Source: Flavobacterium sp. SM15
Lineage (GTDB): Bacteria > Bacteroidota > Bacteroidia > Flavobacteriales > Flavobacteriaceae
Assembly (NCBI RefSeq): GCF_022012335.1
Contig: NZ_JAKLTO010000001.1
Location: forward strand, 434,001-498,000
Direction: 5' to 3'
Length of the DNA: 64,000 bases
A program made the position numbers and the translations under genes. Shown here piece after piece: positions 1 through 64,000 of the stretch; positions within the stretch are counted from its first letter, which is position 1; each line of letters starts with the position of its first letter. Below the pieces are notes generated by a model that worked only from the letters and a program-made list of their open reading frames with translations, was not told where the DNA came from and did no database searches.

Positions 1-1
1 T

Positions 2-631
2 GTCAATGCAAATGGAGACTTGGTTCTGGGTGCCGCAACCAATAATGTGGAAATTCTTTTCAACCCCTACAACTACTTAAACGATGCTCAGGATACCGGA
101 GGAAGTGATGCAAACGTAATCACACAAACCGGTGTTGGTTCCGGTTACACAATTGCTGGATGGCCAAGACAAATTGGGGCAGGTCTCTCTACTTTCACCT
201 TAACCAAATCCGCCATTGTTGAAATTAATTATTCGCTTTCTTGGGAATTGGAAAAAAATGCCAGCAGTGCTCCTGATGATGAAAATGCTAGGGTTATTCA
301 AACCTATATGTATTTACTGAAAATGCCACTTACTTCGCACGATCCAACCTTTGCAACCGGACTTGTGACTACTGATTTAGACGGAGTCCCTTTAACCATT
401 GGAAGAGCCTTAGGGCTGAACGGACAATTTCACACCAATGCTGCCAGTGACGGAGCTGCAAAGTTATTTCACAATACCGGCACCGATTATGTTAAACTAC
501 CAGCCGGAAGATATTGCCCGATGTTTGCCGCACAAGTTGCTGTAGGAAACACCGGTGGAGCTGGAGCTTGTAAAATGTACATCGGAACAGGACAAGACGA
601 AGTTCAGGTTATTGCTCATTATTATAATTAA
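2..631 (+). CDS. secreted surface protein, paralog 1 (5' end outside window)
   Basis: This is the C-terminal part of a secreted protein of unknown function; its start lies before the window. The frame is open from base 2, and the first residues (VNANGDLVLG) match YIDANGDLVLG in the paralog at 2563, so the gene clearly extends upstream. The last 60 residues are nearly the same as those of that paralog (HNTG-DYVKLP, YCPMF, ending HYYN), and both share the central NYSxSWxxEKNA block. The conserved ends suggest a folded beta-rich C-terminal domain, but no family was recognised. It is followed by a strong hairpin terminator, so it ends a transcript and is not in the operon that starts at 1035. No catalytic motif is visible. 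Confidence 0.75.
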   Translation, partial: VNANGDLVLGAATNNVEILFNPYNYLNDAQDTGGSDANVITQTGVGSGYTIAGWPRQIGAGLSTFTLTKSAIVEINYSLSWELEKNASSAPDDENARVIQTYMYLLKMPLTSHDPTFATGLVTTDLDGVPLTIGRALGLNGQFHTNAASDGAAKLFHNTGTDYVKLPAGRYCPMFAAQVAVGNTGGAGACKMYIGTGQDEVQVIAHYYN

Positions 632-642
632 CGATTTATAGC

Positions 643-680
643 AAACTAAGAAAGCAGCCTATTGGCTGCTTTCTTAGTTT
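643..680 (+). terminator. hairpin terminator after paralog 1
   Basis: A perfect 17-bp inverted repeat (643-659 with 664-680, loop TATT) lies 12 bases after the stop codon at 631. The right arm ends in TTTAT. It closes the transcript of the first surface protein. Confidence 0.85.
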
Positions 681-958
681 ATAGAAGTTAAACAACCCGA
701 AAAAATATACATTTTATTTAGATTTTGTTACACTTTATAAGACAAAAGCACTCCTTGTTAAAATAACTTCAAAAACATTCGTTTTGTCGTAAAAATCATC
801 AATTAAACCAAATTGTAACATTTCTAATGATTAATGTTATTTTTAATGAATTTTCATTATTAAATATTTATAAAAACATAACTTTTTATTAACTTACCTC
901 AACAGACTAAGTTTTTTTTTGTCATTTTACTTGTTTTTTAATATTTTTTTTAAAATTA

Positions 959-995
959 ACGCAACCCTATTTTGTTTTCTGCATCTTATAAGTAC
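959..995 (+). promoter_or_regulatory. ECF-type promoter candidate, surface operon
   Basis: The motif is acgcaacc (959-966), 14 bases, then gcatcttataagtac (981-995). The same two blocks occur at 31213-31248, in front of the lipoprotein/ECF sigma/anti-sigma operon, with a 13-base gap. It does not fit the housekeeping TTG/TAnnTTTG pattern. I infer that it is the promoter for the operon at 1035 and is read by the ECF sigma factor encoded at 31694. A start site a few bases after 994 would give a leader of about 30 bases. Confidence 0.6.
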
Positions 996-1034
996 AAGCC
1001 CCCTTAACAAAGTACTAACCAAATCCTAAAGAGC

Positions 1035-1781
1035 ATGAGAAACGCCTACATTTTATCCGCATTGCTCATTTGTTGTTCCCTATTTGCACAAACCAGTGCA
1101 GTAGGAATCGGAACAACAAATCCACAACAAAAATTGCATTTAGACAAAAGCGTTGGAACTGTTCGTGTTGAAAGTCTTAGTAAAGACAATAATCCGTTTA
1201 ACGGAGGAAACACCAACCCAACAGGTACCTATCCGCTTTATGTTGACAGCAATGGAGTCCTTACCTTAGCATTAAATACCTTTGAAAATTCCGATGGTAG
1301 TGATGCTATTGACCACACCACAATCCCAACTGCCACCCTAACAATGACCGCCGCCGATGCTGACGGTAAAGTAGACGGGACCATCCTTACGTATACTGTA
1401 AGTGTGCCAAGACAAGCCATCTTGGAAATCAAATACAGTATCAGCTACGAAATTTACCATAACAACTCCATGCTTAAAATAAGAGATGCTGGAGCAAGAC
1501 GCATTACCACTTATTATACGGTTGATGACCTGCCAAGAAAATACGGTCAAGCAAGTAAAAGCTACATGAGTTACAATAAAAACAATCCTGCTCCCTACAT
1601 TGCTACCGATCGTCTTTGTGCGGTAGGACAAATGTACAACACTAGTACAACTTATGTTCAATTATCTGCCGGAACACACACTATTAAATTAAAAGGCGAG
1701 ATCAGTTCAAATCTTCCATCTTTACCAACTTATGTGAAATATGCCGTAGACACCGATTCGCTATTTATGAGACTTTACTAA
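1035..1781 (+). CDS. secreted surface protein, paralog 2
   Basis: A 248-residue secreted protein of unknown function and first gene of a three-gene operon. Residues 1-19 form a signal peptide (MRNAYILSALLICCSLFAQ). The mature part begins with the VGIGTTNPQQKLHL block, which all members of this group share and which is common in flavobacterial surface and phage-fibre-like proteins. The middle carries the shared PRQAILEIKYSISYEI segment; the C-terminus is beta-rich and diverges from paralogs 1 and 4. The ATG is 12 bases after an AAATCCTAAAG stretch and 41 bases after the promoter-like motif at 959-995. The gap to the next gene is 12 bases. A structural or adhesive role is only a guess; no enzyme motif or T9SS tail was seen. 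Confidence 0.7.
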   Translation: MRNAYILSALLICCSLFAQTSAVGIGTTNPQQKLHLDKSVGTVRVESLSKDNNPFNGGNTNPTGTYPLYVDSNGVLTLALNTFENSDGSDAIDHTTIPTATLTMTAADADGKVDGTILTYTVSVPRQAILEIKYSISYEIYHNNSMLKIRDAGARRITTYYTVDDLPRKYGQASKSYMSYNKNNPAPYIATDRLCAVGQMYNTSTTYVQLSAGTHTIKLKGEISSNLPSLPTYVKYAVDTDSLFMRLY

Positions 1782-1793
1782 AACCCCAAGCTT

Positions 1794-2555
1794 ATGAAAA
1801 AGTCATTACTCGCTTTACTATTAACCTCATTTATAGGTTATTCCCAAGTAGGAATTGGCACAGCTAATCCTCAATCGGATTTACATATTGCAGGAAATCT
1901 TTCAACCATTAGAATTGAAAAACACAGTGCAGTAAACAACCCTACACTAAACAACGGACTAAAACCGGCGCTTGCATATGTAAACGCAAACGGAGACATT
2001 ACATTATCTCCCTCAGGAGCAAATGGATCTAGCTCAACAGGTCTTACTCCGCCTATTAATTTCTTAATTGACGTTAATGATTTTGTACCTGCGGGTCCTT
2101 TGGGATATGGTACCATAATCAATAATTCAACCGCCGTAACTTCATCAAACGGATTGATTACCGTGGTTCCTTTTTCTTCCCCACAAGCCGCCTTAATTGA
2201 AGTAAAGTATGGCATTACCGTTTTATTTTCCTCTACCGATTTGAATTCTGCCGCAACCCCATTTAACGACTCATCTGCAAGAATAGCCAAGGTGTATTTT
2301 TGCATTGACTTGAATAATGACGGGCTTGACGCAACAGAATTATCAAAAAGATACGGTTTAAACGGTTTACCTTATTCTTCATTTGCACAAGGAATTTTAG
2401 GGTATGCCTACATGAACTCTCACGGCTATTCCTCCATTCCAGCAGGCAACCACTCCTTACACTTTTTTGGGCAAATCAATGATGGTGAAAGCAAACTAAC
2501 AAGTGTAGGCTATGGTGGTGCAAAGGATTTTCTTAAAATAAGAATCTATAACTAA
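1794..2555 (+). CDS. secreted surface protein, paralog 3
   Basis: A 253-residue secreted protein of unknown function and second gene of the operon. A signal peptide (MKKSLLALLLTSFIGYS) is followed directly by QVGIGTANPQSDLHI, the group's N-terminal signature, and then by a second shared block (TIRIEKHSAVNNP; compare TVRIEGLNAANN in paralog 4). The region around PQAALIEVKYGITVLF aligns with the NYS/KYS block of the others. The end (DFLKIRIYN) resembles the DSLFMRLY end of paralog 2 more than the HYYN end of paralogs 1 and 4, so the cluster has two subtypes. It lies 12 bases after paralog 2 and 7 bases before paralog 4. No function can be assigned. Confidence 0.7.
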   Translation: MKKSLLALLLTSFIGYSQVGIGTANPQSDLHIAGNLSTIRIEKHSAVNNPTLNNGLKPALAYVNANGDITLSPSGANGSSSTGLTPPINFLIDVNDFVPAGPLGYGTIINNSTAVTSSNGLITVVPFSSPQAALIEVKYGITVLFSSTDLNSAATPFNDSSARIAKVYFCIDLNNDGLDATELSKRYGLNGLPYSSFAQGILGYAYMNSHGYSSIPAGNHSLHFFGQINDGESKLTSVGYGGAKDFLKIRIYN

Positions 2556-2562
2556 ACTTACT

Positions 2563-3378
2563 ATGAAAAAATATATTACACTCTCCGTTCTATTAACTGC
2601 ACTGGGCGCCAATTGCCAGGTAGGAATCAAAACAACCAATCCACAGGAAGGCGTTCACGTTGGTGGCGCAAATTCAACGGTAAGGATTGAAGGTTTAAAT
2701 GCGGCAAACAACACAAACAATCTTGGAGTAGGAAATTCATCTCGTGTTTATATTGATGCCAATGGCGATTTAGTTCTTGGTTCAAAAGACAACAACATCG
2801 AAATCTTGTTTGATGCAGAAAATTATTTAAAAGACGACAAGGAAAACGTGAACAACGTAATCCAACACGGCTATGGTGATGGTTACACCTATGCGGGAAT
2901 CCCGAGAGATATTCCAAACTCAACCTTTACCTTAACGCGTCCGGCAATCGTTGAAATCAATTATTCCGTGTCTTGGAATATCGAGAAAAATGCCAATTTA
3001 CGTGTAGGCGACAGTTATGCCCGTGTTGTTCAAACTTTATTGTACTTTAGACAGGGAAGTTATGTTGGTCCTGTCGTTACAACTGATTTGGAAGGAAATT
3101 TAATTGGTGGTGCCTTCGAAATTGACGGCGGCACTTCAACCTTAGGGGGCGGACTGGGCATCACCGGACAATACTATTCCAATGGAGCTACAGGAACCGG
3201 GGAAATTGAAAACTTCCACAACACCGGTTCAGATTATGTTAAACTGCCTCCAGGAACGTACTGCCCAATGTTTTCTGCTCAGTTAGCCGTTACCGACACC
3301 AGCGGATCCGGAGCGATGAAAATGTATTTGGGAACCGCAAACGATGAAGTTCAGATTATTGCACACTACTATAATTAA
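2563..3378 (+). CDS. secreted surface protein, paralog 4
   Basis: A 271-residue secreted protein of unknown function and last gene of the operon. The signal peptide MKKYITLSVLLTALGANC is followed by QVGIKTTNPQEGVHV, the group signature, then TVRIEGLNAANN and YIDANGDLVLGS. It is the full-length counterpart of the truncated protein at the left edge: the two share NYSVSWNIEKNA, HNTGSDYVKLP, YCPMF and the IIAHYYN end. The two therefore probably come from a duplication, with paralogs 2 and 3 in between. The signal peptide ends in Cys-Gln, but there is no good lipobox. A terminator shared with the AraC gene follows at once. Its role is unknown. Confidence 0.72.
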   Translation: MKKYITLSVLLTALGANCQVGIKTTNPQEGVHVGGANSTVRIEGLNAANNTNNLGVGNSSRVYIDANGDLVLGSKDNNIEILFDAENYLKDDKENVNNVIQHGYGDGYTYAGIPRDIPNSTFTLTRPAIVEINYSVSWNIEKNANLRVGDSYARVVQTLLYFRQGSYVGPVVTTDLEGNLIGGAFEIDGGTSTLGGGLGITGQYYSNGATGTGEIENFHNTGSDYVKLPPGTYCPMFSAQLAVTDTSGSGAMKMYLGTANDEVQIIAHYYN

Positions 3379-3405
3379 AAAAAACGGCCAGAGGGCCGTT
3401 TTTTT
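3378..3405. terminator. bidirectional terminator, surface operon / AraC gene
   Basis: A 12-bp perfect hairpin (3378-3389 with 3394-3405, loop AGAG) has A-rich and T-rich arms, so it can stop transcripts from both sides. It overlaps the last codons of both convergent genes. Confidence 0.9.
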
Positions 3406-4270
3406 ATGCACTTTTCTCTAACAGGTATTTTTTTGGAGTTGTCCCGAATTTCTTTTTGAAGGCTGCAATAAAATGACTTGCGGTACTGTACCCGATTTTC
3501 AATCCGACTTCGTTCACATTGTAAGAACCAGAATCCAACAGTCTTCGCGCATGTTCCATTTTATAATCAAACAAAAAACCGTAAACCGTATCGCCGTAAA
3601 TCTGTTTAAAACCCATTTTTAGTTTTTTTAAATTCAAACCAACTTGATCCGCCAGTTCCTGTAATCCTGGTGGTTCCGCCATGTTTGCGATGACGATTTC
3701 TTTGGCTTTTTTGAGTTTCTGAACATTTTCTTCATCAATTAAAAACGGACATTGTTCGGCATCCGGATCTTCGTTTCGGTTAAAAAACAGACTCAGCAAC
3801 TCATAGCCCTTGCCTTTGTAATACATATTTTTGATGGACGGGTTCAACGAATAATGAAACATCTGGTTGAGCACAATGGCCATGGAAGGACTGATGTTTT
3901 CTTCCCCATAATACTTCTTATCCTTATTCTCATCACTCAAAAAAGGAATATGTTCCGCTTGCTCAGAAAACAAACCATGGAATTTTTTAATCGACACCAA
4001 AACAGTGATTACCCAAGATTTTGGCGCAATTTCCATTTGAAGCGGCAATTCTTTCTGCGGATTGTACAACAAAAGTGACTTTTCTTCCTTCAACTCTAAT
4101 GCGTAATTCCCTTGATTAAAGATGAATTTTGCACTGCCTTTCAATCCGAAATGAAACTGGATCAGCCCTGTATGTACCTGACGCTCAAAACGAACCGTCT
4201 CTTCCGAATCGTTCTGAAAACGCAACAGGATAAAATCCTCTTCAATTTTTATTTCTTCCGTAGAACCCAT
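3404..4270 (-). CDS. AraC-family transcriptional regulator
   Basis: A 288-residue DNA-binding regulator. The last 100 residues hold the two helix-turn-helix units of the AraC family: GLQELADQVGLNLKKLKMGF, then VNEVGLKIGYSTASHFIAAF, closing with KKFGTTPKKYL. The N-terminal 170 residues would be the sensing domain; no ligand motif is visible. The start at 4270 (MGSTEEIKIEEDF) is preferred because the upstream extension to 4327 is a lysine- and tyrosine-rich stretch unlike the family. The gene diverges from hemA, with 230 bases between the two starts, so control of haem synthesis, perhaps by iron or haem, is a reasonable inference but not shown. Confidence 0.85.
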   Translation of the reverse strand: MGSTEEIKIEEDFILLRFQNDSEETVRFERQVHTGLIQFHFGLKGSAKFIFNQGNYALELKEEKSLLLYNPQKELPLQMEIAPKSWVITVLVSIKKFHGLFSEQAEHIPFLSDENKDKKYYGEENISPSMAIVLNQMFHYSLNPSIKNMYYKGKGYELLSLFFNRNEDPDAEQCPFLIDEENVQKLKKAKEIVIANMAEPPGLQELADQVGLNLKKLKMGFKQIYGDTVYGFLFDYKMEHARRLLDSGSYNVNEVGLKIGYSTASHFIAAFKKKFGTTPKKYLLEKSA

Positions 4271-4375
4271 AGCGGTATTTTTTCGTATGTATTTATAAAT
4301 CAAATTTACAAAACTATTTAGAATCACTCTAAATTAAAAAGTTCTGAAGGCTTGATTTTCATACAAATTTAAGAG

Positions 4376-4447
4376 AAATAACGCGTAAAAGTCAAATTCA
4401 CTCAAAAATATCCCTGAGCGACATAAAAAGAACTTCCAGCGTTATTT
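4376..4447. promoter_or_regulatory. 9-bp inverted repeat in araC-hemA intergenic region
   Basis: AAATAACGC (4376-4384) is repeated in inverted form as GCGTTATTT (4439-4447), just upstream of the hemA -7 element. It could be a regulator site or a loop anchor, but AraC proteins usually bind direct repeats, so the assignment is weak. Confidence 0.3.
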
Positions 4448-4465
4448 TTATAAAATTGCAGGTAG

Positions 4466-4473
4466 TACTTTTG
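4466..4473 (+). promoter_or_regulatory. hemA promoter -7 element
   Basis: TACTTTTG fits the Bacteroidota -7 consensus TAnnTTTG. No clear TTG lies 17-19 bases upstream. Its position shows that the ATG at 4456 cannot be the hemA start and supports the ATG at 4501. Confidence 0.55.
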
Positions 4474-4500
4474 TTGAACTTTAAGGATAAAGTGAAAAGA

Positions 4501-5760
4501 ATGGAAAATAACACGATATCAAAGCCTGCTTCGTTCTATGTTGTTGGATTGAGCTATAAGAAAGCAGACGCCGAGATTAGAGGTAAATTCAGCCTTGACC
4601 CCGAGGCCAAAACCAACTTGTTACAACAAGCCAAAGATACAGAAATTGACAGTTTACTGGTTACTTCAACTTGTAACCGTACTGAAATTTACGGTTTTGC
4701 CCAGCATCCGTTTCAACTGATCAAATTGCTTTGCGACAATTCCCAAGGGACCGTGGAAGATTTCCAACAGGTGGCCTACGTACATAAAAATTCTGAAGCC
4801 ATCAACCACATGTTCCGTGTAGGAACCGGTCTGGACAGCCAGATTTTAGGGGATTTTGAAATCATCAGCCAGTTGAAAAACGGTTTTATCGAAAGTAAAA
4901 ATGTCGATCTTACCAACAATTATATGGAGCGTTTGACCAATGCGGTAATACAGGCCAGCAAACGCATCAAGAACGAAACGGAAATTTCTTCCGGAGCCAC
5001 TTCGGTTTCTTTTGCCGCGGTTCGTTACATTTTCAATAATGTTGAAGACATTTCCAATAAAAATATTCTGCTTTTCGGAACCGGAAAAATCGGAAGAAAC
5101 ACTTGCGAAAACCTGGTAAAACACACCAAACACGAACAGATTACCTTAATCAACAGAACCAAAGACAAAGCCGAGAAATTAGCCCGAAAATTAAATGTGG
5201 TGGTAAAAGACTACGCGAATTTAGAGGCTGAAATTCAAAAGGCCGATGTTTTAGTGGTGGCCACAGGAGCACAAAATCCAACAATAGACAAAGCGATTCT
5301 GAACCTGAAAAAACCTTTGTTGGTTTTAGATTTATCTGTTCCGAAAAACGTGAACGAAAACGTGCAGGACGTGGAGGGCGTAACTTTAGTACACATGGAT
5401 CATTTATCGCAAATGACCGATGAAACTTTGGAAAACCGCAAAAAGCACATCCCTGCTGCCGAAGCGATTATCGAGGAAATCAAAGACGAGTTCATCGGCT
5501 GGACCAAAGCAAGAAAATTCGCCCCAACAATACATGCTTTAAAGGAAAAATTAAACACCATTAAAGATAAAGAATTGACCGCTCAACGCAAGAAAATCAG
5601 TAATTTCGACGAAGAGCAGGCGGAACTTATCAGCAACCGCATCATTCAGAAAATAACCAACCATTTTGCCAATCATCTGAAAGACGACAATACCATGGTC
5701 GATGAAAGCATCGAATGGATCGAGAAAATCTTCCAGATAGAAACCGTAAAAAATGACTAA
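4501..5760 (+). CDS. hemA: glutamyl-tRNA reductase
   Basis: Reduces glutamate on tRNA-Glu to glutamate-1-semialdehyde with NADPH, the first committed step of C5-pathway haem synthesis, in the cytoplasm. The 419 residues show the catalytic cysteine in TSTCNRTEIYG (Cys58), the GTGKIG nucleotide-binding loop near residue 193 and the C-terminal dimerisation helices. The start MENNTISKPASFYVVG is chosen because the next upstream ATG (4456) lies before the promoter -7 element. It is the first gene of the haem operon, and its end overlaps hemC by 8 bases, so translation is probably coupled. It is divergent from an AraC regulator. Confidence 0.97.
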   Translation: MENNTISKPASFYVVGLSYKKADAEIRGKFSLDPEAKTNLLQQAKDTEIDSLLVTSTCNRTEIYGFAQHPFQLIKLLCDNSQGTVEDFQQVAYVHKNSEAINHMFRVGTGLDSQILGDFEIISQLKNGFIESKNVDLTNNYMERLTNAVIQASKRIKNETEISSGATSVSFAAVRYIFNNVEDISNKNILLFGTGKIGRNTCENLVKHTKHEQITLINRTKDKAEKLARKLNVVVKDYANLEAEIQKADVLVVATGAQNPTIDKAILNLKKPLLVLDLSVPKNVNENVQDVEGVTLVHMDHLSQMTDETLENRKKHIPAAEAIIEEIKDEFIGWTKARKFAPTIHALKEKLNTIKDKELTAQRKKISNFDEEQAELISNRIIQKITNHFANHLKDDNTMVDESIEWIEKIFQIETVKND

Positions 5761-6676
5761 AAAAATACGCATCGGAACCCGTGACAGCGAATTGGCGCTT
5801 TGGCAGGCACACACTGTACAGCACCAATTGCAGGAGTTAGGGTATTCCACCGAAATAGTGGCCGTAAAATCTACCGGTGACATCATACTGGACAAACCTT
5901 TATACGAATTAGGCATCACGGGCATTTTTACTAAAACCCTAGACGTTGCCATGTTAAGAGGCGATATCGACATTGCCGTACATTCCATGAAAGACGTACC
6001 CACCGCTTTACCGCAAGGGATCATTCAGGCAGCTGTTCTGGAACGTGCTAATGTGCTTGATATTTTGGTTCATAAAGGAAACGTTGATTTCTTAAGTGGA
6101 GAAGGAACCGTGGCTACCGGAAGTTTACGCCGTCAAGCCCAATGGCTGAACAAATACCCACAACACCAAGTGGTCGATTTACGCGGAAATGTAAACACCC
6201 GTATGCAGAAATTGCAGGAAAACGATTGGAACGGAGCGGTTTTCGCAGCAGCTGGTTTGGAACGCATCAACTTAAAACCGGAAACCTATCTCGATCTGGA
6301 TTGGATGATTCCGGCTCCGGCACAAGGCGCGATGATGGTAGTTGCGATGGAAAACGATGAATTTGCCTTGGACGCCTTAAGTCAGTTGAACCATATCGAA
6401 ACGGAAATCTGTACCTATATCGAACGTCAGTTTTTAAGAACCTTGGAAGGCGGTTGTACTGCTCCGATTGGAGCTTTAGCAAACTACAATGAAGAGAACG
6501 ATACCATTGATTTTCACGGTGTTTTATTTTCCATTGACGGAAGTCAAAAACTGGAAATCAAACGCGCTTTCGATATTTCCGAGTGGAAGAAATTAGGCTT
6601 CAACTGTGCCAAAGAAATTTTAGACAACGGCGGCTCGGAATTAATGGCCGACATCAAATCGAAACTGAAAAAATAA
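5753..6676 (+). CDS. hemC: hydroxymethylbilane synthase (porphobilinogen deaminase)
   Basis: Joins four porphobilinogen molecules into the linear tetrapyrrole hydroxymethylbilane. The 307-residue protein has the normal length. It carries the DIAVHSMKDVP block (residues 73-83), the ATGSLRRQAQ substrate-binding segment, and the cofactor-binding cysteine in LEGGCTAPIG (Cys235), to which the dipyrromethane primer attaches. The ATG lies inside the last codons of hemA (8-base overlap), and the stop overlaps the hemD start in a TAATG. Both overlaps point to translational coupling within the operon. Confidence 0.97.
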   Translation: MTKKIRIGTRDSELALWQAHTVQHQLQELGYSTEIVAVKSTGDIILDKPLYELGITGIFTKTLDVAMLRGDIDIAVHSMKDVPTALPQGIIQAAVLERANVLDILVHKGNVDFLSGEGTVATGSLRRQAQWLNKYPQHQVVDLRGNVNTRMQKLQENDWNGAVFAAAGLERINLKPETYLDLDWMIPAPAQGAMMVVAMENDEFALDALSQLNHIETEICTYIERQFLRTLEGGCTAPIGALANYNEENDTIDFHGVLFSIDGSQKLEIKRAFDISEWKKLGFNCAKEILDNGGSELMADIKSKLKK

Positions 6677-7344
6677 TGAGTGAAGCTGTTCGCATCGTAT
6701 CCACCAAAAAACTGTTAAGCAATCAGAAACAATATCTTTTGAATGCCGGATTTTCAGTTGTGGAAGCCGATTTCATTGCCACAAAACCAGTCGATTTTCA
6801 ATTAAAAGACATTAATGAAACCTTGATTTTCAGCAGCCAGAACGGCGTGGAAAGTGTATTAAAACATCCTAAAGCTGAAGAATTAAAAACAAAAGACGTT
6901 TTCTGTGTAGGTATCAAAACCAAAACTTTATTAGAAGCAAACGGTTTTAATGTAGTGGCTTATACAGGTTATGCTGAAGATTTGGCAGAAATCATCACGC
7001 TTGTCTACGGAAACAACAAATACACATTTTTCAGCGGCAACCTGCGTCGTGACACCTTACCGGAAATGATGAAAGAAGCAGGTGTAGTCTTCAACGAAAT
7101 TACTGTGTACGAAACCATTTTAACACCCCAAAAAATAGATTCCAAACCGGATGGCATCCTATTTTTCAGCCCATCAGGTGTGGAAAGTTATCTGAAACAG
7201 AATAAAATCACCTCCGAAATCGCTTTTTGCATCGGGAACACCACAGCAGATGCGGCCAGCCAATCGGGAATCAAAAATATCGTAATCGCCAATCAACCTA
7301 CCATTGAGAACACGATTATCCAATGTATCAACGAATTTAAATAA
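6676..7344 (+). CDS. hemD: uroporphyrinogen-III synthase
   Basis: Closes hydroxymethylbilane into uroporphyrinogen III with inversion of ring D. The family is poorly conserved in sequence, so the call rests on the fold pattern (two alternating alpha/beta lobes, FFSPSGVESYL near residue 160, typical of the family) and on its place between hemC and hemE. The ATG at 6676 overlaps the hemC stop (TAATG). An in-frame upstream start at 6583 would run inside hemC and is rejected. Length 222 residues. Confidence 0.9.
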   Translation: MSEAVRIVSTKKLLSNQKQYLLNAGFSVVEADFIATKPVDFQLKDINETLIFSSQNGVESVLKHPKAEELKTKDVFCVGIKTKTLLEANGFNVVAYTGYAEDLAEIITLVYGNNKYTFFSGNLRRDTLPEMMKEAGVVFNEITVYETILTPQKIDSKPDGILFFSPSGVESYLKQNKITSEIAFCIGNTTADAASQSGIKNIVIANQPTIENTIIQCINEFK

Positions 7345-7374
7345 CACTTGCAATTACTGCAACAGATAGAAAGC

Positions 7375-8400
7375 ATGATTAAAAACGACCTATTTCTAAG
7401 AGCACTAAAAGGAGAAACTGTAGAGCGCCCTCCGGTATGGATGATGCGTCAGGCAGGAAGATATTTACCGGAATTCCGTGCACTTCGCGACAAATACGAT
7501 TTTTTCACCCGTTGCGAAACTCCGGAATTAGCGGCTGAAATTACCGTACAACCGATTCGTATCGTAAAACCCGATGCTGCAATCTTATTCTCGGATATTT
7601 TGGTAGTACCAAGAGCAATGGGTATTCACGTGGAATTAAAGGACAATTTAGGACCTATCATTCCTGATCCTATCCGTTCGATGGAGCAAGTAGAAAAGGT
7701 ATTCATTCCAAATATTGAAGAAAGTTTAGGCTATGTGATGGACGCCATCAAACTAACCAAAGAAATGCTGAACGACGAAGTACCGTTAATCGGATTCGCC
7801 GGTTCGCCTTGGACGATTTTCTGCTATGCTGTGGAAGGAAAAGGATCAAAAAGCTTTGATACCGCTAAAGGATTCTGCTTTTCAAACCCAGTTGCCGCGC
7901 ATACCTTATTGCAAAAAATTACCGATACCACCATCCTATATTTAAAAGAAAAAGTAAAATCGGGAGTAAACGCTGTACAGATCTTCGATTCTTGGGGTGG
8001 CATGTTATCCCCAACCGATTACCATGAATTTTCGTGGAAATACATCAACCAAATCGTAGAAGCTTTGGCTGAAGAAACTGAAGTGATTGTTTTCGGAAAA
8101 GGCTGTTGGTTTGCTTTAAACGAAATGTCAAAATCGAAAGCATCTGCTCTAGGAGTAGATTGGACGTGTTCTCCAAGAAACGCCCGTTATTTAACCGGAG
8201 GCAACATCACTTTACAAGGAAACTTTGACCCAAGCCGTTTATTATCGCCGATTCCAACCATCAAAAAAATGGTACACGAGATGATCGACGAATTCGGAAA
8301 AGACAAATACATCGTGAATTTAGGCCACGGAATTTTACCGAACATTCCGGTGGATCATGCTAAAGCGTTTGTGGAAGCGGTAAAAGAATACAATATGTAA
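7375..8400 (+). CDS. hemE: uroporphyrinogen decarboxylase
   Basis: Removes four carboxyl groups from uroporphyrinogen III to give coproporphyrinogen III. The N-terminal signature [16 protein letters not shown] contains the substrate-binding arginines, and [16 protein letters not shown] and FDSWGGML match the other conserved blocks. The ATG at 7375 ([13 protein letters not shown]) is preferred over an in-frame TTG at 7348, because family members begin at this point. It starts 30 bases after hemD, and its stop overlaps the next start (TAATG). Length 341 residues. Confidence 0.97.
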
Positions 8401-8891
8401 TGCTTAAAAAAAGAGAAAGTATCTTCAATTTAGAATTTGATAGCCCTTGGGTTAAATACTTTTTCTTTGCTTTTGTACTTGGTTTGGGATTCTTTATTCT
8501 TGCTCATGACATTTATAAGCAATCAAATTATGATTATAAAGGAGAATTTTATAAAGAACACATAAAAGATGAAGTCAATGCAAAGGTTCAATACAAAATA
8601 GATAATGAATGGCATAGAGATAAATTAGGAAAAAATCATTTTGACCGAGCAGTATTAAGACTTTCTGACTCATCTGAAATTGGTTATTATTCTATTTATT
8701 TCAAAGTAAATGTTGGAGATTCACTTATAAAAGAGAAGAATTCAAAAACAATAAAAATCATAAAAAAAGATACTATTATTTATAATGATATTTATGATGA
8801 AAATAAATTCCATTATGAATTAAGATACGTTTCTAAAAATGAAAGAACAATTTTATTCCTACATACAGAATCTTCAAGACCAAATCTGTAA
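8400..8891 (+). CDS. unknown membrane-anchored protein inside haem operon
   Basis: A 163-residue protein that I do not recognise. One hydrophobic segment (residues 19-38, VKYFFFAFVLGLGFFILAHD) would anchor it in the inner membrane. The rest is polar and lysine-, tyrosine- and asparagine-rich, probably periplasmic. It begins in the hemE stop (TAATG) and runs 53 bases into hemF in another frame. Codon use (AAA, ATT, TAT, AAT) is clearly more AT-rich than in the flanking hem genes. This fits a later insertion whose own stop was lost at the junction, so that the last 17 or so residues are read from hemF sequence. The protein may therefore be a recent arrival without a role in haem synthesis. Confidence 0.6.
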   Translation: MLKKRESIFNLEFDSPWVKYFFFAFVLGLGFFILAHDIYKQSNYDYKGEFYKEHIKDEVNAKVQYKIDNEWHRDKLGKNHFDRAVLRLSDSSEIGYYSIYFKVNVGDSLIKEKNSKTIKIIKKDTIIYNDIYDENKFHYELRYVSKNERTILFLHTESSRPNL

Positions 8892-9741
8892 AGGTTTGGA
8901 AGGTCTGGACGGCAAAGCCAAATTTCGTCAGGATTTATGGGAGCGTCCCGAAGGCGGTGGCGGAAGAACCCGCGTGATTGAAAACGGCAACGTATTCGAA
9001 AAAGGCGGTGTGAACATTTCAGCCGTGCACGGTGCCTTACCGGTGGCGATGCAAACCTATTTTGGAGTTGGTGAAGTCGATTTTTTTGCCTGCGGACTAA
9101 GTCTGGTGATTCATCCGAAAAATCCGATGGTGCCGACTGTTCATGCCAACTGGCGCTATTTTGAAATGTACGACAAACAAGGCAACATCGTAAACCAATG
9201 GTTTGGTGGTGGTCAGGATTTAACCCCATATTATCTGTTTGAAGAAGACGCAAAACATTTTCACCAAACCTGTAAAACGGCTTGCGACAAGCACAACCCG
9301 GAATTCTATCCAAAGTTTAAAAAACAATGCGACGACTATTTCTGGAACGCTCATCGTGACGAAGCACGAGGCATTGGCGGTTTGTTTTTCGACCATTTAA
9401 AAGCAACTGAAGAAATGTCAATGGAAAACTGGTTCAATTTTGTAACCGAAGTCGGCAACAGTTTCCTTTCCGCTTATTTACCGATTGTTGAAAAACGAAA
9501 AGATTTACCTTCTACAGAAGCCAACCGAACCTGGCAGGAAATCCGTCGCGGTCGTTATGTAGAATTCAATTTGGTTCACGATAAAGGCACCCTATTCGGC
9601 TTAAAAACCAACGGAAGAATCGAATCGATTTTGATGAGTTTACCTCCGCATGTGCAATGGGTGTACGACCATCATCCGGAAGCGCGAAGCGAAGAAGAAA
9701 AATTAATTAAAGTATTAGCCAATCCAGTCGATTGGATTTAA
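8839..9741 (+). CDS. hemF: oxygen-dependent coproporphyrinogen-III oxidase
   Basis: Converts coproporphyrinogen III to protoporphyrinogen IX with molecular oxygen. The 300-residue protein shows the family blocks WERPEGGGGRTRVI, ISAVHGALP, PMVPTVHANWRYFE and WFGGGQDLTPYY, and YVEFNLVHDKGTLFGL near the C-terminus. The start MKEQFYSYIQNLQDQI matches typical N-termini and lies inside the preceding unknown gene (53-base overlap), so its ribosome entry must lie in that gene. Use of the aerobic enzyme indicates an oxygen-respiring organism. Confidence 0.97.
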   Translation: MKEQFYSYIQNLQDQICKGLEGLDGKAKFRQDLWERPEGGGGRTRVIENGNVFEKGGVNISAVHGALPVAMQTYFGVGEVDFFACGLSLVIHPKNPMVPTVHANWRYFEMYDKQGNIVNQWFGGGQDLTPYYLFEEDAKHFHQTCKTACDKHNPEFYPKFKKQCDDYFWNAHRDEARGIGGLFFDHLKATEEMSMENWFNFVTEVGNSFLSAYLPIVEKRKDLPSTEANRTWQEIRRGRYVEFNLVHDKGTLFGLKTNGRIESILMSLPPHVQWVYDHHPEARSEEEKLIKVLANPVDWI

Positions 9742-9752
9742 AAATAAACGTT

Positions 9753-10751
9753 ATGTACCCATTACACCGAGGCAGAAGATTACGCGTAAACGAAAGCATT
9801 AGAAGTTTAGTGCGTGAAACTAGTTTAAGTCCCGCAGATTTCATGTTCCCGATGTTCATCGCAGAAGGTGAAAACGTAAAAGTGGAAATCCCATCAATGC
9901 CGGGTATTTTCCGCCGTTCAATTGATTTGACGGTAGAAGAAGTAAAAGAATTGTTTGCTTTAGGCATTCGTGCGGTAAACATTTATGTAAAAGTAAACGA
10001 CAACTTAAAGGACAACACCGGAAAAGAAGCCTGGAACCCCAACGGATTAATGCAACAGGCAATTAAAGCAATCAAAACCGCTTGCCCGGAAATGATCGTA
10101 ATGCCCGATGTAGCTTTAGATCCGTATTCGATGTATGGACACGATGGAATAATAAAAAATGGCGATGTAGCCAACGATGAAACGGTGGAAGCACTTGTGA
10201 AAATGGCCGTTTCCCATGCGCAGGCCGGAGCTGATTTTGTAGCGCCCAGCGACATGATGGACGGACGCGTGTTGCGTCTACGCGAAGGTTTGGATGCAGC
10301 TGGTTTCCATAATGTGGGAATTATGAGTTATTCGGCGAAATATGCTTCGGCATTTTACGGACCGTTTCGTGATGCTTTGGATTCTGCCCCAAAAGAAGCG
10401 GATATCGAAGTACCGAAAGACAAGAAAACCTATCAAATGGATTACGCCAATCGCATTGAAGCCATCAAAGAAGCGGTTATGGATGTGGAAGAAGGAGCCG
10501 ATATGGTCATGGTAAAGCCGGGAATCGCTTATCTGGATATCGTTCGTGAAGTTAAAAACGCCGTGAACGTTCCGGTGACGGTTTTTCATGTTTCGGGAGA
10601 ATATGCGATGATTAAAGCTGCTTCGGAACGAGGCTGGTTGGATCACGACAAAATTATGATGGAACAACTCATGTGCATCAAGCGTGCCGGAGCTAGTTTG
10701 ATTTCTACTTATTTTGCCAAAGAAGCCGCTATTTTATTGAATCATAAATAA
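9753..10751 (+). CDS. hemB: delta-aminolevulinic acid dehydratase (porphobilinogen synthase)
   Basis: Condenses two 5-aminolevulinate molecules into porphobilinogen. The Schiff-base lysine is in MVMVKPGIAYLD (Lys255) and the second active-site lysine in SYSAKYAS (Lys196). The segment that binds zinc through cysteines in other members reads DVALDPYSMYGHDG here, without the three cysteines. This places the enzyme in the magnesium-dependent class. The ATG at 9753 (MYPLHRGRRLR) is chosen over a TTG at 9732 that lies inside hemF. The stop overlaps the cytochrome start (TAATG). Length 332 residues. Confidence 0.97.
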   Translation: MYPLHRGRRLRVNESIRSLVRETSLSPADFMFPMFIAEGENVKVEIPSMPGIFRRSIDLTVEEVKELFALGIRAVNIYVKVNDNLKDNTGKEAWNPNGLMQQAIKAIKTACPEMIVMPDVALDPYSMYGHDGIIKNGDVANDETVEALVKMAVSHAQAGADFVAPSDMMDGRVLRLREGLDAAGFHNVGIMSYSAKYASAFYGPFRDALDSAPKEADIEVPKDKKTYQMDYANRIEAIKEAVMDVEEGADMVMVKPGIAYLDIVREVKNAVNVPVTVFHVSGEYAMIKAASERGWLDHDKIMMEQLMCIKRAGASLISTYFAKEAAILLNHK

Positions 10752-11137
10752 TGAAGAAGAATGTTTTAGTGCTTGCTGCTCTTGCCCTGACAGCCTGCAA
10801 AAATGAAGAAAAAGAAAAAGCTGCCTTATATCCGGAAGTAAAAAAGTCTCCAAAAGAAGTCGCTTTAGCTTTAGGAAAAGAAGTTTTTGACGGAAAAGGT
10901 ATGTGTTATTCGTGCCACAAACCCAATCAGAAAGTAATTGGGCCGAGTGTGGCGGATATTGCTAAAATTTACAAAGAAAAAGGCGCCAGCATTACTGATT
11001 TCCTTACTGAAAAAAGCGGTCCAATTGTAGATCCGACACAATACAGCGTAATGAAAACGAATTTTGCCATTACCAAAAACCTGCCGGAAGAAGAACTGAA
11101 AGCCCTTGAAACTTACATACTTAGTTTCGCTAAATAA
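10751..11137 (+). CDS. c-type cytochrome lipoprotein
   Basis: A 128-residue mono-haem cytochrome c. The signal peptide ends in a lipobox (LALTAC, Cys16), so it should be anchored in the membrane on the periplasmic side. The haem site is CYSCH (residues 54-58), and a methionine in YSVMKTNF is the likely sixth ligand. It is the last gene of the haem operon, joined to hemB by a TAATG overlap. A haem-using protein made with the haem enzymes fits, although c-type maturation proceeds elsewhere. The electron partner is unknown; a role near the respiratory chain is inferred. A terminator follows. Confidence 0.88.
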   Translation: MKKNVLVLAALALTACKNEEKEKAALYPEVKKSPKEVALALGKEVFDGKGMCYSCHKPNQKVIGPSVADIAKIYKEKGASITDFLTEKSGPIVDPTQYSVMKTNFAITKNLPEEELKALETYILSFAK

Positions 11138-11143
11138 TATTTC

Positions 11144-11170
11144 TGTCCTCTTCGGAGGACATTTTTATTT
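11144..11170 (+). terminator. haem operon terminator (UUCG tetraloop)
   Basis: TGTCCTC (11144-11150) pairs with GAGGACA (11155-11161) around a TTCG loop, the very stable C(UUCG)G form, followed by TTTTTATTT. It lies 6 bases after the cytochrome stop. Confidence 0.85.
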
Positions 11171-11175
11171 GACAA

Positions 11176-11220
11176 AATGTAAAATTTATTTGTCATTATG
11201 GAAATTATGTTTTACATTTG
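11176..11220 (+). promoter_or_regulatory. promoter and inverted-repeat operator, XRE pair
   Basis: The -7 element TACATTTG (11213-11220) is preceded by TTG at 11190-11192 (20-base spacing, slightly long). A 9-bp inverted repeat, AATGTAAAA (11176-11184) and TTTTACATT (11210-11218), flanks and overlaps the -7 element. This is a good place for an autorepressor site, and the XRE protein at 11716 is the obvious candidate to bind it. Confidence 0.5.
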
Positions 11221-11246
11221 AAGTAATCATTTAAAAATCAATCATC

Positions 11247-11726
11247 ATGAAAACGAACTTTTTATTTCCGAATGTGCTTAAAAAACCAAGCTTAATTCTA
11301 TTGTTACTTTCTTTTTTCGGACTGGTATTTGTGTTGAATTTCAACGACGACGAAGCGGTGCAGCTGCAAGCCAAAGTATTTGCTTTAATGAACGATCAGA
11401 ACTTAAAAGGTCCTTTTTATTTCAGTTGGGCCAAGAACAACATACTTGATGAACTGGCAATGCTGCTTTTCATTGCAAGCGGATTGGTGTTTGCCTTCTC
11501 TAAAGAGAAAACCGAAGACGAAATGGTCGCAAAAATTAGGGTGGAAAGCTTGGTATGGGCCACCTATTTCAATTACGCAGTATTAGCATTCTGCATTCTT
11601 TTTATTTACGGACTGCCTTTCTTGAATGTGATGATGTACAACATGTTTACCCTGTTGGTCTTCTTCATCATCCGTTTCCATTGGATGCTATACAAATCAA
11701 CTAAATTTGAACCCAATGAAGAATAA
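11247..11726 (+). CDS. four-helix membrane protein paired with XRE regulator
   Basis: A 159-residue integral membrane protein with about four hydrophobic segments (near residues 16-31, 71-88, 108-124 and 128-146) and short loops. No family was recognised with confidence. It overlaps the downstream XRE regulator by 11 bases, and the two share one promoter with an inverted repeat. Such pairs, a small membrane protein with a 65-70-residue XRE regulator, are common in bacteria, and the membrane protein's function is generally unknown. A toxin-antitoxin role is possible, but nothing in the sequence shows it. Confidence 0.7.
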   Translation: MKTNFLFPNVLKKPSLILLLLSFFGLVFVLNFNDDEAVQLQAKVFALMNDQNLKGPFYFSWAKNNILDELAMLLFIASGLVFAFSKEKTEDEMVAKIRVESLVWATYFNYAVLAFCILFIYGLPFLNVMMYNMFTLLVFFIIRFHWMLYKSTKFEPNEE

Positions 11727-11916
11727 CGTAAAAGTACAACGCGCCATCGCCAACCTCACTCAGGCGGAACTGGCCGAAAAAATTGGGGTAAGCCGACAGA
11801 CCATCAACGCCATTGAAGCGGGAAAATACGTTCCTTCCACTGTTTTGGCTTTAAAGATTGCCAAACTGTTCGAAAAATCCGTTAACGATATTTTTGAATT
11901 GGAAGCCACCGACTAA
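11716..11916 (+). CDS. small XRE-family helix-turn-helix regulator
   Basis: A 66-residue protein that is almost only a Cro/CI-type helix-turn-helix: LTQAELAEKIGVSRQTINAI, then EAGKYVPSTVLALKIAKLF, with the usual short end VNDIFEL. It has no sensor domain, so it probably acts as a simple repressor of its own operon. The ATG at 11716 overlaps the membrane-protein gene by 11 bases; a TTG at 11707 is an unlikely alternative. The inverted repeat at 11176-11218 is the likely target. Confidence 0.9.
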   Translation: MKNNVKVQRAIANLTQAELAEKIGVSRQTINAIEAGKYVPSTVLALKIAKLFEKSVNDIFELEATD

Positions 11917-11933
11917 TTTGCTATCTTTAGCAG

Positions 11934-12404
11934 ATGCAAACGGTTTTTATCAATACTCCATTAGGTACCGCTAAAATAAAAGGCGATGAACTGGGCGTTT
12001 CGGTGATTTCGATTCTTCAGGAAGGCGAAATTTCGAAAACCATACCTGTGGAGTTGAAGGATGCCGTAAAGCAATTGCAGGAATACTTCGAAGGGAAACG
12101 CACCACGTTTAATTTTCCGATCAATCCCAAAGGTACCGAGTTTCAGCAAAAAGTATGGAAAGCCCTTTTGGAAATCCCGTACGGAAAAACCACTTCCTAT
12201 ATGAATTTGTCCAAGAAGTTGGGCGATGTGAAAGCGATTCGTGCCGTTGCTTCGGCAAATGGCAAAAACCCTCTGTGGATTGTGGTGCCTTGTCACAGGG
12301 TGATTGGTTCCGATGGTTCACTGACAGGTTATGCCGGTGGTTTGTGGCGTAAGAAATGGTTACTTGATCATGAAAACCCGCAAAAGCAACAAAGTTTATT
12401 TTAA
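11934..12404 (+). CDS. ogt: methylated-DNA--protein-cysteine S-methyltransferase
   Basis: Repairs O6-alkylguanine in DNA by moving the alkyl group to its own cysteine in a single-use reaction. The acceptor is Cys120 in VVPCHRVIG. The DNA-binding helix-turn-helix segment reads YGKTTSYMNLSKKLGD and RAVASANGKNP. At 156 residues it has the compact Ogt form without an Ada regulatory domain. It follows the XRE gene by 17 bases but needs no functional link to it. A TATCTTTA just upstream resembles a -7 element. Confidence 0.93.
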   Translation: MQTVFINTPLGTAKIKGDELGVSVISILQEGEISKTIPVELKDAVKQLQEYFEGKRTTFNFPINPKGTEFQQKVWKALLEIPYGKTTSYMNLSKKLGDVKAIRAVASANGKNPLWIVVPCHRVIGSDGSLTGYAGGLWRKKWLLDHENPQKQQSLF

Positions 12405-12421
12405 TGCCATGGCTTCCCACC

Positions 12422-12500
12422 AGCCCCGATAGCAGCAACTACCTTGTAGTGCGGATAGCGGGAATATGGTTTACAAAAATTCCTGAATCATTCGCTCCAA
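12422..12500 (+). repeat. structured intergenic element, copy 1
   Basis: The left block agccccgatagcag (12422-12435) and right block gcggatagcggga flank a hairpin ACTAC-CTT-GTAGT (12438-12450). The outer CCCG (12425-12428) can pair with CGGG (12459-12462), and a conserved tail cattcgctccaa ends at 12500. A second copy with the same layout lies at 37394-37481. I recall such elements as common between genes in Flavobacterium. It may correspond to a catalogued flavobacterial RNA motif such as Flavo-1, which I cannot check here. The strand is uncertain. Confidence 0.6.
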
Positions 12501-12560
12501 AAAATAAAAAAGATAATCCGAATTTGTGTAAATTCGTGGAAATCGGTTAAACCTTACATT

Positions 12561-13721
12561 ATGAAATTCCTGAAAAGCTTCCTGAAATGGTTTTGCATCA
12601 TTTTGGCATCCATCATTATTTTGATGTACATTTTCGATGTAGATTACTTACTTCGCGCCGTAAGAACCATTTATTTCAGAGGGTATACCACGGCATTTTT
12701 GGATGATTACACCCATTTTCCGAACCGTGAAATCAAAAAAGGAACAGGTCAGCCGTGGGCTATTGCCAAAGATTATAATTCTGTACCTGCAACTGAAGAA
12801 TTAAATAAAACCCATAAAGAATTGGGAACCGTCGCTTACCTCATCATTAAAAACGACAGCATCTGGCACGAGAGTTATTTTGACGGGTATGGAAAAAAAT
12901 CCAAATCGAATTCGTTTTCTATGGCCAAAAGTGTGGTTTCGGCAGCACTAGGCAAAGCAATTATGGATGGTAAAATAAAAAGTTTAGACCAAAAAGTAAC
13001 TGATTTTTTTCCGGAACTCAAAGGTAAATTTGCCAAGGAAGTAACAGTAGGAGATTTATCTTCAATGGCTTCCGGATTGAGTTGGGATGAAAAGTATTAC
13101 AGCCCATTTTCCATAGTCACCCGCGCCTATTTTGACAACGATTTAAAGAAAGTGATTTTAGGATTGGATGTTAAGGAAAAGCCCGGACAGTCTTTTAAAT
13201 ATTTAAGCGGTGCCACGCAATTATTGGCGATGTGCCTCGAGAAGGCGACTGGCGAATATTTATCGGATTATGTTTCCAAGAATTTCTGGCAACCGATGGG
13301 CGCAGAAAACGACGCACTCTGGCAATTGGACCACAACGGCGATGGAATTGAAAAAGCGTATTGCTGTATTGCCAGTAACGCACGAGACTTTGCCCGCTTT
13401 GGGAAACTCTACCGCGATTTTGGAAAATGGAACGGCAAACAACTTTTAGACAGCACTTTTGTAGCGAAATCCATTAAACCAAGATTTGCAGACAGCCCAC
13501 AGTATGGTTATGGCTTCTGGTTGCATAAAATCAATGGGAAACAATTGTTTTACATGCGAGGCCATTTAGGTCAGTTTGTGATTGTAGTACCACAAGACAA
13601 TGTGATTATCGTTCGTTTGGGTCATATCAAAGGGGTGCAAACCGAGGAAGATCCTCATAGTAACGATTTATACGTATACTTTAACGAAGCTTACAAAATG
13701 TTGGAAAAGCGAAAAAAATAA
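12561..13721 (+). CDS. membrane-anchored serine hydrolase (class C beta-lactamase fold)
   Basis: A 386-residue enzyme of the beta-lactamase/D-aminopeptidase superfamily. An N-terminal hydrophobic segment (residues 8-26) anchors it in the inner membrane, with the domain in the periplasm. Catalytic residues are visible as the SxxK motif SMAK (Ser120, Lys123) and YLS (Tyr214). The MRGHLGQF segment near the end lies where the third motif is expected. Such proteins are mostly esterases or peptidases of unknown substrate; real beta-lactamase activity is unlikely. It appears to be a single gene, preceded by the structured intergenic element. Confidence 0.88.
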   Translation: MKFLKSFLKWFCIILASIIILMYIFDVDYLLRAVRTIYFRGYTTAFLDDYTHFPNREIKKGTGQPWAIAKDYNSVPATEELNKTHKELGTVAYLIIKNDSIWHESYFDGYGKKSKSNSFSMAKSVVSAALGKAIMDGKIKSLDQKVTDFFPELKGKFAKEVTVGDLSSMASGLSWDEKYYSPFSIVTRAYFDNDLKKVILGLDVKEKPGQSFKYLSGATQLLAMCLEKATGEYLSDYVSKNFWQPMGAENDALWQLDHNGDGIEKAYCCIASNARDFARFGKLYRDFGKWNGKQLLDSTFVAKSIKPRFADSPQYGYGFWLHKINGKQLFYMRGHLGQFVIVVPQDNVIIVRLGHIKGVQTEEDPHSNDLYVYFNEAYKMLEKRKK

Positions 13722-13780
13722 TCTTAATTTGTACTACTTTTCATCTATAAACCAAATAGCATTTTTATACACCAAACATC

Positions 13781-14494
13781 ATGATTGAGAAAATTGCCTT
13801 AGACAACATTCTGTTTCTGGACATTGAAACCGTACCTGAAATAGAAAATTTCACCGAACTGGATCCGGTAAAACAGGAACTTTTCGCGACAAAAACCCAA
13901 TACCAGCGCAAAGAAGATTTCACTCCGGAAGAATTTTACGAAAGAGCCGGAATTTGGGCGGAATTTGGAAAAATCATCTGCATTTCGGTTGGGTATTTTA
14001 CCTTGAAAAGCGATATCCGTCATTTTCGGGTGACTTCTTTCTTTGGGGAAGAATCTAAAATTCTGAAAGACTTTTCTAATTTACTGAACAATCATTTTTC
14101 ACAGCCCCAACATCTGTTGTGCGGGCACAATGCCAAAGAATTCGATTTTCCGTTCATCGCCAGAAGAATGCTTATTCATGGGATTCAAATCCCCCAGAAA
14201 CTAAATTTGTTTGGGAAAAAACCTTGGGAAGTACCTCATCTGGACACTATGGAACTCTGGAAGTTCGGGGATTATAAAACCTTTACTTCTTTAAAACTAC
14301 TGACCAATGTTTTGGGTATTCCTTCACCTAAAGACGATATCGACGGCAGCGAAGTTGGAAAAGTGTATTACATCGACAAAGACATCGACCGCATAATTAC
14401 TTACTGTGAAAAAGATGTAATAGCCGTGGCGCAAATCTTTTTGAAAATGCGCCGCGAGGATTTGCTCATTGAAGAAGAAATCATTCATGTGTAA
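13781..14494 (+). CDS. 3'-5' exonuclease, DnaQ/PolB-like DEDD family
   Basis: A 237-residue predicted exonuclease related to the proofreading domain of family B DNA polymerases. The acidic metal-binding motifs are in order: LFLDIETVP (residues 12-20), CGHNAKEFDFPFIARRM (near 114-130) and YCEKDVIA (near 208-215), which is the DEDDy pattern with the final tyrosine. LDTMELWKFGDYKTFTSL sits where the substrate-binding helix is expected. It has no polymerase domain. A role in DNA repair or RNA processing is inferred from the family. It converges on the subtilase gene and shares its terminator. Confidence 0.88.
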   Translation: MIEKIALDNILFLDIETVPEIENFTELDPVKQELFATKTQYQRKEDFTPEEFYERAGIWAEFGKIICISVGYFTLKSDIRHFRVTSFFGEESKILKDFSNLLNNHFSQPQHLLCGHNAKEFDFPFIARRMLIHGIQIPQKLNLFGKKPWEVPHLDTMELWKFGDYKTFTSLKLLTNVLGIPSPKDDIDGSEVGKVYYIDKDIDRIITYCEKDVIAVAQIFLKMRREDLLIEEEIIHV

Positions 14495-14500
14495 CCATAA

Positions 14501-14530
14501 AAAAAGGGCTTCAGTTATGAAGCCCTTTTT
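14501..14530. terminator. bidirectional terminator, exonuclease / subtilase
   Basis: A 13-bp perfect hairpin (14501-14513 with 14518-14530, loop GTTA) has A-rich and T-rich arms between two convergent genes. Confidence 0.9.
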
Positions 14531-14547
14531 ATTTGTATCATTTTAAA

Positions 14548-17502
14548 TTATCGGTTTAAAACAATTTTCTTAGTGGTTTTCTTCCCATTGTTCTCAATAG
14601 AAAGCATGTAAACCCCACCTTGTAGGTTTTCAATATTCAACACCTCGAAAGATGTAGAGATTGTTTTAGAAAGGATATTTCTTCCTTGAACATCCATCAG
14701 TTTCAATTGCGTATCTCCGGAAAGTTCCTGAGGCAGGCTGATGTTTAAAATCCCTTTTGTTGGATTCGGATACACCTTAGCGCCTTTTATTTCGTTATCT
14801 ACAACACCCATCGATGGTGTAAGGTTACAGATTTCAATACTAACACTATTTATTGAACCACCATCAGTAGCATAAGGATCATCTACGTGAAGTACCCAGG
14901 TTCCATCTGCAACCAAACCGTTTAAATTACTCAAGGGTTGTAATGGTGCAATAGAGCCGGAAATGTTAGGATTTCCTGAACAGGTTGGTGCACCACCTGA
15001 ATCCTCAACGGTACAAATAATATTGTCTCCGCCTCCACAAGCTTCCTGGATTAAGGTTACCGTTGGGCTTCCAAGAGCCGCCGGCCCTTCTAACCAAATA
15101 GTCATATCCTGCACATATATGTGAGAAATATTCAAATTAATTTTCATTTCTCCGATGGTTAATCCACCTGTTATATCTACCGGAACAGTTGCTGTGGCAT
15201 TAGCGGTGTCAGCAATATAAGCATTCGAATAATCCGTAGCATCAAAAATGTTTCCGCAAACTAAAAGACCGGTTTTAAAGTTAAACACCGTTGCATTAGA
15301 AGCAGAAGCCGCACCACATCGATTCGAAGGCACTACTCTCCAAAAGTAAACTGTATCTTCGTTTAATCCTGTTAATAAAAATTTATTAATTGTAACCGTT
15401 TCATTAGCAACCATCAACGTAAAGTTTGGATCGGTAGCTACTTGAAGATTATAACTTTCTGCGTTGGCATCAGCATTCCAAGTAAGAATTAATGATGTAG
15501 AAACACCATTACTTTCAATTGCAGGAGAAGTTAAAACCGTCGGTTGGAACGTCGAGTTAAAAATTTTCAAAACTCTGTAACGAGTTTCGGTTTCTGTACC
15601 GTTGTTTCCAACAATTCCAATATTGTACTCTCCCGGAACTACACTTGAAAGGTTGCTAATCGTAGCCGTTACCGTACCATTGGCACTTAAAGAACTTGGT
15701 GTAAAGTTTGCAACTGCACCTGCGGGTAATCCTACCGCAGAAAACGTTGTAGTACCCCCACCAGTTTGTTTGTAATTAAAAGTATAAACCGCATTTTGGT
15801 TGGCACACAGCAAAGCATCTGTAGAGGTTGGCACTAATGCAAACACTGAATTTGCTCCACTTACAACAAAGGAAAATTCCTGTTTCCCATTTGTCATAGC
15901 ATTTCTACCCGACAAATTCCCTTTGTGGCTAATCGTTACCGTATAATCTCCTGCTGTAGGCGCATCAATTTCAACTTGTTCAACGTTATCAACACTATTG
16001 TCTCCATCACGTAAAGCATCCGAAGTTGGGTCCACCAATCTCCATGGATAATAAGTCGTTCCGTTTCTTGTAACTCGTATATCCAAATCATTTACCAGTG
16101 CAGGAGTCGGATCGTTTGTTGGTAGCGTTCCATTATTGGCAACCCCTGGCAAGTCTGTCCATGCAATTCCAACGATAAGAGGTGATGATCCATTAGATCT
16201 AACGGTGGTGGTAAAGGTTTCTCCTTGACTAAGGGTTTGCTCGGAAACCCAACTGTTTAATCCGTTATCGGTTATGGCTTGTGCCGCTCTTTTAGCGTTC
16301 AACAATCCCCAACCGAAAACTGCGTCCGGCCCTGTGTTTCCGGCATCATCTGCTGTTTGACACACTAAAGCTTTTAAAGTAGCCGCTTTCATAAAACCAT
16401 TGGTTAGGTTTTTATAATGTTGCTGCAATAACAATATAGTTCCTGCTACGTTAGGACTCGCCATAGAAGTTCCTGAGAGTGTTTGAGTAGCTGTATTAGA
16501 GGCACTTCCTGTTGATGTAACACCCGTTCCGTTCCCGGTAATATCAGGTTTGATTCGCAAATCATCCGTTGGACCTTGACTACTGCTCGTGTTTATCTGC
16601 AATGGTGCAGTTAGATTTCCAGCTGTATCCACAGAAGCATCTTGAGCGTTGGCTACCACTAAATTATTTTTACAAACTTTATTTCCTGTAAGTTTATCAT
16701 ACCCTCCAGCTAAAGGTTCATTGTTTTCATCAAGTCCGTTATTACCTGCCGAAGCAACCATTAAGTAATAGGGAGCCAGATATGCTACTTCGTCCCAATT
16801 TCTAGCATCTTGAGTGTAGGCTCCAATATACCAGGCCGGAATCGGATTTCCATTACTGATGATCGGAACGCCATATGAATGATTGGAAATCAACATCCCT
16901 CCTTGAATCTCCGTTAACACTTCTGAAATATCATTGGTCCATTCAAAAGTTCTTGCCGATGCTTTCCACGCCATTCCTTTTGTTGCCGCCGAAAGATCAG
17001 AAGCCATAATAGTTCCTGTTACGTGTGTTGCATGAAAATTATAGGTGGTTCCAGAAGGATCGTCTACCGTGGTAACTCGGTTGGAAAAGGAGTTATGGGT
17101 ACGTCTTACTATACCTCCATCCCATACGCGGGCTACCATATTCTCCCCATTAAGGTTCAAACCTAAAGACCCTCCAGTATGCAGATGATTAGCTCTAGTT
17201 GATTTTGCAGCAGCCGCATTGTCTGTTGAAAAATACAATGGAAAACCATCCGGAGTCAACCTCATCAATTCTTTATACGAACCATCCTTTTCTATAATTT
17301 TGATTGGCCAGTTGTTCTGTATGGCTGCCTGCTCGGCTTTGCGCTTTTCATCAGCGTCTTTTTTCTGATGAAATTCCCTTAAGGAGTTGATTTTTTTTAA
17401 GTCGTAATTTTCAGTTATCTTACTTACATCCTCTTTTGTTTGTGCAAAAGCAGAAGCGGAAGAAACCAGAAACACAAAACTCAACAAATAATTTTTTTTC
17501 AT
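14548..17502 (-). CDS. secreted S8 subtilase with P-domain and T9SS sorting tail
   Basis: A 984-residue secreted serine protease. A signal peptide (1-20) is followed by a charged propeptide and the S8 catalytic domain. The catalytic residues are Asp128 in ARVWDGG, His157 in FHATHVTGT, the oxyanion Asn254 in SAGNNG and Ser346 in LSGTSMASP. After it come beta-sandwich regions including a fibronectin III-like part (about residues 655-745) and a proprotein-convertase-like P-domain (about 745-890; ISHIYVQDMTIWLEGP). The C-terminus is a type A sorting domain (VYPNPTKGILNI, ending KKIVLNR), so export by the type IX system is expected. The WDGG in place of the usual DTG/DSG is seen in a Bacteroidota subgroup. 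The substrate is unknown. Confidence 0.93.
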   Translation of the reverse strand: MKKNYLLSFVFLVSSASAFAQTKEDVSKITENYDLKKINSLREFHQKKDADEKRKAEQAAIQNNWPIKIIEKDGSYKELMRLTPDGFPLYFSTDNAAAAKSTRANHLHTGGSLGLNLNGENMVARVWDGGIVRRTHNSFSNRVTTVDDPSGTTYNFHATHVTGTIMASDLSAATKGMAWKASARTFEWTNDISEVLTEIQGGMLISNHSYGVPIISNGNPIPAWYIGAYTQDARNWDEVAYLAPYYLMVASAGNNGLDENNEPLAGGYDKLTGNKVCKNNLVVANAQDASVDTAGNLTAPLQINTSSSQGPTDDLRIKPDITGNGTGVTSTGSASNTATQTLSGTSMASPNVAGTILLLQQHYKNLTNGFMKAATLKALVCQTADDAGNTGPDAVFGWGLLNAKRAAQAITDNGLNSWVSEQTLSQGETFTTTVRSNGSSPLIVGIAWTDLPGVANNGTLPTNDPTPALVNDLDIRVTRNGTTYYPWRLVDPTSDALRDGDNSVDNVEQVEIDAPTAGDYTVTISHKGNLSGRNAMTNGKQEFSFVVSGANSVFALVPTSTDALLCANQNAVYTFNYKQTGGGTTTFSAVGLPAGAVANFTPSSLSANGTVTATISNLSSVVPGEYNIGIVGNNGTETETRYRVLKIFNSTFQPTVLTSPAIESNGVSTSLILTWNADANAESYNLQVATDPNFTLMVANETVTINKFLLTGLNEDTVYFWRVVPSNRCGAASASNATVFNFKTGLLVCGNIFDATDYSNAYIADTANATATVPVDITGGLTIGEMKINLNISHIYVQDMTIWLEGPAALGSPTVTLIQEACGGGDNIICTVEDSGGAPTCSGNPNISGSIAPLQPLSNLNGLVADGTWVLHVDDPYATDGGSINSVSIEICNLTPSMGVVDNEIKGAKVYPNPTKGILNISLPQELSGDTQLKLMDVQGRNILSKTISTSFEVLNIENLQGGVYMLSIENNGKKTTKKIVLNR

Positions 17503-17531
17503 TTTTTGGTAGTTCTAGTTAGTTATGTTGT

Positions 17532-17539
17532 CAAATATA
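17532..17539 (-). promoter_or_regulatory. subtilase promoter -7 element
   Basis: On the minus strand the sequence reads TATATTTG, matching TAnnTTTG, about 30 bases before the subtilase ATG. No TTG is seen at the usual distance. A small CTGTT-ATAA-AACAG hairpin lies just upstream. Confidence 0.45.
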
Positions 17540-17721
17540 CATTTTTATTTTTTATTCTGTTATAAAACAGCAACTTAGACACATAATTTCACACAATTGT
17601 TAATTTATTGTTTTCACAATCGTTCACCAATGATCGTGGCAGATGAGCCAAAAAATTGAAATCGGTGAAAATATTTCGCAACAAAACCTATAAATGTTAC
17701 ATTTACGAAAAATATAGTTTT

Positions 17722-19161
17722 ATGGTATTAAGCAGATTTTGGCTCGCAATTTTCATTTCTTCCATTGCATTTGTAATCATCAGTTTGTTTTCCGGGAACA
17801 GCTATTCCATCGATTATATCCTCAATGGAAAAAAAGACGAACCAATGCTTATTTCGGAAAAGTACCTAAACGAAATACCAGTATTTGTCAAAGACAGCAT
17901 CGAAAAAGCACCTGAAAACACGATCATAATTAATACGGTTACTTCCAATCCGGATACAACCTACGTTTATAAAAACCAAACCGTAAAAATCTATAGCGGC
18001 GTTCAAAAATCGGACGGTTTATTGCCTACCTGTAAAAACAGCTTATTGGATTTGATCCTGCCGTTAATTGCCTATCTGGCTTTTTTCTGCGGACTGATGC
18101 AATTGCTGATTGATTCCGGTGCCGCCGAAAAGCTGGCCAAAAAACTAAGTCCTGTTTTTGTAAAAGTCTTTCCTTCGGTTCCCAAAAACCACGAATCGAT
18201 TTCGTATATGACCCTTAATTTTGCCGCAAACTTTCTCGGATTGGATTCCGCGGCAACCCCATTCGGTTTAAAAGCCATGGAAAGTTTACAGGAACTCAAT
18301 CCCGAAAAAGACAAAGCCAGCGATGCCCAAATCATGTTCATGTGTTTGCATGCAGCCGGCTTAACATTAATACCAACCTCGATTATTGGTTATCGTGCTG
18401 CTGAAAACGCTTCCAACCCAGCCGATGTGATGCTGCCTTGTATTATCACCTCGTTTGTGGGGACTATTGCCGCATTTCTTCTAATCGGAATCAAACAGAA
18501 AATTAATTTTAAAAGCGCTTCGCTGGTTTTGGCATTAATGACCATCATTGCTGCAATAGCCGGTTTGTTGTTCTACATCAGCGGATTGGATTTGATCGGT
18601 AAAAACTATTTCACCGGGAATCTTTCCGGGTTGATGCTGATCGCTATCATCGGTTTTACCCTAGTGTTTTCCTTCATTCATGAAAAAAAATTCGCCGAGA
18701 AAAACACTACAATTTTTGATGCTTTTGTTGAAGGCGCCAAAAACGGACTGCAAACCGGAGTTAAAATCTTCCCTTATGTAATGGGAATGCTAGTGGCCAT
18801 TTCGTTCTTCCGCAACAGTGGCTTGTTTGAAATTATTAGTAACGGGATTTCGTTTGTTTTTTCCAACATTGGAGTAAGCAAAGAGATTACCGATTCCTTA
18901 CCGGTGGCGATGTTACGCCCTTTCAGTTCGGGAGGTTCCCGAGGATTTATGATTGATGCCATGCGTAATTTCGGGCCGGACTCCTTCACCGGACGCTTAA
19001 GCTGTATTTTCCAATGCAGTGCCGAAACCACTTTTTATGTGATTGCGGTTTATTTTGGGTCGGTAAATATCAAAAACACTAGATATACTTTAGGAGCAAT
19101 GCTTTTAGTGGATTTGATTTGTGTGATTACGGCGATTTTCGTGGCAAGCTGGTTTTTTTAA
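17722..19161 (+). CDS. nucleoside-recognition (SpmA/SpmB gate) membrane protein
   Basis: A 479-residue integral membrane protein with two copies of the nucleoside-recognition gate domain. The first half resembles SpmA (FAANFLGLDSAATPFGLKAM) and the second SpmB (MLRPFSSGGSRGFMIDAM, CSAETTFYVIAVYFG). About ten hydrophobic segments are visible. In spore formers these are two separate proteins; here they are fused, as is usual in Bacteroidota. Transport of a small molecule is implied, but the substrate is unknown. The start at 17722 (MVLSRFWLAIF) is preferred because the extension to 17656 overlaps promoter-like sequence and would add a non-hydrophobic lysine-rich stretch. Confidence 0.88.
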   Translation: MVLSRFWLAIFISSIAFVIISLFSGNSYSIDYILNGKKDEPMLISEKYLNEIPVFVKDSIEKAPENTIIINTVTSNPDTTYVYKNQTVKIYSGVQKSDGLLPTCKNSLLDLILPLIAYLAFFCGLMQLLIDSGAAEKLAKKLSPVFVKVFPSVPKNHESISYMTLNFAANFLGLDSAATPFGLKAMESLQELNPEKDKASDAQIMFMCLHAAGLTLIPTSIIGYRAAENASNPADVMLPCIITSFVGTIAAFLLIGIKQKINFKSASLVLALMTIIAAIAGLLFYISGLDLIGKNYFTGNLSGLMLIAIIGFTLVFSFIHEKKFAEKNTTIFDAFVEGAKNGLQTGVKIFPYVMGMLVAISFFRNSGLFEIISNGISFVFSNIGVSKEITDSLPVAMLRPFSSGGSRGFMIDAMRNFGPDSFTGRLSCIFQCSAETTFYVIAVYFGSVNIKNTRYTLGAMLLVDLICVITAIFVASWFF

Positions 19162-19178
19162 TCGAATAACTATTAATT

Positions 19179-19880
19179 ATGAGACCATTCGGTTTACTGC
19201 TTGGACTTCTGCTGCTGCTTGGATGTAAGGATAAAAAACAAAGCATCAGTCAGCATATTGATACCGAAACACCTAAAACCTTACCGGAAGAAACCGTCAT
19301 TTCTAAAACCGATACGATTTTCTTTTTTTACGAAGAACCTCAAAGACTCAAAGAATATGTACTGGTCCGCTTTCTGGATCAAAAGTTCGACAAAGACAGT
19401 ATTTGTACCGCTAATTTTAAACTGGACTTCATCAAAGATAAAAAACCCCTTGGCTCTTACAAAATACAAATAAAAGGTTTTGATCAAGGTTCGGATTGGT
19501 CGGGTTCTCTGGAACTGGACTCCATTGCATCACCCTTGAAAAGCATTCGCGTAGGCTATCCTGCCTGTGGCTACAATCAAAACAATTTTCTCTTTCACAC
19601 CCAAGGGAAAAAGATTGATTTAGTTCATCAGTGGCTTTCCATGTCCGACAGCGGTTGGGGAACTTGGGGTAAGATAGTTTCCGGAACTCCTCAGGATTTT
19701 TATTTCAGAATGGAATCCTATCTGCCGGATGATAACGAGGAAGAAATGGGAATCAGTGAATGTTTCGACTCCACCCATTTCGAATTAAAAGACAACCGAT
19801 GGGCAAAAAAACTCTTAACTCCCCAAGGTAAAGCCTACCGAAGTAAAAAGTTATCCTTCAACGATTTTCACAAATCTTAA
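19179..19880 (+). CDS. lipoprotein of unknown function
   Basis: A 233-residue lipoprotein: a short signal peptide with lipobox LLLGC (Cys16), then a polar, acidic domain with no recognised motif. It contains two tryptophan-rich turns (SDWSG, SGWGTWG) and a CFDSTHFEL segment near the end. It starts 17 bases after the gate transporter and may share its transcript. Homologues are probably limited to Flavobacteriia; the function is unknown. Confidence 0.7.
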   Translation: MRPFGLLLGLLLLLGCKDKKQSISQHIDTETPKTLPEETVISKTDTIFFFYEEPQRLKEYVLVRFLDQKFDKDSICTANFKLDFIKDKKPLGSYKIQIKGFDQGSDWSGSLELDSIASPLKSIRVGYPACGYNQNNFLFHTQGKKIDLVHQWLSMSDSGWGTWGKIVSGTPQDFYFRMESYLPDDNEEEMGISECFDSTHFELKDNRWAKKLLTPQGKAYRSKKLSFNDFHKS

Positions 19881-19955
19881 GAAGAGTCTAAAGAAAAACT
19901 GTTCCTAAAAAAGGACAATATTCCTTATATTTACGCTCCGAAAAATTACTAAACT

Positions 19956-21557
19956 ATGGACTTTCTATACCAAGACCCGTATCCGATTTTAAAAGACGAT
20001 ACGCAGTACCGAAAAATCACTTCCGACTACGTAAAAGTAGAGCAATTAGGCGACCGTGAAATTCTAACGGTTGACCCAAAAGGATTGGAATTGTTAGCCG
20101 AAGAAGCCATGAGCGATGTGTCGTTTATGCTTCGTTCTTCGCATTTACAAAAATTGAGAAACATCATCGAAGATCCGGAAGCGACCGACAACGACCGCTT
20201 CGTAGCCTACAACTTATTGCAAAACGCCGTAGTAGCTGTTGACGGGCAATTACCTTCTTGTCAGGATACCGGAACGGCAATCGTGATGGGAAAAAAAGGC
20301 GAGAACGTGTACACCGGAGCTGATGACGGTGAATGGCTCTCAAAAGGAATCTTCAACACCTACCAAAAAAGAAATTTGCGTTATTCTCAGATTGTACCGA
20401 TTTCGATGTTCGAGGAGAAAAACTCGGGTTCGAATCTTCCGGCACAAATCGATATTTATGCTAAAAAAGGCGCTTCGTATGAATTTCTGTTTTTAGCCAA
20501 AGGTGGAGGTTCTGCCAACAAAACCTTCTTATACCAGAAAACCAAATCCTTATTAAACGAGAAATCGCTGGATGAATTCGTTCGCGAGCGCATCATGGAT
20601 TTGGGCACCTCAGCTTGTCCTCCGTACCACTTAGCCATTGTGATTGGCGGTACTTCTGCGGAAGCGAATTTAGCAGCCGTTAAAAAAGCCTCAGCCGGTT
20701 ATTTCGACAATTTACCAACTTCCGGAAACATGGCGGGTCAGGCCTTCCGTGATTTGGAATGGGAAAAACGCGTTCAGCAAATTTGCCAGGAAAGCCACAT
20801 CGGAGCGCAGTTCGGTGGAAAATATTTAACGCATGATGTTCGTGTGATTCGTTTACCACGTCACGCTGCTTCTTGCCCGGTGGGAATGGGCGTTTCCTGT
20901 TCGGCCGATAGAAACATCAAAGGAAAAATCACCAAAGACGGAATTTTCGTAGAGCAGTTGGAAGTGAATCCGAAACAGTTCTTGCCGGAAACCGCTCCGC
21001 ATTTGGAAGCACCGGTGGAAATCGACTTGAACCGCCCAATGGCTGAAGTTTTAGCCGAGCTTTCAAAATACCCAATCAAAACACGTTTAAAACTAAACGG
21101 AACCTTGATTGTGGCCCGTGACATCGCCCATGCAAAAATCAAAGAATTATTAGATGCCGGAAAACCAATGCCGGACTACTTTAAAAACCACCCGGTGTAT
21201 TACGCCGGACCAGCAAAAACTCCAGAAGGAATGCCTTCGGGAAGTTTCGGACCAACTACAGCAGGACGTATGGACGTTTATGTAGATGAATTCCAAAAAC
21301 ACGGTGGTAGCATGATCATGTTAGCCAAAGGAAACCGTAGCAAAGACGTAATGAATGCGTGTAAAACGTATGGTGGTTTCTATTTAGGTTCCATTGGTGG
21401 GCCAGCCGCAATTTTAGCTAAAGAAAACATCCTTTCTGTGGAAGTGGTTGATTTCGAAGAATTAGGTATGGAAGCGGTTCGTAAAATTACCATTAAAGAT
21501 TTCCCTGCATTTATTATTACCGATGACAAAGGAAATGACTTTTTTGAAAATTTATAA
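19956..21557 (+). CDS. class I (iron-sulfur) fumarate hydratase
   Basis: Interconverts fumarate and malate in the TCA cycle using an oxygen-sensitive 4Fe-4S cluster. The 533-residue single-chain form has both the alpha and beta domains. Cluster ligands are Cys102 (LPSCQDTGT), Cys221 (GTSACPPYH) and Cys315 (GVSCSADRN), at almost the same places as in E. coli FumA. The C-terminal half shows [15 protein letters not shown] and [20 protein letters not shown]. It is a single gene with a strong terminator shared with the convergent methyltransferase gene. Confidence 0.96.
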
Positions 21558-21574
21558 TCCGAACAAATTGCTAT

Positions 21575-21610
21575 AAAAAAAAGACCGTCTTAATTGACGG
21601 TCTTTTTTTT
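21575..21610. terminator. bidirectional terminator, fumarase / rRNA methyltransferase
   Basis: A 15-bp perfect hairpin (21575-21589 with 21596-21610, loop TTAATT) with eight-base A and T tails lies between convergent genes. Confidence 0.92.
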
Positions 21611-22775
21611 ATTCTACATATAAAACTAATCCTTTCAGGTAATGCCCTTCCGGATGGTAAATGTTGGTAGGATGGTCCGGGCCTTGGGATAATTTATGCA
21701 ACACACGGATGTTTCTTCCGGTTTCGATGGCTGCAGCAGCTATGGTATTGTAAAACAACACATCGTCAATTACCTGTGAACAGGAAAATGTGAATAGAAT
21801 TCCTTTTGGAGCTAAGGCTTTTAATCCGGCGATATTTAAGCGTTTATAAGCTTGGGTTGCCGTGTGTTTGCTTTTGATACTTTTGGCAAAAGCCGGCGGA
21901 TCCAGTACGATCAAATCGTATTGTTGGTTGTGTTCTTTTAAGAAATCGAAAACGTCGGAAGCTACAGCCTCGTGGTTGCAATCGTCGTAATTCAGCTCCA
22001 TGTTTCGTTCGGCTAGAGCCACCGCTTTTTCGGAAATATCTACCGAAGTAACCAGTTGCGCTCCTGCACTCATCGCATAAATGGAAAATCCACCGGTATA
22101 ACAGAACGTATTCAGAACACGCTTACCATGAGCATACTGTGCCAATAATTTACGGTTGTCTCTCTGGTCTAAAAAGAAACCCGTTTTCTGTCCTTCCACC
22201 CAATTAACTGCAAACAAAATATTGTTTTCTTTGGCTACGGTTTCAGGCTTATTTCCATGTAAAAAAAAATCTTTTCCTGTGTTGGGAAGCGTTCCGGAAC
22301 TTTTGCAATATATCGTTTCGCAATAATCGGCAAAATTATTTCTAATGGCTTCCGTAATTTGTTCCATTTGAGCATAAATTCCGGAAGAATGTGCCTGCAA
22401 TACCCAGTTTTTATCGTAATAATCGATAATCAAGCCCGGAATTCCATCCCCTTCTCCATGAATTAGACGGAACGCATTGGTTTCTTCTAACTTTAATAAT
22501 TTCAAACGCAATTCCCATGCGGATTTTAATTTATCGGCCCAGAAATTGGTATCGAATTGTTCCTTTTCGAAAGTTAAGATGCGCACCACGATACTTCCGC
22601 GGTCACTGAAATAACCAGTTGCCAAGTGCTTATTATTGGAATCTACCACATCGACCATTTCTCCATCGTTCAACTCCTGACTCACACCATACACCGCTCC
22701 ACTAAACACCCATGGGTGACGGCGTTGTACTGATTTTTCTTTTCCCGGCTTTAATATTACTTTCGGATAACTCAT
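21609..22775 (-). CDS. RlmI-like class I rRNA cytosine methyltransferase
   Basis: A 388-residue SAM-dependent methyltransferase of the RlmI/YccW group, which makes 5-methylcytosine in 23S rRNA. It has an N-terminal PUA domain (VILKPGKEKSVQRRHPWVF, residues 5-23), a middle RNA-binding region (GQKTGFFLDQRDNR) and the Rossmann domain (LNTFCYTGGFSIYAM, VTSVDISEKAV). The catalytic region reads LIVLDPPAFAKS, with FSCSQV near the end. The ATG at 22775 (MSYPKVILKPG) is preferred because a -7 element (TAACTTTG) sits just upstream; the extension to 22814 would start before it. Confidence 0.9.
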   Translation of the reverse strand: MSYPKVILKPGKEKSVQRRHPWVFSGAVYGVSQELNDGEMVDVVDSNNKHLATGYFSDRGSIVVRILTFEKEQFDTNFWADKLKSAWELRLKLLKLEETNAFRLIHGEGDGIPGLIIDYYDKNWVLQAHSSGIYAQMEQITEAIRNNFADYCETIYCKSSGTLPNTGKDFFLHGNKPETVAKENNILFAVNWVEGQKTGFFLDQRDNRKLLAQYAHGKRVLNTFCYTGGFSIYAMSAGAQLVTSVDISEKAVALAERNMELNYDDCNHEAVASDVFDFLKEHNQQYDLIVLDPPAFAKSIKSKHTATQAYKRLNIAGLKALAPKGILFTFSCSQVIDDVLFYNTIAAAAIETGRNIRVLHKLSQGPDHPTNIYHPEGHYLKGLVLYVE

Positions 22776-22792
22776 TGTTCTGTATTTTGATG

Positions 22793-22800
22793 CAAAGTTA
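22793..22800 (-). promoter_or_regulatory. promoter -7 element, rRNA methyltransferase
   Basis: TAACTTTG on the minus strand matches TAnnTTTG and lies 17 bases before the ATG at 22775, giving a very short leader. It decides the start of this gene. Confidence 0.5.
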
Positions 22801-22805
22801 AAAAC

Positions 22806-22844
22806 AAAAAGCATCTTTAGTGTTTTTTACTAAAGACGCTTTTT
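22806..22844 (-). terminator. terminator after scoB
   Basis: A 16-bp hairpin with one mismatch (22806-22821 with 22829-22844) gives a T tail on the minus strand, 18 bases after the scoB stop. Confidence 0.8.
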
Positions 22845-22861
22845 AACTATTTTGATTCTGA

Positions 22862-23521
22862 TTAATCGATAGCCATTTCCGGAATATCGCCTTCAATGAT
22901 CAATTCGGCTTCGGTAGCTTTGATAATATCTTCAACAGTTACTCCTGGTGCGCGTTCCAAAAGTTTGAATCCTTTCGGAGTTACTTCTAAAACAGCTAAT
23001 TCGGTTACTACTTTCTTCACACAGCCAACACCCGTTAAGGGCAAAGTACATCGTTTAAGGATTTTAGATTCCCCCGCTTTGTTCACGTGCATCATGGCCA
23101 CGATGATATTCTCTGCGGAAGCTACCAAATCCATAGCACCTCCCATTCCTTTTACCATTTTCCCCGGAATTTTCCAGTTGGCAATGTCTCCGTTTTCAGA
23201 AACTTCCATCGCCCCTAAAATAGTTAAATCCACTTTTTGCGCGCGGATCATACCGAAACTGAACGCCGAATCAAAGAAACTTGCGCCCGGTAAGGTAGTG
23301 ATGGTTTGCTTACCGGCGTTGATGATATCGGCATCTTCTTCCCCTTCAAACGGGAAAGGTCCCATACCCAAAACCCCGTTTTCACTCTGAAATTCTACGG
23401 AAATATCGTGACGCACATAATTTGCCACCAACGTAGGAATTCCAATTCCTAAGTTTACAAAGTAGCGGTCTTTTACTTCTTTTGCTATGCGTTTTGCAAT
23501 CTGATTTTTATCTAAAGCCAT
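22862..23521 (-). CDS. scoB: 3-oxoacid CoA-transferase, subunit B
   Basis: The beta subunit of succinyl-CoA:3-oxoacid CoA-transferase, which moves CoA from succinyl-CoA to acetoacetate for ketone-body or branched-chain breakdown. The catalytic glutamate lies in QSENGVLGMGP (near residue 47), and the glycine-rich VNLGIGIPT matches the family. The 219-residue length is normal. It begins 2 bases after scoA ends, so the two are co-translated as a complex. The exact acyl substrate cannot be read from the sequence. Confidence 0.92.
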   Translation of the reverse strand: MALDKNQIAKRIAKEVKDRYFVNLGIGIPTLVANYVRHDISVEFQSENGVLGMGPFPFEGEEDADIINAGKQTITTLPGASFFDSAFSFGMIRAQKVDLTILGAMEVSENGDIANWKIPGKMVKGMGGAMDLVASAENIIVAMMHVNKAGESKILKRCTLPLTGVGCVKKVVTELAVLEVTPKGFKLLERAPGVTVEDIIKATEAELIIEGDIPEMAID

Positions 23522-23523
23522 GA

Positions 23524-24228
23524 TTATTCTTCTCTTTTTCGGGTGGTACGTTGTTCGATTCGCTTCTCAAATTTCGCTCCTTGGAAGATGCGCTGCACCA
23601 TAATTCCCGGGATGTGAATCTGGTTCGGGTCTAAAGTTCCAGCAGGCACCAATTCTTCCACCTCAGCGATGGTAATTTTTGCCGCTCCGGCCATACAACC
23701 GTTAAAGTTACGTGCAGTTCCTTTGAAAATCAGGTTTCCGGCTTCATCACCTTTCCATGCCTTCACAATGGAGAAATCCGCATTGTACGCCAATTCCATT
23801 ACATGCATTTTTCCGTTGAATTCACGGGTTTCTTTTCCTTCGGCTACTTCGGTTCCGAAACCTGCCGGTGTAAAGAAGGCTGGAATTCCTGCTTGAGCTG
23901 CGCGGCATTTTTCTGCCAAAGTGCCTTGAGGAGTCAATTCCACATCCAATTCTCCGGAAAGCATCTGACGCTCAAACTCCGCATTTTCCCCAACGTACGA
24001 AGAAATCATTTTTTTAATCTGATGTTTCTGAAGCAACAAGCCCAATCCGAAATCATCCACCCCTGCATTATTGGAAATACAGGTCAATTCTTTTATGTCT
24101 TTTTTTACCAATTCGGCGATACTGTTTTCGGGAATTCCGCACAGTCCGAAACCACCCAACATGATGGTTTGCCCGTCTTTGATATCGTGCAACGCTTCCT
24201 GAACATTGGCCACTTTTTTGTTAATCAT
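23524..24228 (-). CDS. scoA: 3-oxoacid CoA-transferase, subunit A
   Basis: The alpha subunit of the same CoA-transferase; 234 residues. The family signature [15 protein letters not shown] (residues 22-36) and the [14 protein letters not shown] and [12 protein letters not shown] blocks are clear, as is [25 protein letters not shown]. It precedes scoB with a 2-base gap. A hairpin terminator for the upstream penicillin-binding protein gene lies between that gene and this start, so the pair probably has its own promoter in the 69-base gap, although no TAnnTTTG element is visible there. Confidence 0.92.
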
Positions 24229-24268
24229 AACGTTATTGTGTTAGTTTTAGTTGTTTGTATATAAAGCA

Positions 24269-24289
24269 AGCGCCTTATGGTAAGGCGCT
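24269..24289 (-). terminator. hairpin after mrcA
   Basis: AGCGCCTTA (24269-24277) pairs with TAAGGCGCT (24281-24289). The following minus-strand sequence has only short T runs, so termination may be partial and let some transcription run into scoA. Confidence 0.6.
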
Positions 24290-24296
24290 CATAGTC

Positions 24297-26597
24297 TTAA
24301 AAATCAAATTCTTCGGTTTGAGTATCCCCTTCCACGGCTGTACTGTCGACCACTGCTTTTTTAGGCGTCCAACAGTCTACCTTAATAGAGAAATTTTCCG
24401 GTTTTTCAAAGGGTTTTTGGGAAACATTCAAACTTGGGTCTTCATAACATTTTTTCATAAAGATTCCCCAAATCGGCAAGGCCATTGTGGCTCCCTGTCC
24501 CATATTGGTCTGTTCAAAATGTGCGGATCGGTCTTCATTCCCTACCCAGACTCCGGCGGCTAAATTCGGCACCATCCCGATAAACCATCCGTCGGAATTG
24601 TTTTGGGAAGTACCTGTTTTCCCCGCTATCGGATTTCTTAAATTATACGGAACTCCGGTAACTCTGGCCGATTCCGGTGCACTTCCCCAGCGCAAACGGG
24701 AACCAGTTCCGTATTCGGTAACCCCTTCCATCAATTTGATCATGGTATAGGCGATGTCTTTACTCATTACATCACGGGATTCCGGCGCCGGTTCATATAA
24801 AACCACTCCGTTTTTATCCACAATTTTCACAATTACCTGTGGCTTCATGTAAACCCCTTGATTGGCAAACGTACTAAAAGCGGCAACCATTTCTTCCACA
24901 GTGATATCCACAGCTCCCAAAGCGATGGAAGGCTGAACGGGAATTTTAGAGGTAACGCCAAGTTTTTTGGTCATGTCCACCACCGCTTCAGGACCTACTT
25001 TGTCAATCAATTTCGCAGAAACGGTATTTATGGAATTTGCTAAAGCAGATTTTAAGTTTACCAAACCACGATAATTTCCGGTAGAGTTTTTAGGCGTCCA
25101 GTCGGCATCGATCCCGTAACGTCCTTTTGGCATAGTAAACGGTGAATCTACTATAGAGTCACAAGGAGACATCTTCAATTGTTCTATGGCAGTAGCATAC
25201 AAAAATGGCTTAAACGTAGAACCTACCTGTCTGGCCCCTTGTGCTACGTGATCGTATTGAAAGTGCTTATAATTGATTCCACCAACCCAAGCTCTTACAT
25301 GACCTGTTTGTGGTTCCATGGCCATCATTCCGGCCTGAAGGAAATGCTTGTAGTACAAAATGGAATCGCGCGGTGTCAACAAAGTGTCTTTTTCTCCTTT
25401 CCAGGTAAAAATTTGCATTTTTGTCGGTACTTCAAATGATTTCAGGATTTTGCTTTCCTCAAAACCTTTTTCTTTCATGATACGCCAACGTTCAGAGTTT
25501 TTCATGGATCGTTCCATGATTAGTTTGGTCTCCTCTGGTGTAATACCTACGAAAGGTGCGTTTGGATTGTCTTTTTGTCTTTTGTTAAATTCCTCTTGCA
25601 GATTAGCCAAGTGTTCTGAGGCCGCTTCTTCTGCATATTGCTGCATTCTGGAATCAATGGTTGTATAGATTTTCAGACCGTCACGGTAAATATCATATTC
25701 ACCATCACCGTCTTTTTTAGGATTTTCTTTCACCCATTTTTTCATAAAATCACGCAAATATTCTCTAAAATACGTTGCGCTTCCTTCAATATGACTCTCA
25801 GGTGTAAATTTTAAAATGATCGGTTGCCTTTGGAAGTATTCTTTTTTCTCTTTGGTTATAAATCCGTTTTTCTCCATCTGGTGCAACACCACATTTCTTC
25901 TTTGTCTGGATTTTTCAGGATTTTTTTTCGGATTATACGTAGACGGAGCTTTAAGCATTCCTACAAACACAGCCGCTTCATCCACCGTCAGATCTTTAGG
26001 TTCTTTCCCGAAATACACTTTAGAAGCCGAACGGATTCCCACTGCAGTATTCACAAAATCCACCGTATTCAAATAGTGGGCAATAATTTCCTGTTTGGTA
26101 TACTGACGCTCCAATTTAGTAGCAATAATCCATTCCTTAGCTTTCTGAATGATACGGAACGGTAAAAACTTCGATCCTTCTCCGTGAAATAGGTTCTTCG
26201 CCAACTGCTGGGTTAAGGTACTTGCCCCACCACTTCTTCCTAAACTCAAAACGGCACGAAGGGTTCCTTTACTGTCAATTCCGGAGTGTTCGTAAAAACG
26301 TTCGTCCTCCGTAGCCACTAAAGCTTTTACCAAATGGTCCGGAAGCTCTGCATATTTTACCGGGGTTCTGTTCTCCAGATAGAATTTCCCAATGGTTACC
26401 CCATCGGAAGAAATAATCTCTGTAGCGACGTTAGAATTCGGATTCTCCAATTCATCAAACGAAGGCATCGAACCGAAAAGCCCCCATGAGGCGAAAAGAA
26501 AAAATAAAATCACACCACCAAAACAGTAAAAAAACAGTTTCCAGAACTTTTTAACGTACGGTGAAAAATCTTCTTTTTTATTATTGATTTGAGCCAT
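24297..26597 (-). CDS. mrcA: bifunctional penicillin-binding protein 1A
   Basis: Builds peptidoglycan: a transglycosylase polymerises lipid II and a transpeptidase cross-links it. The 766-residue protein has a membrane anchor (about residues 18-40) and a GT51 domain with EDERFYEHSGID and GASTLTQQLAKNL. The transpeptidase domain shows its three motifs: STFK (catalytic serine), SIN and KTGTS. The protein acts on the periplasmic side of the inner membrane. It begins 2 bases after gldH, in the cluster ricT-gldH-mrcA that I recall as conserved in Flavobacterium. Confidence 0.95.
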   Translation of the reverse strand: MAQINNKKEDFSPYVKKFWKLFFYCFGGVILFFLFASWGLFGSMPSFDELENPNSNVATEIISSDGVTIGKFYLENRTPVKYAELPDHLVKALVATEDERFYEHSGIDSKGTLRAVLSLGRSGGASTLTQQLAKNLFHGEGSKFLPFRIIQKAKEWIIATKLERQYTKQEIIAHYLNTVDFVNTAVGIRSASKVYFGKEPKDLTVDEAAVFVGMLKAPSTYNPKKNPEKSRQRRNVVLHQMEKNGFITKEKKEYFQRQPIILKFTPESHIEGSATYFREYLRDFMKKWVKENPKKDGDGEYDIYRDGLKIYTTIDSRMQQYAEEAASEHLANLQEEFNKRQKDNPNAPFVGITPEETKLIMERSMKNSERWRIMKEKGFEESKILKSFEVPTKMQIFTWKGEKDTLLTPRDSILYYKHFLQAGMMAMEPQTGHVRAWVGGINYKHFQYDHVAQGARQVGSTFKPFLYATAIEQLKMSPCDSIVDSPFTMPKGRYGIDADWTPKNSTGNYRGLVNLKSALANSINTVSAKLIDKVGPEAVVDMTKKLGVTSKIPVQPSIALGAVDITVEEMVAAFSTFANQGVYMKPQVIVKIVDKNGVVLYEPAPESRDVMSKDIAYTMIKLMEGVTEYGTGSRLRWGSAPESARVTGVPYNLRNPIAGKTGTSQNNSDGWFIGMVPNLAAGVWVGNEDRSAHFEQTNMGQGATMALPIWGIFMKKCYEDPSLNVSQKPFEKPENFSIKVDCWTPKKAVVDSTAVEGDTQTEEFDF

Positions 26598-26599
26598 GC

Positions 26600-27091
26600 T
26601 TATTTTGTTTTTTCAATTCTAAATCCAACTTCAGAAACTCCGGGAAGTTGCTCCATTCCAGGTACTTTTCCGGTTTCTCGAACTGCCTGTTCGATACTCA
26701 CAACATACTTTCCTTTTTGATGAAAATTCTCGTTTTCCTTGTACCAAAGTTTGCTTTCTTTAACATCCGACCAGCCTTCACCCATTAGTGAACCATCCGG
26801 ATTTGCCATCTGGTACTCCAATGTATCTACCTTGGTTACCCCGTTTGGCTGCAACATGGAAACAATAAGGAACAAATTATTGAACGGATAATCGTTGTTG
26901 TTTCGAATGTTAACAAACATATTGTAGCGTTGCACCGTATCGTTCTGATCAAAGGTAAAGGCAATCTTCTGTTTTTTATGCCAAGAACCGTCTATTTTTT
27001 GGTACTCGTCGAAAACTCTTTGCTTATCACAGGAAATCAGCGAAAAAACAACTGCAAATCCCAAAATGAAAAATTTATTCTTTGGAAGCAT
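26600..27091 (-). CDS. gldH: gliding motility lipoprotein GldH
   Basis: A lipoprotein needed for gliding in Flavobacterium and linked to the type IX secretion machinery. The 163-residue form begins MLPKNKFFILGF and has lipobox SLISC (Cys near 21). It is followed by the typical start of mature GldH (DKQRVFDEYQKIDGSW) and an immunoglobulin-like beta domain with NNDYPFNNLFL. A longer reading to 27223 lies inside ricT and is rejected. The ATG at 27091 overlaps the ricT end by 17 bases (an ATG at 27100 is also possible), so the two are coupled. Confidence 0.9.
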   Translation of the reverse strand: MLPKNKFFILGFAVVFSLISCDKQRVFDEYQKIDGSWHKKQKIAFTFDQNDTVQRYNMFVNIRNNNDYPFNNLFLIVSMLQPNGVTKVDTLEYQMANPDGSLMGEGWSDVKESKLWYKENENFHQKGKYVVSIEQAVRETGKVPGMEQLPGVSEVGFRIEKTK

Positions 27092-28424
27092 CTTTATCAT
27101 TTGACGGTTTGTTTCGATTAGGTTTGTATCGTTTTTTAGTTCTTTTTTGCTCCTCAGAAGCATTGTTTTTATTGGTTGGTTCCGGACGCTCCTGATTCTC
27201 CTGTCTTTGCGGACGCTCTCCACGCTCTTGCCTTTGTGGCTTTTCAGGACGCGGTTTTCGTTCCCCTTGAGGTCGGTCTGTTTTTTCTACGGTTGCATTC
27301 GGACGTTTTTTATTGGGGCGTTTCTTTTTCTTTGGTTGATCAAAACGGGTCAGACTGTCTTGCCCTACCGCATTTTGGAAGTTTTTCTCCACCGATTGGG
27401 TTTCTTCCACCGCATAATCTTCTATAGACGAAATGCGTTTTTTCTCTTTGTTTATCGCAACAATTTCCTTTACCTGCTCCACGCGCAACACGTGCCAATG
27501 GGCAAAATTATCGGTATAAGCAAACCACATTAGCCCTTTAAAAATGTCTAATTTTTGGCAAACCGCGTCTCCTTTTTCGGTGTAGAGTTTGGTGTCCATT
27601 TCCGGAAAGCCTTTTAAAGCATCCAGATACGTGTCTAGTTCATAGTTTAAACAGCATTTCAGTTTTCCGCATTGTCCGGCTAATTTCTGTGGATTCAATG
27701 AAAGTTGCTGATAACGCGCCGCCGCTGTATTCACACTTCTAAAATCAGTCAGCCAAGTCGAACAGCACAATTCACGGCCACAAGAACCAATTCCTCCCAA
27801 ACGAGCTGCTTCCTGACGGAAACCAACCTGCTTCATTTCAATTCGGATACTGAATTCTTTTGCAAAATCTTTGATCAATTGACGGAAATCCACACGGTCG
27901 TTCGCCGTATAATAGAAGGTCGCTTTGGATGCATCGCCCTGAAATTCAATGTCGGAAATTTTCATTTCCAGTTTTAATGCGATAGCGATTTCACGCGCAC
28001 GCACTTTCATTGGTTCTTCCCTGTCGCGGGATTCACTCCAGATGTCGATGTCTTTTTGAGACGCTTTTCGGTACACTTTAGGGACTTCTCCTTCCGGATT
28101 CACTGCTTTTTTCTTCATTTGCACCTTTACCAACTCGCCGGTTAAGGTTACAATTCCCACATCGTGACCTGGTGAAGCCTCTGTGGCTACGATGTCACCA
28201 ATGGACAAAGTTAACTTTTCGGTATTTCTGAAAAACTCTTTTCTTCCGTTTTTAAAGCGAACTTCCACGCAGTCGAAAGGTTCCTGACCTCCCGGTAAAC
28301 TCATGTTGGAAAGCCAATCGAAAACCGTTAATTTGTTGCAGCTATCGGTGCCGCAAGTCCCGTTATTTTTACATCCGCGCGGTGTTCCGTCCTTGGAACC
28401 CGTGGAACAGTTGGTACATGCCAT
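27075..28424 (-). CDS. ricT: PSP1-domain protein RicT/YaaT
   Basis: A 449-residue cytoplasmic protein. In Bacillus, RicT/YaaT works with RicA and RicF in an iron-sulfur complex that helps RNase Y mature transcripts; its role in Bacteroidota is less clear. Conserved cysteines are visible in GSCGRELCCSTWL (near residue 216) and GQCGKLKCCLNYE (near 251), with a further Cys-rich start (MACTNCSTG, GCKNNGTCGTDSC). From about residue 365 the protein becomes a lysine-, arginine-, proline- and glutamine-rich low-complexity tail, probably RNA-binding. It starts the ricT-gldH-mrcA operon. Confidence 0.88.
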   Translation of the reverse strand: MACTNCSTGSKDGTPRGCKNNGTCGTDSCNKLTVFDWLSNMSLPGGQEPFDCVEVRFKNGRKEFFRNTEKLTLSIGDIVATEASPGHDVGIVTLTGELVKVQMKKKAVNPEGEVPKVYRKASQKDIDIWSESRDREEPMKVRAREIAIALKLEMKISDIEFQGDASKATFYYTANDRVDFRQLIKDFAKEFSIRIEMKQVGFRQEAARLGGIGSCGRELCCSTWLTDFRSVNTAAARYQQLSLNPQKLAGQCGKLKCCLNYELDTYLDALKGFPEMDTKLYTEKGDAVCQKLDIFKGLMWFAYTDNFAHWHVLRVEQVKEIVAINKEKKRISSIEDYAVEETQSVEKNFQNAVGQDSLTRFDQPKKKKRPNKKRPNATVEKTDRPQGERKPRPEKPQRQERGERPQRQENQERPEPTNKNNASEEQKRTKKRYKPNRNKPSNDKDASKE

Positions 28425-28553
28425 AGTTTGAATATATAGTGGTCGTCCTTGAATTGGACTACTTGGTTCGTAATTAAGTTTTGTGTGTAAAGATAGTATT
28501 TTTTACTTGCAAAGCCACAATCTGAAAAGTTGTAATCTTCTTAAATTTTGCAA

Positions 28554-28591
28554 ACAAAAAAACCTACTACATTTATAAAACGCAGTAGGTT
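28554..28591 (-). terminator. terminator after trhO
   Basis: AACCTACT (28561-28568) pairs with AGTAGGTT (28584-28591) across a 15-base loop; on the minus strand it is followed by seven T residues. It lies just after the trhO stop and before ricT. Confidence 0.75.
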
Positions 28592-28615
28592 TAGTATTAG
28601 TATTTTAAAACAGAC

Positions 28616-29983
28616 TTAGTCTAAAATTTTGTATAATTTATCGGACAAACGAACACGGAACGGAACCGCAAAGGTAATTTTATCGCCTTTTATTGCTACC
28701 GTATTGTCTTGGCCGTTGACACGCATTGCCTCTACAATCAATTCCTGATTTCCAGTAGTTGGCCCAACAATTAAAATTTTATCTCCCGTTTTAATTTCGT
28801 TGTGTGTTAGTGAAAATTGTGCCACACCGGCTTTGGTGAAATAATGTTCTGCAACGCCCAAGATCGTTTTCTTGGTTTTAATGCGTTGACGGATGTTTTT
28901 CGGTGCTTCATCCTCCGATGCAACAGCTAACGAAATGCCTTCCAAAACACCTGATTTTTTAAATTTCAGGGATTCCGATTTCCCTTTGCGGAAGATTTTA
29001 TTCCCTACTTGTAATCCTTTACGTTTTTTGATTTGATCCACTAATGGCAAATGGATTGTTTCCTGACAGTCTGTAGAACAACAATTTTCCATTTTTTCCG
29101 CACACGCATCACACTGAATGAACAACAAATGACACGCATCGTTGGCACAGTTGGTATGATTGTCACACGGTTTTCCACACTGGTGGCATTGTGCAATGAT
29201 ATCGTTGGTGATTCTTTCTCCTAAACGGTGATCGAATACGAAATTCTTTCCGATGAACTTGCTCTCGATCCCTTCTTCTTTAATCTGTTTGGCGTAGTTA
29301 ATGATTCCGCCTTCTAACTGGTACACATTTTTAAAGCCTTGGTGTTTGAAATACGCCGAAGCCTTTTCACAACGGATCCCTCCGGTACAGTACATCACCA
29401 GGTTTTTGTCTTCTTTGTGATTTTGCAATTGCTCGTTAATAATAGGCAACGATTCGCGGAAGGTTTCCACATCCGGAGTGATGGCTCCTCTGAAATGGCC
29501 TACTTCACTTTCATAATGGTTTCTGAAATCCACCACGATGGTATTTGGATCGTCTAAAATATCGTTGAACGCTTTGGCATTTAAGTGAACACCTTTATTG
29601 GTTACATCGAAAGTTTCATCGTTTAAACCATCAGCAACAATCTTATTTCGAACTTTGACCGTTAATTTTAAAAAGGAATGGTCGTCGTGTTCTACCGCTA
29701 CATTAAGACGAATCCCTTTCATAAAATCATACGCTTCCAAAGTATCTCGAAAGGCTTCGAAATTTTCGGCCGGAACGCTCATTTGGGCATTGATTCCTTC
29801 TTTAGCCACATAGGTACGGCCAAGAGCATCCAGCCTGTTCCAAGCTAAAAATAAATCGTTACGAAATTGTTGAGGGTTTTCAATGTGCGCGTATTGGTAG
29901 AAAGACAAAGTAAGACGCTGTTGACCTGCCTGATCGATTAGCTCTTTTCTTTCTTCTGCGCTTAAGGTGTTATACAGTTGCAT
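28616..29983 (-). CDS. trhO: tRNA uridine(34) hydroxylase, rhodanese-related
   Basis: An oxygen-dependent hydroxylase that makes 5-hydroxyuridine at position 34 of certain tRNAs (TrhO/YceA family). Residues 1-120 form the N-terminal domain and about 140-240 the rhodanese domain, with the catalytic cysteine in VMYCTGGIRCEKA. A Cys-rich segment follows (CHQCGKPCDNHTNC, CDACAEKMENCC), then a beta-rich extension to residue 455. That extension makes it longer than the E. coli protein (about 350) and is usual in Flavobacteriia. It is a single gene with its own terminator. Confidence 0.9.
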   Translation of the reverse strand: MQLYNTLSAEERKELIDQAGQQRLTLSFYQYAHIENPQQFRNDLFLAWNRLDALGRTYVAKEGINAQMSVPAENFEAFRDTLEAYDFMKGIRLNVAVEHDDHSFLKLTVKVRNKIVADGLNDETFDVTNKGVHLNAKAFNDILDDPNTIVVDFRNHYESEVGHFRGAITPDVETFRESLPIINEQLQNHKEDKNLVMYCTGGIRCEKASAYFKHQGFKNVYQLEGGIINYAKQIKEEGIESKFIGKNFVFDHRLGERITNDIIAQCHQCGKPCDNHTNCANDACHLLFIQCDACAEKMENCCSTDCQETIHLPLVDQIKKRKGLQVGNKIFRKGKSESLKFKKSGVLEGISLAVASEDEAPKNIRQRIKTKKTILGVAEHYFTKAGVAQFSLTHNEIKTGDKILIVGPTTGNQELIVEAMRVNGQDNTVAIKGDKITFAVPFRVRLSDKLYKILD

Positions 29984-30167
29984 GCTATAAACGTTAAGTG
30001 AGAAATTATGTTCAAGACTCTAAATGGAAGAATCCGCTGCAAAAATAATCATTTTAAAATAAATTCCAAACACACTAACAATCAATGCCTTGAAAATATA
30101 TTCAATTGTTGATAACATCTTCATGGTAACTCAAAAAAAAGCATTATTTTTAGCAAAAATTTATACC

Positions 30168-31172
30168 ATGAGTTCAGAGAAAGAAGCCAAATTAAAAGCC
30201 TTACAATTAACATTAGACAAGTTAGACAAAACCTACGGAAAAGGCACGGTAATGAAGTTGGGAGATGCTGCCGTTGAAGAAGTAGATGCCATTCCTTCAG
30301 GTTCATTGGGAGTAGATTTAGCCTTAGGGGTAAACGGCTACCCGCGCGGAAGAATTATAGAAATCTACGGACCGGAATCTTCGGGAAAAACCACTTTAAC
30401 GTTACACGCCATTGCTGAAGCTCAAAAAGCGGGAGGCTTAGCCGCCTTTATCGATGCAGAACATGCTTTCGATCGTTTTTATGCACAAAAACTAGGTGTG
30501 GATATCGACAACCTGATCATTTCACAACCGGACAACGGGGAGCAAGCCTTGGAAATTGCCGAGAACCTGATTCGTTCGGGAGCCATTGACTTAGTAGTAA
30601 TTGACTCCGTAGCTGCTTTAACACCGAAAAGTGAGATTGAAGGAGAAATGGGTGATTCCAAAATGGGATTACACGCCCGTTTGATGTCACAAGCACTTAG
30701 AAAATTAACTGCTACTATTAATAAAACCAACTGTACCGTTTTCTTCATCAACCAGTTGCGTGAGAAAATCGGGGTGATGTTCGGAAATCCGGAAACCACA
30801 ACAGGTGGTAATGCACTGAAATTCTACGCTTCGGTTCGTATTGATATTCGCAAATCGACACAGATCAAAGACGGGGAAACTGTTTTGGGTAACCGCACTA
30901 AAGTAAAAATCGTTAAAAATAAAGTAGCGCCACCGTTCCGTACCGCAGAATTCGACATTATGTATGGTGAAGGAATTTCAAAAACCGGCGAAGTTTTGGA
31001 TTTGGCCGTAGAATTTGAAATCATCAAAAAGAGCGGTTCTTGGTTCAGTTATGGCGATACTAAGTTAGGACAAGGTCGTGATGCCGTGAAAGCTTTAATT
31101 AAAGACAATCCGGAATTGATGGACGAATTGGAACAAAAAATCAAAGAGCTCATCAAAGAAAATAACAATTAA
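30168..31172 (+). CDS. recA: recombinase RecA
   Basis: Strand-exchange protein for homologous recombination and repair. The 334-residue protein has the Walker A loop GPESSGKTT (near residue 66), Walker B in [10 protein letters not shown], the DNA-binding loop L1 ([16 protein letters not shown]) and L2 near [17 protein letters not shown]. The start [13 protein letters not shown] is preferred over upstream in-frame starts, which would add a hydrophobic stretch absent from the family. It has its own terminator. No LexA-type box was recognised upstream. Confidence 0.98.
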
Positions 31173-31176
31173 GTTT

Positions 31177-31204
31177 AAAATCCCGATTTTTTTCGGGATT
31201 TTTT
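31177..31204 (+). terminator. recA terminator
   Basis: AAAATCCCGA (31177-31186) pairs with TCGGGATTTT (31193-31202) across a six-T loop, followed by more T residues. Confidence 0.88.
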
Positions 31205-31212
31205 ATTTCCAG

Positions 31213-31248
31213 ACGCAACCTTTCTGTTTTTTTGCATCCTATAAGTAC
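31213..31248 (+). promoter_or_regulatory. ECF-type promoter candidate, sigma operon
   Basis: acgcaacc (31213-31220), 13 bases, then gcatcctataagtac (31234-31248). The block is shared with 959-995 upstream of the surface-protein operon. It stands 15 bases before the lipoprotein ATG, so the leader would be very short. Autoregulation by the ECF sigma factor two genes downstream is the simplest reading. Confidence 0.6.
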
Positions 31249-31262
31249 TAACAGACTATTAA

Positions 31263-31682
31263 ATGAAAAAGTTTTTATTGTTACTAATTGTTCCTTTGTT
31301 TCATGTTTCCTGCAGCAATGACAGCGAGAGTGAAGATGTGACCTTGGAATTGTTACCGGTTAGCGAAGTGGAAATTCCCGGAAACATCAATGCTGGGAAA
31401 GACAACTCAATAAAAGTGCGTTTTGTGCGCCCTACGGAATGTTACTCATTCAATAAGTTTTATTTTGAAATGAGCAGCTCCACCCGAACAATAGCTGTGG
31501 AATCTAAAGTTGCCCATAATAATGGCAACGGTAATTGCAGGCCTTTAACAAGCAACAATATTTCCACTGAGGTTTTGAAATTTCACCCGGAAACAACAGG
31601 TAATTACAAATTAAAATTTTGGAAAGGGAAAGACACCAACGGAAACGACTTGTTTTTAACCTATGACGTTACAGCACAGTAA
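31263..31682 (+). CDS. lipoprotein, first gene of ECF sigma operon
   Basis: A 139-residue lipoprotein of unknown function. The signal peptide ends in lipobox HVSC (Cys17), followed by an acidic linker (SNDSESEDVTLE). A single beta-sandwich-like domain has two cysteines that may form a disulfide (PTECYSF and NGNCRPL). It is the first gene behind the promoter-like motif at 31213-31248 and lies 11 bases before the sigma factor. By position it could be an envelope sensor or ligand for the barrel protein at 32236, but nothing shows this directly. Confidence 0.72.
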   Translation: MKKFLLLLIVPLFHVSCSNDSESEDVTLELLPVSEVEIPGNINAGKDNSIKVRFVRPTECYSFNKFYFEMSSSTRTIAVESKVAHNNGNGNCRPLTSNNISTEVLKFHPETTGNYKLKFWKGKDTNGNDLFLTYDVTAQ

Positions 31683-31693
31683 AAATTAAAGTT

Positions 31694-32239
31694 TTGGGTA
31701 TAGATCAGATCGTATATAATTGCCAGCAGAACGATGTTGCAGCTCAAGAACAGCTGTACAGACTTCTTGCTCCCAAATTATTCGGGGTCTGCTTGAAATA
31801 TTCCCGCAATTCCGTTGAAGCGGAAGACAATTTACAGGATGGTTTTATCCTGATTTTTGAAAAAATACACAAATTTGAATTTAAAGGCTCTTTTGAAGGC
31901 TGGGCAAAAAGAGTCATTATTAACAATATCCTTCAGCGTTACCGCACCGAAGGGGTTTTCGAAATTGTTCACGAAAACATACCCGATGTGCCCACAATAG
32001 ATATTGAAGAAGACTCTGTTTCGATGGATTATTTGGTTTCAATCATTCAGGAACTCCCCGATCGGTACAGACTAGTGTTTAACCTTTATGTGGTAGATGA
32101 TTATTCCCATAAAGAGATTGCAGAAATGCTGAAGATTACTATCGGAACCTCCAAATCGAATTTGGCACGTGCCCGAATGATTTTGAAAGAAAAAATTGAA
32201 TCGCAACAAGCAAAAAGAAAAATTCAATCGAACAAATGA
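31694..32239 (+). CDS. ECF-type RNA polymerase sigma factor
   Basis: A 181-residue sigma-70-family factor of the extracytoplasmic function group. Region 2 runs from about residue 20 to 85 (LAPKLFGVCLKYSRN, DNLQDGFILIFEKI, GWAKRVIINN). Region 4 lies near 118-170 and has a clear helix-turn-helix (YSHKEIAEMLKITIGTSKSN). No ATG is available; the TTG at 31694 gives MGIDQIVYNCQQ, which fits the usual start. Its stop overlaps the next gene by 4 bases (ATGA), so sigma and anti-sigma are translated together. It probably activates its own operon and, by motif sharing, the operon at 1035. Confidence 0.92.
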   Translation: MGIDQIVYNCQQNDVAAQEQLYRLLAPKLFGVCLKYSRNSVEAEDNLQDGFILIFEKIHKFEFKGSFEGWAKRVIINNILQRYRTEGVFEIVHENIPDVPTIDIEEDSVSMDYLVSIIQELPDRYRLVFNLYVVDDYSHKEIAEMLKITIGTSKSNLARARMILKEKIESQQAKRKIQSNK

Positions 32240-34257
32240 GCGAAAGACAAAATATAGATCGACTCTTTCAGGAAAAATTTAAAGACTTTGAAGTAGCTCC
32301 ACCCGAACACGTTTGGAATAACATTCAATCTAAAATAAGTACTGATACCAAGAAAACACAGCCTTCTCTTCCATCATGGTTGAAATTAGGAGGTACTGCT
32401 GTGGCCTTGCTTATCGGACTGTTCCTTTTTGAGACTGTTTCTGAGAAAGGCATTCACTTTTTAAACGATAAGTCAAGAACCGCTCCAGAAACTAAATCTA
32501 CGACCGCCGGTTCAGATAAAAACAATACCATTACAACTGCTGATTCGGAAACAGTAACTAACAATTCTGAAGTTAATCCAGATCAGACAGCGGTTGACAA
32601 CCAATCGGTTTCTTCCAACACCGCTACCGACAAGGGTACTATTAATGCTTCGAATGCCCTGAGGGAAACAACAGCTGGAAGTACTTCTAATGGAGTATCC
32701 GCAAAAGAAAACAGTTACTCATCCTATTCAACAAATACTGTTTCTGGATCAAACAACAAGAACTCAACATCAAACAACAGCTCTTCAAAAAGAGGAACTT
32801 TTGCAAATGGGGTTTCTACAGCAAATGCTTACGCAGTAGAAAACTCTGGAAGAAAATCGCATGGAGATGCCAAATACAGCATAACCGCAAAATCTGTAAA
32901 GAGAGGCTCAACTGCTGCTTCCTTTTTGCAACGTAATACTAAGATAAATAACGGAACAATTGTAAGTGGTAAAAACGCAACTGCAAATCAACACCTTGCA
33001 TCGGAAAAAGCACTTGCGGTTTCTGGCGATTCTTCTGCATTGAAAACACAAAACACTTCAAATCAGAAACTACAAAACAATGGGCAAATTATTACTAATG
33101 ATGCTCAAACTGTTGCTCAAGTAAAATCAAACGAAAACAATAAATATACACTGGCTAATTCCGCTAATCAAGAAGCACACAAAACGGAACCCGGAATTAA
33201 AAATGAACCTCAGGACAACAGCGGTGATTTATTGTATGAAAACAACGCCAAATCTAAAATCGCTTACGAATCAGGCAACCGTCACCTGACTCAAAAAAAC
33301 AAAAACAAAGCAGTGGTATCAGAGGTTAAAAACGAGAGCGCTGCTAAAAATAATTCTGAAAAAGACTCTAAAACTCTTATTGTCAACAGCAAAGGTGCCG
33401 ATAAGATCACTTTGAATGAAAAAGCAACTAATTCTGCCCTTTCTTCTTCAGACTCAATTGCCGTTAAACAAAATACTGTAGCTAAAAATTCAGAGAAAAA
33501 AGGCGAAAAAGAAGCTACTGAAGAAAAAGACAAAAAAGACACTAAACGCAAAGACCGTTGGACCATAACCTCAAGCACAACTCCTGTTTACATGAATTTG
33601 AACGGGTATGGTTCGACCATCGATTCCAAATTCGACAACAACTCTAAAAGTTATCTTACCAAGATGAGTTACGGAGCCGGAGTAAAATATGCTCTTAACG
33701 AGAAATGGGCCATCCAAACCGGAGTAAGTACCGTAAACTTTGAATACAACACCAACGACATTACATTTTATCATTCCAATAGAAATAATGGTTTGGAACA
33801 CGTTACACCCAATGGTGCAGGCACAGGAATTGTGGTGGAAAACCCAGATCCTAAAGGAATTGCATACGACAGTGGCGGTATAGTAACCACTCGTTTTGTT
33901 GGAGACATCAACCACAGAATCAGTTATGTAGAGGTTCCGATGCAGTTAAACTATAAATTGCTTAATAAAAAATTCGGAATCGATGTTATCGGAGGATTCA
34001 GTACCTTGTTTTTGAACGAAAACCGTGTAAGTGTGGTTTCTGCTGAAACAAGCATCCATATTGGTGAGGCAAACAATTTGAACCGAATCCATTTCAGTAC
34101 AAACGCCGGTTTAGGTTTTCATTACAATTTTATGAAAGCTCTTCAGGTGAATTTCGAACCAATGTTTAAATATCAGATCAATACATTTAAAAGTGAATCC
34201 GACAATTTCAAACCGTATTTCATAGGGTTGTATTCCGGAATCAGTTATAAATTTTAA
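32236..34257 (+). CDS. envelope-spanning anti-sigma factor with outer-membrane barrel
   Basis: A 673-residue protein with four parts. Residues 1-48 are cytoplasmic and resemble the sigma-binding start of this class (FQEKFKDFEVAPPEHVWNNI). Residues 50-68 form one membrane helix. Residues 70 to about 438 are a low-complexity Ser/Thr/Asn/Lys linker, long enough to cross the periplasm. From about 440 (DRWTITSSTTPVYMN) to the end, amphipathic beta strands ending in Tyr-Lys-Phe form an outer-membrane barrel. The design matches the dual membrane-spanning anti-sigma factors reported in Bacteroides (from memory). It is overlapped by the sigma gene (ATGA). The linker holds many near-repeats of KNxNSE/NSNK type. 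Tethering both membranes while holding the sigma factor is inferred. Confidence 0.82.
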   Translation: MSERQNIDRLFQEKFKDFEVAPPEHVWNNIQSKISTDTKKTQPSLPSWLKLGGTAVALLIGLFLFETVSEKGIHFLNDKSRTAPETKSTTAGSDKNNTITTADSETVTNNSEVNPDQTAVDNQSVSSNTATDKGTINASNALRETTAGSTSNGVSAKENSYSSYSTNTVSGSNNKNSTSNNSSSKRGTFANGVSTANAYAVENSGRKSHGDAKYSITAKSVKRGSTAASFLQRNTKINNGTIVSGKNATANQHLASEKALAVSGDSSALKTQNTSNQKLQNNGQIITNDAQTVAQVKSNENNKYTLANSANQEAHKTEPGIKNEPQDNSGDLLYENNAKSKIAYESGNRHLTQKNKNKAVVSEVKNESAAKNNSEKDSKTLIVNSKGADKITLNEKATNSALSSSDSIAVKQNTVAKNSEKKGEKEATEEKDKKDTKRKDRWTITSSTTPVYMNLNGYGSTIDSKFDNNSKSYLTKMSYGAGVKYALNEKWAIQTGVSTVNFEYNTNDITFYHSNRNNGLEHVTPNGAGTGIVVENPDPKGIAYDSGGIVTTRFVGDINHRISYVEVPMQLNYKLLNKKFGIDVIGGFSTLFLNENRVSVVSAETSIHIGEANNLNRIHFSTNAGLGFHYNFMKALQVNFEPMFKYQINTFKSESDNFKPYFIGLYSGISYKF

Positions 34258-34313
34258 AAGTTAGTTAGTTAAGTTTTAGTTAAGTCAGTTTCTTTCGTGG
34301 TGGTTAGAAACGT

Positions 34314-34352
34314 AAATAGGCACTCTTTTGGGTTAGAGTGCCTATTTTATTT
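34314..34352 (+). terminator. terminator of ECF sigma operon
   Basis: A 12-bp perfect hairpin (34314-34325 with 34336-34347, loop of 10) is followed by TATTTTTA, 56 bases after the stop codon. Confidence 0.85.
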
Positions 34353-34373
34353 TTAGTACTTAGCTGTTTGAAA

Positions 34374-35123
34374 TCACTTGCTGCTTTCAAAAACTTCCAA
34401 CTGATTTAAAATCACTTGTCGAACCTGCTGTTTGATTTCTGCTTTATTTTCCAATGTTTTTCCTGAAGTTTCAATTGGCTCATGAATTTTGATGCGCATT
34501 TTTCCAGGACTTCCGCTAAAGAACGTAAAAGAGAATCGCTCCTTAACATCTCCAAAAGTCATTGGTAAAATTGGCAATTGGTGCTCTATGGCTATACGGA
34601 ACGCACCATCTTTAAATTCATCCAACATAACACTTTCGTCTTCCGGTACACCGCCTTCGGGAAAAATACAAATACTCAATCCTTGATTGATTCTTCGCTG
34701 TGCGCGCTCAAAAACGGCAAAACGACTTTTCGAACTGCTTCGGTCAACCATAATGCAAGTCCTTTTATAGAAAAAACCAAAAAGCGGAATGTTTACCAGT
34801 TCTTTCTTCCCTACAAAAACAAACGGGTTGTCTTTTACCAAAAGCAGCATCAGCATAACGTCCATCATGGAAGTATGATTAGCCACTAACATATAACTTT
34901 TGTGCTTTTCCAATTCGTATTCCTTTTCCACTACGTAATAGAAACCCATTCCGTACAAAATGATGCGCGCCCACAAACGAGCCAACACAAAAAATTGTGG
35001 ATACGTTCGTTCCGAAACAATCGAAAGAAACAATAATGGAAACAAGATTACGATTGGCACGGTCACCAAGATGTAAAACCAAATACGCCAAAGCGTCCAG
35101 AAGAGGATTTTAAAAACTTTCAT
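34374..35123 (-). CDS. plsC: 1-acyl-sn-glycerol-3-phosphate acyltransferase
   Basis: Adds the second acyl chain to lysophosphatidic acid in phospholipid synthesis at the inner membrane. The 249-residue protein has an N-terminal hydrophobic region (residues 5-40), the catalytic HX4D motif NHTSMMD and the FPEGGV substrate-binding block. The ATG at 35123 (MKVFKILFWTLWR) is chosen; the extension to 35258 would run into the trpS promoter and start. It diverges from trpS with a 68-base gap. Confidence 0.92.
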   Translation of the reverse strand: MKVFKILFWTLWRIWFYILVTVPIVILFPLLFLSIVSERTYPQFFVLARLWARIILYGMGFYYVVEKEYELEKHKSYMLVANHTSMMDVMLMLLLVKDNPFVFVGKKELVNIPLFGFFYKRTCIMVDRSSSKSRFAVFERAQRRINQGLSICIFPEGGVPEDESVMLDEFKDGAFRIAIEHQLPILPMTFGDVKERFSFTFFSGSPGKMRIKIHEPIETSGKTLENKAEIKQQVRQVILNQLEVFESSK

Positions 35124-35168
35124 AGCTTCAAAAATAACAATTCGGTTCCAACATTTTAGTAAAACCTT

Positions 35169-35176
35169 TACCTTTG
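35169..35176 (+). promoter_or_regulatory. trpS promoter -7 element
   Basis: TACCTTTG matches TAnnTTTG and lies 15 bases before the trpS ATG; the -33 TTG is not clear. Confidence 0.5.
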
Positions 35177-35191
35177 CGTAAATTTTAAACA

Positions 35192-36160
35192 ATGGCAAAA
35201 ATATTAACCGGTGTTCAAAGTACAGGAACGCCACACTTAGGGAATCTTTTGGGAGCAATTATCCCGGCGATTGAAATGGCCGGAAAACCCGAAAACGAAT
35301 CGTTTCTTTTTATTGCCGATTTGCATTCGGTAACCCAGATTAAAGACGGGAAAACATTACGTGAGAATACCTATAGTGTAGCGGCAGCTTGGCTTGCCTG
35401 TGGTTTGGACGTTAATAAGGTTACGTTTTACCGCCAGAGCGACGTTCCGCAAACGGCAGAATTGTCCTGGTACCTGAGCTGCTTCTTTCCATTCCAGCGC
35501 TTAACCTTGGCCCATTCTTTTAAAGATAAAGCCGATCGTTTGGAAGATGTAAACGCTGGGTTATTTACGTATCCGATGCTAATGGCTGCAGATATTTTAT
35601 TATACGATGCTAATTTTGTACCGGTAGGAAAAGACCAGTTACAACATGTGGAAATTACTCGTGATGTTGCTTCACGCTTCAACCATCAAATGGGAGAAAC
35701 TTTTGTGTTGCCTGAGGCAACAATCGAAGAAAACATCATGATCATTCCGGGAACCGATGGAGAAAAAATGAGTAAATCGCGCAACAATTTCATCAACATC
35801 TTTTTAGATGATAAAGCGTTGCGCAAACAGGTGATGTCGATTGTTACCGACAGTACCCCACTAGAAGCTCCTAAAAATCCGGATACTTGTAACGCTTTTG
35901 CTTTATATAAATTGTTGGCCACACCGGAACAAACCGAAGTGATGCGTACCAATTATTTAGGAGGAAATTACGGTTATGGTCATGCCAAACAAGCGTTATT
36001 TGAAGTTATTGTAGAAAAATTCCAAACGGAAAGAGAAAAATACAACCACTACATCAATAATCTAGAAGAAGTAGACCGACTTTTAAAAATAGGTGCCGAA
36101 AAAGCCCATAGCGTTGCTGATGGTGTTTTAGCTCGAGTACGAGAAAAATTAGGATACTAA
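35192..36160 (+). CDS. trpS: tryptophanyl-tRNA synthetase
   Basis: Charges tRNA-Trp with tryptophan. The class I signatures are present: the HIGH equivalent in STGTPHLGNLLG (residues 10-21) and KMSKS in GEKMSKSRNNF (near 190). At 322 residues it has the normal bacterial length. It is a single gene with a very short leader and a strong terminator shared with dprA. Confidence 0.97.
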   Translation: MAKILTGVQSTGTPHLGNLLGAIIPAIEMAGKPENESFLFIADLHSVTQIKDGKTLRENTYSVAAAWLACGLDVNKVTFYRQSDVPQTAELSWYLSCFFPFQRLTLAHSFKDKADRLEDVNAGLFTYPMLMAADILLYDANFVPVGKDQLQHVEITRDVASRFNHQMGETFVLPEATIEENIMIIPGTDGEKMSKSRNNFINIFLDDKALRKQVMSIVTDSTPLEAPKNPDTCNAFALYKLLATPEQTEVMRTNYLGGNYGYGHAKQALFEVIVEKFQTEREKYNHYINNLEEVDRLLKIGAEKAHSVADGVLARVREKLGY

Positions 36161-36190
36161 AAAAAGCGTTCCCATTGCGGAACGCTTTTT
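36161..36190. terminator. bidirectional terminator, trpS / dprA
   Basis: A 12-bp perfect hairpin (36161-36172 with 36179-36190) with five-base A and T tails starts right after the trpS stop. Confidence 0.9.
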
Positions 36191-36194
36191 AATT

Positions 36195-37310
36195 TTATAT
36201 CGCTTCAAAAAGTTTGCCCGGTAATGGGCGCACAATACCTTTCATTTCGAGATTAAACAATATGGTTGCCATTTTATAAACTGGAATATGGTTTTTTAAA
36301 GCGATTAGGTCCAGCATTTCTTTTCCGTTTTGTTGCAGATACTCATAAACTTTTTGCTCTTCCGGTTCTAGCGAAACAAAAAGCTGCTTTTGCACAGTAG
36401 AAGTCTTGTTCGCATCACCAACTTTCTGCAGCTGCCAACCCAACATATAAATTAAATCTGAAGCCGATTCCAGTAAATGGGCACGCTGTGTTTTAATCAG
36501 TGCATTGCAACCCTGACTGAATTTGTCGGTACTTCTTCCCGGCACGGCAAAAACTTCACGATTATAATCGTTGGCCATGGTCGCGGTGATTAACGAGCCT
36601 CCTTTTTCGGCACTTTCAATAACGATGGTTGCTTCCGAAATTCCAGCTACTATACGGTTTCGCTTTACAAAATTTTCCCGTTCGGGATTGGACGAGCTCC
36701 AAAATTCCGTGAGAAAACCACCATTTTGTTCCATTTTTGGAATGTACTTCTTGTGCGTTTTCGGATAAATTTGGTTCAAACCGTGCGCCAAAACACCGAT
36801 GGTTTGCAAACCACAGTCTATTGCGGCCTGATGGGCAACAATGTCCACCCCGTAGGCAAAACCACTCACAATTGTCGGTTCAAAGACAGAAAGCTCTTCA
36901 ATGAGTTTACGAGTGAAATCGATTCCGTAACCCGTTATTTGTCTGGTACCGACTATGGAGATTATTTTTTTTGTTTCGGTTGAAAAATTTCCTGATTTGA
37001 AAAGAATTGTTGGCGCGTCAATACAGTGTTTAAGTCGTTCCGGATAAGATGAATCCTGATAATAATCGAAGGCGATCTTATGCTGTTCTATAAAATCCAG
37101 TTCGGTTTGGGCTAAACTGAAAACGGTTTTGTTCTGTAGTTTTTGATAAAGTTTCTCTCCAACACCGTCTATGGTGAGAAGCTGCTTCTTTTTGGCAGCA
37201 AAAACTTTTTCGGCGGAACCGCAGTGGTTGATGAGTTTTTTGGCAACGATGTCGCCTACTCCTTCGACTTTCAGTAAAGCCAACGTGTAAAATAAATCGG
37301 ATGTGGTCAT
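36195..37310 (-). CDS. dprA: DNA-processing protein DprA
   Basis: Binds incoming single-stranded DNA and loads RecA; it is needed for natural transformation in competent species and is present in most bacteria. The 371-residue protein has an N-terminal helix-hairpin-helix region (VEGVGDIVAKKL, IDGVGEKLYQKL) and the Rossmann-like core (SIVGTRQITGYG, VSGFAYGVDIVAHQAA, AKGGSLITA-type block read as EKGGSLITATMA, FAVPGRSTD). A C-terminal winged-helix-like domain (VYEYLQQNGKEMLDLIALKN) completes it. It converges on trpS. Confidence 0.95.
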   Translation of the reverse strand: MTTSDLFYTLALLKVEGVGDIVAKKLINHCGSAEKVFAAKKKQLLTIDGVGEKLYQKLQNKTVFSLAQTELDFIEQHKIAFDYYQDSSYPERLKHCIDAPTILFKSGNFSTETKKIISIVGTRQITGYGIDFTRKLIEELSVFEPTIVSGFAYGVDIVAHQAAIDCGLQTIGVLAHGLNQIYPKTHKKYIPKMEQNGGFLTEFWSSSNPERENFVKRNRIVAGISEATIVIESAEKGGSLITATMANDYNREVFAVPGRSTDKFSQGCNALIKTQRAHLLESASDLIYMLGWQLQKVGDANKTSTVQKQLFVSLEPEEQKVYEYLQQNGKEMLDLIALKNHIPVYKMATILFNLEMKGIVRPLPGKLFEAI

Positions 37311-37393
37311 GGCGTAGAATAAAATTCAAAGAAACTCATTTTTTATAAAATTTGAAATAAAAAGATTACAAAAATTAAAATGATTTCCAAAAT

Positions 37394-37481
37394 AGCCCCG
37401 GTTGCAGTGGAAATCCTCCCTTAGGAGATTGCAACGAAAAACGGGAAAAGAGAAGCCAAAAAAACCTAAACCATTCGCTCC
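37394..37481 (+). repeat. structured intergenic element, copy 2
   Basis: This copy has the same layout as 12422-12500: agccccg (37394-37400), a central hairpin TTGCA...TGCAA with an inner CTCC-CTTA-GGAG stem, CGGG at 37442-37445 pairing with CCCG at 37397-37400, and the tail cattcgctcc (37472-37481). The stems differ in sequence between the copies but keep pairing, which is what a conserved RNA or DNA structure should show. It fills most of the 255-base dprA/SPOR gap. Confidence 0.6.
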
Positions 37482-37530
37482 TAATCACTTAAACAATATT
37501 CAGATTGTTAATAAAATTTGTTGATAATTT

Positions 37531-37560
37531 TTGGAGGTGGCTATTGAATAATTAAATTTG
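37531..37560 (+). promoter_or_regulatory. perfect Bacteroidota promoter, near-leaderless
   Basis: TTG (37531-37533), 19 bases, TAAATTTG (37553-37560): an exact match to the flavobacterial consensus. The ATG of the next gene is at 37566, only 5 bases on, so transcription should start at or within a few bases of the start codon. Confidence 0.75.
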
Positions 37561-37565
37561 TAGCT

Positions 37566-38504
37566 ATGAAGATTGAAAACCACATCTCCGCTTTATTATA
37601 TCGCTATCAGTGCGTTACCGTACCTGGTTTCGGTGCGTTTTTAACGGAAATCCAATCATCCCAGCTGCTTTCGGATTCCAACACGTTTTTCCCACCGAAA
37701 AAAGTAGTGTCGTTCAATCCGCACTTAAAAAACAACGACGGTTTGCTGGCCAATCACGTGGCGTTACAGGAAAAGATTTCCTATGACCAAGCGGTTTCCG
37801 CCATTCAAAACGAAGTTGCGCTTTGGGTTGAACAGTTGCAACGTAAAGAAGTTTTGGTATTAAAAAACATTGGCGACATTTCGGTAAATTCCGAGTGGAA
37901 CTGGGTTTTTGAACCAATCAGCGCTGTAAATTATCTGGCAGATGCTTTCGGATTAAGCACGGTGGTTTCTCCTGCTGTAAAACGCGAAGTGTTCAAAGCT
38001 CAAGTAGAAGAACTGGAAGAAAAAGCACCGATTGTTTTCACACCGGAGCGTAAGAAAAACTATTCGTTCCTGAAATACGCAGCAGTAATCGTAATGGCAT
38101 TCGGAGTGGGAGGCGCTGCTTATAAAGTACAGTACGACCAACAAATTTCTCAAGAAAACCTAATGGTGGAGAAAGCCGTTCAGGAAAAAGTACAACACAA
38201 ACTACAAGAGGCTACGTTTTTTATAGAAAGTCCGCTGCCGGCAGTTACCTTAAACATTAAGGAAAACGCAAAAAAACCGTATCATGTGGTTGCAGGCTCG
38301 TTCCGTAATCAGGCTAATGCCGATAAAATTTTCAACGAACTGAAAGCTTTGGGGTATGAACCTATCCGTTTGGAACAGAATCAGTTTGGATTGTATCCGG
38401 TACTGTACGGAAGTTTCGCCAGTTATACCGAAGCACAGAATAAAATGAAAGAAATTCAAAAGACGCACAATAAAGAAGCCTGGGTGCTGATCAAAGAACT
38501 ATAA
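37566..38504 (+). CDS. HU-like domain / SPOR domain membrane protein
   Basis: A 312-residue protein with three parts. Residues 1-130 resemble the paired bacterial HU-CCDC81-type domains (HISALLYRYQCVTVPGFGAF; FNPHLKNNDGLLANHVA; EVLVLKNIGDI), a fold related to the DNA-binding HU protein. Residues about 178-195 form one membrane helix (KYAAVIVMAFGVGGAAYK). Residues about 238-312 form a SPOR domain (YHVVAGSFRNQANADKIF), which binds denuded peptidoglycan at division sites. It should sit in the inner membrane with the HU-like part in the cytoplasm, perhaps linking DNA or protein contacts to septal wall. This family is typical of Bacteroidota and its function is unknown. Confidence 0.85.
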   Translation: MKIENHISALLYRYQCVTVPGFGAFLTEIQSSQLLSDSNTFFPPKKVVSFNPHLKNNDGLLANHVALQEKISYDQAVSAIQNEVALWVEQLQRKEVLVLKNIGDISVNSEWNWVFEPISAVNYLADAFGLSTVVSPAVKREVFKAQVEELEEKAPIVFTPERKKNYSFLKYAAVIVMAFGVGGAAYKVQYDQQISQENLMVEKAVQEKVQHKLQEATFFIESPLPAVTLNIKENAKKPYHVVAGSFRNQANADKIFNELKALGYEPIRLEQNQFGLYPVLYGSFASYTEAQNKMKEIQKTHNKEAWVLIKEL

Positions 38505-38511
38505 AATTACG

Positions 38512-38538
38512 AAATCCTCATTTTTTGAGGATTTTTTT
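38512..38538 (+). terminator. terminator after SPOR gene
   Basis: AAATCCTCA (38512-38520) pairs with TGAGGATTT (38526-38534) around a T loop, followed by more T residues. Confidence 0.85.
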
Positions 38539-38551
38539 ATTTCATAATTGC

Positions 38552-38559
38552 TAACTTTG
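38552..38559 (+). promoter_or_regulatory. thioesterase promoter -7 element
   Basis: TAACTTTG lies 16 bases before the ATG at 38575. It overlaps the tail of the preceding terminator region and supports the start at 38575 rather than 38548. Confidence 0.5.
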
Positions 38560-38574
38560 CAAAAAACAAACACA

Positions 38575-39090
38575 ATGCAAGAGAAATTCCCATCTGATTC
38601 CCTTACCACCTTAACCGATTTGGTCCTGCCGGGAGAAACCAATCCTTTAAACAATCTTTTTGGAGGTGAATTGTTAGCGCGTATTGACCGTGCCGCCAGT
38701 ATTACAGCCAGAAGGCATTCGAGAAGAATTTGTGTTACGGCCTCGGTGAACCATGTGGCATTTAACCGCGCCATTCCTTTGGGAGCGGTAGTTACCATTG
38801 AGGCGAAAGTATCCCGAACCTTTACCAGTTCGATGGAAATCGTGATTGATGTATGGACCGAAGACCGCGAATCCGGAATTAAAAACAGCGCCGGAACCGC
38901 CATCTATACTTTTGTAGCAGTAGACGATACCGGAAACCCTGTTCCTGTTCCTGCAGTGGTTCCGCAAACCGAAGAAGAACAAAAACGTTTTGAAGCGGCT
39001 TTGCGCAGAAAACAATTAAGCTTAATCTTGGCGGGAAAAATGAAACCTTCTGAGGCTACAGAACTTAAAGCACTCTTTGCGGGAGAATAA
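38575..39090 (+). CDS. acyl-CoA thioesterase, hot-dog fold
   Basis: A 171-residue cytoplasmic thioesterase of the YciA/BACH type that cleaves acyl-CoA to free acid and CoA. The core motif NPLNNLFGGELLARIDRAA (residues 22-40) is typical, followed by VTASVNHVAFNRAIPLG and the STGSSM-type strand (TFTSSMEIVIDVWTED). The start MQEKFPSDSLTTL follows the -7 element closely. Substrate range (medium- or long-chain) cannot be read from the sequence. Confidence 0.9.
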   Translation: MQEKFPSDSLTTLTDLVLPGETNPLNNLFGGELLARIDRAASITARRHSRRICVTASVNHVAFNRAIPLGAVVTIEAKVSRTFTSSMEIVIDVWTEDRESGIKNSAGTAIYTFVAVDDTGNPVPVPAVVPQTEEEQKRFEAALRRKQLSLILAGKMKPSEATELKALFAGE

Positions 39091-39106
39091 ATAAAGTTAT
39101 CACATA

Positions 39107-39137
39107 AAAAAAGCGTTCATTTTCTGAACGCTTTTTT
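39107..39137. terminator. bidirectional terminator, thioesterase / envC
   Basis: A 13-bp perfect hairpin (39107-39119 with 39125-39137, loop TTTTC) lies between convergent genes. Confidence 0.9.
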
Positions 39138-39138
39138 A

Positions 39139-40380
39139 TTACATATTGTTGATCCAACTCTGTGGATTAAGTGTAGTTGTGTTTTGCAGTACTAAAAATT
39201 TCATAACCGCTTTACCGGAAGAATTGGTATGAATCCTCCCTAAGTTTTGCTTGGCAGAAACCTTATCGCCTTTCCCAACATTTACGCTCGATAAGTTCAG
39301 ATATACTGTAATATAATCCCCATGCTGAACATATACTGCTTTATTGTTGGCAGAAATCACCTGAACCTGAAGCACCGTTCCGTTAAATACCGCTCTGGCA
39401 TTGGATCCTGGTTCGGTAGTAATCTCTACCCCACTGTTATGCACGGTTAAATCTGGATAAGCCGGGTGAGGCTGGTCTCCATAACCTAAAGAAACGAATC
39501 CTTTTTCTACCGGCCAAGGCAAACGACCGCGGCTTGCTTTGAAATTGTCAGCCAATTCTTTTCCTTCGGTTGTTAAGACAAAACGAGCGGATTCATCTGA
39601 AGAAGTTTTAGCAATGGTTTTCCCTGAAGCTTTGGTTTGACGGTTGGCCGCAGCAATCGCCTCACGAATCATGCGTTGGATTTGCGCATCAATTCTTCGG
39701 GACTCGGCCTGCATTTTCTTGATTTCACCGGCATATTTTTTCTTGTCCTTCTGAACCACTTTTGCCAAACGTTGCTGTTCGGCCTTATCTTTTTCGTATT
39801 CCTTTTTCTCTTTTTCGCTTTCGGCAATTACCTTTTCCTTTTCTTTTTTCTTGACTTCCAGTTTTCCGGTTGCTGTAACCAATTGCCCTGATTTTATTTT
39901 GATCTCATCACCTTGCATTTTTCTAAAACTGGCATATTGCTTCATATACTGCATACGCTTATACGCCTGAAGAAAATTTTGAGAAGACAGCACAAACATA
40001 ATGCGGCTCTGTTCGGAGCGGCTTTTGTACGACTTCACAATCATGTTGGAATAATCTTTTTTAAGTTCGTCAAGCTCTCGTTTGAGCTTGTTGATTTCCA
40101 ACTGCTTCAGATAAATATCATCGGATAGCAAACGTTTTTGTTTTGAAGTAGTATTGATCAAACGTTCACTCAATCGAATTTTTGCGTTTTGTTGGGAAAT
40201 CTGACCCAAAATATTTTTTTCTTTCTTTTTTTCTGCCTGCAACAACTGCTGCATCTCGCGGATTTCTTTCTGAATCTGAGCTTTGCGTTCTTCCAACTGG
40301 CGCTGCTTATCGTCTCCATTTTGCGCTAAGGCAACGGTAGCGGTACAAAAGAAAAGTATCGTGAGAAGTATTTTATGCAT
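39139..40380 (-). CDS. EnvC-like amidase activator with degenerate M23 domain
   Basis: A 413-residue periplasmic protein. A signal peptide (1-19) is followed by a long coiled coil (about 22-260, rich in Lys, Glu and Gln) and a C-terminal LytM/M23 fold (about 300-413). The metal-binding residues are changed: the HxxxD motif reads VHNSGVEI (Asn and Glu in place of His and Asp), and the final HxH region reads KFLVLQ. It should therefore not cleave peptidoglycan but, like EnvC, activate amidases that split daughter cells. It ends the minus-strand cluster that starts with the flippase gene at 45574. Confidence 0.88.
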   Translation of the reverse strand: MHKILLTILFFCTATVALAQNGDDKQRQLEERKAQIQKEIREMQQLLQAEKKKEKNILGQISQQNAKIRLSERLINTTSKQKRLLSDDIYLKQLEINKLKRELDELKKDYSNMIVKSYKSRSEQSRIMFVLSSQNFLQAYKRMQYMKQYASFRKMQGDEIKIKSGQLVTATGKLEVKKKEKEKVIAESEKEKKEYEKDKAEQQRLAKVVQKDKKKYAGEIKKMQAESRRIDAQIQRMIREAIAAANRQTKASGKTIAKTSSDESARFVLTTEGKELADNFKASRGRLPWPVEKGFVSLGYGDQPHPAYPDLTVHNSGVEITTEPGSNARAVFNGTVLQVQVISANNKAVYVQHGDYITVYLNLSSVNVGKGDKVSAKQNLGRIHTNSSGKAVMKFLVLQNTTTLNPQSWINNM

Positions 40381-40400
40381 GTTTTATTTTTTTGGCGAAT

Positions 40401-41174
40401 TTAATCAATAAAAATTTGTTCGAACCCTTCCGGCACATTATACGAAAAAGACAGGTCTTCATTTATTGCAAACGAATTGTACACAATCTGAATTGTGGTT
40501 TTGTGCTCCTGAAACGCCTCAATTAAAATTTCCATCGGAAGAATCCCTTTTCCGGAATCTTTATGAGCCGGGTAAGCAATTTCGATGGAGCGGGTTTGGC
40601 TGTCTTCTTTTTGAGACAGGGTTTCTTTTTTCAGCAGGAAATTACCTTCCTCAAACAAAAACTCTTTTTGAATGGCCTCGGTTTTTTTAGTAGACAACTT
40701 GTGCAGGTTGTTTTCAATGCTCTCAATAAATTGACCTTGAGTTAAATCATCAATAGCCTGACCCAAAAACAGATTCTGAACTTTCTGGTAATCCAAATCG
40801 GTTCCCAGCCAATTGCTTAGCACCTTATAATTTCCTTCAAAATACTTTCCGTTGATTTTTTCGTAATAGCTTACCTTATCCGGTGTAATCAAGGCTTTGG
40901 CCATGGTAATCCCGAAGAAACGAACGATTACCAAAATCTTTTCGTCTTTCTTGATCCGTATTTCAGCCGTAACGTTCTGCGTTTGTTTATCGTCTTGATA
41001 ACGGGCACTTGCCTTGAAGTTTATGGTTTCAAAGTTTTTTTTGTTTGCATAATGTCCACTAATGATTTTGGACACCGCCACGGTTTCGGAAGCCGTTTGT
41101 TCCGATACTATTGCTTGTTTTGATTTACACGACACTAAAAAAAGTACGCTAAAGACGACAAGAAATTTTCGCAT
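40401..41174 (-). CDS. DUF4292 lipoprotein
   Basis: A 257-residue lipoprotein (lipobox FLVSC, Cys16) of the DUF4292 family, typical of Bacteroidota. After a short linker the domain is beta-rich and resembles the LolA/LolB-like outer-membrane lipoprotein-handling fold (FKASARYQDDKQTQNVTAEI and IRFFGITMAKALITPDKVSYY regions). A role in carrying lipoproteins or lipid is possible but not shown. The start overlaps the TPR gene's stop by one base (TAATG), and envC follows after 20 bases, so the three are likely co-translated. Confidence 0.82.
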   Translation of the reverse strand: MRKFLVVFSVLFLVSCKSKQAIVSEQTASETVAVSKIISGHYANKKNFETINFKASARYQDDKQTQNVTAEIRIKKDEKILVIVRFFGITMAKALITPDKVSYYEKINGKYFEGNYKVLSNWLGTDLDYQKVQNLFLGQAIDDLTQGQFIESIENNLHKLSTKKTEAIQKEFLFEEGNFLLKKETLSQKEDSQTRSIEIAYPAHKDSGKGILPMEILIEAFQEHKTTIQIVYNSFAINEDLSFSYNVPEGFEQIFID

Positions 41175-42529
41175 TATTGTTTTTTTTGTTTGAGCAGCTG
41201 TTCTGCTTTTAAAAAATATTTTTCTTTGTTTTTGGTGTCGCCCAATCCGTGGTAGGCTTCTCCCATCTGAATGGCAAAATTAACTTCCAATTCAAAATCA
41301 TCTACCACAAAATCCATTCCCGAATTTAAAAAGACAAGTGCTTTTTTGAAGTTTTTTAGCTGATTTTGTGCCAAACCTGCAAAGTAATACAATCTTGCGT
41401 GCGTAGGAAACAACTCCAAATAATTTTCCGCTTTTTTACCTACAACGTCAAACTGCCCTTTTTCCGTATATGCCTGAAGCAAAAGTTCTATGGCGCTAAT
41501 GTCGTCTTTATGTGTAGCAACGCTTTTTTCAAAATAGACAATCGCCAAATCCACTTTCTTCTTGTTCAGGAAAAACACACCAACTTCTTTGGCCACATTG
41601 ATGGTTCCATCGTCTCCTAAAAATTCCACCGCCTGGCTTAATTCTTTTTGAAACGTATTGGTATTGTTCACAAAAATCAGGAATTCGTTTAAAATACGAT
41701 GTTTGATCTTCGCATCAATTTTTCTGCTTTTCAACACTTGGAACATCGTCTCGGAAGCTTTTTCCCCATTGCGGTTGTTCAGGTGAAATTTGAACAGACT
41801 CACTTGTGCCCAATCCGAATTTGGAATTTCTTTCTCAAGGCGTTTGGCCACTTCCAGTGCTTTTTCCTCCTGATTGCTTTCCGAATACAGATAAATAAGC
41901 TGGATGTAATTTTGCTCGTCTTTCGGATTTTTACGGATGGCTTCTTCCAACTGGTCTTTTTGCGGTTTTTTATAACGCGTTTCACTGGTAATCTGCATTT
42001 TGTACAATTCCAAAGTACTGCTAATCCCAATGGTTTGTTCCATCTCTTCAATCAGCGCTAACGCTTTGTCGTACTGTTGGGTATACATATAGAGCGACAC
42101 CAAATCTTCCTGGTATTTTTTGTCGAATTCGATGAGTTTCTGCACCACTTCTATAGCGCGGTTGAAGTCTTTGGTGTCGTAAAAGACATCGTAAAGACCG
42201 CTCCAGTACCAACGCTCTTTCGGGTTAAGTTCCACCGCTTTTTTGAAGGCTTTTTCAGCTTCAGAATAATTGCGCAGCGAGAGGTGATTTTTTCCCAATT
42301 CGTTGTAAAGCGCAGGATTAGCAGGTTGCGTTTGGATGCATTGCTGAATTTCGTCGATCGCTTTGTCGTAGTTTTCGATGGCGCGTTGCTTCAACGATTC
42401 ATAAAAATGGTTCTCAAAGGCATCGTTTTTCAAAGCAATATCATCCGGATTGACCTGCGCGCCGATCTGCATCGGAAAACAGCACAATCCCAACAAAAGA
42501 AAACGGATGATATACTTGTTGCCTTTCAT
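41174..42529 (-). CDS. periplasmic TPR-repeat protein
   Basis: A 451-residue protein with signal peptide (MKGNKYIIRFLLLGLCCFPM to about 24) and tetratricopeptide repeats along most of its length. The clearest are residues about 45-115 (NPALYNELGKNHLSLRNYSEAEKA-type helix pairs), 190-240, and 325-430 (ARLYYFAGLAQNQLKNFKKA). Such repeats bind other proteins. Its place between a nucleotidyltransferase and DUF4292/EnvC-like genes suggests a scaffold in envelope assembly. No enzyme motif is present. Confidence 0.85.
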   Translation of the reverse strand: MKGNKYIIRFLLLGLCCFPMQIGAQVNPDDIALKNDAFENHFYESLKQRAIENYDKAIDEIQQCIQTQPANPALYNELGKNHLSLRNYSEAEKAFKKAVELNPKERWYWSGLYDVFYDTKDFNRAIEVVQKLIEFDKKYQEDLVSLYMYTQQYDKALALIEEMEQTIGISSTLELYKMQITSETRYKKPQKDQLEEAIRKNPKDEQNYIQLIYLYSESNQEEKALEVAKRLEKEIPNSDWAQVSLFKFHLNNRNGEKASETMFQVLKSRKIDAKIKHRILNEFLIFVNNTNTFQKELSQAVEFLGDDGTINVAKEVGVFFLNKKKVDLAIVYFEKSVATHKDDISAIELLLQAYTEKGQFDVVGKKAENYLELFPTHARLYYFAGLAQNQLKNFKKALVFLNSGMDFVVDDFELEVNFAIQMGEAYHGLGDTKNKEKYFLKAEQLLKQKKQ

Positions 42530-42533
42530 AAAT

Positions 42534-43544
42534 CTATTCTAAAACGGAATAATCCCCAATACTGATACTCTGGAATTCCCCATCAAACGACGCGTGGTTT
42601 CCAATCATTGAATTGTCCAATTTTGCATTTTTGATATGGGCGTGGGTTTGCACCAAACTGTTTTCAATCTTGGTGTTAGTCAAATGTGTAGCTTTTCCTA
42701 AAGATACATTAGGCCCAACTATTGAGTTAATCAACACTACGTCCTCCCCAATAAAACAAGGTGGAATGATGGTTGAATTTTCAATGCGTACCGAATCGGA
42801 AACCAAATTTTCTCCGTCCTTGTGAAGGAAATTCAGCATTCGGGAATTGGTTTCCACTGTAACGTTTTTATTTCCGCAGTCCATCCACTCGTCTACTTTA
42901 CCCGGAACGAATTTCAGTCCTTTTTGTTTCATGTTTTCCAAACCGTCCGTTAGTTGGTATTCGCCACCTTTCACCACATTGTTGTCTAACAAGTATTGCA
43001 ATTCGGCACGTAGAGTTTCCCCGCTTTTGAAATAGTAAATTCCGATGATAGCCAAATCCGACACAAAATCTTTTGGTTTTTCCACGAAATCTACAATCTG
43101 GTTGTTCTCATTAAGCTGGACCACTCCAAAGGCGCTTGGGTCTTCCACCTGTTTCACCCAGATCACACTGTCGGCAGTAATATCCAAAGTGAAATCGGCA
43201 CGGAAAAGCGTATCGGCATAAGCCACCACAATCGGACCACTCATACTTTCCTTGGCACACATAATAGCGTGCGCCGTTCCCAAGGCTTCATTTTGATAAT
43301 AAATCGTTCCTTTTGAACCTAACTTTTCTGCAATAGCAATAAGGTCATTTTCAACCGCCTTCCCAAAACTTTCGTGTATGATGAAAGCAATTTCTTCAAT
43401 GTCCTGATTGATTACTCCTGCGATATCTTCCACCAAACGGTGTACGATCGGTTTTCCGGCAATCGGAATTAATGGTTTTGGAACCGTTAACGTATGTGGA
43501 CGAAGGCGCGAACCACGTCCGGCCATAGGTACTATAATCTTCAT
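42534..43544 (-). CDS. sugar-phosphate nucleotidyltransferase
   Basis: A 336-residue enzyme that makes an activated NDP-sugar, probably of the glucose-1-phosphate thymidylyl/uridylyltransferase type. The nucleotide-binding loop is IVPMAGRGSRLRPHT (residues 4-18), with PKPLIPIAGKP next. Sugar contacts are suggested by EALGTAHAI and VEKP. The C-terminal third is a left-handed beta-helix of hexapeptide repeats (IENSTIIPPCFIGEDVVLIN), as in regulated or bifunctional members. It lies 4 bases before the TPR gene and 83 bases after dut. The exact sugar is unknown. Confidence 0.88.
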   Translation of the reverse strand: MKIIVPMAGRGSRLRPHTLTVPKPLIPIAGKPIVHRLVEDIAGVINQDIEEIAFIIHESFGKAVENDLIAIAEKLGSKGTIYYQNEALGTAHAIMCAKESMSGPIVVAYADTLFRADFTLDITADSVIWVKQVEDPSAFGVVQLNENNQIVDFVEKPKDFVSDLAIIGIYYFKSGETLRAELQYLLDNNVVKGGEYQLTDGLENMKQKGLKFVPGKVDEWMDCGNKNVTVETNSRMLNFLHKDGENLVSDSVRIENSTIIPPCFIGEDVVLINSIVGPNVSLGKATHLTNTKIENSLVQTHAHIKNAKLDNSMIGNHASFDGEFQSISIGDYSVLE

Positions 43545-43556
43545 ATTGTTTTATTA

Positions 43557-43616
43557 AAAGATTGAAAGATTAAATAATTAAAAAATTCACATAAATCTTT
43601 AAATCATTCAATCTTT
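43557..43616. repeat. inverted repeat between dut and nucleotidyltransferase
   Basis: AAAGATTGA (43557-43565) recurs inverted as TCAATCTTT (43608-43616), with further AT-rich pairing (AGATTAAAT with ATTTAAAG-like segments) between. It fills most of the 83-base gap. It may fold as a long hairpin that dampens read-through, or be a dispersed palindrome. No T-tail supports a plain terminator. Confidence 0.45.
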
Positions 43617-43627
43617 AAATTATTAAA

Positions 43628-44062
43628 TTATTTCACTCCGGTACTTCCGAAGCCACCCTCACCTCGGGAAGTTTCGGAAAGTTCAAAAGTTTCTTGCCAT
43701 TGGGCTCTTTCGTGTTTGGCAATCACCAATTGAGCAATGCGCTCTCCGTTTTCCACCACAAAAGGCTCGTTAGATAAATTTACTAAAATTACCCCGATTT
43801 CCCCTCGATAATCTGCATCGACTGTTCCCGGAGAATTTAAAACGGTAATTCCTTTTTTGAAAGCCAAACCGCTTCTCGGGCGTACTTGCGCTTCATAACC
43901 AATAGGTAACTCGATAAAAAGACCTGTTTTTACTAATGCTCTTTCTAAAGGTTTTAAGGTAATGGGTTCGGAAATATTGGCGCGCAAATCCATACCGGCT
44001 GAAGCGTTCGTTTCATAACTAGGCAGCGGATGCTCAGATTTATTGATGATTTTGATTGTCAT
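43628..44062 (-). CDS. dut: dUTP diphosphatase
   Basis: Hydrolyses dUTP to dUMP, keeping uracil out of DNA and supplying thymidylate synthesis. The 144-residue trimeric form has all five motifs: ASAGMDLRA (residues 21-29), [34 protein letters not shown] and the C-terminal [11 protein letters not shown]. It lies between the flippase and nucleotidyltransferase genes on the same strand, an arrangement seen elsewhere in Flavobacteriia without a known functional reason. Confidence 0.97.
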
Positions 44063-44098
44063 TGTCGGTAAAATTTATAAAGTCTAAAAGTAAAAAAA

Positions 44099-45574
44099 TT
44101 AAGCCACTTTTCTTCGTAGAATGCGCAGTAAAGTTTCTTTTTCATTGTAATAAATGAAATAACTGAAAAGCAGCAGAGCAGCAATTCCGAAAATATAGCT
44201 TTCGCGGAATAATTCAACATAAAACGAAAGCCCTGCCAAGATCGTGGAAAGCAGCAAATACCCAAAAATTCGTTTTTTATCGTAAGGAATCGGATAGTAT
44301 TTGTTTCCTAAAAAATAAGAAATTGCCATCATGGAGCCATATGCCGCCAGAGTTGCAACTGCGGACCCCATATAACTGAATTTCGGTATCAGTAAAAAGT
44401 TTAACACTAAAGTAACCACTGCTCCAAAAACAGAAATATAAGCGCCAATTTTGGTCTTGTCAATGAGTTTGTACCATACGGATAAATTCGTGTAAATTCC
44501 TAAAAAGAAATTCGCCAAAATAATTAGTGGAACTACTTTCATCGCGTCCCAATAATCATCGTTAGGTACCAATACCTGTTTAATCAAATCTGCAAAGACT
44601 ACCACCCCAAGAAAAATGAGCGAACCGAAAATCACAAAATACTTGGTAACCGTGGCGTAGGTTTGCGGTGCGTTGTCATTGCCGGCATGACTGAAAAAGA
44701 AAGGTTCAATCCCTAACGTGTACGCCGTTCGGAACAACACCATAAACAAACCGATTTTATAACAGGCAGCATAAGCCCCAACCTCTGCTTTGGCAATGTT
44801 TTCCGGTAATAAATTGTCCAGCAGAATTTTGTCAAAATGTTCATTCACCCCGAAAGCCAATCCGGCAAAAAGAACCGGAAGCCCATATACGAGCATTTGC
44901 TTCCAAAGTGAAAAATCAAACTTCCATTTCAAGGTGAAATACTCCGGAACAAACACCAGGAGCGTAGCCAAACTCGCCAGCAAATTCGCCACAAAAACAT
45001 AGCCTACTTGAAAATCGGGAATGTAAAGGCTTTCGAAAAAACCTTCCGGATCGGCATGGGCCAGTTTGGGCAGAAAGATTAAAAAGAAAATGTTCAAGCC
45101 TAAATTAATCAAGACATTTCCAATTTTGATCGCCGCGTATTTCATCGGTCGCTGGAAGGCTCGTAGTTTACAAAACGGAATGGCAACCAGGGCATCTAAG
45201 ACCAAAATCCAAATCGTGTAAGTGATGTATTGGGAATCAATATTCAAAAAAGCGGCAAGACTGTTTTTGAAAAGTAAGGCCAATCCTAAAAATGACAAAG
45301 AAGTCCAGAAAACCGAAAGAGTCGTGGTTTGGATAACGTTCTGCTTGTTTTCCTCTTTATTGTAAAAACGGAAAAACGCCGTTTCCATTCCATACGAAAG
45401 CAGTACATTGAAAAAGACCATATACGAAAAAACCACCGTTACTTCACCAAATTCGCTTTTATTGGGCAAATATTTTACGTAAAGCGGGTTGAGCAAAAAA
45501 CTGATCATACGCGGAAGCACCGTGGCGATTCCATAAATAAAAGTTTGTTTGAAAAGATTTTTATATAAACTCAA
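44099..45574 (-). CDS. polysaccharide flippase (Wzx/MATE-like)
   Basis: A 491-residue inner-membrane protein with about 12-14 hydrophobic segments and the N-terminal pattern of oligosaccharide-lipid flippases (FIYGIATVLPRMISFLLNPL). It would move lipid-linked sugar units across the membrane for surface polysaccharide. The start is a TTG at 45574 giving MSLYKNLFKQTF, a usual beginning for the family; no ATG fits. A TATTTTTG element (minus strand, 45601-45608) lies about 27 bases upstream and supports this start. It is the first gene of the cluster that ends with envC. Confidence 0.87.
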   Translation of the reverse strand: MSLYKNLFKQTFIYGIATVLPRMISFLLNPLYVKYLPNKSEFGEVTVVFSYMVFFNVLLSYGMETAFFRFYNKEENKQNVIQTTTLSVFWTSLSFLGLALLFKNSLAAFLNIDSQYITYTIWILVLDALVAIPFCKLRAFQRPMKYAAIKIGNVLINLGLNIFFLIFLPKLAHADPEGFFESLYIPDFQVGYVFVANLLASLATLLVFVPEYFTLKWKFDFSLWKQMLVYGLPVLFAGLAFGVNEHFDKILLDNLLPENIAKAEVGAYAACYKIGLFMVLFRTAYTLGIEPFFFSHAGNDNAPQTYATVTKYFVIFGSLIFLGVVVFADLIKQVLVPNDDYWDAMKVVPLIILANFFLGIYTNLSVWYKLIDKTKIGAYISVFGAVVTLVLNFLLIPKFSYMGSAVATLAAYGSMMAISYFLGNKYYPIPYDKKRIFGYLLLSTILAGLSFYVELFRESYIFGIAALLLFSYFIYYNEKETLLRILRRKVA

Positions 45575-45600
45575 AGTGTTTTGTTTTGACTTGTGCTAAG

Positions 45601-45608
45601 CAAAAATA
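45601..45608 (-). promoter_or_regulatory. flippase promoter -7 element
   Basis: TATTTTTG on the minus strand matches TAnnTTTG. A TTG lies 21 bases further upstream (45630-45632), slightly beyond the usual distance. Confidence 0.45.
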
Positions 45609-45638
45609 AGGATTCTGATGGTTTTTTGGCAACGAATC

Positions 45639-46076
45639 TCAGGTTAAACCTTCGGGATCGAGAATTTTTACAAAGTGGAAGCCCTTCGGACCATACCCCT
45701 GATTGTAGTAAAAACGATGCGCATCGAAATTTGTTGTGAAAGCATCCAATACTATATTAGTGCAATTCAGCTTTTTTGCCTTTTCTTCGATGAAATCCGT
45801 GAGCAATTTTCCAATTCCGTTGGAACGGTATTCCCGGTCTACAATAAAATTATCAATTTCCAGGTACTTTCCGCTCCAGAGTTTGGTGGAAGACCAGCAT
45901 CCGGTAAGCCCTAAACATCGGCCTTGTTTGAAAACTGCTATCTGAGTGTAATCCTTGGGAATCATTTCCTTTAGAAAACAACGGTATTTTTCCTGAGTCA
46001 TCTTCGGATACAATTGCTGCATCAGCTCCAATTGCTCCAGCATCTGCTCGAGTGTAGTCAGTTCACGAATTTCCAT
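45639..46076 (-). CDS. GNAT-family N-acetyltransferase
   Basis: A 145-residue acetyltransferase using acetyl-CoA. The fold markers are the acetyl-CoA loop YRSNGIGKLLTDFI (motif A, R/Q-x-x-G-x-G/A) and the C-terminal AHRFYYNQGYGPKGFHF, which is typical. The acceptor is unknown; small molecules or protein N-termini are possible. The ATG at 46076 (MEIRELTTLEQML) is preferred to 46109, since the extension would run into the divergent promoter region. Confidence 0.85.
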   Translation of the reverse strand: MEIRELTTLEQMLEQLELMQQLYPKMTQEKYRCFLKEMIPKDYTQIAVFKQGRCLGLTGCWSSTKLWSGKYLEIDNFIVDREYRSNGIGKLLTDFIEEKAKKLNCTNIVLDAFTTNFDAHRFYYNQGYGPKGFHFVKILDPEGLT

Positions 46077-46139
46077 GTTGCTGTTGTTGGTTAGCATAAA
46101 TGTAACCAAAAAAACAACAGCTCTGCAAAGGGATTGGTT

Positions 46140-46147
46140 TATATTTG
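46140..46147 (+). promoter_or_regulatory. prolyl oligopeptidase promoter -7 element
   Basis: TATATTTG lies 22 bases before the ATG at 46170; the -33 TTG is not evident. It shows that the in-frame TTG at 46134 is not the start. Confidence 0.5.
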
Positions 46148-46169
46148 CATAAATTTTCTTTCACTTTTT

Positions 46170-48257
46170 ATGATCAAGCACATCTTAAATTTACTGTCTT
46201 TTTTAGTTTGTACAGTAATGCTCTCACAAAACTCGGTTTCTGTCCAAAAAAATACTGATACTTATCGCAAACACGACACCTTGATTTCCGATAAATACGC
46301 CTGGTTGGAAAATTACGAAGCTTCGGAAGTAAAAAATTGGGTACGCTCTGAAAATGAAAGCTTTCAAAACCATTATGAAATGGTTAAAAAAGACAATTCC
46401 AGTGCTTTTAAAATAAAAGAGTACAATTACTATTCATCAAACCCCATGCCTTCAAAAAAAGGACGTTACTTCTATTCTTTGTATATTGAAGACCGAAGCA
46501 AACCCGCATCGCTCTTTTACCGAAAAAGTTTAAATGATGATGCCGTTATGCTTTTTAATCCCTCAAAAGTTTATAAAAACAATACTGCTTTTGTAGCAAA
46601 TTACCATCCATCGAAACATTCAAAATACGTTGCCTGCAAAATCAACACCAACGGAAGCGATGTGCATGAAGTAAAATTCGTAGACATTACCAACAATAAG
46701 ATTTTAGAAGAAACTCTTTCTGAGGTCAAATATTCCGATATAGCCTGGAACGAGGACAAGGGTGTTTTTTATACCAAAACCAGCAATGAGCGTGTTTTCG
46801 ATGTAGATTCAACCTATCAATTGTTTTACCATCAAATTGGAACCTCACAAATTAAGGACCGGTTAATTTTTGACACCACGGTTTCCGGAAATTATTTCTC
46901 CTACTATACCCAAGACAACAAACTCTACATCACGGAATCCACAAAAAATAAAGACAAAAACGCATACTATTTTACAAACCTAAACGACCCTGAGTTCAAA
47001 ATCAATCGTTTTTTGGAGGATGAAGCCCCCGATTTTCAATTGTTAAAAATTCGTAACGGTAAAGTGTATTTTACAACGGATCAGTATGACTGGGGAAATA
47101 TTCGGGTTTTTGATCTGGAAAACAGAACTTCTGAGCGTTCGCTTATTCCACAAATTTATACTCATTTGCTGGTCAATTCTTATTTTCTGGACGAGTACAT
47201 TGTCTGCAAATACAAAACAATCGCAAAAAGCTACATGATTGTTTACGATTATACCGGAAAATTCATTCGGAAATTTGACATTCCTTTCAATATGGATTTC
47301 AAGGTTCGTTTCTACAATCCGGAAACCCAAGATTTATTTGTGATGTTCTATTCACGCACCATTGCGTATCAAAACTATCAATTAAACCTGCAAACCGGAG
47401 AAGCGAAACACTTTTTTAATGATTACATCAAACCCAAACCTACCGTATTTCCACTTAATTATTTTGAAACCAAAAGCATTACCTATAAAAATCGTGACAA
47501 CAAAGAGGTGCCAATAACTATTATTCATAAAAAAGGAATCACTATGGACGGCAATAACCCAACCCTTTTGGAAGCTTATGGTGGTTTTGGAGTGGTTAGT
47601 GGGCCACAATACGATACCGGTTTACTGTATTTCCTTGAAAAAGGTGGTGTGTACGCTTTTGCTGAAATTCGTGGAGGAGGAGAACGCGGAAAAAAATGGC
47701 ACATCGAAGGCCGGGGAAAAAAGAAAAAGAACACCTTTAATGATTTCATCGATGCAGCCGAGTTCCTGATCCGCGAAAAATATACTTCTCCGAATAAATT
47801 AGGAATTACAGGCGCTTCCCACGGTGGGTTGGTTGTTGGTGTGGCCATGACTCAACGACCGGAATTATTCAGGGTAGCCATTCCAAAGGTTGGAGTTTAT
47901 GACATGGCAAAATTTAATTTATTCACGGTTGGGAATTATCATTTGGATGAATTTGGCGATCCACAGAAAAAAGAAGATTTCAAAGAGTTGCTTAGTTATT
48001 CTCCTTATCATAATATTAAGGAAACGGTTAATTACCCCATAACCTTGATCATTGCTTCGGAAAATGATAACCGTGTCACTCCTTTTCAATCCTATAAATT
48101 TGCGGCTGCATTGCAAAACCGTACAGCGCAAAAAAATCCCATCTATTTAAAAACAAATGAAGATGCCGGACATTACGGAAAAGTAGCTTCTTATAAAGAT
48201 CAGATTTCGAGTGAAGCGCTTTTCTATGATTTTTTAATGTACCATTTAAGCCAATAA
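46170..48257 (+). CDS. secreted prolyl oligopeptidase (S9 family)
   Basis: A 695-residue serine peptidase. A signal peptide (residues 1-19, ILNLLSFLVCTVMLS) exports it to the periplasm or beyond. Residues about 60-410 should form the beta-propeller that limits access to short peptides; the rest is the alpha/beta-hydrolase domain. The catalytic triad is Ser550 in GASHGG, Asp633 in ENDNRV and His668 in DAGHYG, and AEIRGGGERGKKWH is the conserved loop. The ASHGG context differs slightly from the usual GGSNGG. It is a single gene with a strong terminator. Confidence 0.93.
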   Translation: MIKHILNLLSFLVCTVMLSQNSVSVQKNTDTYRKHDTLISDKYAWLENYEASEVKNWVRSENESFQNHYEMVKKDNSSAFKIKEYNYYSSNPMPSKKGRYFYSLYIEDRSKPASLFYRKSLNDDAVMLFNPSKVYKNNTAFVANYHPSKHSKYVACKINTNGSDVHEVKFVDITNNKILEETLSEVKYSDIAWNEDKGVFYTKTSNERVFDVDSTYQLFYHQIGTSQIKDRLIFDTTVSGNYFSYYTQDNKLYITESTKNKDKNAYYFTNLNDPEFKINRFLEDEAPDFQLLKIRNGKVYFTTDQYDWGNIRVFDLENRTSERSLIPQIYTHLLVNSYFLDEYIVCKYKTIAKSYMIVYDYTGKFIRKFDIPFNMDFKVRFYNPETQDLFVMFYSRTIAYQNYQLNLQTGEAKHFFNDYIKPKPTVFPLNYFETKSITYKNRDNKEVPITIIHKKGITMDGNNPTLLEAYGGFGVVSGPQYDTGLLYFLEKGGVYAFAEIRGGGERGKKWHIEGRGKKKKNTFNDFIDAAEFLIREKYTSPNKLGITGASHGGLVVGVAMTQRPELFRVAIPKVGVYDMAKFNLFTVGNYHLDEFGDPQKKEDFKELLSYSPYHNIKETVNYPITLIIASENDNRVTPFQSYKFAAALQNRTAQKNPIYLKTNEDAGHYGKVASYKDQISSEALFYDFLMYHLSQ

Positions 48258-48287
48258 AAAAAGCGGAACCAATGTTCCGCTTTTTTT
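48256..48287. terminator. bidirectional terminator, peptidase / atpG
   Basis: A 14-bp perfect hairpin (48256-48269 with 48274-48287, loop CAAT) with seven-base A and T tails closes both the peptidase transcript and the atp operon. Confidence 0.92.
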
Positions 48288-48306
48288 ATTTTAACTATTT
48301 TATTTC

Positions 48307-49164
48307 TTAGTTGTTCAACGCCTCTGCTCCACCTACAATTTCCAAAATTTCTCCGGTAATTGCCGCCTGACGCGCTTTGTTGTACGTTAACTTCAATTGA
48401 TTTCTCATTTCGGTTGCGTTGTCGGTTGCTTTGTGCATTGCCGTCATACGGGCACCATGCTCTGCTGCAAACGAATCACGGATTGCTTTATACAACTGTG
48501 TTTTTAACGATTTTGGAATCAACGTCAACACAATTTCCTCTTTTGAAGGTTCAAAAATATAATCCGATGAAGCTGCTTCTTTGCTTTGTATAGGAGCTAA
48601 CGGTAAAAACTGCTCTGTAACTACATTTTGTGTAGCCGCATTTTTAAACTGATTGTAAACCAATTCAATTTTATCGTATTGTCCTTCTACAAATAAATTT
48701 GTTAAAGATTCTGCGATGTGTGCAACGTTCTCGAAAGTTAAATCATCAAAAATATCACTGCGGTTTGCCACCACAAAATTTGATTTGTGCAACGCATCGT
48801 TTGCTTTTTTACCTAAGGCAAAAATTCCAACGTTGTCGTTTCCATAGGTTTCCGTTAACGTTTTTACCTGCTTAAGCACATTGGAGTTGAAGGCACCACA
48901 AAGCCCACGGTTGGAAGTAATAGCAACCACTAATACTTTCTTCACTTCTCTTTGCTGCGTGTATTGTCCTGCAAAATCTCCTTCTAATGAAGCGCTCAGG
49001 TTTTGAATCAATTCCGTAAGTTTTTCGGCATAAGGGCGCATGGCTGTAATTGCATCTTGTGCTTTTTTCAGCTTGGCCGCAGAAACCATTTTCATCGCCG
49101 AGGTGATTTGCATCGTCGATGATACGGAGGTAATCCTGTTACGTATTTCCTTTAAGTTTGCCAT
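48307..49164 (-). CDS. atpG: F1 ATP synthase gamma subunit
   Basis: Rotor shaft of the F1 motor. The 285-residue protein has the conserved N-terminal coiled helix (LKEIRNRITSVSSTMQITSA) and the C-terminal helix (ARMTAMHKATDNATEM, RQAAITGEILEIVGGAEAL). The middle shows NRGLCGAFNSNV. It is the last gene of the atp operon here; atpD and atpC do not follow, so the beta and epsilon subunits must be encoded elsewhere. Confidence 0.97.
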   Translation of the reverse strand: MANLKEIRNRITSVSSTMQITSAMKMVSAAKLKKAQDAITAMRPYAEKLTELIQNLSASLEGDFAGQYTQQREVKKVLVVAITSNRGLCGAFNSNVLKQVKTLTETYGNDNVGIFALGKKANDALHKSNFVVANRSDIFDDLTFENVAHIAESLTNLFVEGQYDKIELVYNQFKNAATQNVVTEQFLPLAPIQSKEAASSDYIFEPSKEEIVLTLIPKSLKTQLYKAIRDSFAAEHGARMTAMHKATDNATEMRNQLKLTYNKARQAAITGEILEIVGGAEALNN

Positions 49165-49236
49165 TGTTCTTTTAAGTAATAGCGGACCGCAACCAGTGAT
49201 TAGTTTTCGTTAACCACTGATTACCAATCACATTTA

Positions 49237-50811
49237 TTAATATTTTGCAGAAACTTCTTTTGCTACTTTTTCTAAAACATCAGTGATGTTGTCATCGAAT
49301 TTACCTGCTTTTAAAGCATCCAACGTATCTCTGTGTTTCGCTTTTAAGAAATCCAAGAAGTCTTTCTCGAATTCTTTCACTTTCTCAACCGGCACGTTTC
49401 TCAATAAGTTCTTCGTTCCAGCGTAGATAATTGCAACCTGATCTTCCACAGTAAACGGAGTATTTACCGACTGTTTCAAAATTTCCACGTTACGTTTACC
49501 TTTCTCGATTACGTTCATTGTAGCCGCATCCAAATCCGAACCGAATTTTGCGAACGCTTCCAATTCACGGAACTGCGCCTGGTCTAATTTTAACGTACCC
49601 GATACTTTTTTCATCGATTTGATTTGCGCGTTACCTCCAACACGAGATACCGAGATACCTACGTTGATCGCCGGACGAACCCCTGAGTTGAACAAGTCGG
49701 ACTCTAAGAAGATCTGACCGTCGGTAATCGAAATTACGTTGGTTGGGATATACGCAGAAACGTCACCCGCTTGTGTTTCGATGATTGGCAACGCTGTTAA
49801 CGAACCACCACCTCTAACGATTGGTTTTAACGATTCCGGTAAATCATTCATATTTTTAGCAATGCTGTCATCCGCGATAACTTTTGCAGCACGCTCTAAT
49901 AATCTTGAGTGCAAGTAGAATACGTCTCCTGGGTAAGCCTCACGACCTGGTGGTCTTCTTAACAACAAAGACACCTCACGGTAAGCTACCGCTTGTTTAG
50001 ATAAATCATCATAAACGATAAGTGCCGGACGACCTGTATCACGGAAGTACTCTCCGATAGCCGCACCAGCGAATGGAGCATATACCTGCATTGGAGCAGG
50101 GTCTGAAGCATTAGCAGCAACGATAACCGTATAAGCCATTGCTCCTTTTTCTTCTAATGTTTTAGCGATTCCAGCTACTGTAGACGCTTTTTGTCCAACA
50201 GCAACATAGATACAGAATACTGGTTTTCCAGCATCATAGAATTCTTTTTGGTTTAGGATGGTGTCGATACAAACCGTTGTTTTACCAGTTTGACGGTCAC
50301 CAATTACAAGCTCACGCTGTCCACGACCTACAGGGATCATCGCATCTACTGATTTGATACCTGTTTGTAACGGTTCAGTTACCGGCTGACGGAAGATAAC
50401 TCCCGGAGCTTTTCTCTCTAATGGCATTTCGTAAAGATCACCACCGATTGGTCCTTTACCGTCGATAGGGAAACCTAAGGTATCCACTACACGACCTACC
50501 ATTTGCTCACCAACTTTTAAAGAAGCGATACGCTGTGTTCTCTTTACAGTTGAACCTTCTTTGATTCCTGTAGAAGGTCCTAATAATACAACCCCTACGT
50601 TATCTTCTTCTAAGTTCAATACAATAGCTTCCAACCCGTTTTCGAATTGTACTAACTCCCCGTATTGAGCATTAGACAAACCGTAAACACGAGCGATACC
50701 GTCACCCACCTGAAGAACTGTTCCCACTTCCTCTAAGGTAGCACCTGATTCAAAACCAGATAATTGTTTCTTTAATATTGCTGAAATTTCAGCAGCTTTA
50801 ATCTCTGCCAT
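49237..50811 (-). CDS. atpA: F1 ATP synthase alpha subunit
   Basis: The non-catalytic nucleotide-binding subunit of F1. At 524 residues it has the usual length. The P-loop is GDRQTGKTT (near residue 172), and the alpha signature [14 protein letters not shown] is present; [12 protein letters not shown] supports the call. It follows atpH by 39 bases and precedes atpG by 72 bases. Its pairing with a beta subunit from another locus is usual in this phylum. Confidence 0.98.
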
Positions 50812-50850
50812 TCTGTTTTATAATTTAAACACTTTTCAGTGTGGTAAATA

Positions 50851-51378
50851 CTAATTTAAAAGTTCTCTTCTTAATGTCTGTAACTGACTTGCAATTGAAG
50901 CGTTGTACTGTTTGTCGCCGATTCTCAATACAAATCCTCCAATGATTGATTCATCCACGATGTTCTCAATAGTGATAGTTTTATTTGAAAATTCTTTGAT
51001 TTTAGCCATTACTTTAGCTTCCAATTCCTGAGTGATAGGAAACGCTGTGGTTACTTTCGCCACTTCAACACCACTCATTTCATCAAACAACAAATTGTAC
51101 TGAGATGCTACCGCAGGTAAAATCTCGAATCGTTTGTTTTCCAATAAAAGTTGGAACAAGCCTTTTGTTTCATGCTGTGCCGAAGCAAATATTTCGGATA
51201 AAGCAGAACTTTTTACCTCGCCCTTTACAGTTGGGTTGGTCAAAAATTCTCTCAACTCTGCGCTTTCAGCCACCGATGTAACGATAGATTTCATATCGTC
51301 GTTCACGTTAGTTGCCTTACCGTTTGAGTTTGCAATATCTAAAATTGCTTTTGCATATCTAATCGCTGCTCTTGACAT
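50851..51378 (-). CDS. atpH: F1 ATP synthase delta subunit
   Basis: Links the F1 head to the peripheral stalk. The 175-residue protein shows the N-terminal six-helix start (RAAIRYAKAILDIA) and the conserved C-terminal segment IIGGFVLRIGDKQYNAS, with the end LQTLRRELL. It starts 6 bases after atpF ends, so translation is likely coupled. Confidence 0.95.
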   Translation of the reverse strand: MSRAAIRYAKAILDIANSNGKATNVNDDMKSIVTSVAESAELREFLTNPTVKGEVKSSALSEIFASAQHETKGLFQLLLENKRFEILPAVASQYNLLFDEMSGVEVAKVTTAFPITQELEAKVMAKIKEFSNKTITIENIVDESIIGGFVLRIGDKQYNASIASQLQTLRRELLN

Positions 51379-51384
51379 ATACGA

Positions 51385-51885
51385 TTAATTTAATTTTACC
51401 TCGTCTAACATTTTCTCAACCAAAACCGTTTGAGAAGCTTTGTCAGAAAGTTCACCTTTCAATAATTTCTCAGCAATTTCCAAAGAAAGTCCTGAAACCT
51501 GAGTTTTCAATTCTGCCATAGCAGCATTTTTCTCGCTTTCGATGGTTGCTTTTGCCTGTGCAATCATTTTTGCACCTTGTACTTCCGCTTCAGATTTAGC
51601 ATCGGCGATCATTTTTTCTTTGATTTCGCGCGCTTCTTTAAGCATCGTATCTCTTTCGGCACGAGCCTCGTCCAATAATCTTTGATTATCAGCCTTAAGG
51701 TTCATCATTTCTTTTTTAGCAGTTTCAGCAGAAGCGATAGCATCGCGAATACCTTCTTCTCTTGCTGTGATCGATTCCATGATTGGTTTCCAAGCAAATT
51801 TCACCAAAAGTAAAATAAGTACTAACAAGATGATTGCCTGCCAAAAGAACAATCCGAATGAAAAATCGTTAATTAATTTCTCCAT
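51385..51885 (-). CDS. atpF: F0 ATP synthase b subunit
   Basis: Peripheral stalk. Residues about 10-29 form a membrane helix (LFFWQAIILLVLILLLVKFA), followed by WKPIMESITAREEGIRDAI and a long charged helix rich in Ala, Glu and Lys that dimerises. The 166-residue start MEKLINDFSFGLFFWQ is chosen; extension to 51945 adds a stretch not found in the family and would overlap non-coding sequence after atpE. Confidence 0.95.
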   Translation of the reverse strand: MEKLINDFSFGLFFWQAIILLVLILLLVKFAWKPIMESITAREEGIRDAIASAETAKKEMMNLKADNQRLLDEARAERDTMLKEAREIKEKMIADAKSEAEVQGAKMIAQAKATIESEKNAAMAELKTQVSGLSLEIAEKLLKGELSDKASQTVLVEKMLDEVKLN

Positions 51886-51975
51886 TATAATGACTATAAA
51901 ATGATTTAATTTTTTTCTAACTGATAAAACAACACCTGTAACCAACCGTTACAGGTATTGTTAAATTTCTCTTTA

Positions 51976-52173
51976 TTATTTTCCTAAGATTAAAGCAGCA
52001 AATGCTAAACCTTCTAATAAAGCCGCGATGATGATCATCGCAGTTTGGATTTTTCCAGCAGCTTCTGGCTGACGAGCGATAGCGTCCATAGCCGAACCAC
52101 CGATTTTACCTAAACCTAAACCAGCACCGATTACTACTAAACCTGCACCTACTAAAGTTGGAATAGTTCCCAT
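51976..52173 (-). CDS. atpE: F0 ATP synthase c subunit
   Basis: The ring-forming proteolipid; 65 residues with two membrane helices. The polar loop is ARQPEA (near 33-38), and the ion-carrying glutamate is in ALLEGLAFAALILG (about residue 54). Helix 1 (GAGLVVIGAGLGLGKIGGSA) has no glutamine at the place used by sodium-binding rings, so proton coupling is likely. That reading is inference. Confidence 0.96.
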   Translation of the reverse strand: MGTIPTLVGAGLVVIGAGLGLGKIGGSAMDAIARQPEAAGKIQTAMIIIAALLEGLAFAALILGK

Positions 52174-52207
52174 AAGTATATATATAAAAAATTAAACTTC
52201 TAAATTA

Positions 52208-53419
52208 TTAAACTAACGAATTATCTGTATAGTCATGTCCGTCATGGTGTTCATGCTCATCATGGTGATGATCCTGAACCGCCATTCCGATAAATAATGA
52301 CGACAACATGGTAAAGATAAACGCCTGTAAGAACGCTACCAACAATTCAATTACCGAGATGAACAAGGTCAATCCAATTGAAATTGGCATATCGGATGCT
52401 AAATTTTTACCCACGAAAATCATCGCAATCAAGCTCATGATTACTACGTGACCCGCAGTAATGTTTGCAAATAAACGAATTAATAATGCGAAAGGCTTGG
52501 TTAATGTTCCTAAAATTTCAATTGGAGCCAAAATGATTTTCATCGGCACCGGTACGCCTGGCATCCAGAAAATGTGTCCCCAATAATCTTTGTTTGCACT
52601 AAATTGTGTAATGATATAGGTGAAAATTGCCAAACAAACGGTTACCGCAATGTTTCCTGTAACGTTGATTCCGATTGGTGTCATCCCTAAAAGGTTCAAC
52701 AACCAGATAAAGAAAAACACAGTCAATAAATACCCCATGAATTTTCTATACTTCTTCTCTCCGATGTTCGGGATTGCTACTTCATCTCTAATGAAAAGGA
52801 TAAGCGGCTCTAGTATTCTTCCGAAACCTGTTGGAACCGGTCCTTTTTTGTATGATTTAGCTAAGCTGGTAAACATGAACAACAACATCGCAGCCACAAT
52901 CAACATGGAAAACACGTTTTTCGTAATTGAAAAATCTAGTGGTTTCACATTGGTTGGGTGGTGGTGCTCATCAAAAGTAATGGTTCCAGCCGCATCGGTT
53001 TTGTAGATTTTACCGTGCTCTAATTTATAATAGTTTCCGTCTACTTCCGCCACTGCTTCTCCGTGGTGTAATTTGGAAGAAGAGAATATTTTCAAACCGT
53101 TGTCCCATAAGATAACCGGCAACGAGAAACCATAATGTTTCCCTTCTTTCTCGTCAGAGAAGAAAGTAAAATCGTGAGAATCCTGAAGGTGGTGCTCGAT
53201 AAACGCTGCAACTTTTTCTTTCTTTTCCTCTTCCGGAGTTAATGCTTTTACTTCGTGTCCTGCCTCTGCGTGAGCAGTTTCCGCAGTAGCGTGCACCTCA
53301 TGAGCCGCTTCGGTTTTTACTTGCGTTGAATCCGTCGTAGGATTTGCCATTGCAACAAAAGAAAGCAATCCTACAAAAGTTGCCAACATAAATCTTACAG
53401 GTTGTTTAGAAATCACCAT
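52208..53419 (-). CDS. atpB: F0 ATP synthase a subunit, extended
   Basis: The proton-channel stator. At 403 residues it is much longer than the E. coli subunit (271). A signal-peptide-like start (to about residue 25, AMANPTTD) is followed by a periplasmic domain of about 120 residues, with the channel helices after about residue 165. The essential arginine is in LLIRLFANITAGH. The C-terminus is a histidine- and acid-rich tail (QDHHHDEHEHHDGHDYTD). The extended N-terminus is normal in Bacteroidota. A perfect promoter precedes it, so the F0F1 core can be transcribed apart from the upstream genes. Confidence 0.96.
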   Translation of the reverse strand: MVISKQPVRFMLATFVGLLSFVAMANPTTDSTQVKTEAAHEVHATAETAHAEAGHEVKALTPEEEKKEKVAAFIEHHLQDSHDFTFFSDEKEGKHYGFSLPVILWDNGLKIFSSSKLHHGEAVAEVDGNYYKLEHGKIYKTDAAGTITFDEHHHPTNVKPLDFSITKNVFSMLIVAAMLLFMFTSLAKSYKKGPVPTGFGRILEPLILFIRDEVAIPNIGEKKYRKFMGYLLTVFFFIWLLNLLGMTPIGINVTGNIAVTVCLAIFTYIITQFSANKDYWGHIFWMPGVPVPMKIILAPIEILGTLTKPFALLIRLFANITAGHVVIMSLIAMIFVGKNLASDMPISIGLTLFISVIELLVAFLQAFIFTMLSSLFIGMAVQDHHHDEHEHHDGHDYTDNSLV

Positions 53420-53462
53420 ACCTTATTAAATATCTTAATTTTTACGGTCTTTAAATTTGGTG

Positions 53463-53491
53463 CAAAGGTACATTTTAAATTAATATCTCAA
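53463..53491 (-). promoter_or_regulatory. atpB promoter (TTG-N18-TACCTTTG)
   Basis: On the minus strand, TTG (53489-53491), 18 bases and TACCTTTG (53463-53470) match the flavobacterial consensus exactly. The leader to the atpB ATG is about 37 bases. The promoter lies in the 109-base gap after the small membrane protein gene. Confidence 0.75.
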
Positions 53492-53528
53492 GACACCTGA
53501 ACAGATTTTTTAATGCATTTGTGAATAT

Positions 53529-53936
53529 TTATTCGCTTTGTTTTGTATCGTTCAAAAGTTTTGAAGTAAAAACTACTTCTATTGCTAAAAACAAAACGAA
53601 AATCATAAAAAAGTTGATTTTTTCCCAATCGGCTCCAGCTCCGTCTTTTTCTAAAACCGGCAGCAATACAAGATAACACAAAGCTAATTTAATGCTACTC
53701 ACCAACAGAAAAACATAGCCCAGCTGATCCCGATGCTTGTCTTTCATCTTAATTAGGATGCCTAAAACAAGAACTGAAGTGCTTATAAAAAACAAGTAAA
53801 GCTCAAAAATGGAATAATGAAATGCTTGAAAAACTTCTTTGGGAAGCAAATATTCCAAGATCAAAAAATTCAAAAAGGCAAGTGGTAAAGCAATGAATAC
53901 TACTTTAAGAAGGAGTGCATATTTTTTACGCTGCAT
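53529..53936 (-). CDS. small membrane protein in AtpI position (DUF6168-like)
   Basis: A 135-residue protein with four hydrophobic segments (near residues 10-28, 40-62, 72-95 and 105-126) and charged loops. By place, between atpZ and atpB, it takes the position of AtpI, an accessory of c-ring assembly or magnesium supply. Its sequence is not clearly AtpI, and the DUF6168 assignment is from memory. The start overlaps the atpZ stop by one base (TAATG). Confidence 0.7.
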   Translation of the reverse strand: MQRKKYALLLKVVFIALPLAFLNFLILEYLLPKEVFQAFHYSIFELYLFFISTSVLVLGILIKMKDKHRDQLGYVFLLVSSIKLALCYLVLLPVLEKDGAGADWEKINFFMIFVLFLAIEVVFTSKLLNDTKQSE

Positions 53937-54160
53937 TATTTGGAACGGTTTAAATCGTTTACCTGACGGATTACATTATAAAGAGCCACAAAAACCCCAA
54001 ACAAGGTAAGTCCCTTTACATAGAGATCATTAGGGTTTGGGTATTTTTCATCCAACCAGGTGCCCAGCCAGGAAAAAGCAAAAATAATTAACCCCATCTG
54101 AAAAGGGATGTTGATTAACGCCATCCATTTATTGTTAGGTCTTTTATCCTGCTGCTCCAT
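53936..54160 (-). CDS. atpZ: AtpZ/AtpI-family small membrane protein
   Basis: A 74-residue protein with two membrane helices (WMALINIPFQMGLIIFAFSW; VKGLTLFGVFVALYNVIRQV). This is the pattern of AtpZ, an accessory of F-type ATP synthase assembly. The ATG at 54160 (MEQQDKRPNNKW) is preferred over a TTG at 54166. It begins 10 bases after porW/sprE and overlaps the next gene, so all three may be on one transcript. Confidence 0.82.
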   Translation of the reverse strand: MEQQDKRPNNKWMALINIPFQMGLIIFAFSWLGTWLDEKYPNPNDLYVKGLTLFGVFVALYNVIRQVNDLNRSK

Positions 54161-54170
54161 AATCAATTCT

Positions 54171-56849
54171 TTATTTAACCACAGCTAAATACTGTTCCAA
54201 AAGCTTCTTGATTTGCACCACTTTATAATCTTCGGTAGAAATTACAAAAGCGGGTTCCGAAACCTTATATCCTTTAAAGTCTTTTAAAACACTAATGGTG
54301 GACTGAGCTCCTTCTTTATTGCTGAAACCGTGAATAACCACTAAACTTTTATCCATAGTATAGACGTCATTGGAGAGGAAAATTTCCTTACTGTCGCGGT
54401 CCTTTACATATTTTTGAAGCTTAGTTAATAAGGTTTTCACCTTAGCGTCATTATCGTTCGGAAACGGGATTTGATACACGATTTTCCAACTTGACGGTGC
54501 AGCACCCAAGGCCATTTGTTCCAATTTAGGTAAATCGTTTTTCACGATAGCATCAGCTCTTTTTCCTTCGTCGATGTTCGGATAATTGTGAGCAATCTCC
54601 AAAAGTGTCTTTTTGTATTCCTCCAAACCTTTAAGACGTCCCAGAATATTGGCGCGTAAGAATTCGAATTTAGGAGCGGTTTCATCTCCTGAAAAACCTG
54701 GAAGCAACGCCTCTACTTGTTTTAAGGTTTCTTGATAATTTCCTTTTTGGTATTCCTTATACAAAGTATTGAAAACCGTTTGCGGATTGTCTAGTGTTTT
54801 GGCAATTTCAGAATTCGGATTAGCCAACACCTGAGCATAATGGCTTCCCGGATAATTGGTGATGATGTCCTGTTTCAGCGCTTCGGCTTTGGCAGGATTA
54901 ATGATTTCGTAGATTTTGTACAAATTGTATTTCGCCGGAAGCAGCAAACGTTCTTCCGGTTGACTTACCAAGAGTTTTTCAAGTTTGGATGCCGCCAATT
55001 CGTATTCTTTGAACTTTTCCTTATAAATGGTTCCCAATTGGAAATAGGCAAAATTGCGGTCGCGCGCCAAACTGTCCAATACTTTTGAATCCGTTGGGAG
55101 TTGTTTCAGGTAAAAATCAACCGAATATTCCTGTTTTTCGGTTTTAATCACAGGGTTTTCATCCACTTTCACCACTTCGTCTGGTGTTTCTGTGTCGTCC
55201 GACTGGTCTTTGGTAGAACTTGAAGACCAGCGCCAATTGTCTTTCATGGCTCTAGTACCCCATTTCTTCTTAAACTCGGTTTTTCCGTAGGCAACAGTTG
55301 TCGGATTATAAAAATAGAAATTGCTTTGTACCTCTACTCCTTGTGCCTGCGTAGACACATTGTCTTTTACAGGAGCCTGAATTTGAATTTCTTTTTTTCC
55401 AACCCCTTTAACAGAGCTCATATCGTCCATCAAATCAGGATTAAGCCCTGGAGGCATGCCTTTACCTCCTTGTGGTTGGATCTGCTGCTGGGATTGCTGC
55501 TGTAGCTGTTGCGCTTTTTTAGCCTCTTCCAATGCTTTTTTTTCATCGGCAATTTTTAGTTGGGCAATGTGTGCTTCATAGAAATTTCTACGATCGTTCT
55601 CATTCATGGCCACCACTTTCAAAATACTGTCGTTGGCTTGTACAATTCCTTCGTATTTGATTACATCCGCCAAATTCTCGCGTTTCTTTTTAATTGAAAT
55701 AAATTCACGGGATTTCGCATTAAGATGGGTTAAAGTACTATCGTAGTACATACCCGCTGTCTTATATTTTGCCTCCTTAAAATAAAGTTCTCCAAGATTA
55801 CGATAGTTGGAAGCTGTTAGGTATTGATCCTGAACTCCGGAACGCAACGATTTATTATAGTATTTTTTAGCTTTGTCTTTAAGTTGTTGCTTATCATAAA
55901 ATACGGCCATTTGGTGATTCAACACATCCAGATACGGTCTGTTTTCACGGTCTTTTAGTAAGTCTCTGAATTTTTCTGTAAACTGAAGCGTATCACCTGA
56001 CTTATAATCAAACTGCTGTGCTTGTTTTGCATGGGCCCAAACCACATAACGACGCGGTGCTTTTCGTTTCATGTCGATAACATTCTGAAACTCGGTATAA
56101 GCACTGTCTTTGTAGTTTAAACTTTCATACAGTTGACCTAAGATGAAATGATAACGGGCCTTTTCTTCTTTATGATCGGTAAGGTCGCGTGCAATTTTAA
56201 GTTTGGCAATTGCGGTATCTTTTACATTGGTATTTAGATATGCCTGTGCCAGAATCGCGTTGGCATCGGCTTTAACCTGACCTTTTAACTTATTCTCTTT
56301 AAGAAGTTTTTTTAAATTTTTGATGGCCTGAACATCATTCTCCAAACGAATATTGGTTTTTTCCCTCCAAACCTTGGCCTCATAAATTTTATCACTGTTG
56401 GAATATTTATACAAAATGTAGTTGAAGGCTTCTAAGGCGGGAAGAAAACGATTATCGTAATAACGGGCTTTACCTAAAAGCAAATGCGCCTCGTCCATTT
56501 GTGGGTTTTTCTCGCCTCCTTCAATGTACATGGCGTGCTTTTGAATTGCCTTAACCGCTTTGGTTTCGGCACGTTCAAAATTGGAATTTTTAGCTTGACC
56601 CGGGAGCATTGCTTCGCTTTTTTCCTGCATACGCTCCACTGGTAAGATGTCCCAGAAATTATCCTTGTAGGTAACTTTTAAATCCTCTACCCCTTTATCA
56701 AAGGCAACCTGACCGTTATACAATACGTTGTACTCGGTGGTTACGGCGTGAAAATTTCTATTGACAAACGAATTCCTTTTGGTTGAACAGGCGATCAGAA
56801 AAACAACAGCTGCAACACTCAGAACATATTTTTTATAATTGGCTTTCAA
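54171..56849 (-). CDS. porW: type IX secretion TPR lipoprotein PorW/SprE
   Basis: An 892-residue lipoprotein (lipobox FLIAC, Cys21) with many tetratricopeptide repeats, the clearest between residues about 110-400 and 590-760. A glutamine-rich, disordered hinge lies near 435-480 (QQLQQQSQQQIQPQ), and an extra domain ends the protein. Proteins of this kind in Flavobacterium (SprE) and Porphyromonas (PorW) are needed for type IX secretion and gliding. The call rests on length, lipobox, TPR pattern and position before atpZ. It could be a TPR lipoprotein of another role, but this is less likely. The gap to atpZ is 10 bases. Confidence 0.8.
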   Translation of the reverse strand: MKANYKKYVLSVAAVVFLIACSTKRNSFVNRNFHAVTTEYNVLYNGQVAFDKGVEDLKVTYKDNFWDILPVERMQEKSEAMLPGQAKNSNFERAETKAVKAIQKHAMYIEGGEKNPQMDEAHLLLGKARYYDNRFLPALEAFNYILYKYSNSDKIYEAKVWREKTNIRLENDVQAIKNLKKLLKENKLKGQVKADANAILAQAYLNTNVKDTAIAKLKIARDLTDHKEEKARYHFILGQLYESLNYKDSAYTEFQNVIDMKRKAPRRYVVWAHAKQAQQFDYKSGDTLQFTEKFRDLLKDRENRPYLDVLNHQMAVFYDKQQLKDKAKKYYNKSLRSGVQDQYLTASNYRNLGELYFKEAKYKTAGMYYDSTLTHLNAKSREFISIKKKRENLADVIKYEGIVQANDSILKVVAMNENDRRNFYEAHIAQLKIADEKKALEEAKKAQQLQQQSQQQIQPQGGKGMPPGLNPDLMDDMSSVKGVGKKEIQIQAPVKDNVSTQAQGVEVQSNFYFYNPTTVAYGKTEFKKKWGTRAMKDNWRWSSSSTKDQSDDTETPDEVVKVDENPVIKTEKQEYSVDFYLKQLPTDSKVLDSLARDRNFAYFQLGTIYKEKFKEYELAASKLEKLLVSQPEERLLLPAKYNLYKIYEIINPAKAEALKQDIITNYPGSHYAQVLANPNSEIAKTLDNPQTVFNTLYKEYQKGNYQETLKQVEALLPGFSGDETAPKFEFLRANILGRLKGLEEYKKTLLEIAHNYPNIDEGKRADAIVKNDLPKLEQMALGAAPSSWKIVYQIPFPNDNDAKVKTLLTKLQKYVKDRDSKEIFLSNDVYTMDKSLVVIHGFSNKEGAQSTISVLKDFKGYKVSEPAFVISTEDYKVVQIKKLLEQYLAVVK

Positions 56850-56964
56850 TGTAAAACGCTTTTATCCTTTAACTTAAAAACTTCCTTTTTGGTATAAAGT
56901 AATGGGTAAAAATACGTTTCTTTTTGATATGTAAGAAATTTGAAGGGAAAAATCGGCAGGAAGT

Positions 56965-56994
56965 AAAAAAAATCCCCTGAAATTTCAAGGGATT
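56965..56994 (-). terminator. terminator after ABC operon
   Basis: AATCCC (56971-56976) and TGA pair with TCA and GGGATT (56989-56994), with one C-A mismatch, and eight T residues follow on the minus strand. It lies just after the ATPase stop, before porW. Confidence 0.8.
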
Positions 56995-56999
56995 CGTTA

Positions 57000-57695
57000 T
57001 TATAAAGCAAAAAAGGCTTCGAGTTCCTTTAAGGTTTCCGGAGAAGTTTGTATGTCTTTCACAATCGTTCCTTTTTCAAGGGTAACAATACGGTCGGAAA
57101 CCTCAACGGTGTGCTGTAGATCATGACTGGAAACCAAAATCGTTACTTGTGGATTGTCGGCCAGTTCCTTAATGATTTTCTTGAGTCGAATTTGGGTGGT
57201 CGGATCCAGATTAGCAAAAGGCTCATCTAAAATAATCACTTCCGGATTTCCAATTAACGAAGCGATGATCCCTACCTTTTTCATGTTTCCTTTGGAAAGA
57301 TCGCGTAGGTATTTTCTCTTTTTAAGGATTTCCCCGTTGAAAAAATCTTCATGTTTGGAAAGCAGTGCATCCACATCGGCTTTGTTCTGTCCGCGTAATT
57401 CTCCGATAAAATAAAAATATTCCTCCGGAGTTAGATAACCGATCAAAAAACTCTCATCTAAAAAAGCAGACGTGAACGGTTTCCAGGCTTCACTGGTATT
57501 GATTTGGATTTCGTTACTGGTAATTTTTCCGGTAGAAGGCTGAATCAAATCCAGCAGCAAACTGAAAAAAGTAGTTTTTCCTGCACCGTTGTTCCCTACT
57601 AGTCCGAAACTTTCTCCCTTTTTAATCTCAAGCTGGTCAATTTTTAAAACGGTTACTCCGTTATATACTTTGGATAAATTATGTACTTGTATCAT
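57000..57695 (-). CDS. ABC transporter ATP-binding protein
   Basis: A 231-residue ATPase. Walker A is GNNGAGKTT (near residue 36), the signature is LSKGNMKKVGI and Walker B is VIILDEPFANLDP. The switch histidine is in LVSSHDLQHT. It powers the permease encoded 11 bases upstream. The short form without extra domains fits drug, lipid or antimicrobial-peptide export systems controlled by PadR, but the substrate is unknown. Confidence 0.93.
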   Translation of the reverse strand: MIQVHNLSKVYNGVTVLKIDQLEIKKGESFGLVGNNGAGKTTFFSLLLDLIQPSTGKITSNEIQINTSEAWKPFTSAFLDESFLIGYLTPEEYFYFIGELRGQNKADVDALLSKHEDFFNGEILKKRKYLRDLSKGNMKKVGIIASLIGNPEVIILDEPFANLDPTTQIRLKKIIKELADNPQVTILVSSHDLQHTVEVSDRIVTLEKGTIVKDIQTSPETLKELEAFFAL

Positions 57696-57706
57696 GTGGT
57701 TCTGAA

Positions 57707-59176
57707 TTAGTCTTTTTGGTTATACGCTGCTATGGTTAAGTATTTTTCCTTTTTATATACCTTCTCGATCAGGGCAAACATTTTGTTTCTAAAGGCAAAT
57801 CCGGCAATTCCAGCCAAGGCAACAAAAAGAAGCCCGATTTCAACACTGAAAAAGGCTTTACCCGACCAATACAACAACATCGGGACCAACAATTTTGGAA
57901 TCGAAATTAAAAAGGTTTGGATGTTAAACCCTTGAGAATTTCCAAAGGCTCCTTTAGCCGAAGTCAAATCGATGGGTTTTTTCACATACGCCCCGCCCAA
58001 CAAAACCAGGTGTGCGTTAACCCCAATATTATAAATCGCTCCTACCACAATCAGCATATAAATCTGCCAGCCGAAATACAGGTAAAAAGAAGCAACCAAC
58101 GTCGATATAATGGTTGCAATAACGATAAGCCACCATTTTGAATTTAAGTACTCTTTGTACTGAATGTTCTGGCTCATCATTAAAGGATAATACGCGCTGT
58201 CCCAACTCGGTACAAACTGGCCAAACGTAAAGAGAAACCCTCCGGAAACGAAAATTCCGGCAAAAACCTGCATCATTGGGTTTTGATACGCTTCAATGGA
58301 ATTGGTAAAAAACAATAGTCCGTAAAAAATAAAGATAACGCTCATAAACAAGGTTGCACGCGAACGCTTGTTTCGCTTGATGAGTTTGATGTCGTTTTTA
58401 AGGAAGGTTCCTAAGGTTCCGAACTGGTTCAGCCATAATAAATCTTCGGTTTTGGCTTCGGATTGTTTTATGGAAAGCCCTTCGTCCAAATAAAGATTTT
58501 TGATAAAGAAACGAAACGTAAACCAATAAATGATTAGCAAGGCCAGTAGCGGAAAAACAATCACCCATTTAGACTGATAAATCAGGTTAAAAAAAGCTCC
58601 GGTATACTGGGTAATGTCAAAAAGCTGATAATACTGTGAAAGACCGAAACCTGCAAAAATTAAGGCAACCGTGTAAAAAACCGTATTCTTCTTATCAATG
58701 AGAATGTTCAGGAAATTATTGAAAAACACAACTGTCATCGCGGTAAAAAACCAACTAAGCACTCCGGTTACCTGAAAACCTTCTTTCAAAAGTACCACCG
58801 AAAACGGAATAAAGAAAAACAGATGCAGCACATTAAAAAAAGACAATAAAGTCTTCCCTAAAGCGAAATTGACAATGCTCTTCCTTTTAATGTTGATGTA
58901 CAGTAACGGCTTAATGTTCATTACCGGGGTTTTCTGCATGAAAAAACGCAGCAGTAAATCGAAAAAGAAATAATAAATAAGGTACTGGTTGATGGTTTCC
59001 AGCGGTTTTAGTCCGTAATCTTCCAACATATAATACGAAGCAGCTCCCAGAACAAGGAAACAACCTCCAAAGTAAAGCGCCCCGATAATCATAAAAATTT
59101 TCAGCGCTACATTGGTTGAAAAGGAAGCAGACCGTAAAAACGATTTCCATTCCAGGGTAATAAAATGTTTCAGCAT
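57707..59176 (-). CDS. DUF5687 ABC transporter permease
   Basis: A 489-residue membrane protein with about 12 hydrophobic segments, recognised as the DUF5687 type by its start (LKHFITLEWKSFLRSASF) and overall layout. With the ATPase that follows it forms an ABC exporter. The 45-base gap before it contains no strong signal. It belongs to the PadR-controlled operon that begins at 60884. Confidence 0.85.
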   Translation of the reverse strand: MLKHFITLEWKSFLRSASFSTNVALKIFMIIGALYFGGCFLVLGAASYYMLEDYGLKPLETINQYLIYYFFFDLLLRFFMQKTPVMNIKPLLYINIKRKSIVNFALGKTLLSFFNVLHLFFFIPFSVVLLKEGFQVTGVLSWFFTAMTVVFFNNFLNILIDKKNTVFYTVALIFAGFGLSQYYQLFDITQYTGAFFNLIYQSKWVIVFPLLALLIIYWFTFRFFIKNLYLDEGLSIKQSEAKTEDLLWLNQFGTLGTFLKNDIKLIKRNKRSRATLFMSVIFIFYGLLFFTNSIEAYQNPMMQVFAGIFVSGGFLFTFGQFVPSWDSAYYPLMMSQNIQYKEYLNSKWWLIVIATIISTLVASFYLYFGWQIYMLIVVGAIYNIGVNAHLVLLGGAYVKKPIDLTSAKGAFGNSQGFNIQTFLISIPKLLVPMLLYWSGKAFFSVEIGLLFVALAGIAGFAFRNKMFALIEKVYKKEKYLTIAAYNQKD

Positions 59177-59221
59177 AATAAAGTTGATTGTACGAAATTA
59201 GATGCAAATACTGTTAAAACG

Positions 59222-59920
59222 TTACAGCGAATTTGCAAATTTATATTCGGGATACGTTTCCAAAAGGTAAACTTCCGATTTTTTAGGAATTTCGACCAGT
59301 AGAATGTACTCCAAAAGTGCCATGACAACAATACCTGTGCTCACAATCCAAAGAACGTATGCGCTATCAGTATGATTGAAAAGGCGCAAAAGCAGCTGCA
59401 TCGGAAGATAAGTCAGTCCGGCGAAAGAACCGTAGTTATAAATGATTTGCTCAAGCATCCATTTTTTACCTGAGGATTTGAAACGCACATTAATTTTTCT
59501 TCGAGAAAGCACCAGTCCGGTAAAGAACATTAACAACAATCCTAGGAATAACGCAAACGTCAATTCTTCTGCAAAAGAAACCTTTGACAAGATTAGCTTC
59601 AACAACAAAACTGCTATAAGACTAAGTACAATTTTAGGAGTTTTGAAAAACATTTTAAAGTGGTTCCAGACCAAACCGTTATACTTTTTTGTTAAAGCCG
59701 CCTGGCGTTGCTCCACCACCGTCATAAAACCGAATACTCCAAACTTTTTGAATTCTTTTTGCAAGGCTTCCTCAAAAGTAAGCTTAGGATTTTCCCGCCA
59801 CTGGCGTTCAATTCCGTTAGCCAGATGATCGACCAGTTCGGTTTGCAAATCGTAGTATTCTACAAAATGCTGACGGGTAAAAGCGTATAATTGTTCGATG
59901 TGTTGGTCGGTTATTTTCAT
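59222..59920 (-). CDS. membrane protein with HAAS-like N-terminal domain, copy 2
   Basis: A 232-residue protein. Residues 1-70 form a helical, charged domain (FVEYYDLQTELVDHLANGIE) like the HAAS/DUF1700 domains that usually pair with PadR regulators. After it come four or five hydrophobic segments. The N-terminal block matches that of the next protein upstream (VVYLDTRYELIDHFAEELE), so the two are paralogs. The function is unknown; such proteins probably sense or transmit envelope state together with the ABC exporter. Confidence 0.72.
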   Translation of the reverse strand: MKITDQHIEQLYAFTRQHFVEYYDLQTELVDHLANGIERQWRENPKLTFEEALQKEFKKFGVFGFMTVVEQRQAALTKKYNGLVWNHFKMFFKTPKIVLSLIAVLLLKLILSKVSFAEELTFALFLGLLLMFFTGLVLSRRKINVRFKSSGKKWMLEQIIYNYGSFAGLTYLPMQLLLRLFNHTDSAYVLWIVSTGIVVMALLEYILLVEIPKKSEVYLLETYPEYKFANSL

Positions 59921-59929
59921 CGTTTTATT

Positions 59930-60547
59930 CTAAATCAATTTCAAATAATTCTGGTTCTCTTTACGCAATTGAAAAAACACCACCCAATAGTAAACCGAAG
60001 CGCTCATAAAAAAAGAAAACAACAGCAATCCAAAAAGCGAATCCCATTTACGAACCAGTTGAATCCCAATCATCAAGTAAAACATAAAAAGAAAGTTGAT
60101 GGAAAACAAAACCGAAACCAATCTTCTGACGAATTGTTTTTTATATAAAAACTGATACAGTAAAACCGCTGATATTGGTGCCGGCAGAATCATGGGCAAA
60201 ACATCAAAATTTCCCATCAACCAATCTTTACCCATAGTTTGAGTAAGTTGATACAATACCGAGGTCATTACCAAATACACCACCAGAAAAGGCACTGAAA
60301 AAAGTTTCTTGAAGAAAAGACGAAAACCTTCCACGCCGTTATTCTTATTAATCAAGACCAGCATTTGGTCCAGCATTGGTTTTTTGGATTCGAAATACGG
60401 TTCAAACTCGGTGTCAAAATCTCCGTCCAACTGCTCAAGTTCCTCTGCAAAATGATCGATTAACTCGTAACGGGTATCTAAATAAACCACCGGGTAATTT
60501 TTTAATTTCTGATTAATGGTGTTGATGTTTTCAGTAGTAACTTTCAT
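59930..60547 (-). CDS. membrane protein with HAAS-like N-terminal domain, copy 1
   Basis: A 205-residue protein with an N-terminal HAAS-like helical domain (TRYELIDHFAEELEQLDGDF) and about four hydrophobic segments. It starts 1 base after the PadR gene ends and lies 9 bases before its paralog. The N-terminal parts of the two align while their membrane parts have diverged, which suggests an old duplication. A signalling or accessory role with the exporter is inferred from operon place only. Confidence 0.72.
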   Translation of the reverse strand: MKVTTENINTINQKLKNYPVVYLDTRYELIDHFAEELEQLDGDFDTEFEPYFESKKPMLDQMLVLINKNNGVEGFRLFFKKLFSVPFLVVYLVMTSVLYQLTQTMGKDWLMGNFDVLPMILPAPISAVLLYQFLYKKQFVRRLVSVLFSINFLFMFYLMIGIQLVRKWDSLFGLLLFSFFMSASVYYWVVFFQLRKENQNYLKLI

Positions 60548-60548
60548 A

Positions 60549-60884
60549 TTAATAACTTAATTTAGGGTTTACAAGGGTTTGCATGTTTCGAATAAATTCT
60601 TCCAGTTCCGACAAACGGTTTACGGTTTCCTGCTGGCCATTTTGAGTAAGCTTGTAGTACTTGCGCAGGCGGTTATCTACCTTTTCTACTTCCACTTCCA
60701 AAAAACCTTCCGCTTCCAATTTATGTAAAGCCGGATAAAGCGCTCCTTCGGTTATGCTAAGTTCTCCCGCAGTAATTTCTTTTACCTTTTGGGTGATTTC
60801 ATACCCGTACATTCGTCCGTTCTGATCCAGCAGTTTCATGATGATTGTATTGAGGCTTCCTTTATATAATTGTGAATTTTTCAT
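60549..60884 (-). CDS. PadR-family transcriptional regulator
   Basis: A 111-residue winged-helix regulator: MKNSQLYKGSLNTIIMKLLD start, the GRMYGYEITQKVKEITAGEL recognition region and the SITEGALYPALHKLEAEGFL wing, with a C-terminal dimer helix (RLSELEEFIRNM). The start at 60884 is chosen because the promoter -7 element (60900-60907) lies beyond the longer start at 60902. It opens the operon with two HAAS-like proteins and an ABC exporter, and probably represses it until an inducer binds. Confidence 0.9.
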   Translation of the reverse strand: MKNSQLYKGSLNTIIMKLLDQNGRMYGYEITQKVKEITAGELSITEGALYPALHKLEAEGFLEVEVEKVDNRLRKYYKLTQNGQQETVNRLSELEEFIRNMQTLVNPKLSY

Positions 60885-60899
60885 CGGTTTTCTTTTCAG

Positions 60900-60921
60900 C
60901 AAATATACATAAGTTTCTTAT
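60900..60921 (-). promoter_or_regulatory. padR promoter with inverted-repeat operator
   Basis: The minus-strand -7 element TATATTTG (60900-60907) is directly followed upstream by ATAAG-TTT-CTTAT (60909-60921), which sits inside two direct TATACATA copies (60904-60911 and 60919-60926). An inverted repeat between the -33 and -7 regions is a typical place for an autorepressor, here PadR. Confidence 0.5.
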
Positions 60922-60983
60922 ACATAAAAATCTTAGGTATCTTTTTTTATGATTTTTATCATTCTTACAAAACTCAGAATGTC

Positions 60984-60991
60984 TATTTTTG
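60984..60991 (+). promoter_or_regulatory. promoter -7 element, 2Fe-2S reductase
   Basis: TATTTTTG matches TAnnTTTG, with TTC (not TTG) 19 bases upstream. It lies 21 bases before the ATG at 61012 and rules out the in-frame ATG at 60949. Confidence 0.5.
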
Positions 60992-61011
60992 TAACTACAA
61001 ACAATATACTT

Positions 61012-62064
61012 ATGTCTACATTTCATACTCTTACCATAAAAGAAGTTTCCCGAGAAACCCCACATGCCATTTCAGTGGTTTTTGATGTTCCCGAGAATTT
61101 AAAAAAAGACTACGCGTTTATTGCAGGTCAATACCTTAATTTAAAGTTTATCATTGACGGAAAAGAAATCCGCCGTGCTTATTCTATCAGTTCTTCCCCC
61201 AACAACCACGAATTGCGCGTTGCCATTAAAGCGGTAAAAAACGGAGTGGTTTCCTCTTATGCCAACGAGAAAATAAAAATCGGTGATAAAATGGAAGTGG
61301 GAACTCCCGAAGGACGTTTTACTTTCGAACCTAAAGCTGACAACCAAAAAAATTATGCAGGATTTGCAGCGGGAAGCGGGATTACTCCAGTGATGTCCAT
61401 CATCCACAGCGTATTGGAAAACGAACCGAAAAGCACCTTTGTATTAACCTACGGAAACAAATCGCCGGAAGAAACGATTTTCCACAAACATTTACACGAA
61501 TTACAGCAAAAACACGTTGGACGTTTCTTTGTTCACTATGTTTTTTCTCAAGCTAATGCTCCTGAAGCTCATTTTGGAAGAATTGACAAATCGGTAGTAA
61601 ATTTTATTCTGAACAACAAACACGCTGAAAAAACCTTCGATAAATTCTATTTGTGCGGACCGGAAGAAATGATTTCTTTGGTAAGCAATGTTTTAAAAGA
61701 GCACAACATCTCCGAAAAAGAAATTAAATACGAGTTGTTTTCCACTACGCCAAACGAAACAAAAGCTGAAAATACCCTAGGAGGCCATACCAAAATAACC
61801 GTGATGGTAGACGATGAGGAGTTCGAATTTGAAATGGCACAAAAACAAACCGTTTTAGAAGCGGCTTTAAAGCAAGGTATCGATGCACCGTATTCTTGCC
61901 AAGGAGGAATTTGCAGCAGTTGTATTGCCCGTGTAACCAAAGGTGCGGCTGAAATGAAAAAGAATTCCATCTTGACGGATAAAGAAATTGCAGACGGTTT
62001 GATCCTGACGTGTCAGGCACACCCAACTTCTTCAGAAATCTATGTGGACTATGATGACGTATAA
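61012..62064 (+). CDS. ferredoxin--NADP reductase / 2Fe-2S flavin reductase
   Basis: A 350-residue flavoprotein that passes electrons between NAD(P)H and a 2Fe-2S centre, like PaaE. Residues 1-105 hold the FAD-binding RAYSIS motif (residues 55-60), about 115-235 the NAD(P)-binding domain (GSGITPVMSI; FYLCGPEEMI), and 260-350 a plant-type ferredoxin with Cys296, Cys301, Cys304 and Cys334. The start MSTFHTLTIKEVS is preferred to 60949, which lies before the -7 element. It is divergent from padR and a single gene; the electron acceptor is unknown. Confidence 0.92.
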   Translation: MSTFHTLTIKEVSRETPHAISVVFDVPENLKKDYAFIAGQYLNLKFIIDGKEIRRAYSISSSPNNHELRVAIKAVKNGVVSSYANEKIKIGDKMEVGTPEGRFTFEPKADNQKNYAGFAAGSGITPVMSIIHSVLENEPKSTFVLTYGNKSPEETIFHKHLHELQQKHVGRFFVHYVFSQANAPEAHFGRIDKSVVNFILNNKHAEKTFDKFYLCGPEEMISLVSNVLKEHNISEKEIKYELFSTTPNETKAENTLGGHTKITVMVDDEEFEFEMAQKQTVLEAALKQGIDAPYSCQGGICSSCIARVTKGAAEMKKNSILTDKEIADGLILTCQAHPTSSEIYVDYDDV

Positions 62065-62110
62065 AACATTTTGTCCCGAATAAGAATATTTACATCCCAA
62101 AAATTACCGA

Positions 62111-62143
62111 AAATCGACAAATCATGCATTTCGTCGATTTTTT
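62111..62143 (+). terminator. terminator after 2Fe-2S reductase gene
   Basis: AAATCGAC (62111-62118) pairs with GTCGATTT (62133-62140), with an inner AAAT/ATTT pairing, followed by more T residues. Confidence 0.8.
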
Positions 62144-62253
62144 TGTTGTTTAATCGAAAATATTTAACAATAAGAATTAGTAATGTTTGTTTTTTATAGT
62201 TTCGCCCAAATTTCACAAAAACTATAACATTATAACCTAATTACTAACCCCTT

Positions 62254-64000
62254 ATGAAAACTTTTATCAGGTTTTCAATTTTTGCTTTGGTATTCGTTAT
62301 CAACACTACGGTACAAGCACAAGTTGGAATCGGAACCACAACACCTAACTCAAGTTCAGTACTTGATGTTACCTCAACTACAGCGGGTCTATTAACACCG
62401 CGAATGACAATGGCACAACGCAACGCCATTACAACTCCGGCAACCGGTTTATTGATCTATCAAACCGACAACACTCCCGGATTTTACTACTACAACAGCT
62501 CAGCTTGGGTTCCTTTTGGGGGATCAGGTTGGGGATTAACCGGTAATGCAGGTACCACTGTTGGAACCAATTTTTTAGGAACCACAGACAATCAGGATTT
62601 TGCCATCAAAACCAATAATACCGAAGCAATTCGCGTTAAGAATGACGGAAAAATAGGGATTGGTAATACTGCCCCTTCGAGTAAAATCCACATTACCGGA
62701 ACAACGGTGCCAGGAGTTACCGGAGGAACCACAAACCTTATCAATCAGAATTTCTCCTCGTATACGGTAACTCAAAACTACACTCCGGATGCTGCTTGTA
62801 CTACTACTACCGGATGGACAACTTCATCGGCGGCTCCGGCTTCGTATGTATGTACCACTTGTGTGGCTCCATATTTATATATTGATTCGGATGATTCCGG
62901 ATGTGACCAGGTAGCTACGGCATACATGAACTTTACACCAACAACTTCCTCTGTGGCAGTTAGCTTTGGATATCGCTTCGATGAGTATTCATCCGGTGTA
63001 GATTCCTTCCGAGTATATCTATACAATAACGGAACATCGGCTCAAGTAGGAGCTAACTTAGTTTCTGCTGCCGTTGATGTTAACTCCACTTATTCAGGAA
63101 CGTTGACAGTTACTCCGGGAGTAAGTTATTCTTTGCGTTTTGAATACATCGGAACTTATTCTTTTGGCGCAACTGTAGATAACGTTTTAGTAACCGAAAC
63201 TGTTGCTCCGGTAACCGGTTCTTATGTATTCCGTTTAGAAGACGGAACTCAGGCTGCTGGAAAAGTATTGACTTCAGATGCAAACGGAAATGCTTATTGG
63301 CAAGTACCTGGTGGGGGATCAGGTTCGGGAAGTACCTATACGTTCACAAATGGTCTTACCAATGCATCCGGAACGGTAAAACTAGGTGGTGCTTTGATCG
63401 AAAGTACTACTATTGGAGCTACTTCTTTTCCATTAAACGTAAGCAGTGTAACTAAACCCTACATGTTGCGCGTGGATAACGACGAAGACGTGGTAAAATT
63501 TGGGCATGATACCACCTTGTCTGATGAAGGTGCTGCTTTAACCATTGATGGCTATGCTACCACCGTGAAGTACTTAACTTCTGCAAAGAACGGAAATTCA
63601 AGAGGAACTGCCGTGGGCGTAGGATCAATCGAATATTTAGTGGACGGTGAGGCAACCATTGCTTCGAGTTTCAGTCTTACTCCAACCATTACCAATACTT
63701 ATGATTTGGGGACCAGTGCAAGCCGTTGGAGTAACATTTATTTACAAAATGCTCCAATTGTAACTTCAGACGTTACTTTAAAAAAGAACATCAAAACATT
63801 AGGATACGGTTTAAAGGAACTTATGAAATTGACTCCGATTTCCTATCAGTGGAAAAACGACTACATTGGAAAAACATTGATTCCTGAACATTTAAGACAA
63901 ACCTCGCTTGGTTTTTCGGCACAGGAATTACAAACCGTTTTACCGGAAGTAGTAAAAACTCACGACTGGAAAATCAAAAGTGAAGCTACCCCGGATCAGT
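62254..64000 (+). CDS. secreted fibre-like protein with S74 chaperone domain (3' end outside window)
   Basis: At least 582 residues; the end lies beyond the window. The signal peptide (MKTFIRFSIFALVFVINTTV to about 23) is followed by QVGIGTTTPNSSSVLDV, the same start as the surface proteins at the left edge. Next come a GLLTPRMTMAQRNAI block, a repeat of the IGIGNTAPSSKIHI type and a Cys-rich segment (CTTTTGW, CTTCV). Glycine/serine-rich beta regions follow, then SDVTLKKNIKTLGYGLKEL and LMKLTPISYQWKN, the start of an S74/intramolecular-chaperone domain. Such domains trimerise fibres and then cut themselves off. A large secreted fibre or adhesin is likely. Confidence 0.82.
   Translation, partial: MKTFIRFSIFALVFVINTTVQAQVGIGTTTPNSSSVLDVTSTTAGLLTPRMTMAQRNAITTPATGLLIYQTDNTPGFYYYNSSAWVPFGGSGWGLTGNAGTTVGTNFLGTTDNQDFAIKTNNTEAIRVKNDGKIGIGNTAPSSKIHITGTTVPGVTGGTTNLINQNFSSYTVTQNYTPDAACTTTTGWTTSSAAPASYVCTTCVAPYLYIDSDDSGCDQVATAYMNFTPTTSSVAVSFGYRFDEYSSGVDSFRVYLYNNGTSAQVGANLVSAAVDVNSTYSGTLTVTPGVSYSLRFEYIGTYSFGATVDNVLVTETVAPVTGSYVFRLEDGTQAAGKVLTSDANGNAYWQVPGGGSGSGSTYTFTNGLTNASGTVKLGGALIESTTIGATSFPLNVSSVTKPYMLRVDNDEDVVKFGHDTTLSDEGAALTIDGYATTVKYLTSAKNGNSRGTAVGVGSIEYLVDGEATIASSFSLTPTITNTYDLGTSASRWSNIYLQNAPIVTSDVTLKKNIKTLGYGLKELMKLTPISYQWKNDYIGKTLIPEHLRQTSLGFSAQELQTVLPEVVKTHDWKIKSEATPDQ

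Follow-up and report, generated by a model that had tools for sequence, protein, structure and literature searches.

In the 64,000-nucleotide stretch of Flavobacterium sp. SM15 DNA analyzed here (hereafter designated the window), three genes on the + strand, encoding a lipoprotein, an ECF sigma factor, and a 673-residue protein, are enclosed by two terminator-like hairpins. The features are as follows, in window positions.

31177..31202, + strand: upstream hairpin resembling an intrinsic terminator, 3' of recA and closing the upstream unit (hairpin scan)
31214..31238, + strand: promoter-like element, CGCAACCTTT ... GCATC, with 15 bp from GCAACC to ATC
31263..31682, + strand: lipoprotein, 139 aa, with lipobox C17 (...HVSC17), invariant C60 and C92, and an Ig-like beta sandwich
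31694..32239, + strand: ECF sigma factor, 181 aa, with a TTG start, in the clade of EcfO/Das-type sigma factors
32236..34257, + strand: anti-sigma protein (Dma-type), 673 aa, its start overlapping the sigma stop by 4 bp
32236..32379, + strand: anti-sigma residues 1-48, predicted cytoplasmic sigma-binding part with two helices and the motif P-x(2-4)-W-x2-[ILMV]
32374..32445, + strand: anti-sigma residues 47-70, inner-membrane helix (AlphaFold2)
32446..33558, + strand: anti-sigma residues 71-441, disordered S/N/K/T/A-rich periplasmic tether with a charged helix (409-436) at its end
33559..34254, + strand: anti-sigma residues 442-673, eight-stranded outer-membrane barrel with an invariant C-terminal F673 (AlphaFold2, Foldseek)
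34314..34347, + strand: downstream hairpin resembling an intrinsic terminator, 3' of the anti-sigma gene (hairpin scan)
960..985, + strand: second copy of the element, ending 50 bp before a secreted-protein ORF (1035-1781)

The first-pass annotation, made from the sequence, had placed the three ORFs at these coordinates with the 4-bp overlap between the sigma gene and the 673-residue gene, and this layout was confirmed; they are no chance ORFs, since all three have homologues whose order is retained. Among named species, Flavobacterium cauense and F. saliperosum are the closest (recA 98% and 97%, respectively). The hairpin scan over 3.5 kb yielded five terminator-like sites against 2.8 expected from shuffles, so that any single hairpin is weak evidence; a hairpin resembling that of the window was found by eye after recA in most of the relatives inspected. 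A scan of the locus for sigma-70-type promoters was uninformative (10 found against 8.9 expected).

The anatomy of the locus, its conservation, and the promoter-like element with its placement were established by computation. For conservation, the homologous loci compared were the best 80 of 323, and the figures therefore describe close homologues. At all 80 loci, the sigma gene and recA lie upstream of the Dma gene, and a lipoprotein gene directly precedes the sigma-Dma pair, its ORF being intact at 79 and broken at the 80th (L038, a MAG contig); the lipoprotein gene is thus common to homologous loci and no peculiarity of the window. The 4-bp overlap was found in 70 of the 80 cases scored (79 loci and the window). 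Homologues of plsC and trpS were present in 72 and 65, respectively, of the 82 stretches scored, weak matches counted. A mirror-tree analysis of 64 loci, in which the operon partners did no better than the neighbor plsC, was uninformative because plsC correlates equally well.

Judging from its predicted structure, the 673-residue protein appears to be a brake protein with one anchor in the inner membrane and another in the outer membrane. The AlphaFold2 model, based on a 47-sequence alignment (the window protein and those of 46 of the 80 loci), contains helices at residues 3-19, 24-38, and 47-70, a charged helix at 409-436, and eight long strands within residues 442-672. The mean pLDDT of the whole model is 57; all but one of residues 74-412 fall under 50 (segments 74-123 and 125-412), and from residue 441 onward 19 of the 24 ten-residue blocks average 84-95, the lowest being 65. 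A Foldseek search with this model gave the OmpA transmembrane domain as the top match (9fzc, E 2.5e-7), followed among the other top rows by Ail, OmpW, and similar eight-stranded barrels, together with a few larger barrels. The first-pass annotation had claimed a C-terminal barrel and set its presence after residue 440 as a test beforehand, and the predicted structure contains one; its single membrane helix at 50-68 and its low-complexity linker of about 370 residues likewise correspond to the helix at 47-70 and to a linker of 370 residues mostly under pLDDT 50. The predicted barrel at 442-673 speaks against a classical short single-pass anti-sigma factor having no outer-membrane domain.

Identity to the window protein, as a median of 46 homologues, was 57% for residues 1-48 and 47% for the barrel but fell to 16% for the linker, which is the pattern expected if both ends are functional and conserved and the tether between them is free. 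The window linker is the longest among the 47 homologues (range 171-370, median 254). Invariant columns of the anti-sigma alignment include L10-F18 (LFQEKFKDF), W27, and F673. Across the 80 aligned sequences, residues 1-48 are too invariant for an analysis of residue covariation with the sigma factor. The N-terminal motif was present in all 80 proteins scored (79 loci and the window; L048, with a truncated ORF call, left out) and also in four other Dma proteins, in two Reo-type proteins examined, and in an anti-sigma-like protein of the same genome that adjoins the ECF gene at C12:314019, is about 220 residues long when counted from its probable start, and shows no barrel match. These occurrences agree with the anti-sigma-like N-terminus noted at first pass. 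Among the 83 window ORFs of at least 100 residues, the motif occurred in one, necessarily the 673-residue protein itself.

The window sigma factor was recognized by both Pfam and NCBIfam, the Pfam matches being Sigma70_r2 (6e-14) and Sigma70_r4_2 (1e-15). In a midpoint-rooted tree of 30 rows, which has several long branches beyond the EcfO/Dma clade, the window sigma factor and its relatives, other Dma-linked sigma factors, EcfO-type sigma factors, and an ECF sigma factor of the same genome (C12:314019-314579) formed one clade (97/93) standing apart from the other ECF sigma factors of that genome. For the known systems, the comparison set comprised three Bacteroidales-like sigma-anti-sigma pairs adjoining nigD genes. 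The label ECF21 is taken from PMC13088901.

The dual membrane-spanning anti-sigma design is already known from gut Bacteroides, and the resemblance noted in the first-pass annotation was supported by the sigma clade, the shared N-terminal motif, and a match of the window barrel profile to three Reo-type proteins (hhalign; pairwise E 1e-4, probability 58%). Dma1 is a published protein of this layout, and its study reportedly found the Dma family spread over Bacteroidota. Published proteins with a sigma-linked dual-membrane layout are Dma2 and EcfO-Reo (PMC13088901, PMC9308784, and PMC13114119). Dma2 and the window protein are alike in the N-terminal anti-sigma part, membrane helix, long disordered tether, C-terminal barrel, and adjacent ECF sigma factor; B. 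thetaiotaomicron, however, belongs to another order and has BT_1557 (DUF4943) as its third operon gene, whereas the Flavobacterium operon carries an Ig-like lipoprotein gene before the sigma gene in one unit, with recA upstream. In the dma2 mutant, das2 and its operon were strongly raised (PMC13088901). With EcfO-Reo of Phocaeicola and Bacteroides, the window locus shares the sigma clade, the N-terminal motif, a homologous barrel, and a lipoprotein gene adjoining the pair, but in the three Bacteroidales loci examined nigD is divergent and longer (236-260 aa, with a NigD_C match), and the CGCAACC element described below was not seen there by eye. What is added here is the accompanying lipoprotein and a DNA element that probably marks target genes. 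Our literature search, which covered few subscription papers, recognized none on a flavobacterial Dma system or the CGCAACC element. A Riemerella sigma factor paper citing EcfO (PMC6557517) was set aside, as a Dma-linked sigma factor is not established in the part of it available.

In an alignment of 58 lipoprotein sequences (the window and 57 of 79 homologues), C17, C60, C92, and G122 were invariant, and the predicted model is an all-beta, Ig-like domain (pLDDT 88). Structural comparison with 997 chains ranked 3qwn (NigD-like) first (Z 6.2, rmsd 3.5, 99 aligned), 3k0y second (Z 6.0), and 3k6o eighth (Z 4.7), with the B. fragilis lipoprotein 3nqi (Z 5.5) also among the first-ranked folds. Of the five PDB sequences that a NigD profile retrieves, three are thus within the top eight fold matches; the remaining two were absent among the matches listed (best 50). 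Unlike NigD-family proteins, the window lipoprotein consists of one small domain in which a Cys pair is invariant; its fold matches have Z <8, and its mature domain gives no sequence-profile signal. Foldseek gave no match to the lipoprotein model at E 0.001, a PDB sequence search by the lipoprotein profile gave nothing relevant, Pfam searches of the 58 members gave no NigD model among 25 of 30 families listed, and no NigD_C match was found in the Flavobacterium genome itself at E 0.001. Sequence homology with NigD was rejected: the full-length hhalign alignment covered the signal peptide only, the mature-domain score (10.99) fell within the range of a null from 40 column shuffles, which went up to 15.87, and comparison with short NigD_C-like proteins scored 11.78 against a null of 18.57. 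None of five such short NigD_C-positive proteins of other Bacteroidia (L191-L195) adjoins a sigma-Dma pair in the stretches examined. With Z <8 and sequence profiles at the null level, shared descent is unsupported and the fold resemblance alone is retained. It is noteworthy because NigD lipoproteins are a chief published output of EcfO-Reo and, in the case of Dma1, are needed for hypervesiculation (PMC13114119, PMC13088901).

The promoter-like element, CGCAACC(TTT)-15/16-ATC, is present between recA and the sigma gene in every stretch but one (80 of 81, the window counted with the 80 loci). The ATC comes 16 bp after GCAACC in 71 stretches and 15 bp after it in 8; in 1 it could not be located. 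In a stack of 79 rows, A-C-G-C-A-A-C-C was kept in 77 to 79 of the 79 at each position, the spacer being mixed. The single stretch without GCAACC (L024) probably owes this to a called recA ORF that extends beyond the element. The window element has the 15-bp spacer, so that a pattern fixed at 16 bp misses it, and the lipoprotein ATG lies 25 bp past its end. We propose that this element is a target of the operon's own sigma factor. In the 2.99-Mb genome of the strain, CGCAACCTTT occurs three times (15 in the reversed control), once before each of two sigma-Dma operons (window and C12) and once within a gene. The second operon has the same -35-like CGCAACCTTTT as the window but a different -10-like stretch, which leaves the assignment of the element to one sigma factor unsettled. 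The ECF motif in a start-site map of F. psychrophilum differs from the CGCAACC element (PMC9723704).

With CGCAACCN{13,14}GCATC, three sites were found in the same genome against 0 in the control, all outside ORFs, namely that of the window operon, that at window 960-985, with a 248-aa secreted protein beginning 50 bp downstream, and C34:24424, with a leucine-rich secreted protein beginning 25 bp downstream. The wider CGCAACCN{14,17}ATC gave 12 sites against 5 in the control, the other nine all inside ORFs of at least 80 residues. Over 40 genomes (the strain's own included), CGCAACCN{13,14}GCATC had 28 matches against 3 in the control; beyond close relatives these are mostly chance, since 15 of the 25 matches in other genomes fall within ORFs and just 10 outside them. 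The site at window 960 is also present in F. cauense and F. saliperosum, where a like gene (by eye) begins 47-48 bp downstream; an additional element copy lies 44-49 bp before a paralogue of that gene. A search of seven genomes for the element gave 39 matches against 13 in the control; among the 30 examined, 19 were outside ORFs and 11 inside. Two of these 11 owe their placement to an ORF called from an early start just before the site.

The strict pattern ACGCAACCNTTN{11,12}NATCTA does not cover the site of the window operon itself. In the 40 genomes (own included) it gave 27 matches against 1 in the reversed control, and 26 of the 27 lie outside ORFs of at least 120 residues. Read by hand, the matches stand at the head of lipoprotein operons of the recA-linked type (4) or of a second operon type (5), before other lipoprotein genes (5), SusC-like genes (2), or other genes (2), between recA and plsC in the absence of the operon (7), before nothing obvious (1), and within an ORF (1). 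Four genomes of the same genus lack the operon but keep the element between recA and plsC. Within the genus, a Dma barrel protein was commoner in genomes that have the strict element (12 of 17 against 1 of 8, Fisher p 0.01; hand-read counts, Dma threshold E 1e-15); one genome, G007, has the strict element and no Dma match. The second operon type opens with one or two genes for small secreted proteins or lipoproteins, and the sigma and Dma genes follow. A third type, located after pnp in the strain's own genome, consists of a 432-439-aa lipoprotein, sigma, and Dma genes, and combines CGCAACCTTTT with a different -10-like stretch. In eight further flavobacterial Dma operons, the first gene was lipoprotein-like by eye in seven and encoded a small membrane or secreted protein in one. 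The placement of the strict element in relatives predicts a putative autoregulated regulon of surface proteins.

We consider it likely that the locus is an autoregulated operon of an ECF sigma factor and a dual membrane-spanning anti-sigma factor, of the Dma (EcfO-Reo) type, in Flavobacterium near F. cauense. Binding of the sigma factor, the signal, the release, and which sigma factor reads the element are what we infer. Anti-sigma residues 1-48 would retain the sigma factor at the inner membrane, the disordered tether would span the periplasm, and the OmpA-like barrel would sit in the outer membrane. A change in the outer membrane, such as barrel assembly, a surface ligand, or envelope damage, may be reported via the tether to release the sigma factor, which would then read CGCAACC-15/16-ATC promoters and turn on its own lipoprotein-sigma-anti-sigma operon in self-amplification, as well as a few genes for lipoproteins and secreted surface proteins. 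Induction of the Bacteroidales EcfO-Reo system by an envelope-damaging toxin (PMC9308784) agrees with a barrel reporting the outer-membrane condition. TamL depletion in F. johnsoniae leads to more outer-membrane lipoproteins (PMC12045153), and we suggest that this rise may be linked to a Dma regulon.

The lipoprotein could instead be a sensor or gate that docks on the barrel, from the periplasmic or the surface side, and keeps the anti-sigma protein in a sigma-binding state. Its constant presence at the locus, directly before the sigma-Dma pair at all of the best 80 of 323 loci (once broken), makes such a role plausible, and the lipoprotein-like first gene of seven of the eight further operons (a small membrane or secreted protein in the eighth) and a compact domain with an invariant Cys pair, suitable for binding, point the same way. 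The first-pass annotation had suggested that it could be the sensing partner, but precedent favors an output, since in Bacteroidales the adjoining NigD lipoproteins belong to the EcfO regulon as output (PMC9308784 and PMC13114119). Moreover, other operon types start with different-looking lipoproteins despite related Dma proteins, and the co-divergence of the lipoprotein with the barrel (partial r 0.25) hardly exceeds that with plsC (0.19, with fewer covariates). We regard the gating role as rather unlikely; the lipoprotein is most likely an output acting at the outer membrane, a co-sensor being less likely.

RseA works by regulated proteolysis, and in the present system, too, the linker might be cut on a signal, the barrel serving merely as protease bait. 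A long, exposed, and unconserved linker could be cut anywhere, yet with linker identity at 16% among homologues no cleavage site is evidently kept, and published Dma/Reo models have the sigma factor released from an envelope-spanning protein (PMC13114119); cleavage seems to us a doubtful explanation. A further possibility, an ordinary outer-membrane protein of 673 residues that carries a long N-terminal extension and neighbors the sigma gene by accident, would suit the Pfam and NCBIfam results, which comprised sub-threshold barrel matches only and no anti-sigma model. It is nevertheless scarcely credible, as LFQEKFKDF and W27 are invariant in the cytoplasmic part, the motif is common to the short anti-sigma-like protein having no barrel match, and the pairing and overlap with the sigma gene are constant.

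Enterobacterial sigma-E drives small RNAs from its promoters. A broader generalization, which we offer tentatively and think improbable, is that Bacteroidota-wide Dma proteins would form a general circuit of outer-membrane homeostasis with one layout: a Dma protein with an outer-membrane tether, an EcfO-like sigma factor, promoters that in Flavobacteriaceae share a CGCAACC-type code, and a lipoprotein of its own, with a NigD-C-like fold, as the first output and feedback partner of the barrel, the same promoters in some species also driving a conserved basic peptide of 33-35 residues and possible small RNAs.

Collectively, the window operon is a real and well-conserved Dma member to which a new and useful regulatory signature and a lipoprotein as constant partner belong. 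Dma proteins are a candidate answer to the question of how a signal can cross two membranes with neither a protease nor a receptor relay, and in the literature found they have been studied so far just in gut Bacteroidales. The conserved flavobacterial version, with its element, two systems in a single genome, and constant lipoprotein, leads to testable predictions outside Bacteroidales on the regulon, the promoter, and the role of the lipoprotein.

The genome of strain SM15 holds, outside the window, a further locus arranged like the sigma-Dma operon and an ECF sigma gene with a shorter partner:
C12:273459-276948, second own-genome operon, located after pnp (L178)
C12:313367-314579, ECF sigma factor of the same clade as the Dma-linked sigmas, with a short anti-sigma-like protein (L219)

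The second operon comprises, in sequence, CGCAACCTTTT, a 432-aa lipoprotein, whose Lcl_C match is sub-threshold, an ECF sigma factor, and a 531-aa Dma-like protein. The short anti-sigma-like protein carries the Dma N-terminal motif and gave no barrel match. Elsewhere in Bacteroidia, short lipoprotein-like proteins (L191-L195) matched Pfam NigD_C above the cut-off, share a conserved pattern of YxGGC...H and D-x-C, and are related to NigD by profile (hhalign E 1.7e-8); no sigma-Dma pair adjoined their genes in the stretches read.

Two further places in the own genome may bear on the predicted regulon:
window 20-3378, a tandem array of secreted paralogues: three full ones of 248-271 aa, and a 203-aa ORF whose call begins just within the edge of the window
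C1:398227-398252, CGCAACC...CATC match before a conserved 219-aa gene (L088)

All three full secreted paralogues contain a GIGTTNPQ-like stretch near the N-terminus, and the promoter-like regulon element belongs to the 248-aa gene. The CGCAACC...CATC match lies approximately 100–110 bp upstream of the 219-aa gene in five genomes (L088, L104, L222, L227, and L241). Since the SM15 copy overlaps a 119-aa ORF, the match may be either a regulon site or no more than a conserved gene end.

In four genomes of the same genus, the recA-plsC interval retains the promoter element and is missing the sigma-Dma operon (L121 in G006, L130 in G008, L142 in G014, and L138 in G004). A conserved basic ORF of 33–35 residues begins 65–69 bp past the element in all four. 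Moreover, a second copy of the element is located about 180 bp upstream of the L121, L130, and L142 sites (L134, L139, and L145, respectively). No ATG ORF of at least 25 residues follows this copy in any of the three, and a terminator-like hairpin, recognized by eye, stands between it and the next element. The second copy may drive a small RNA.
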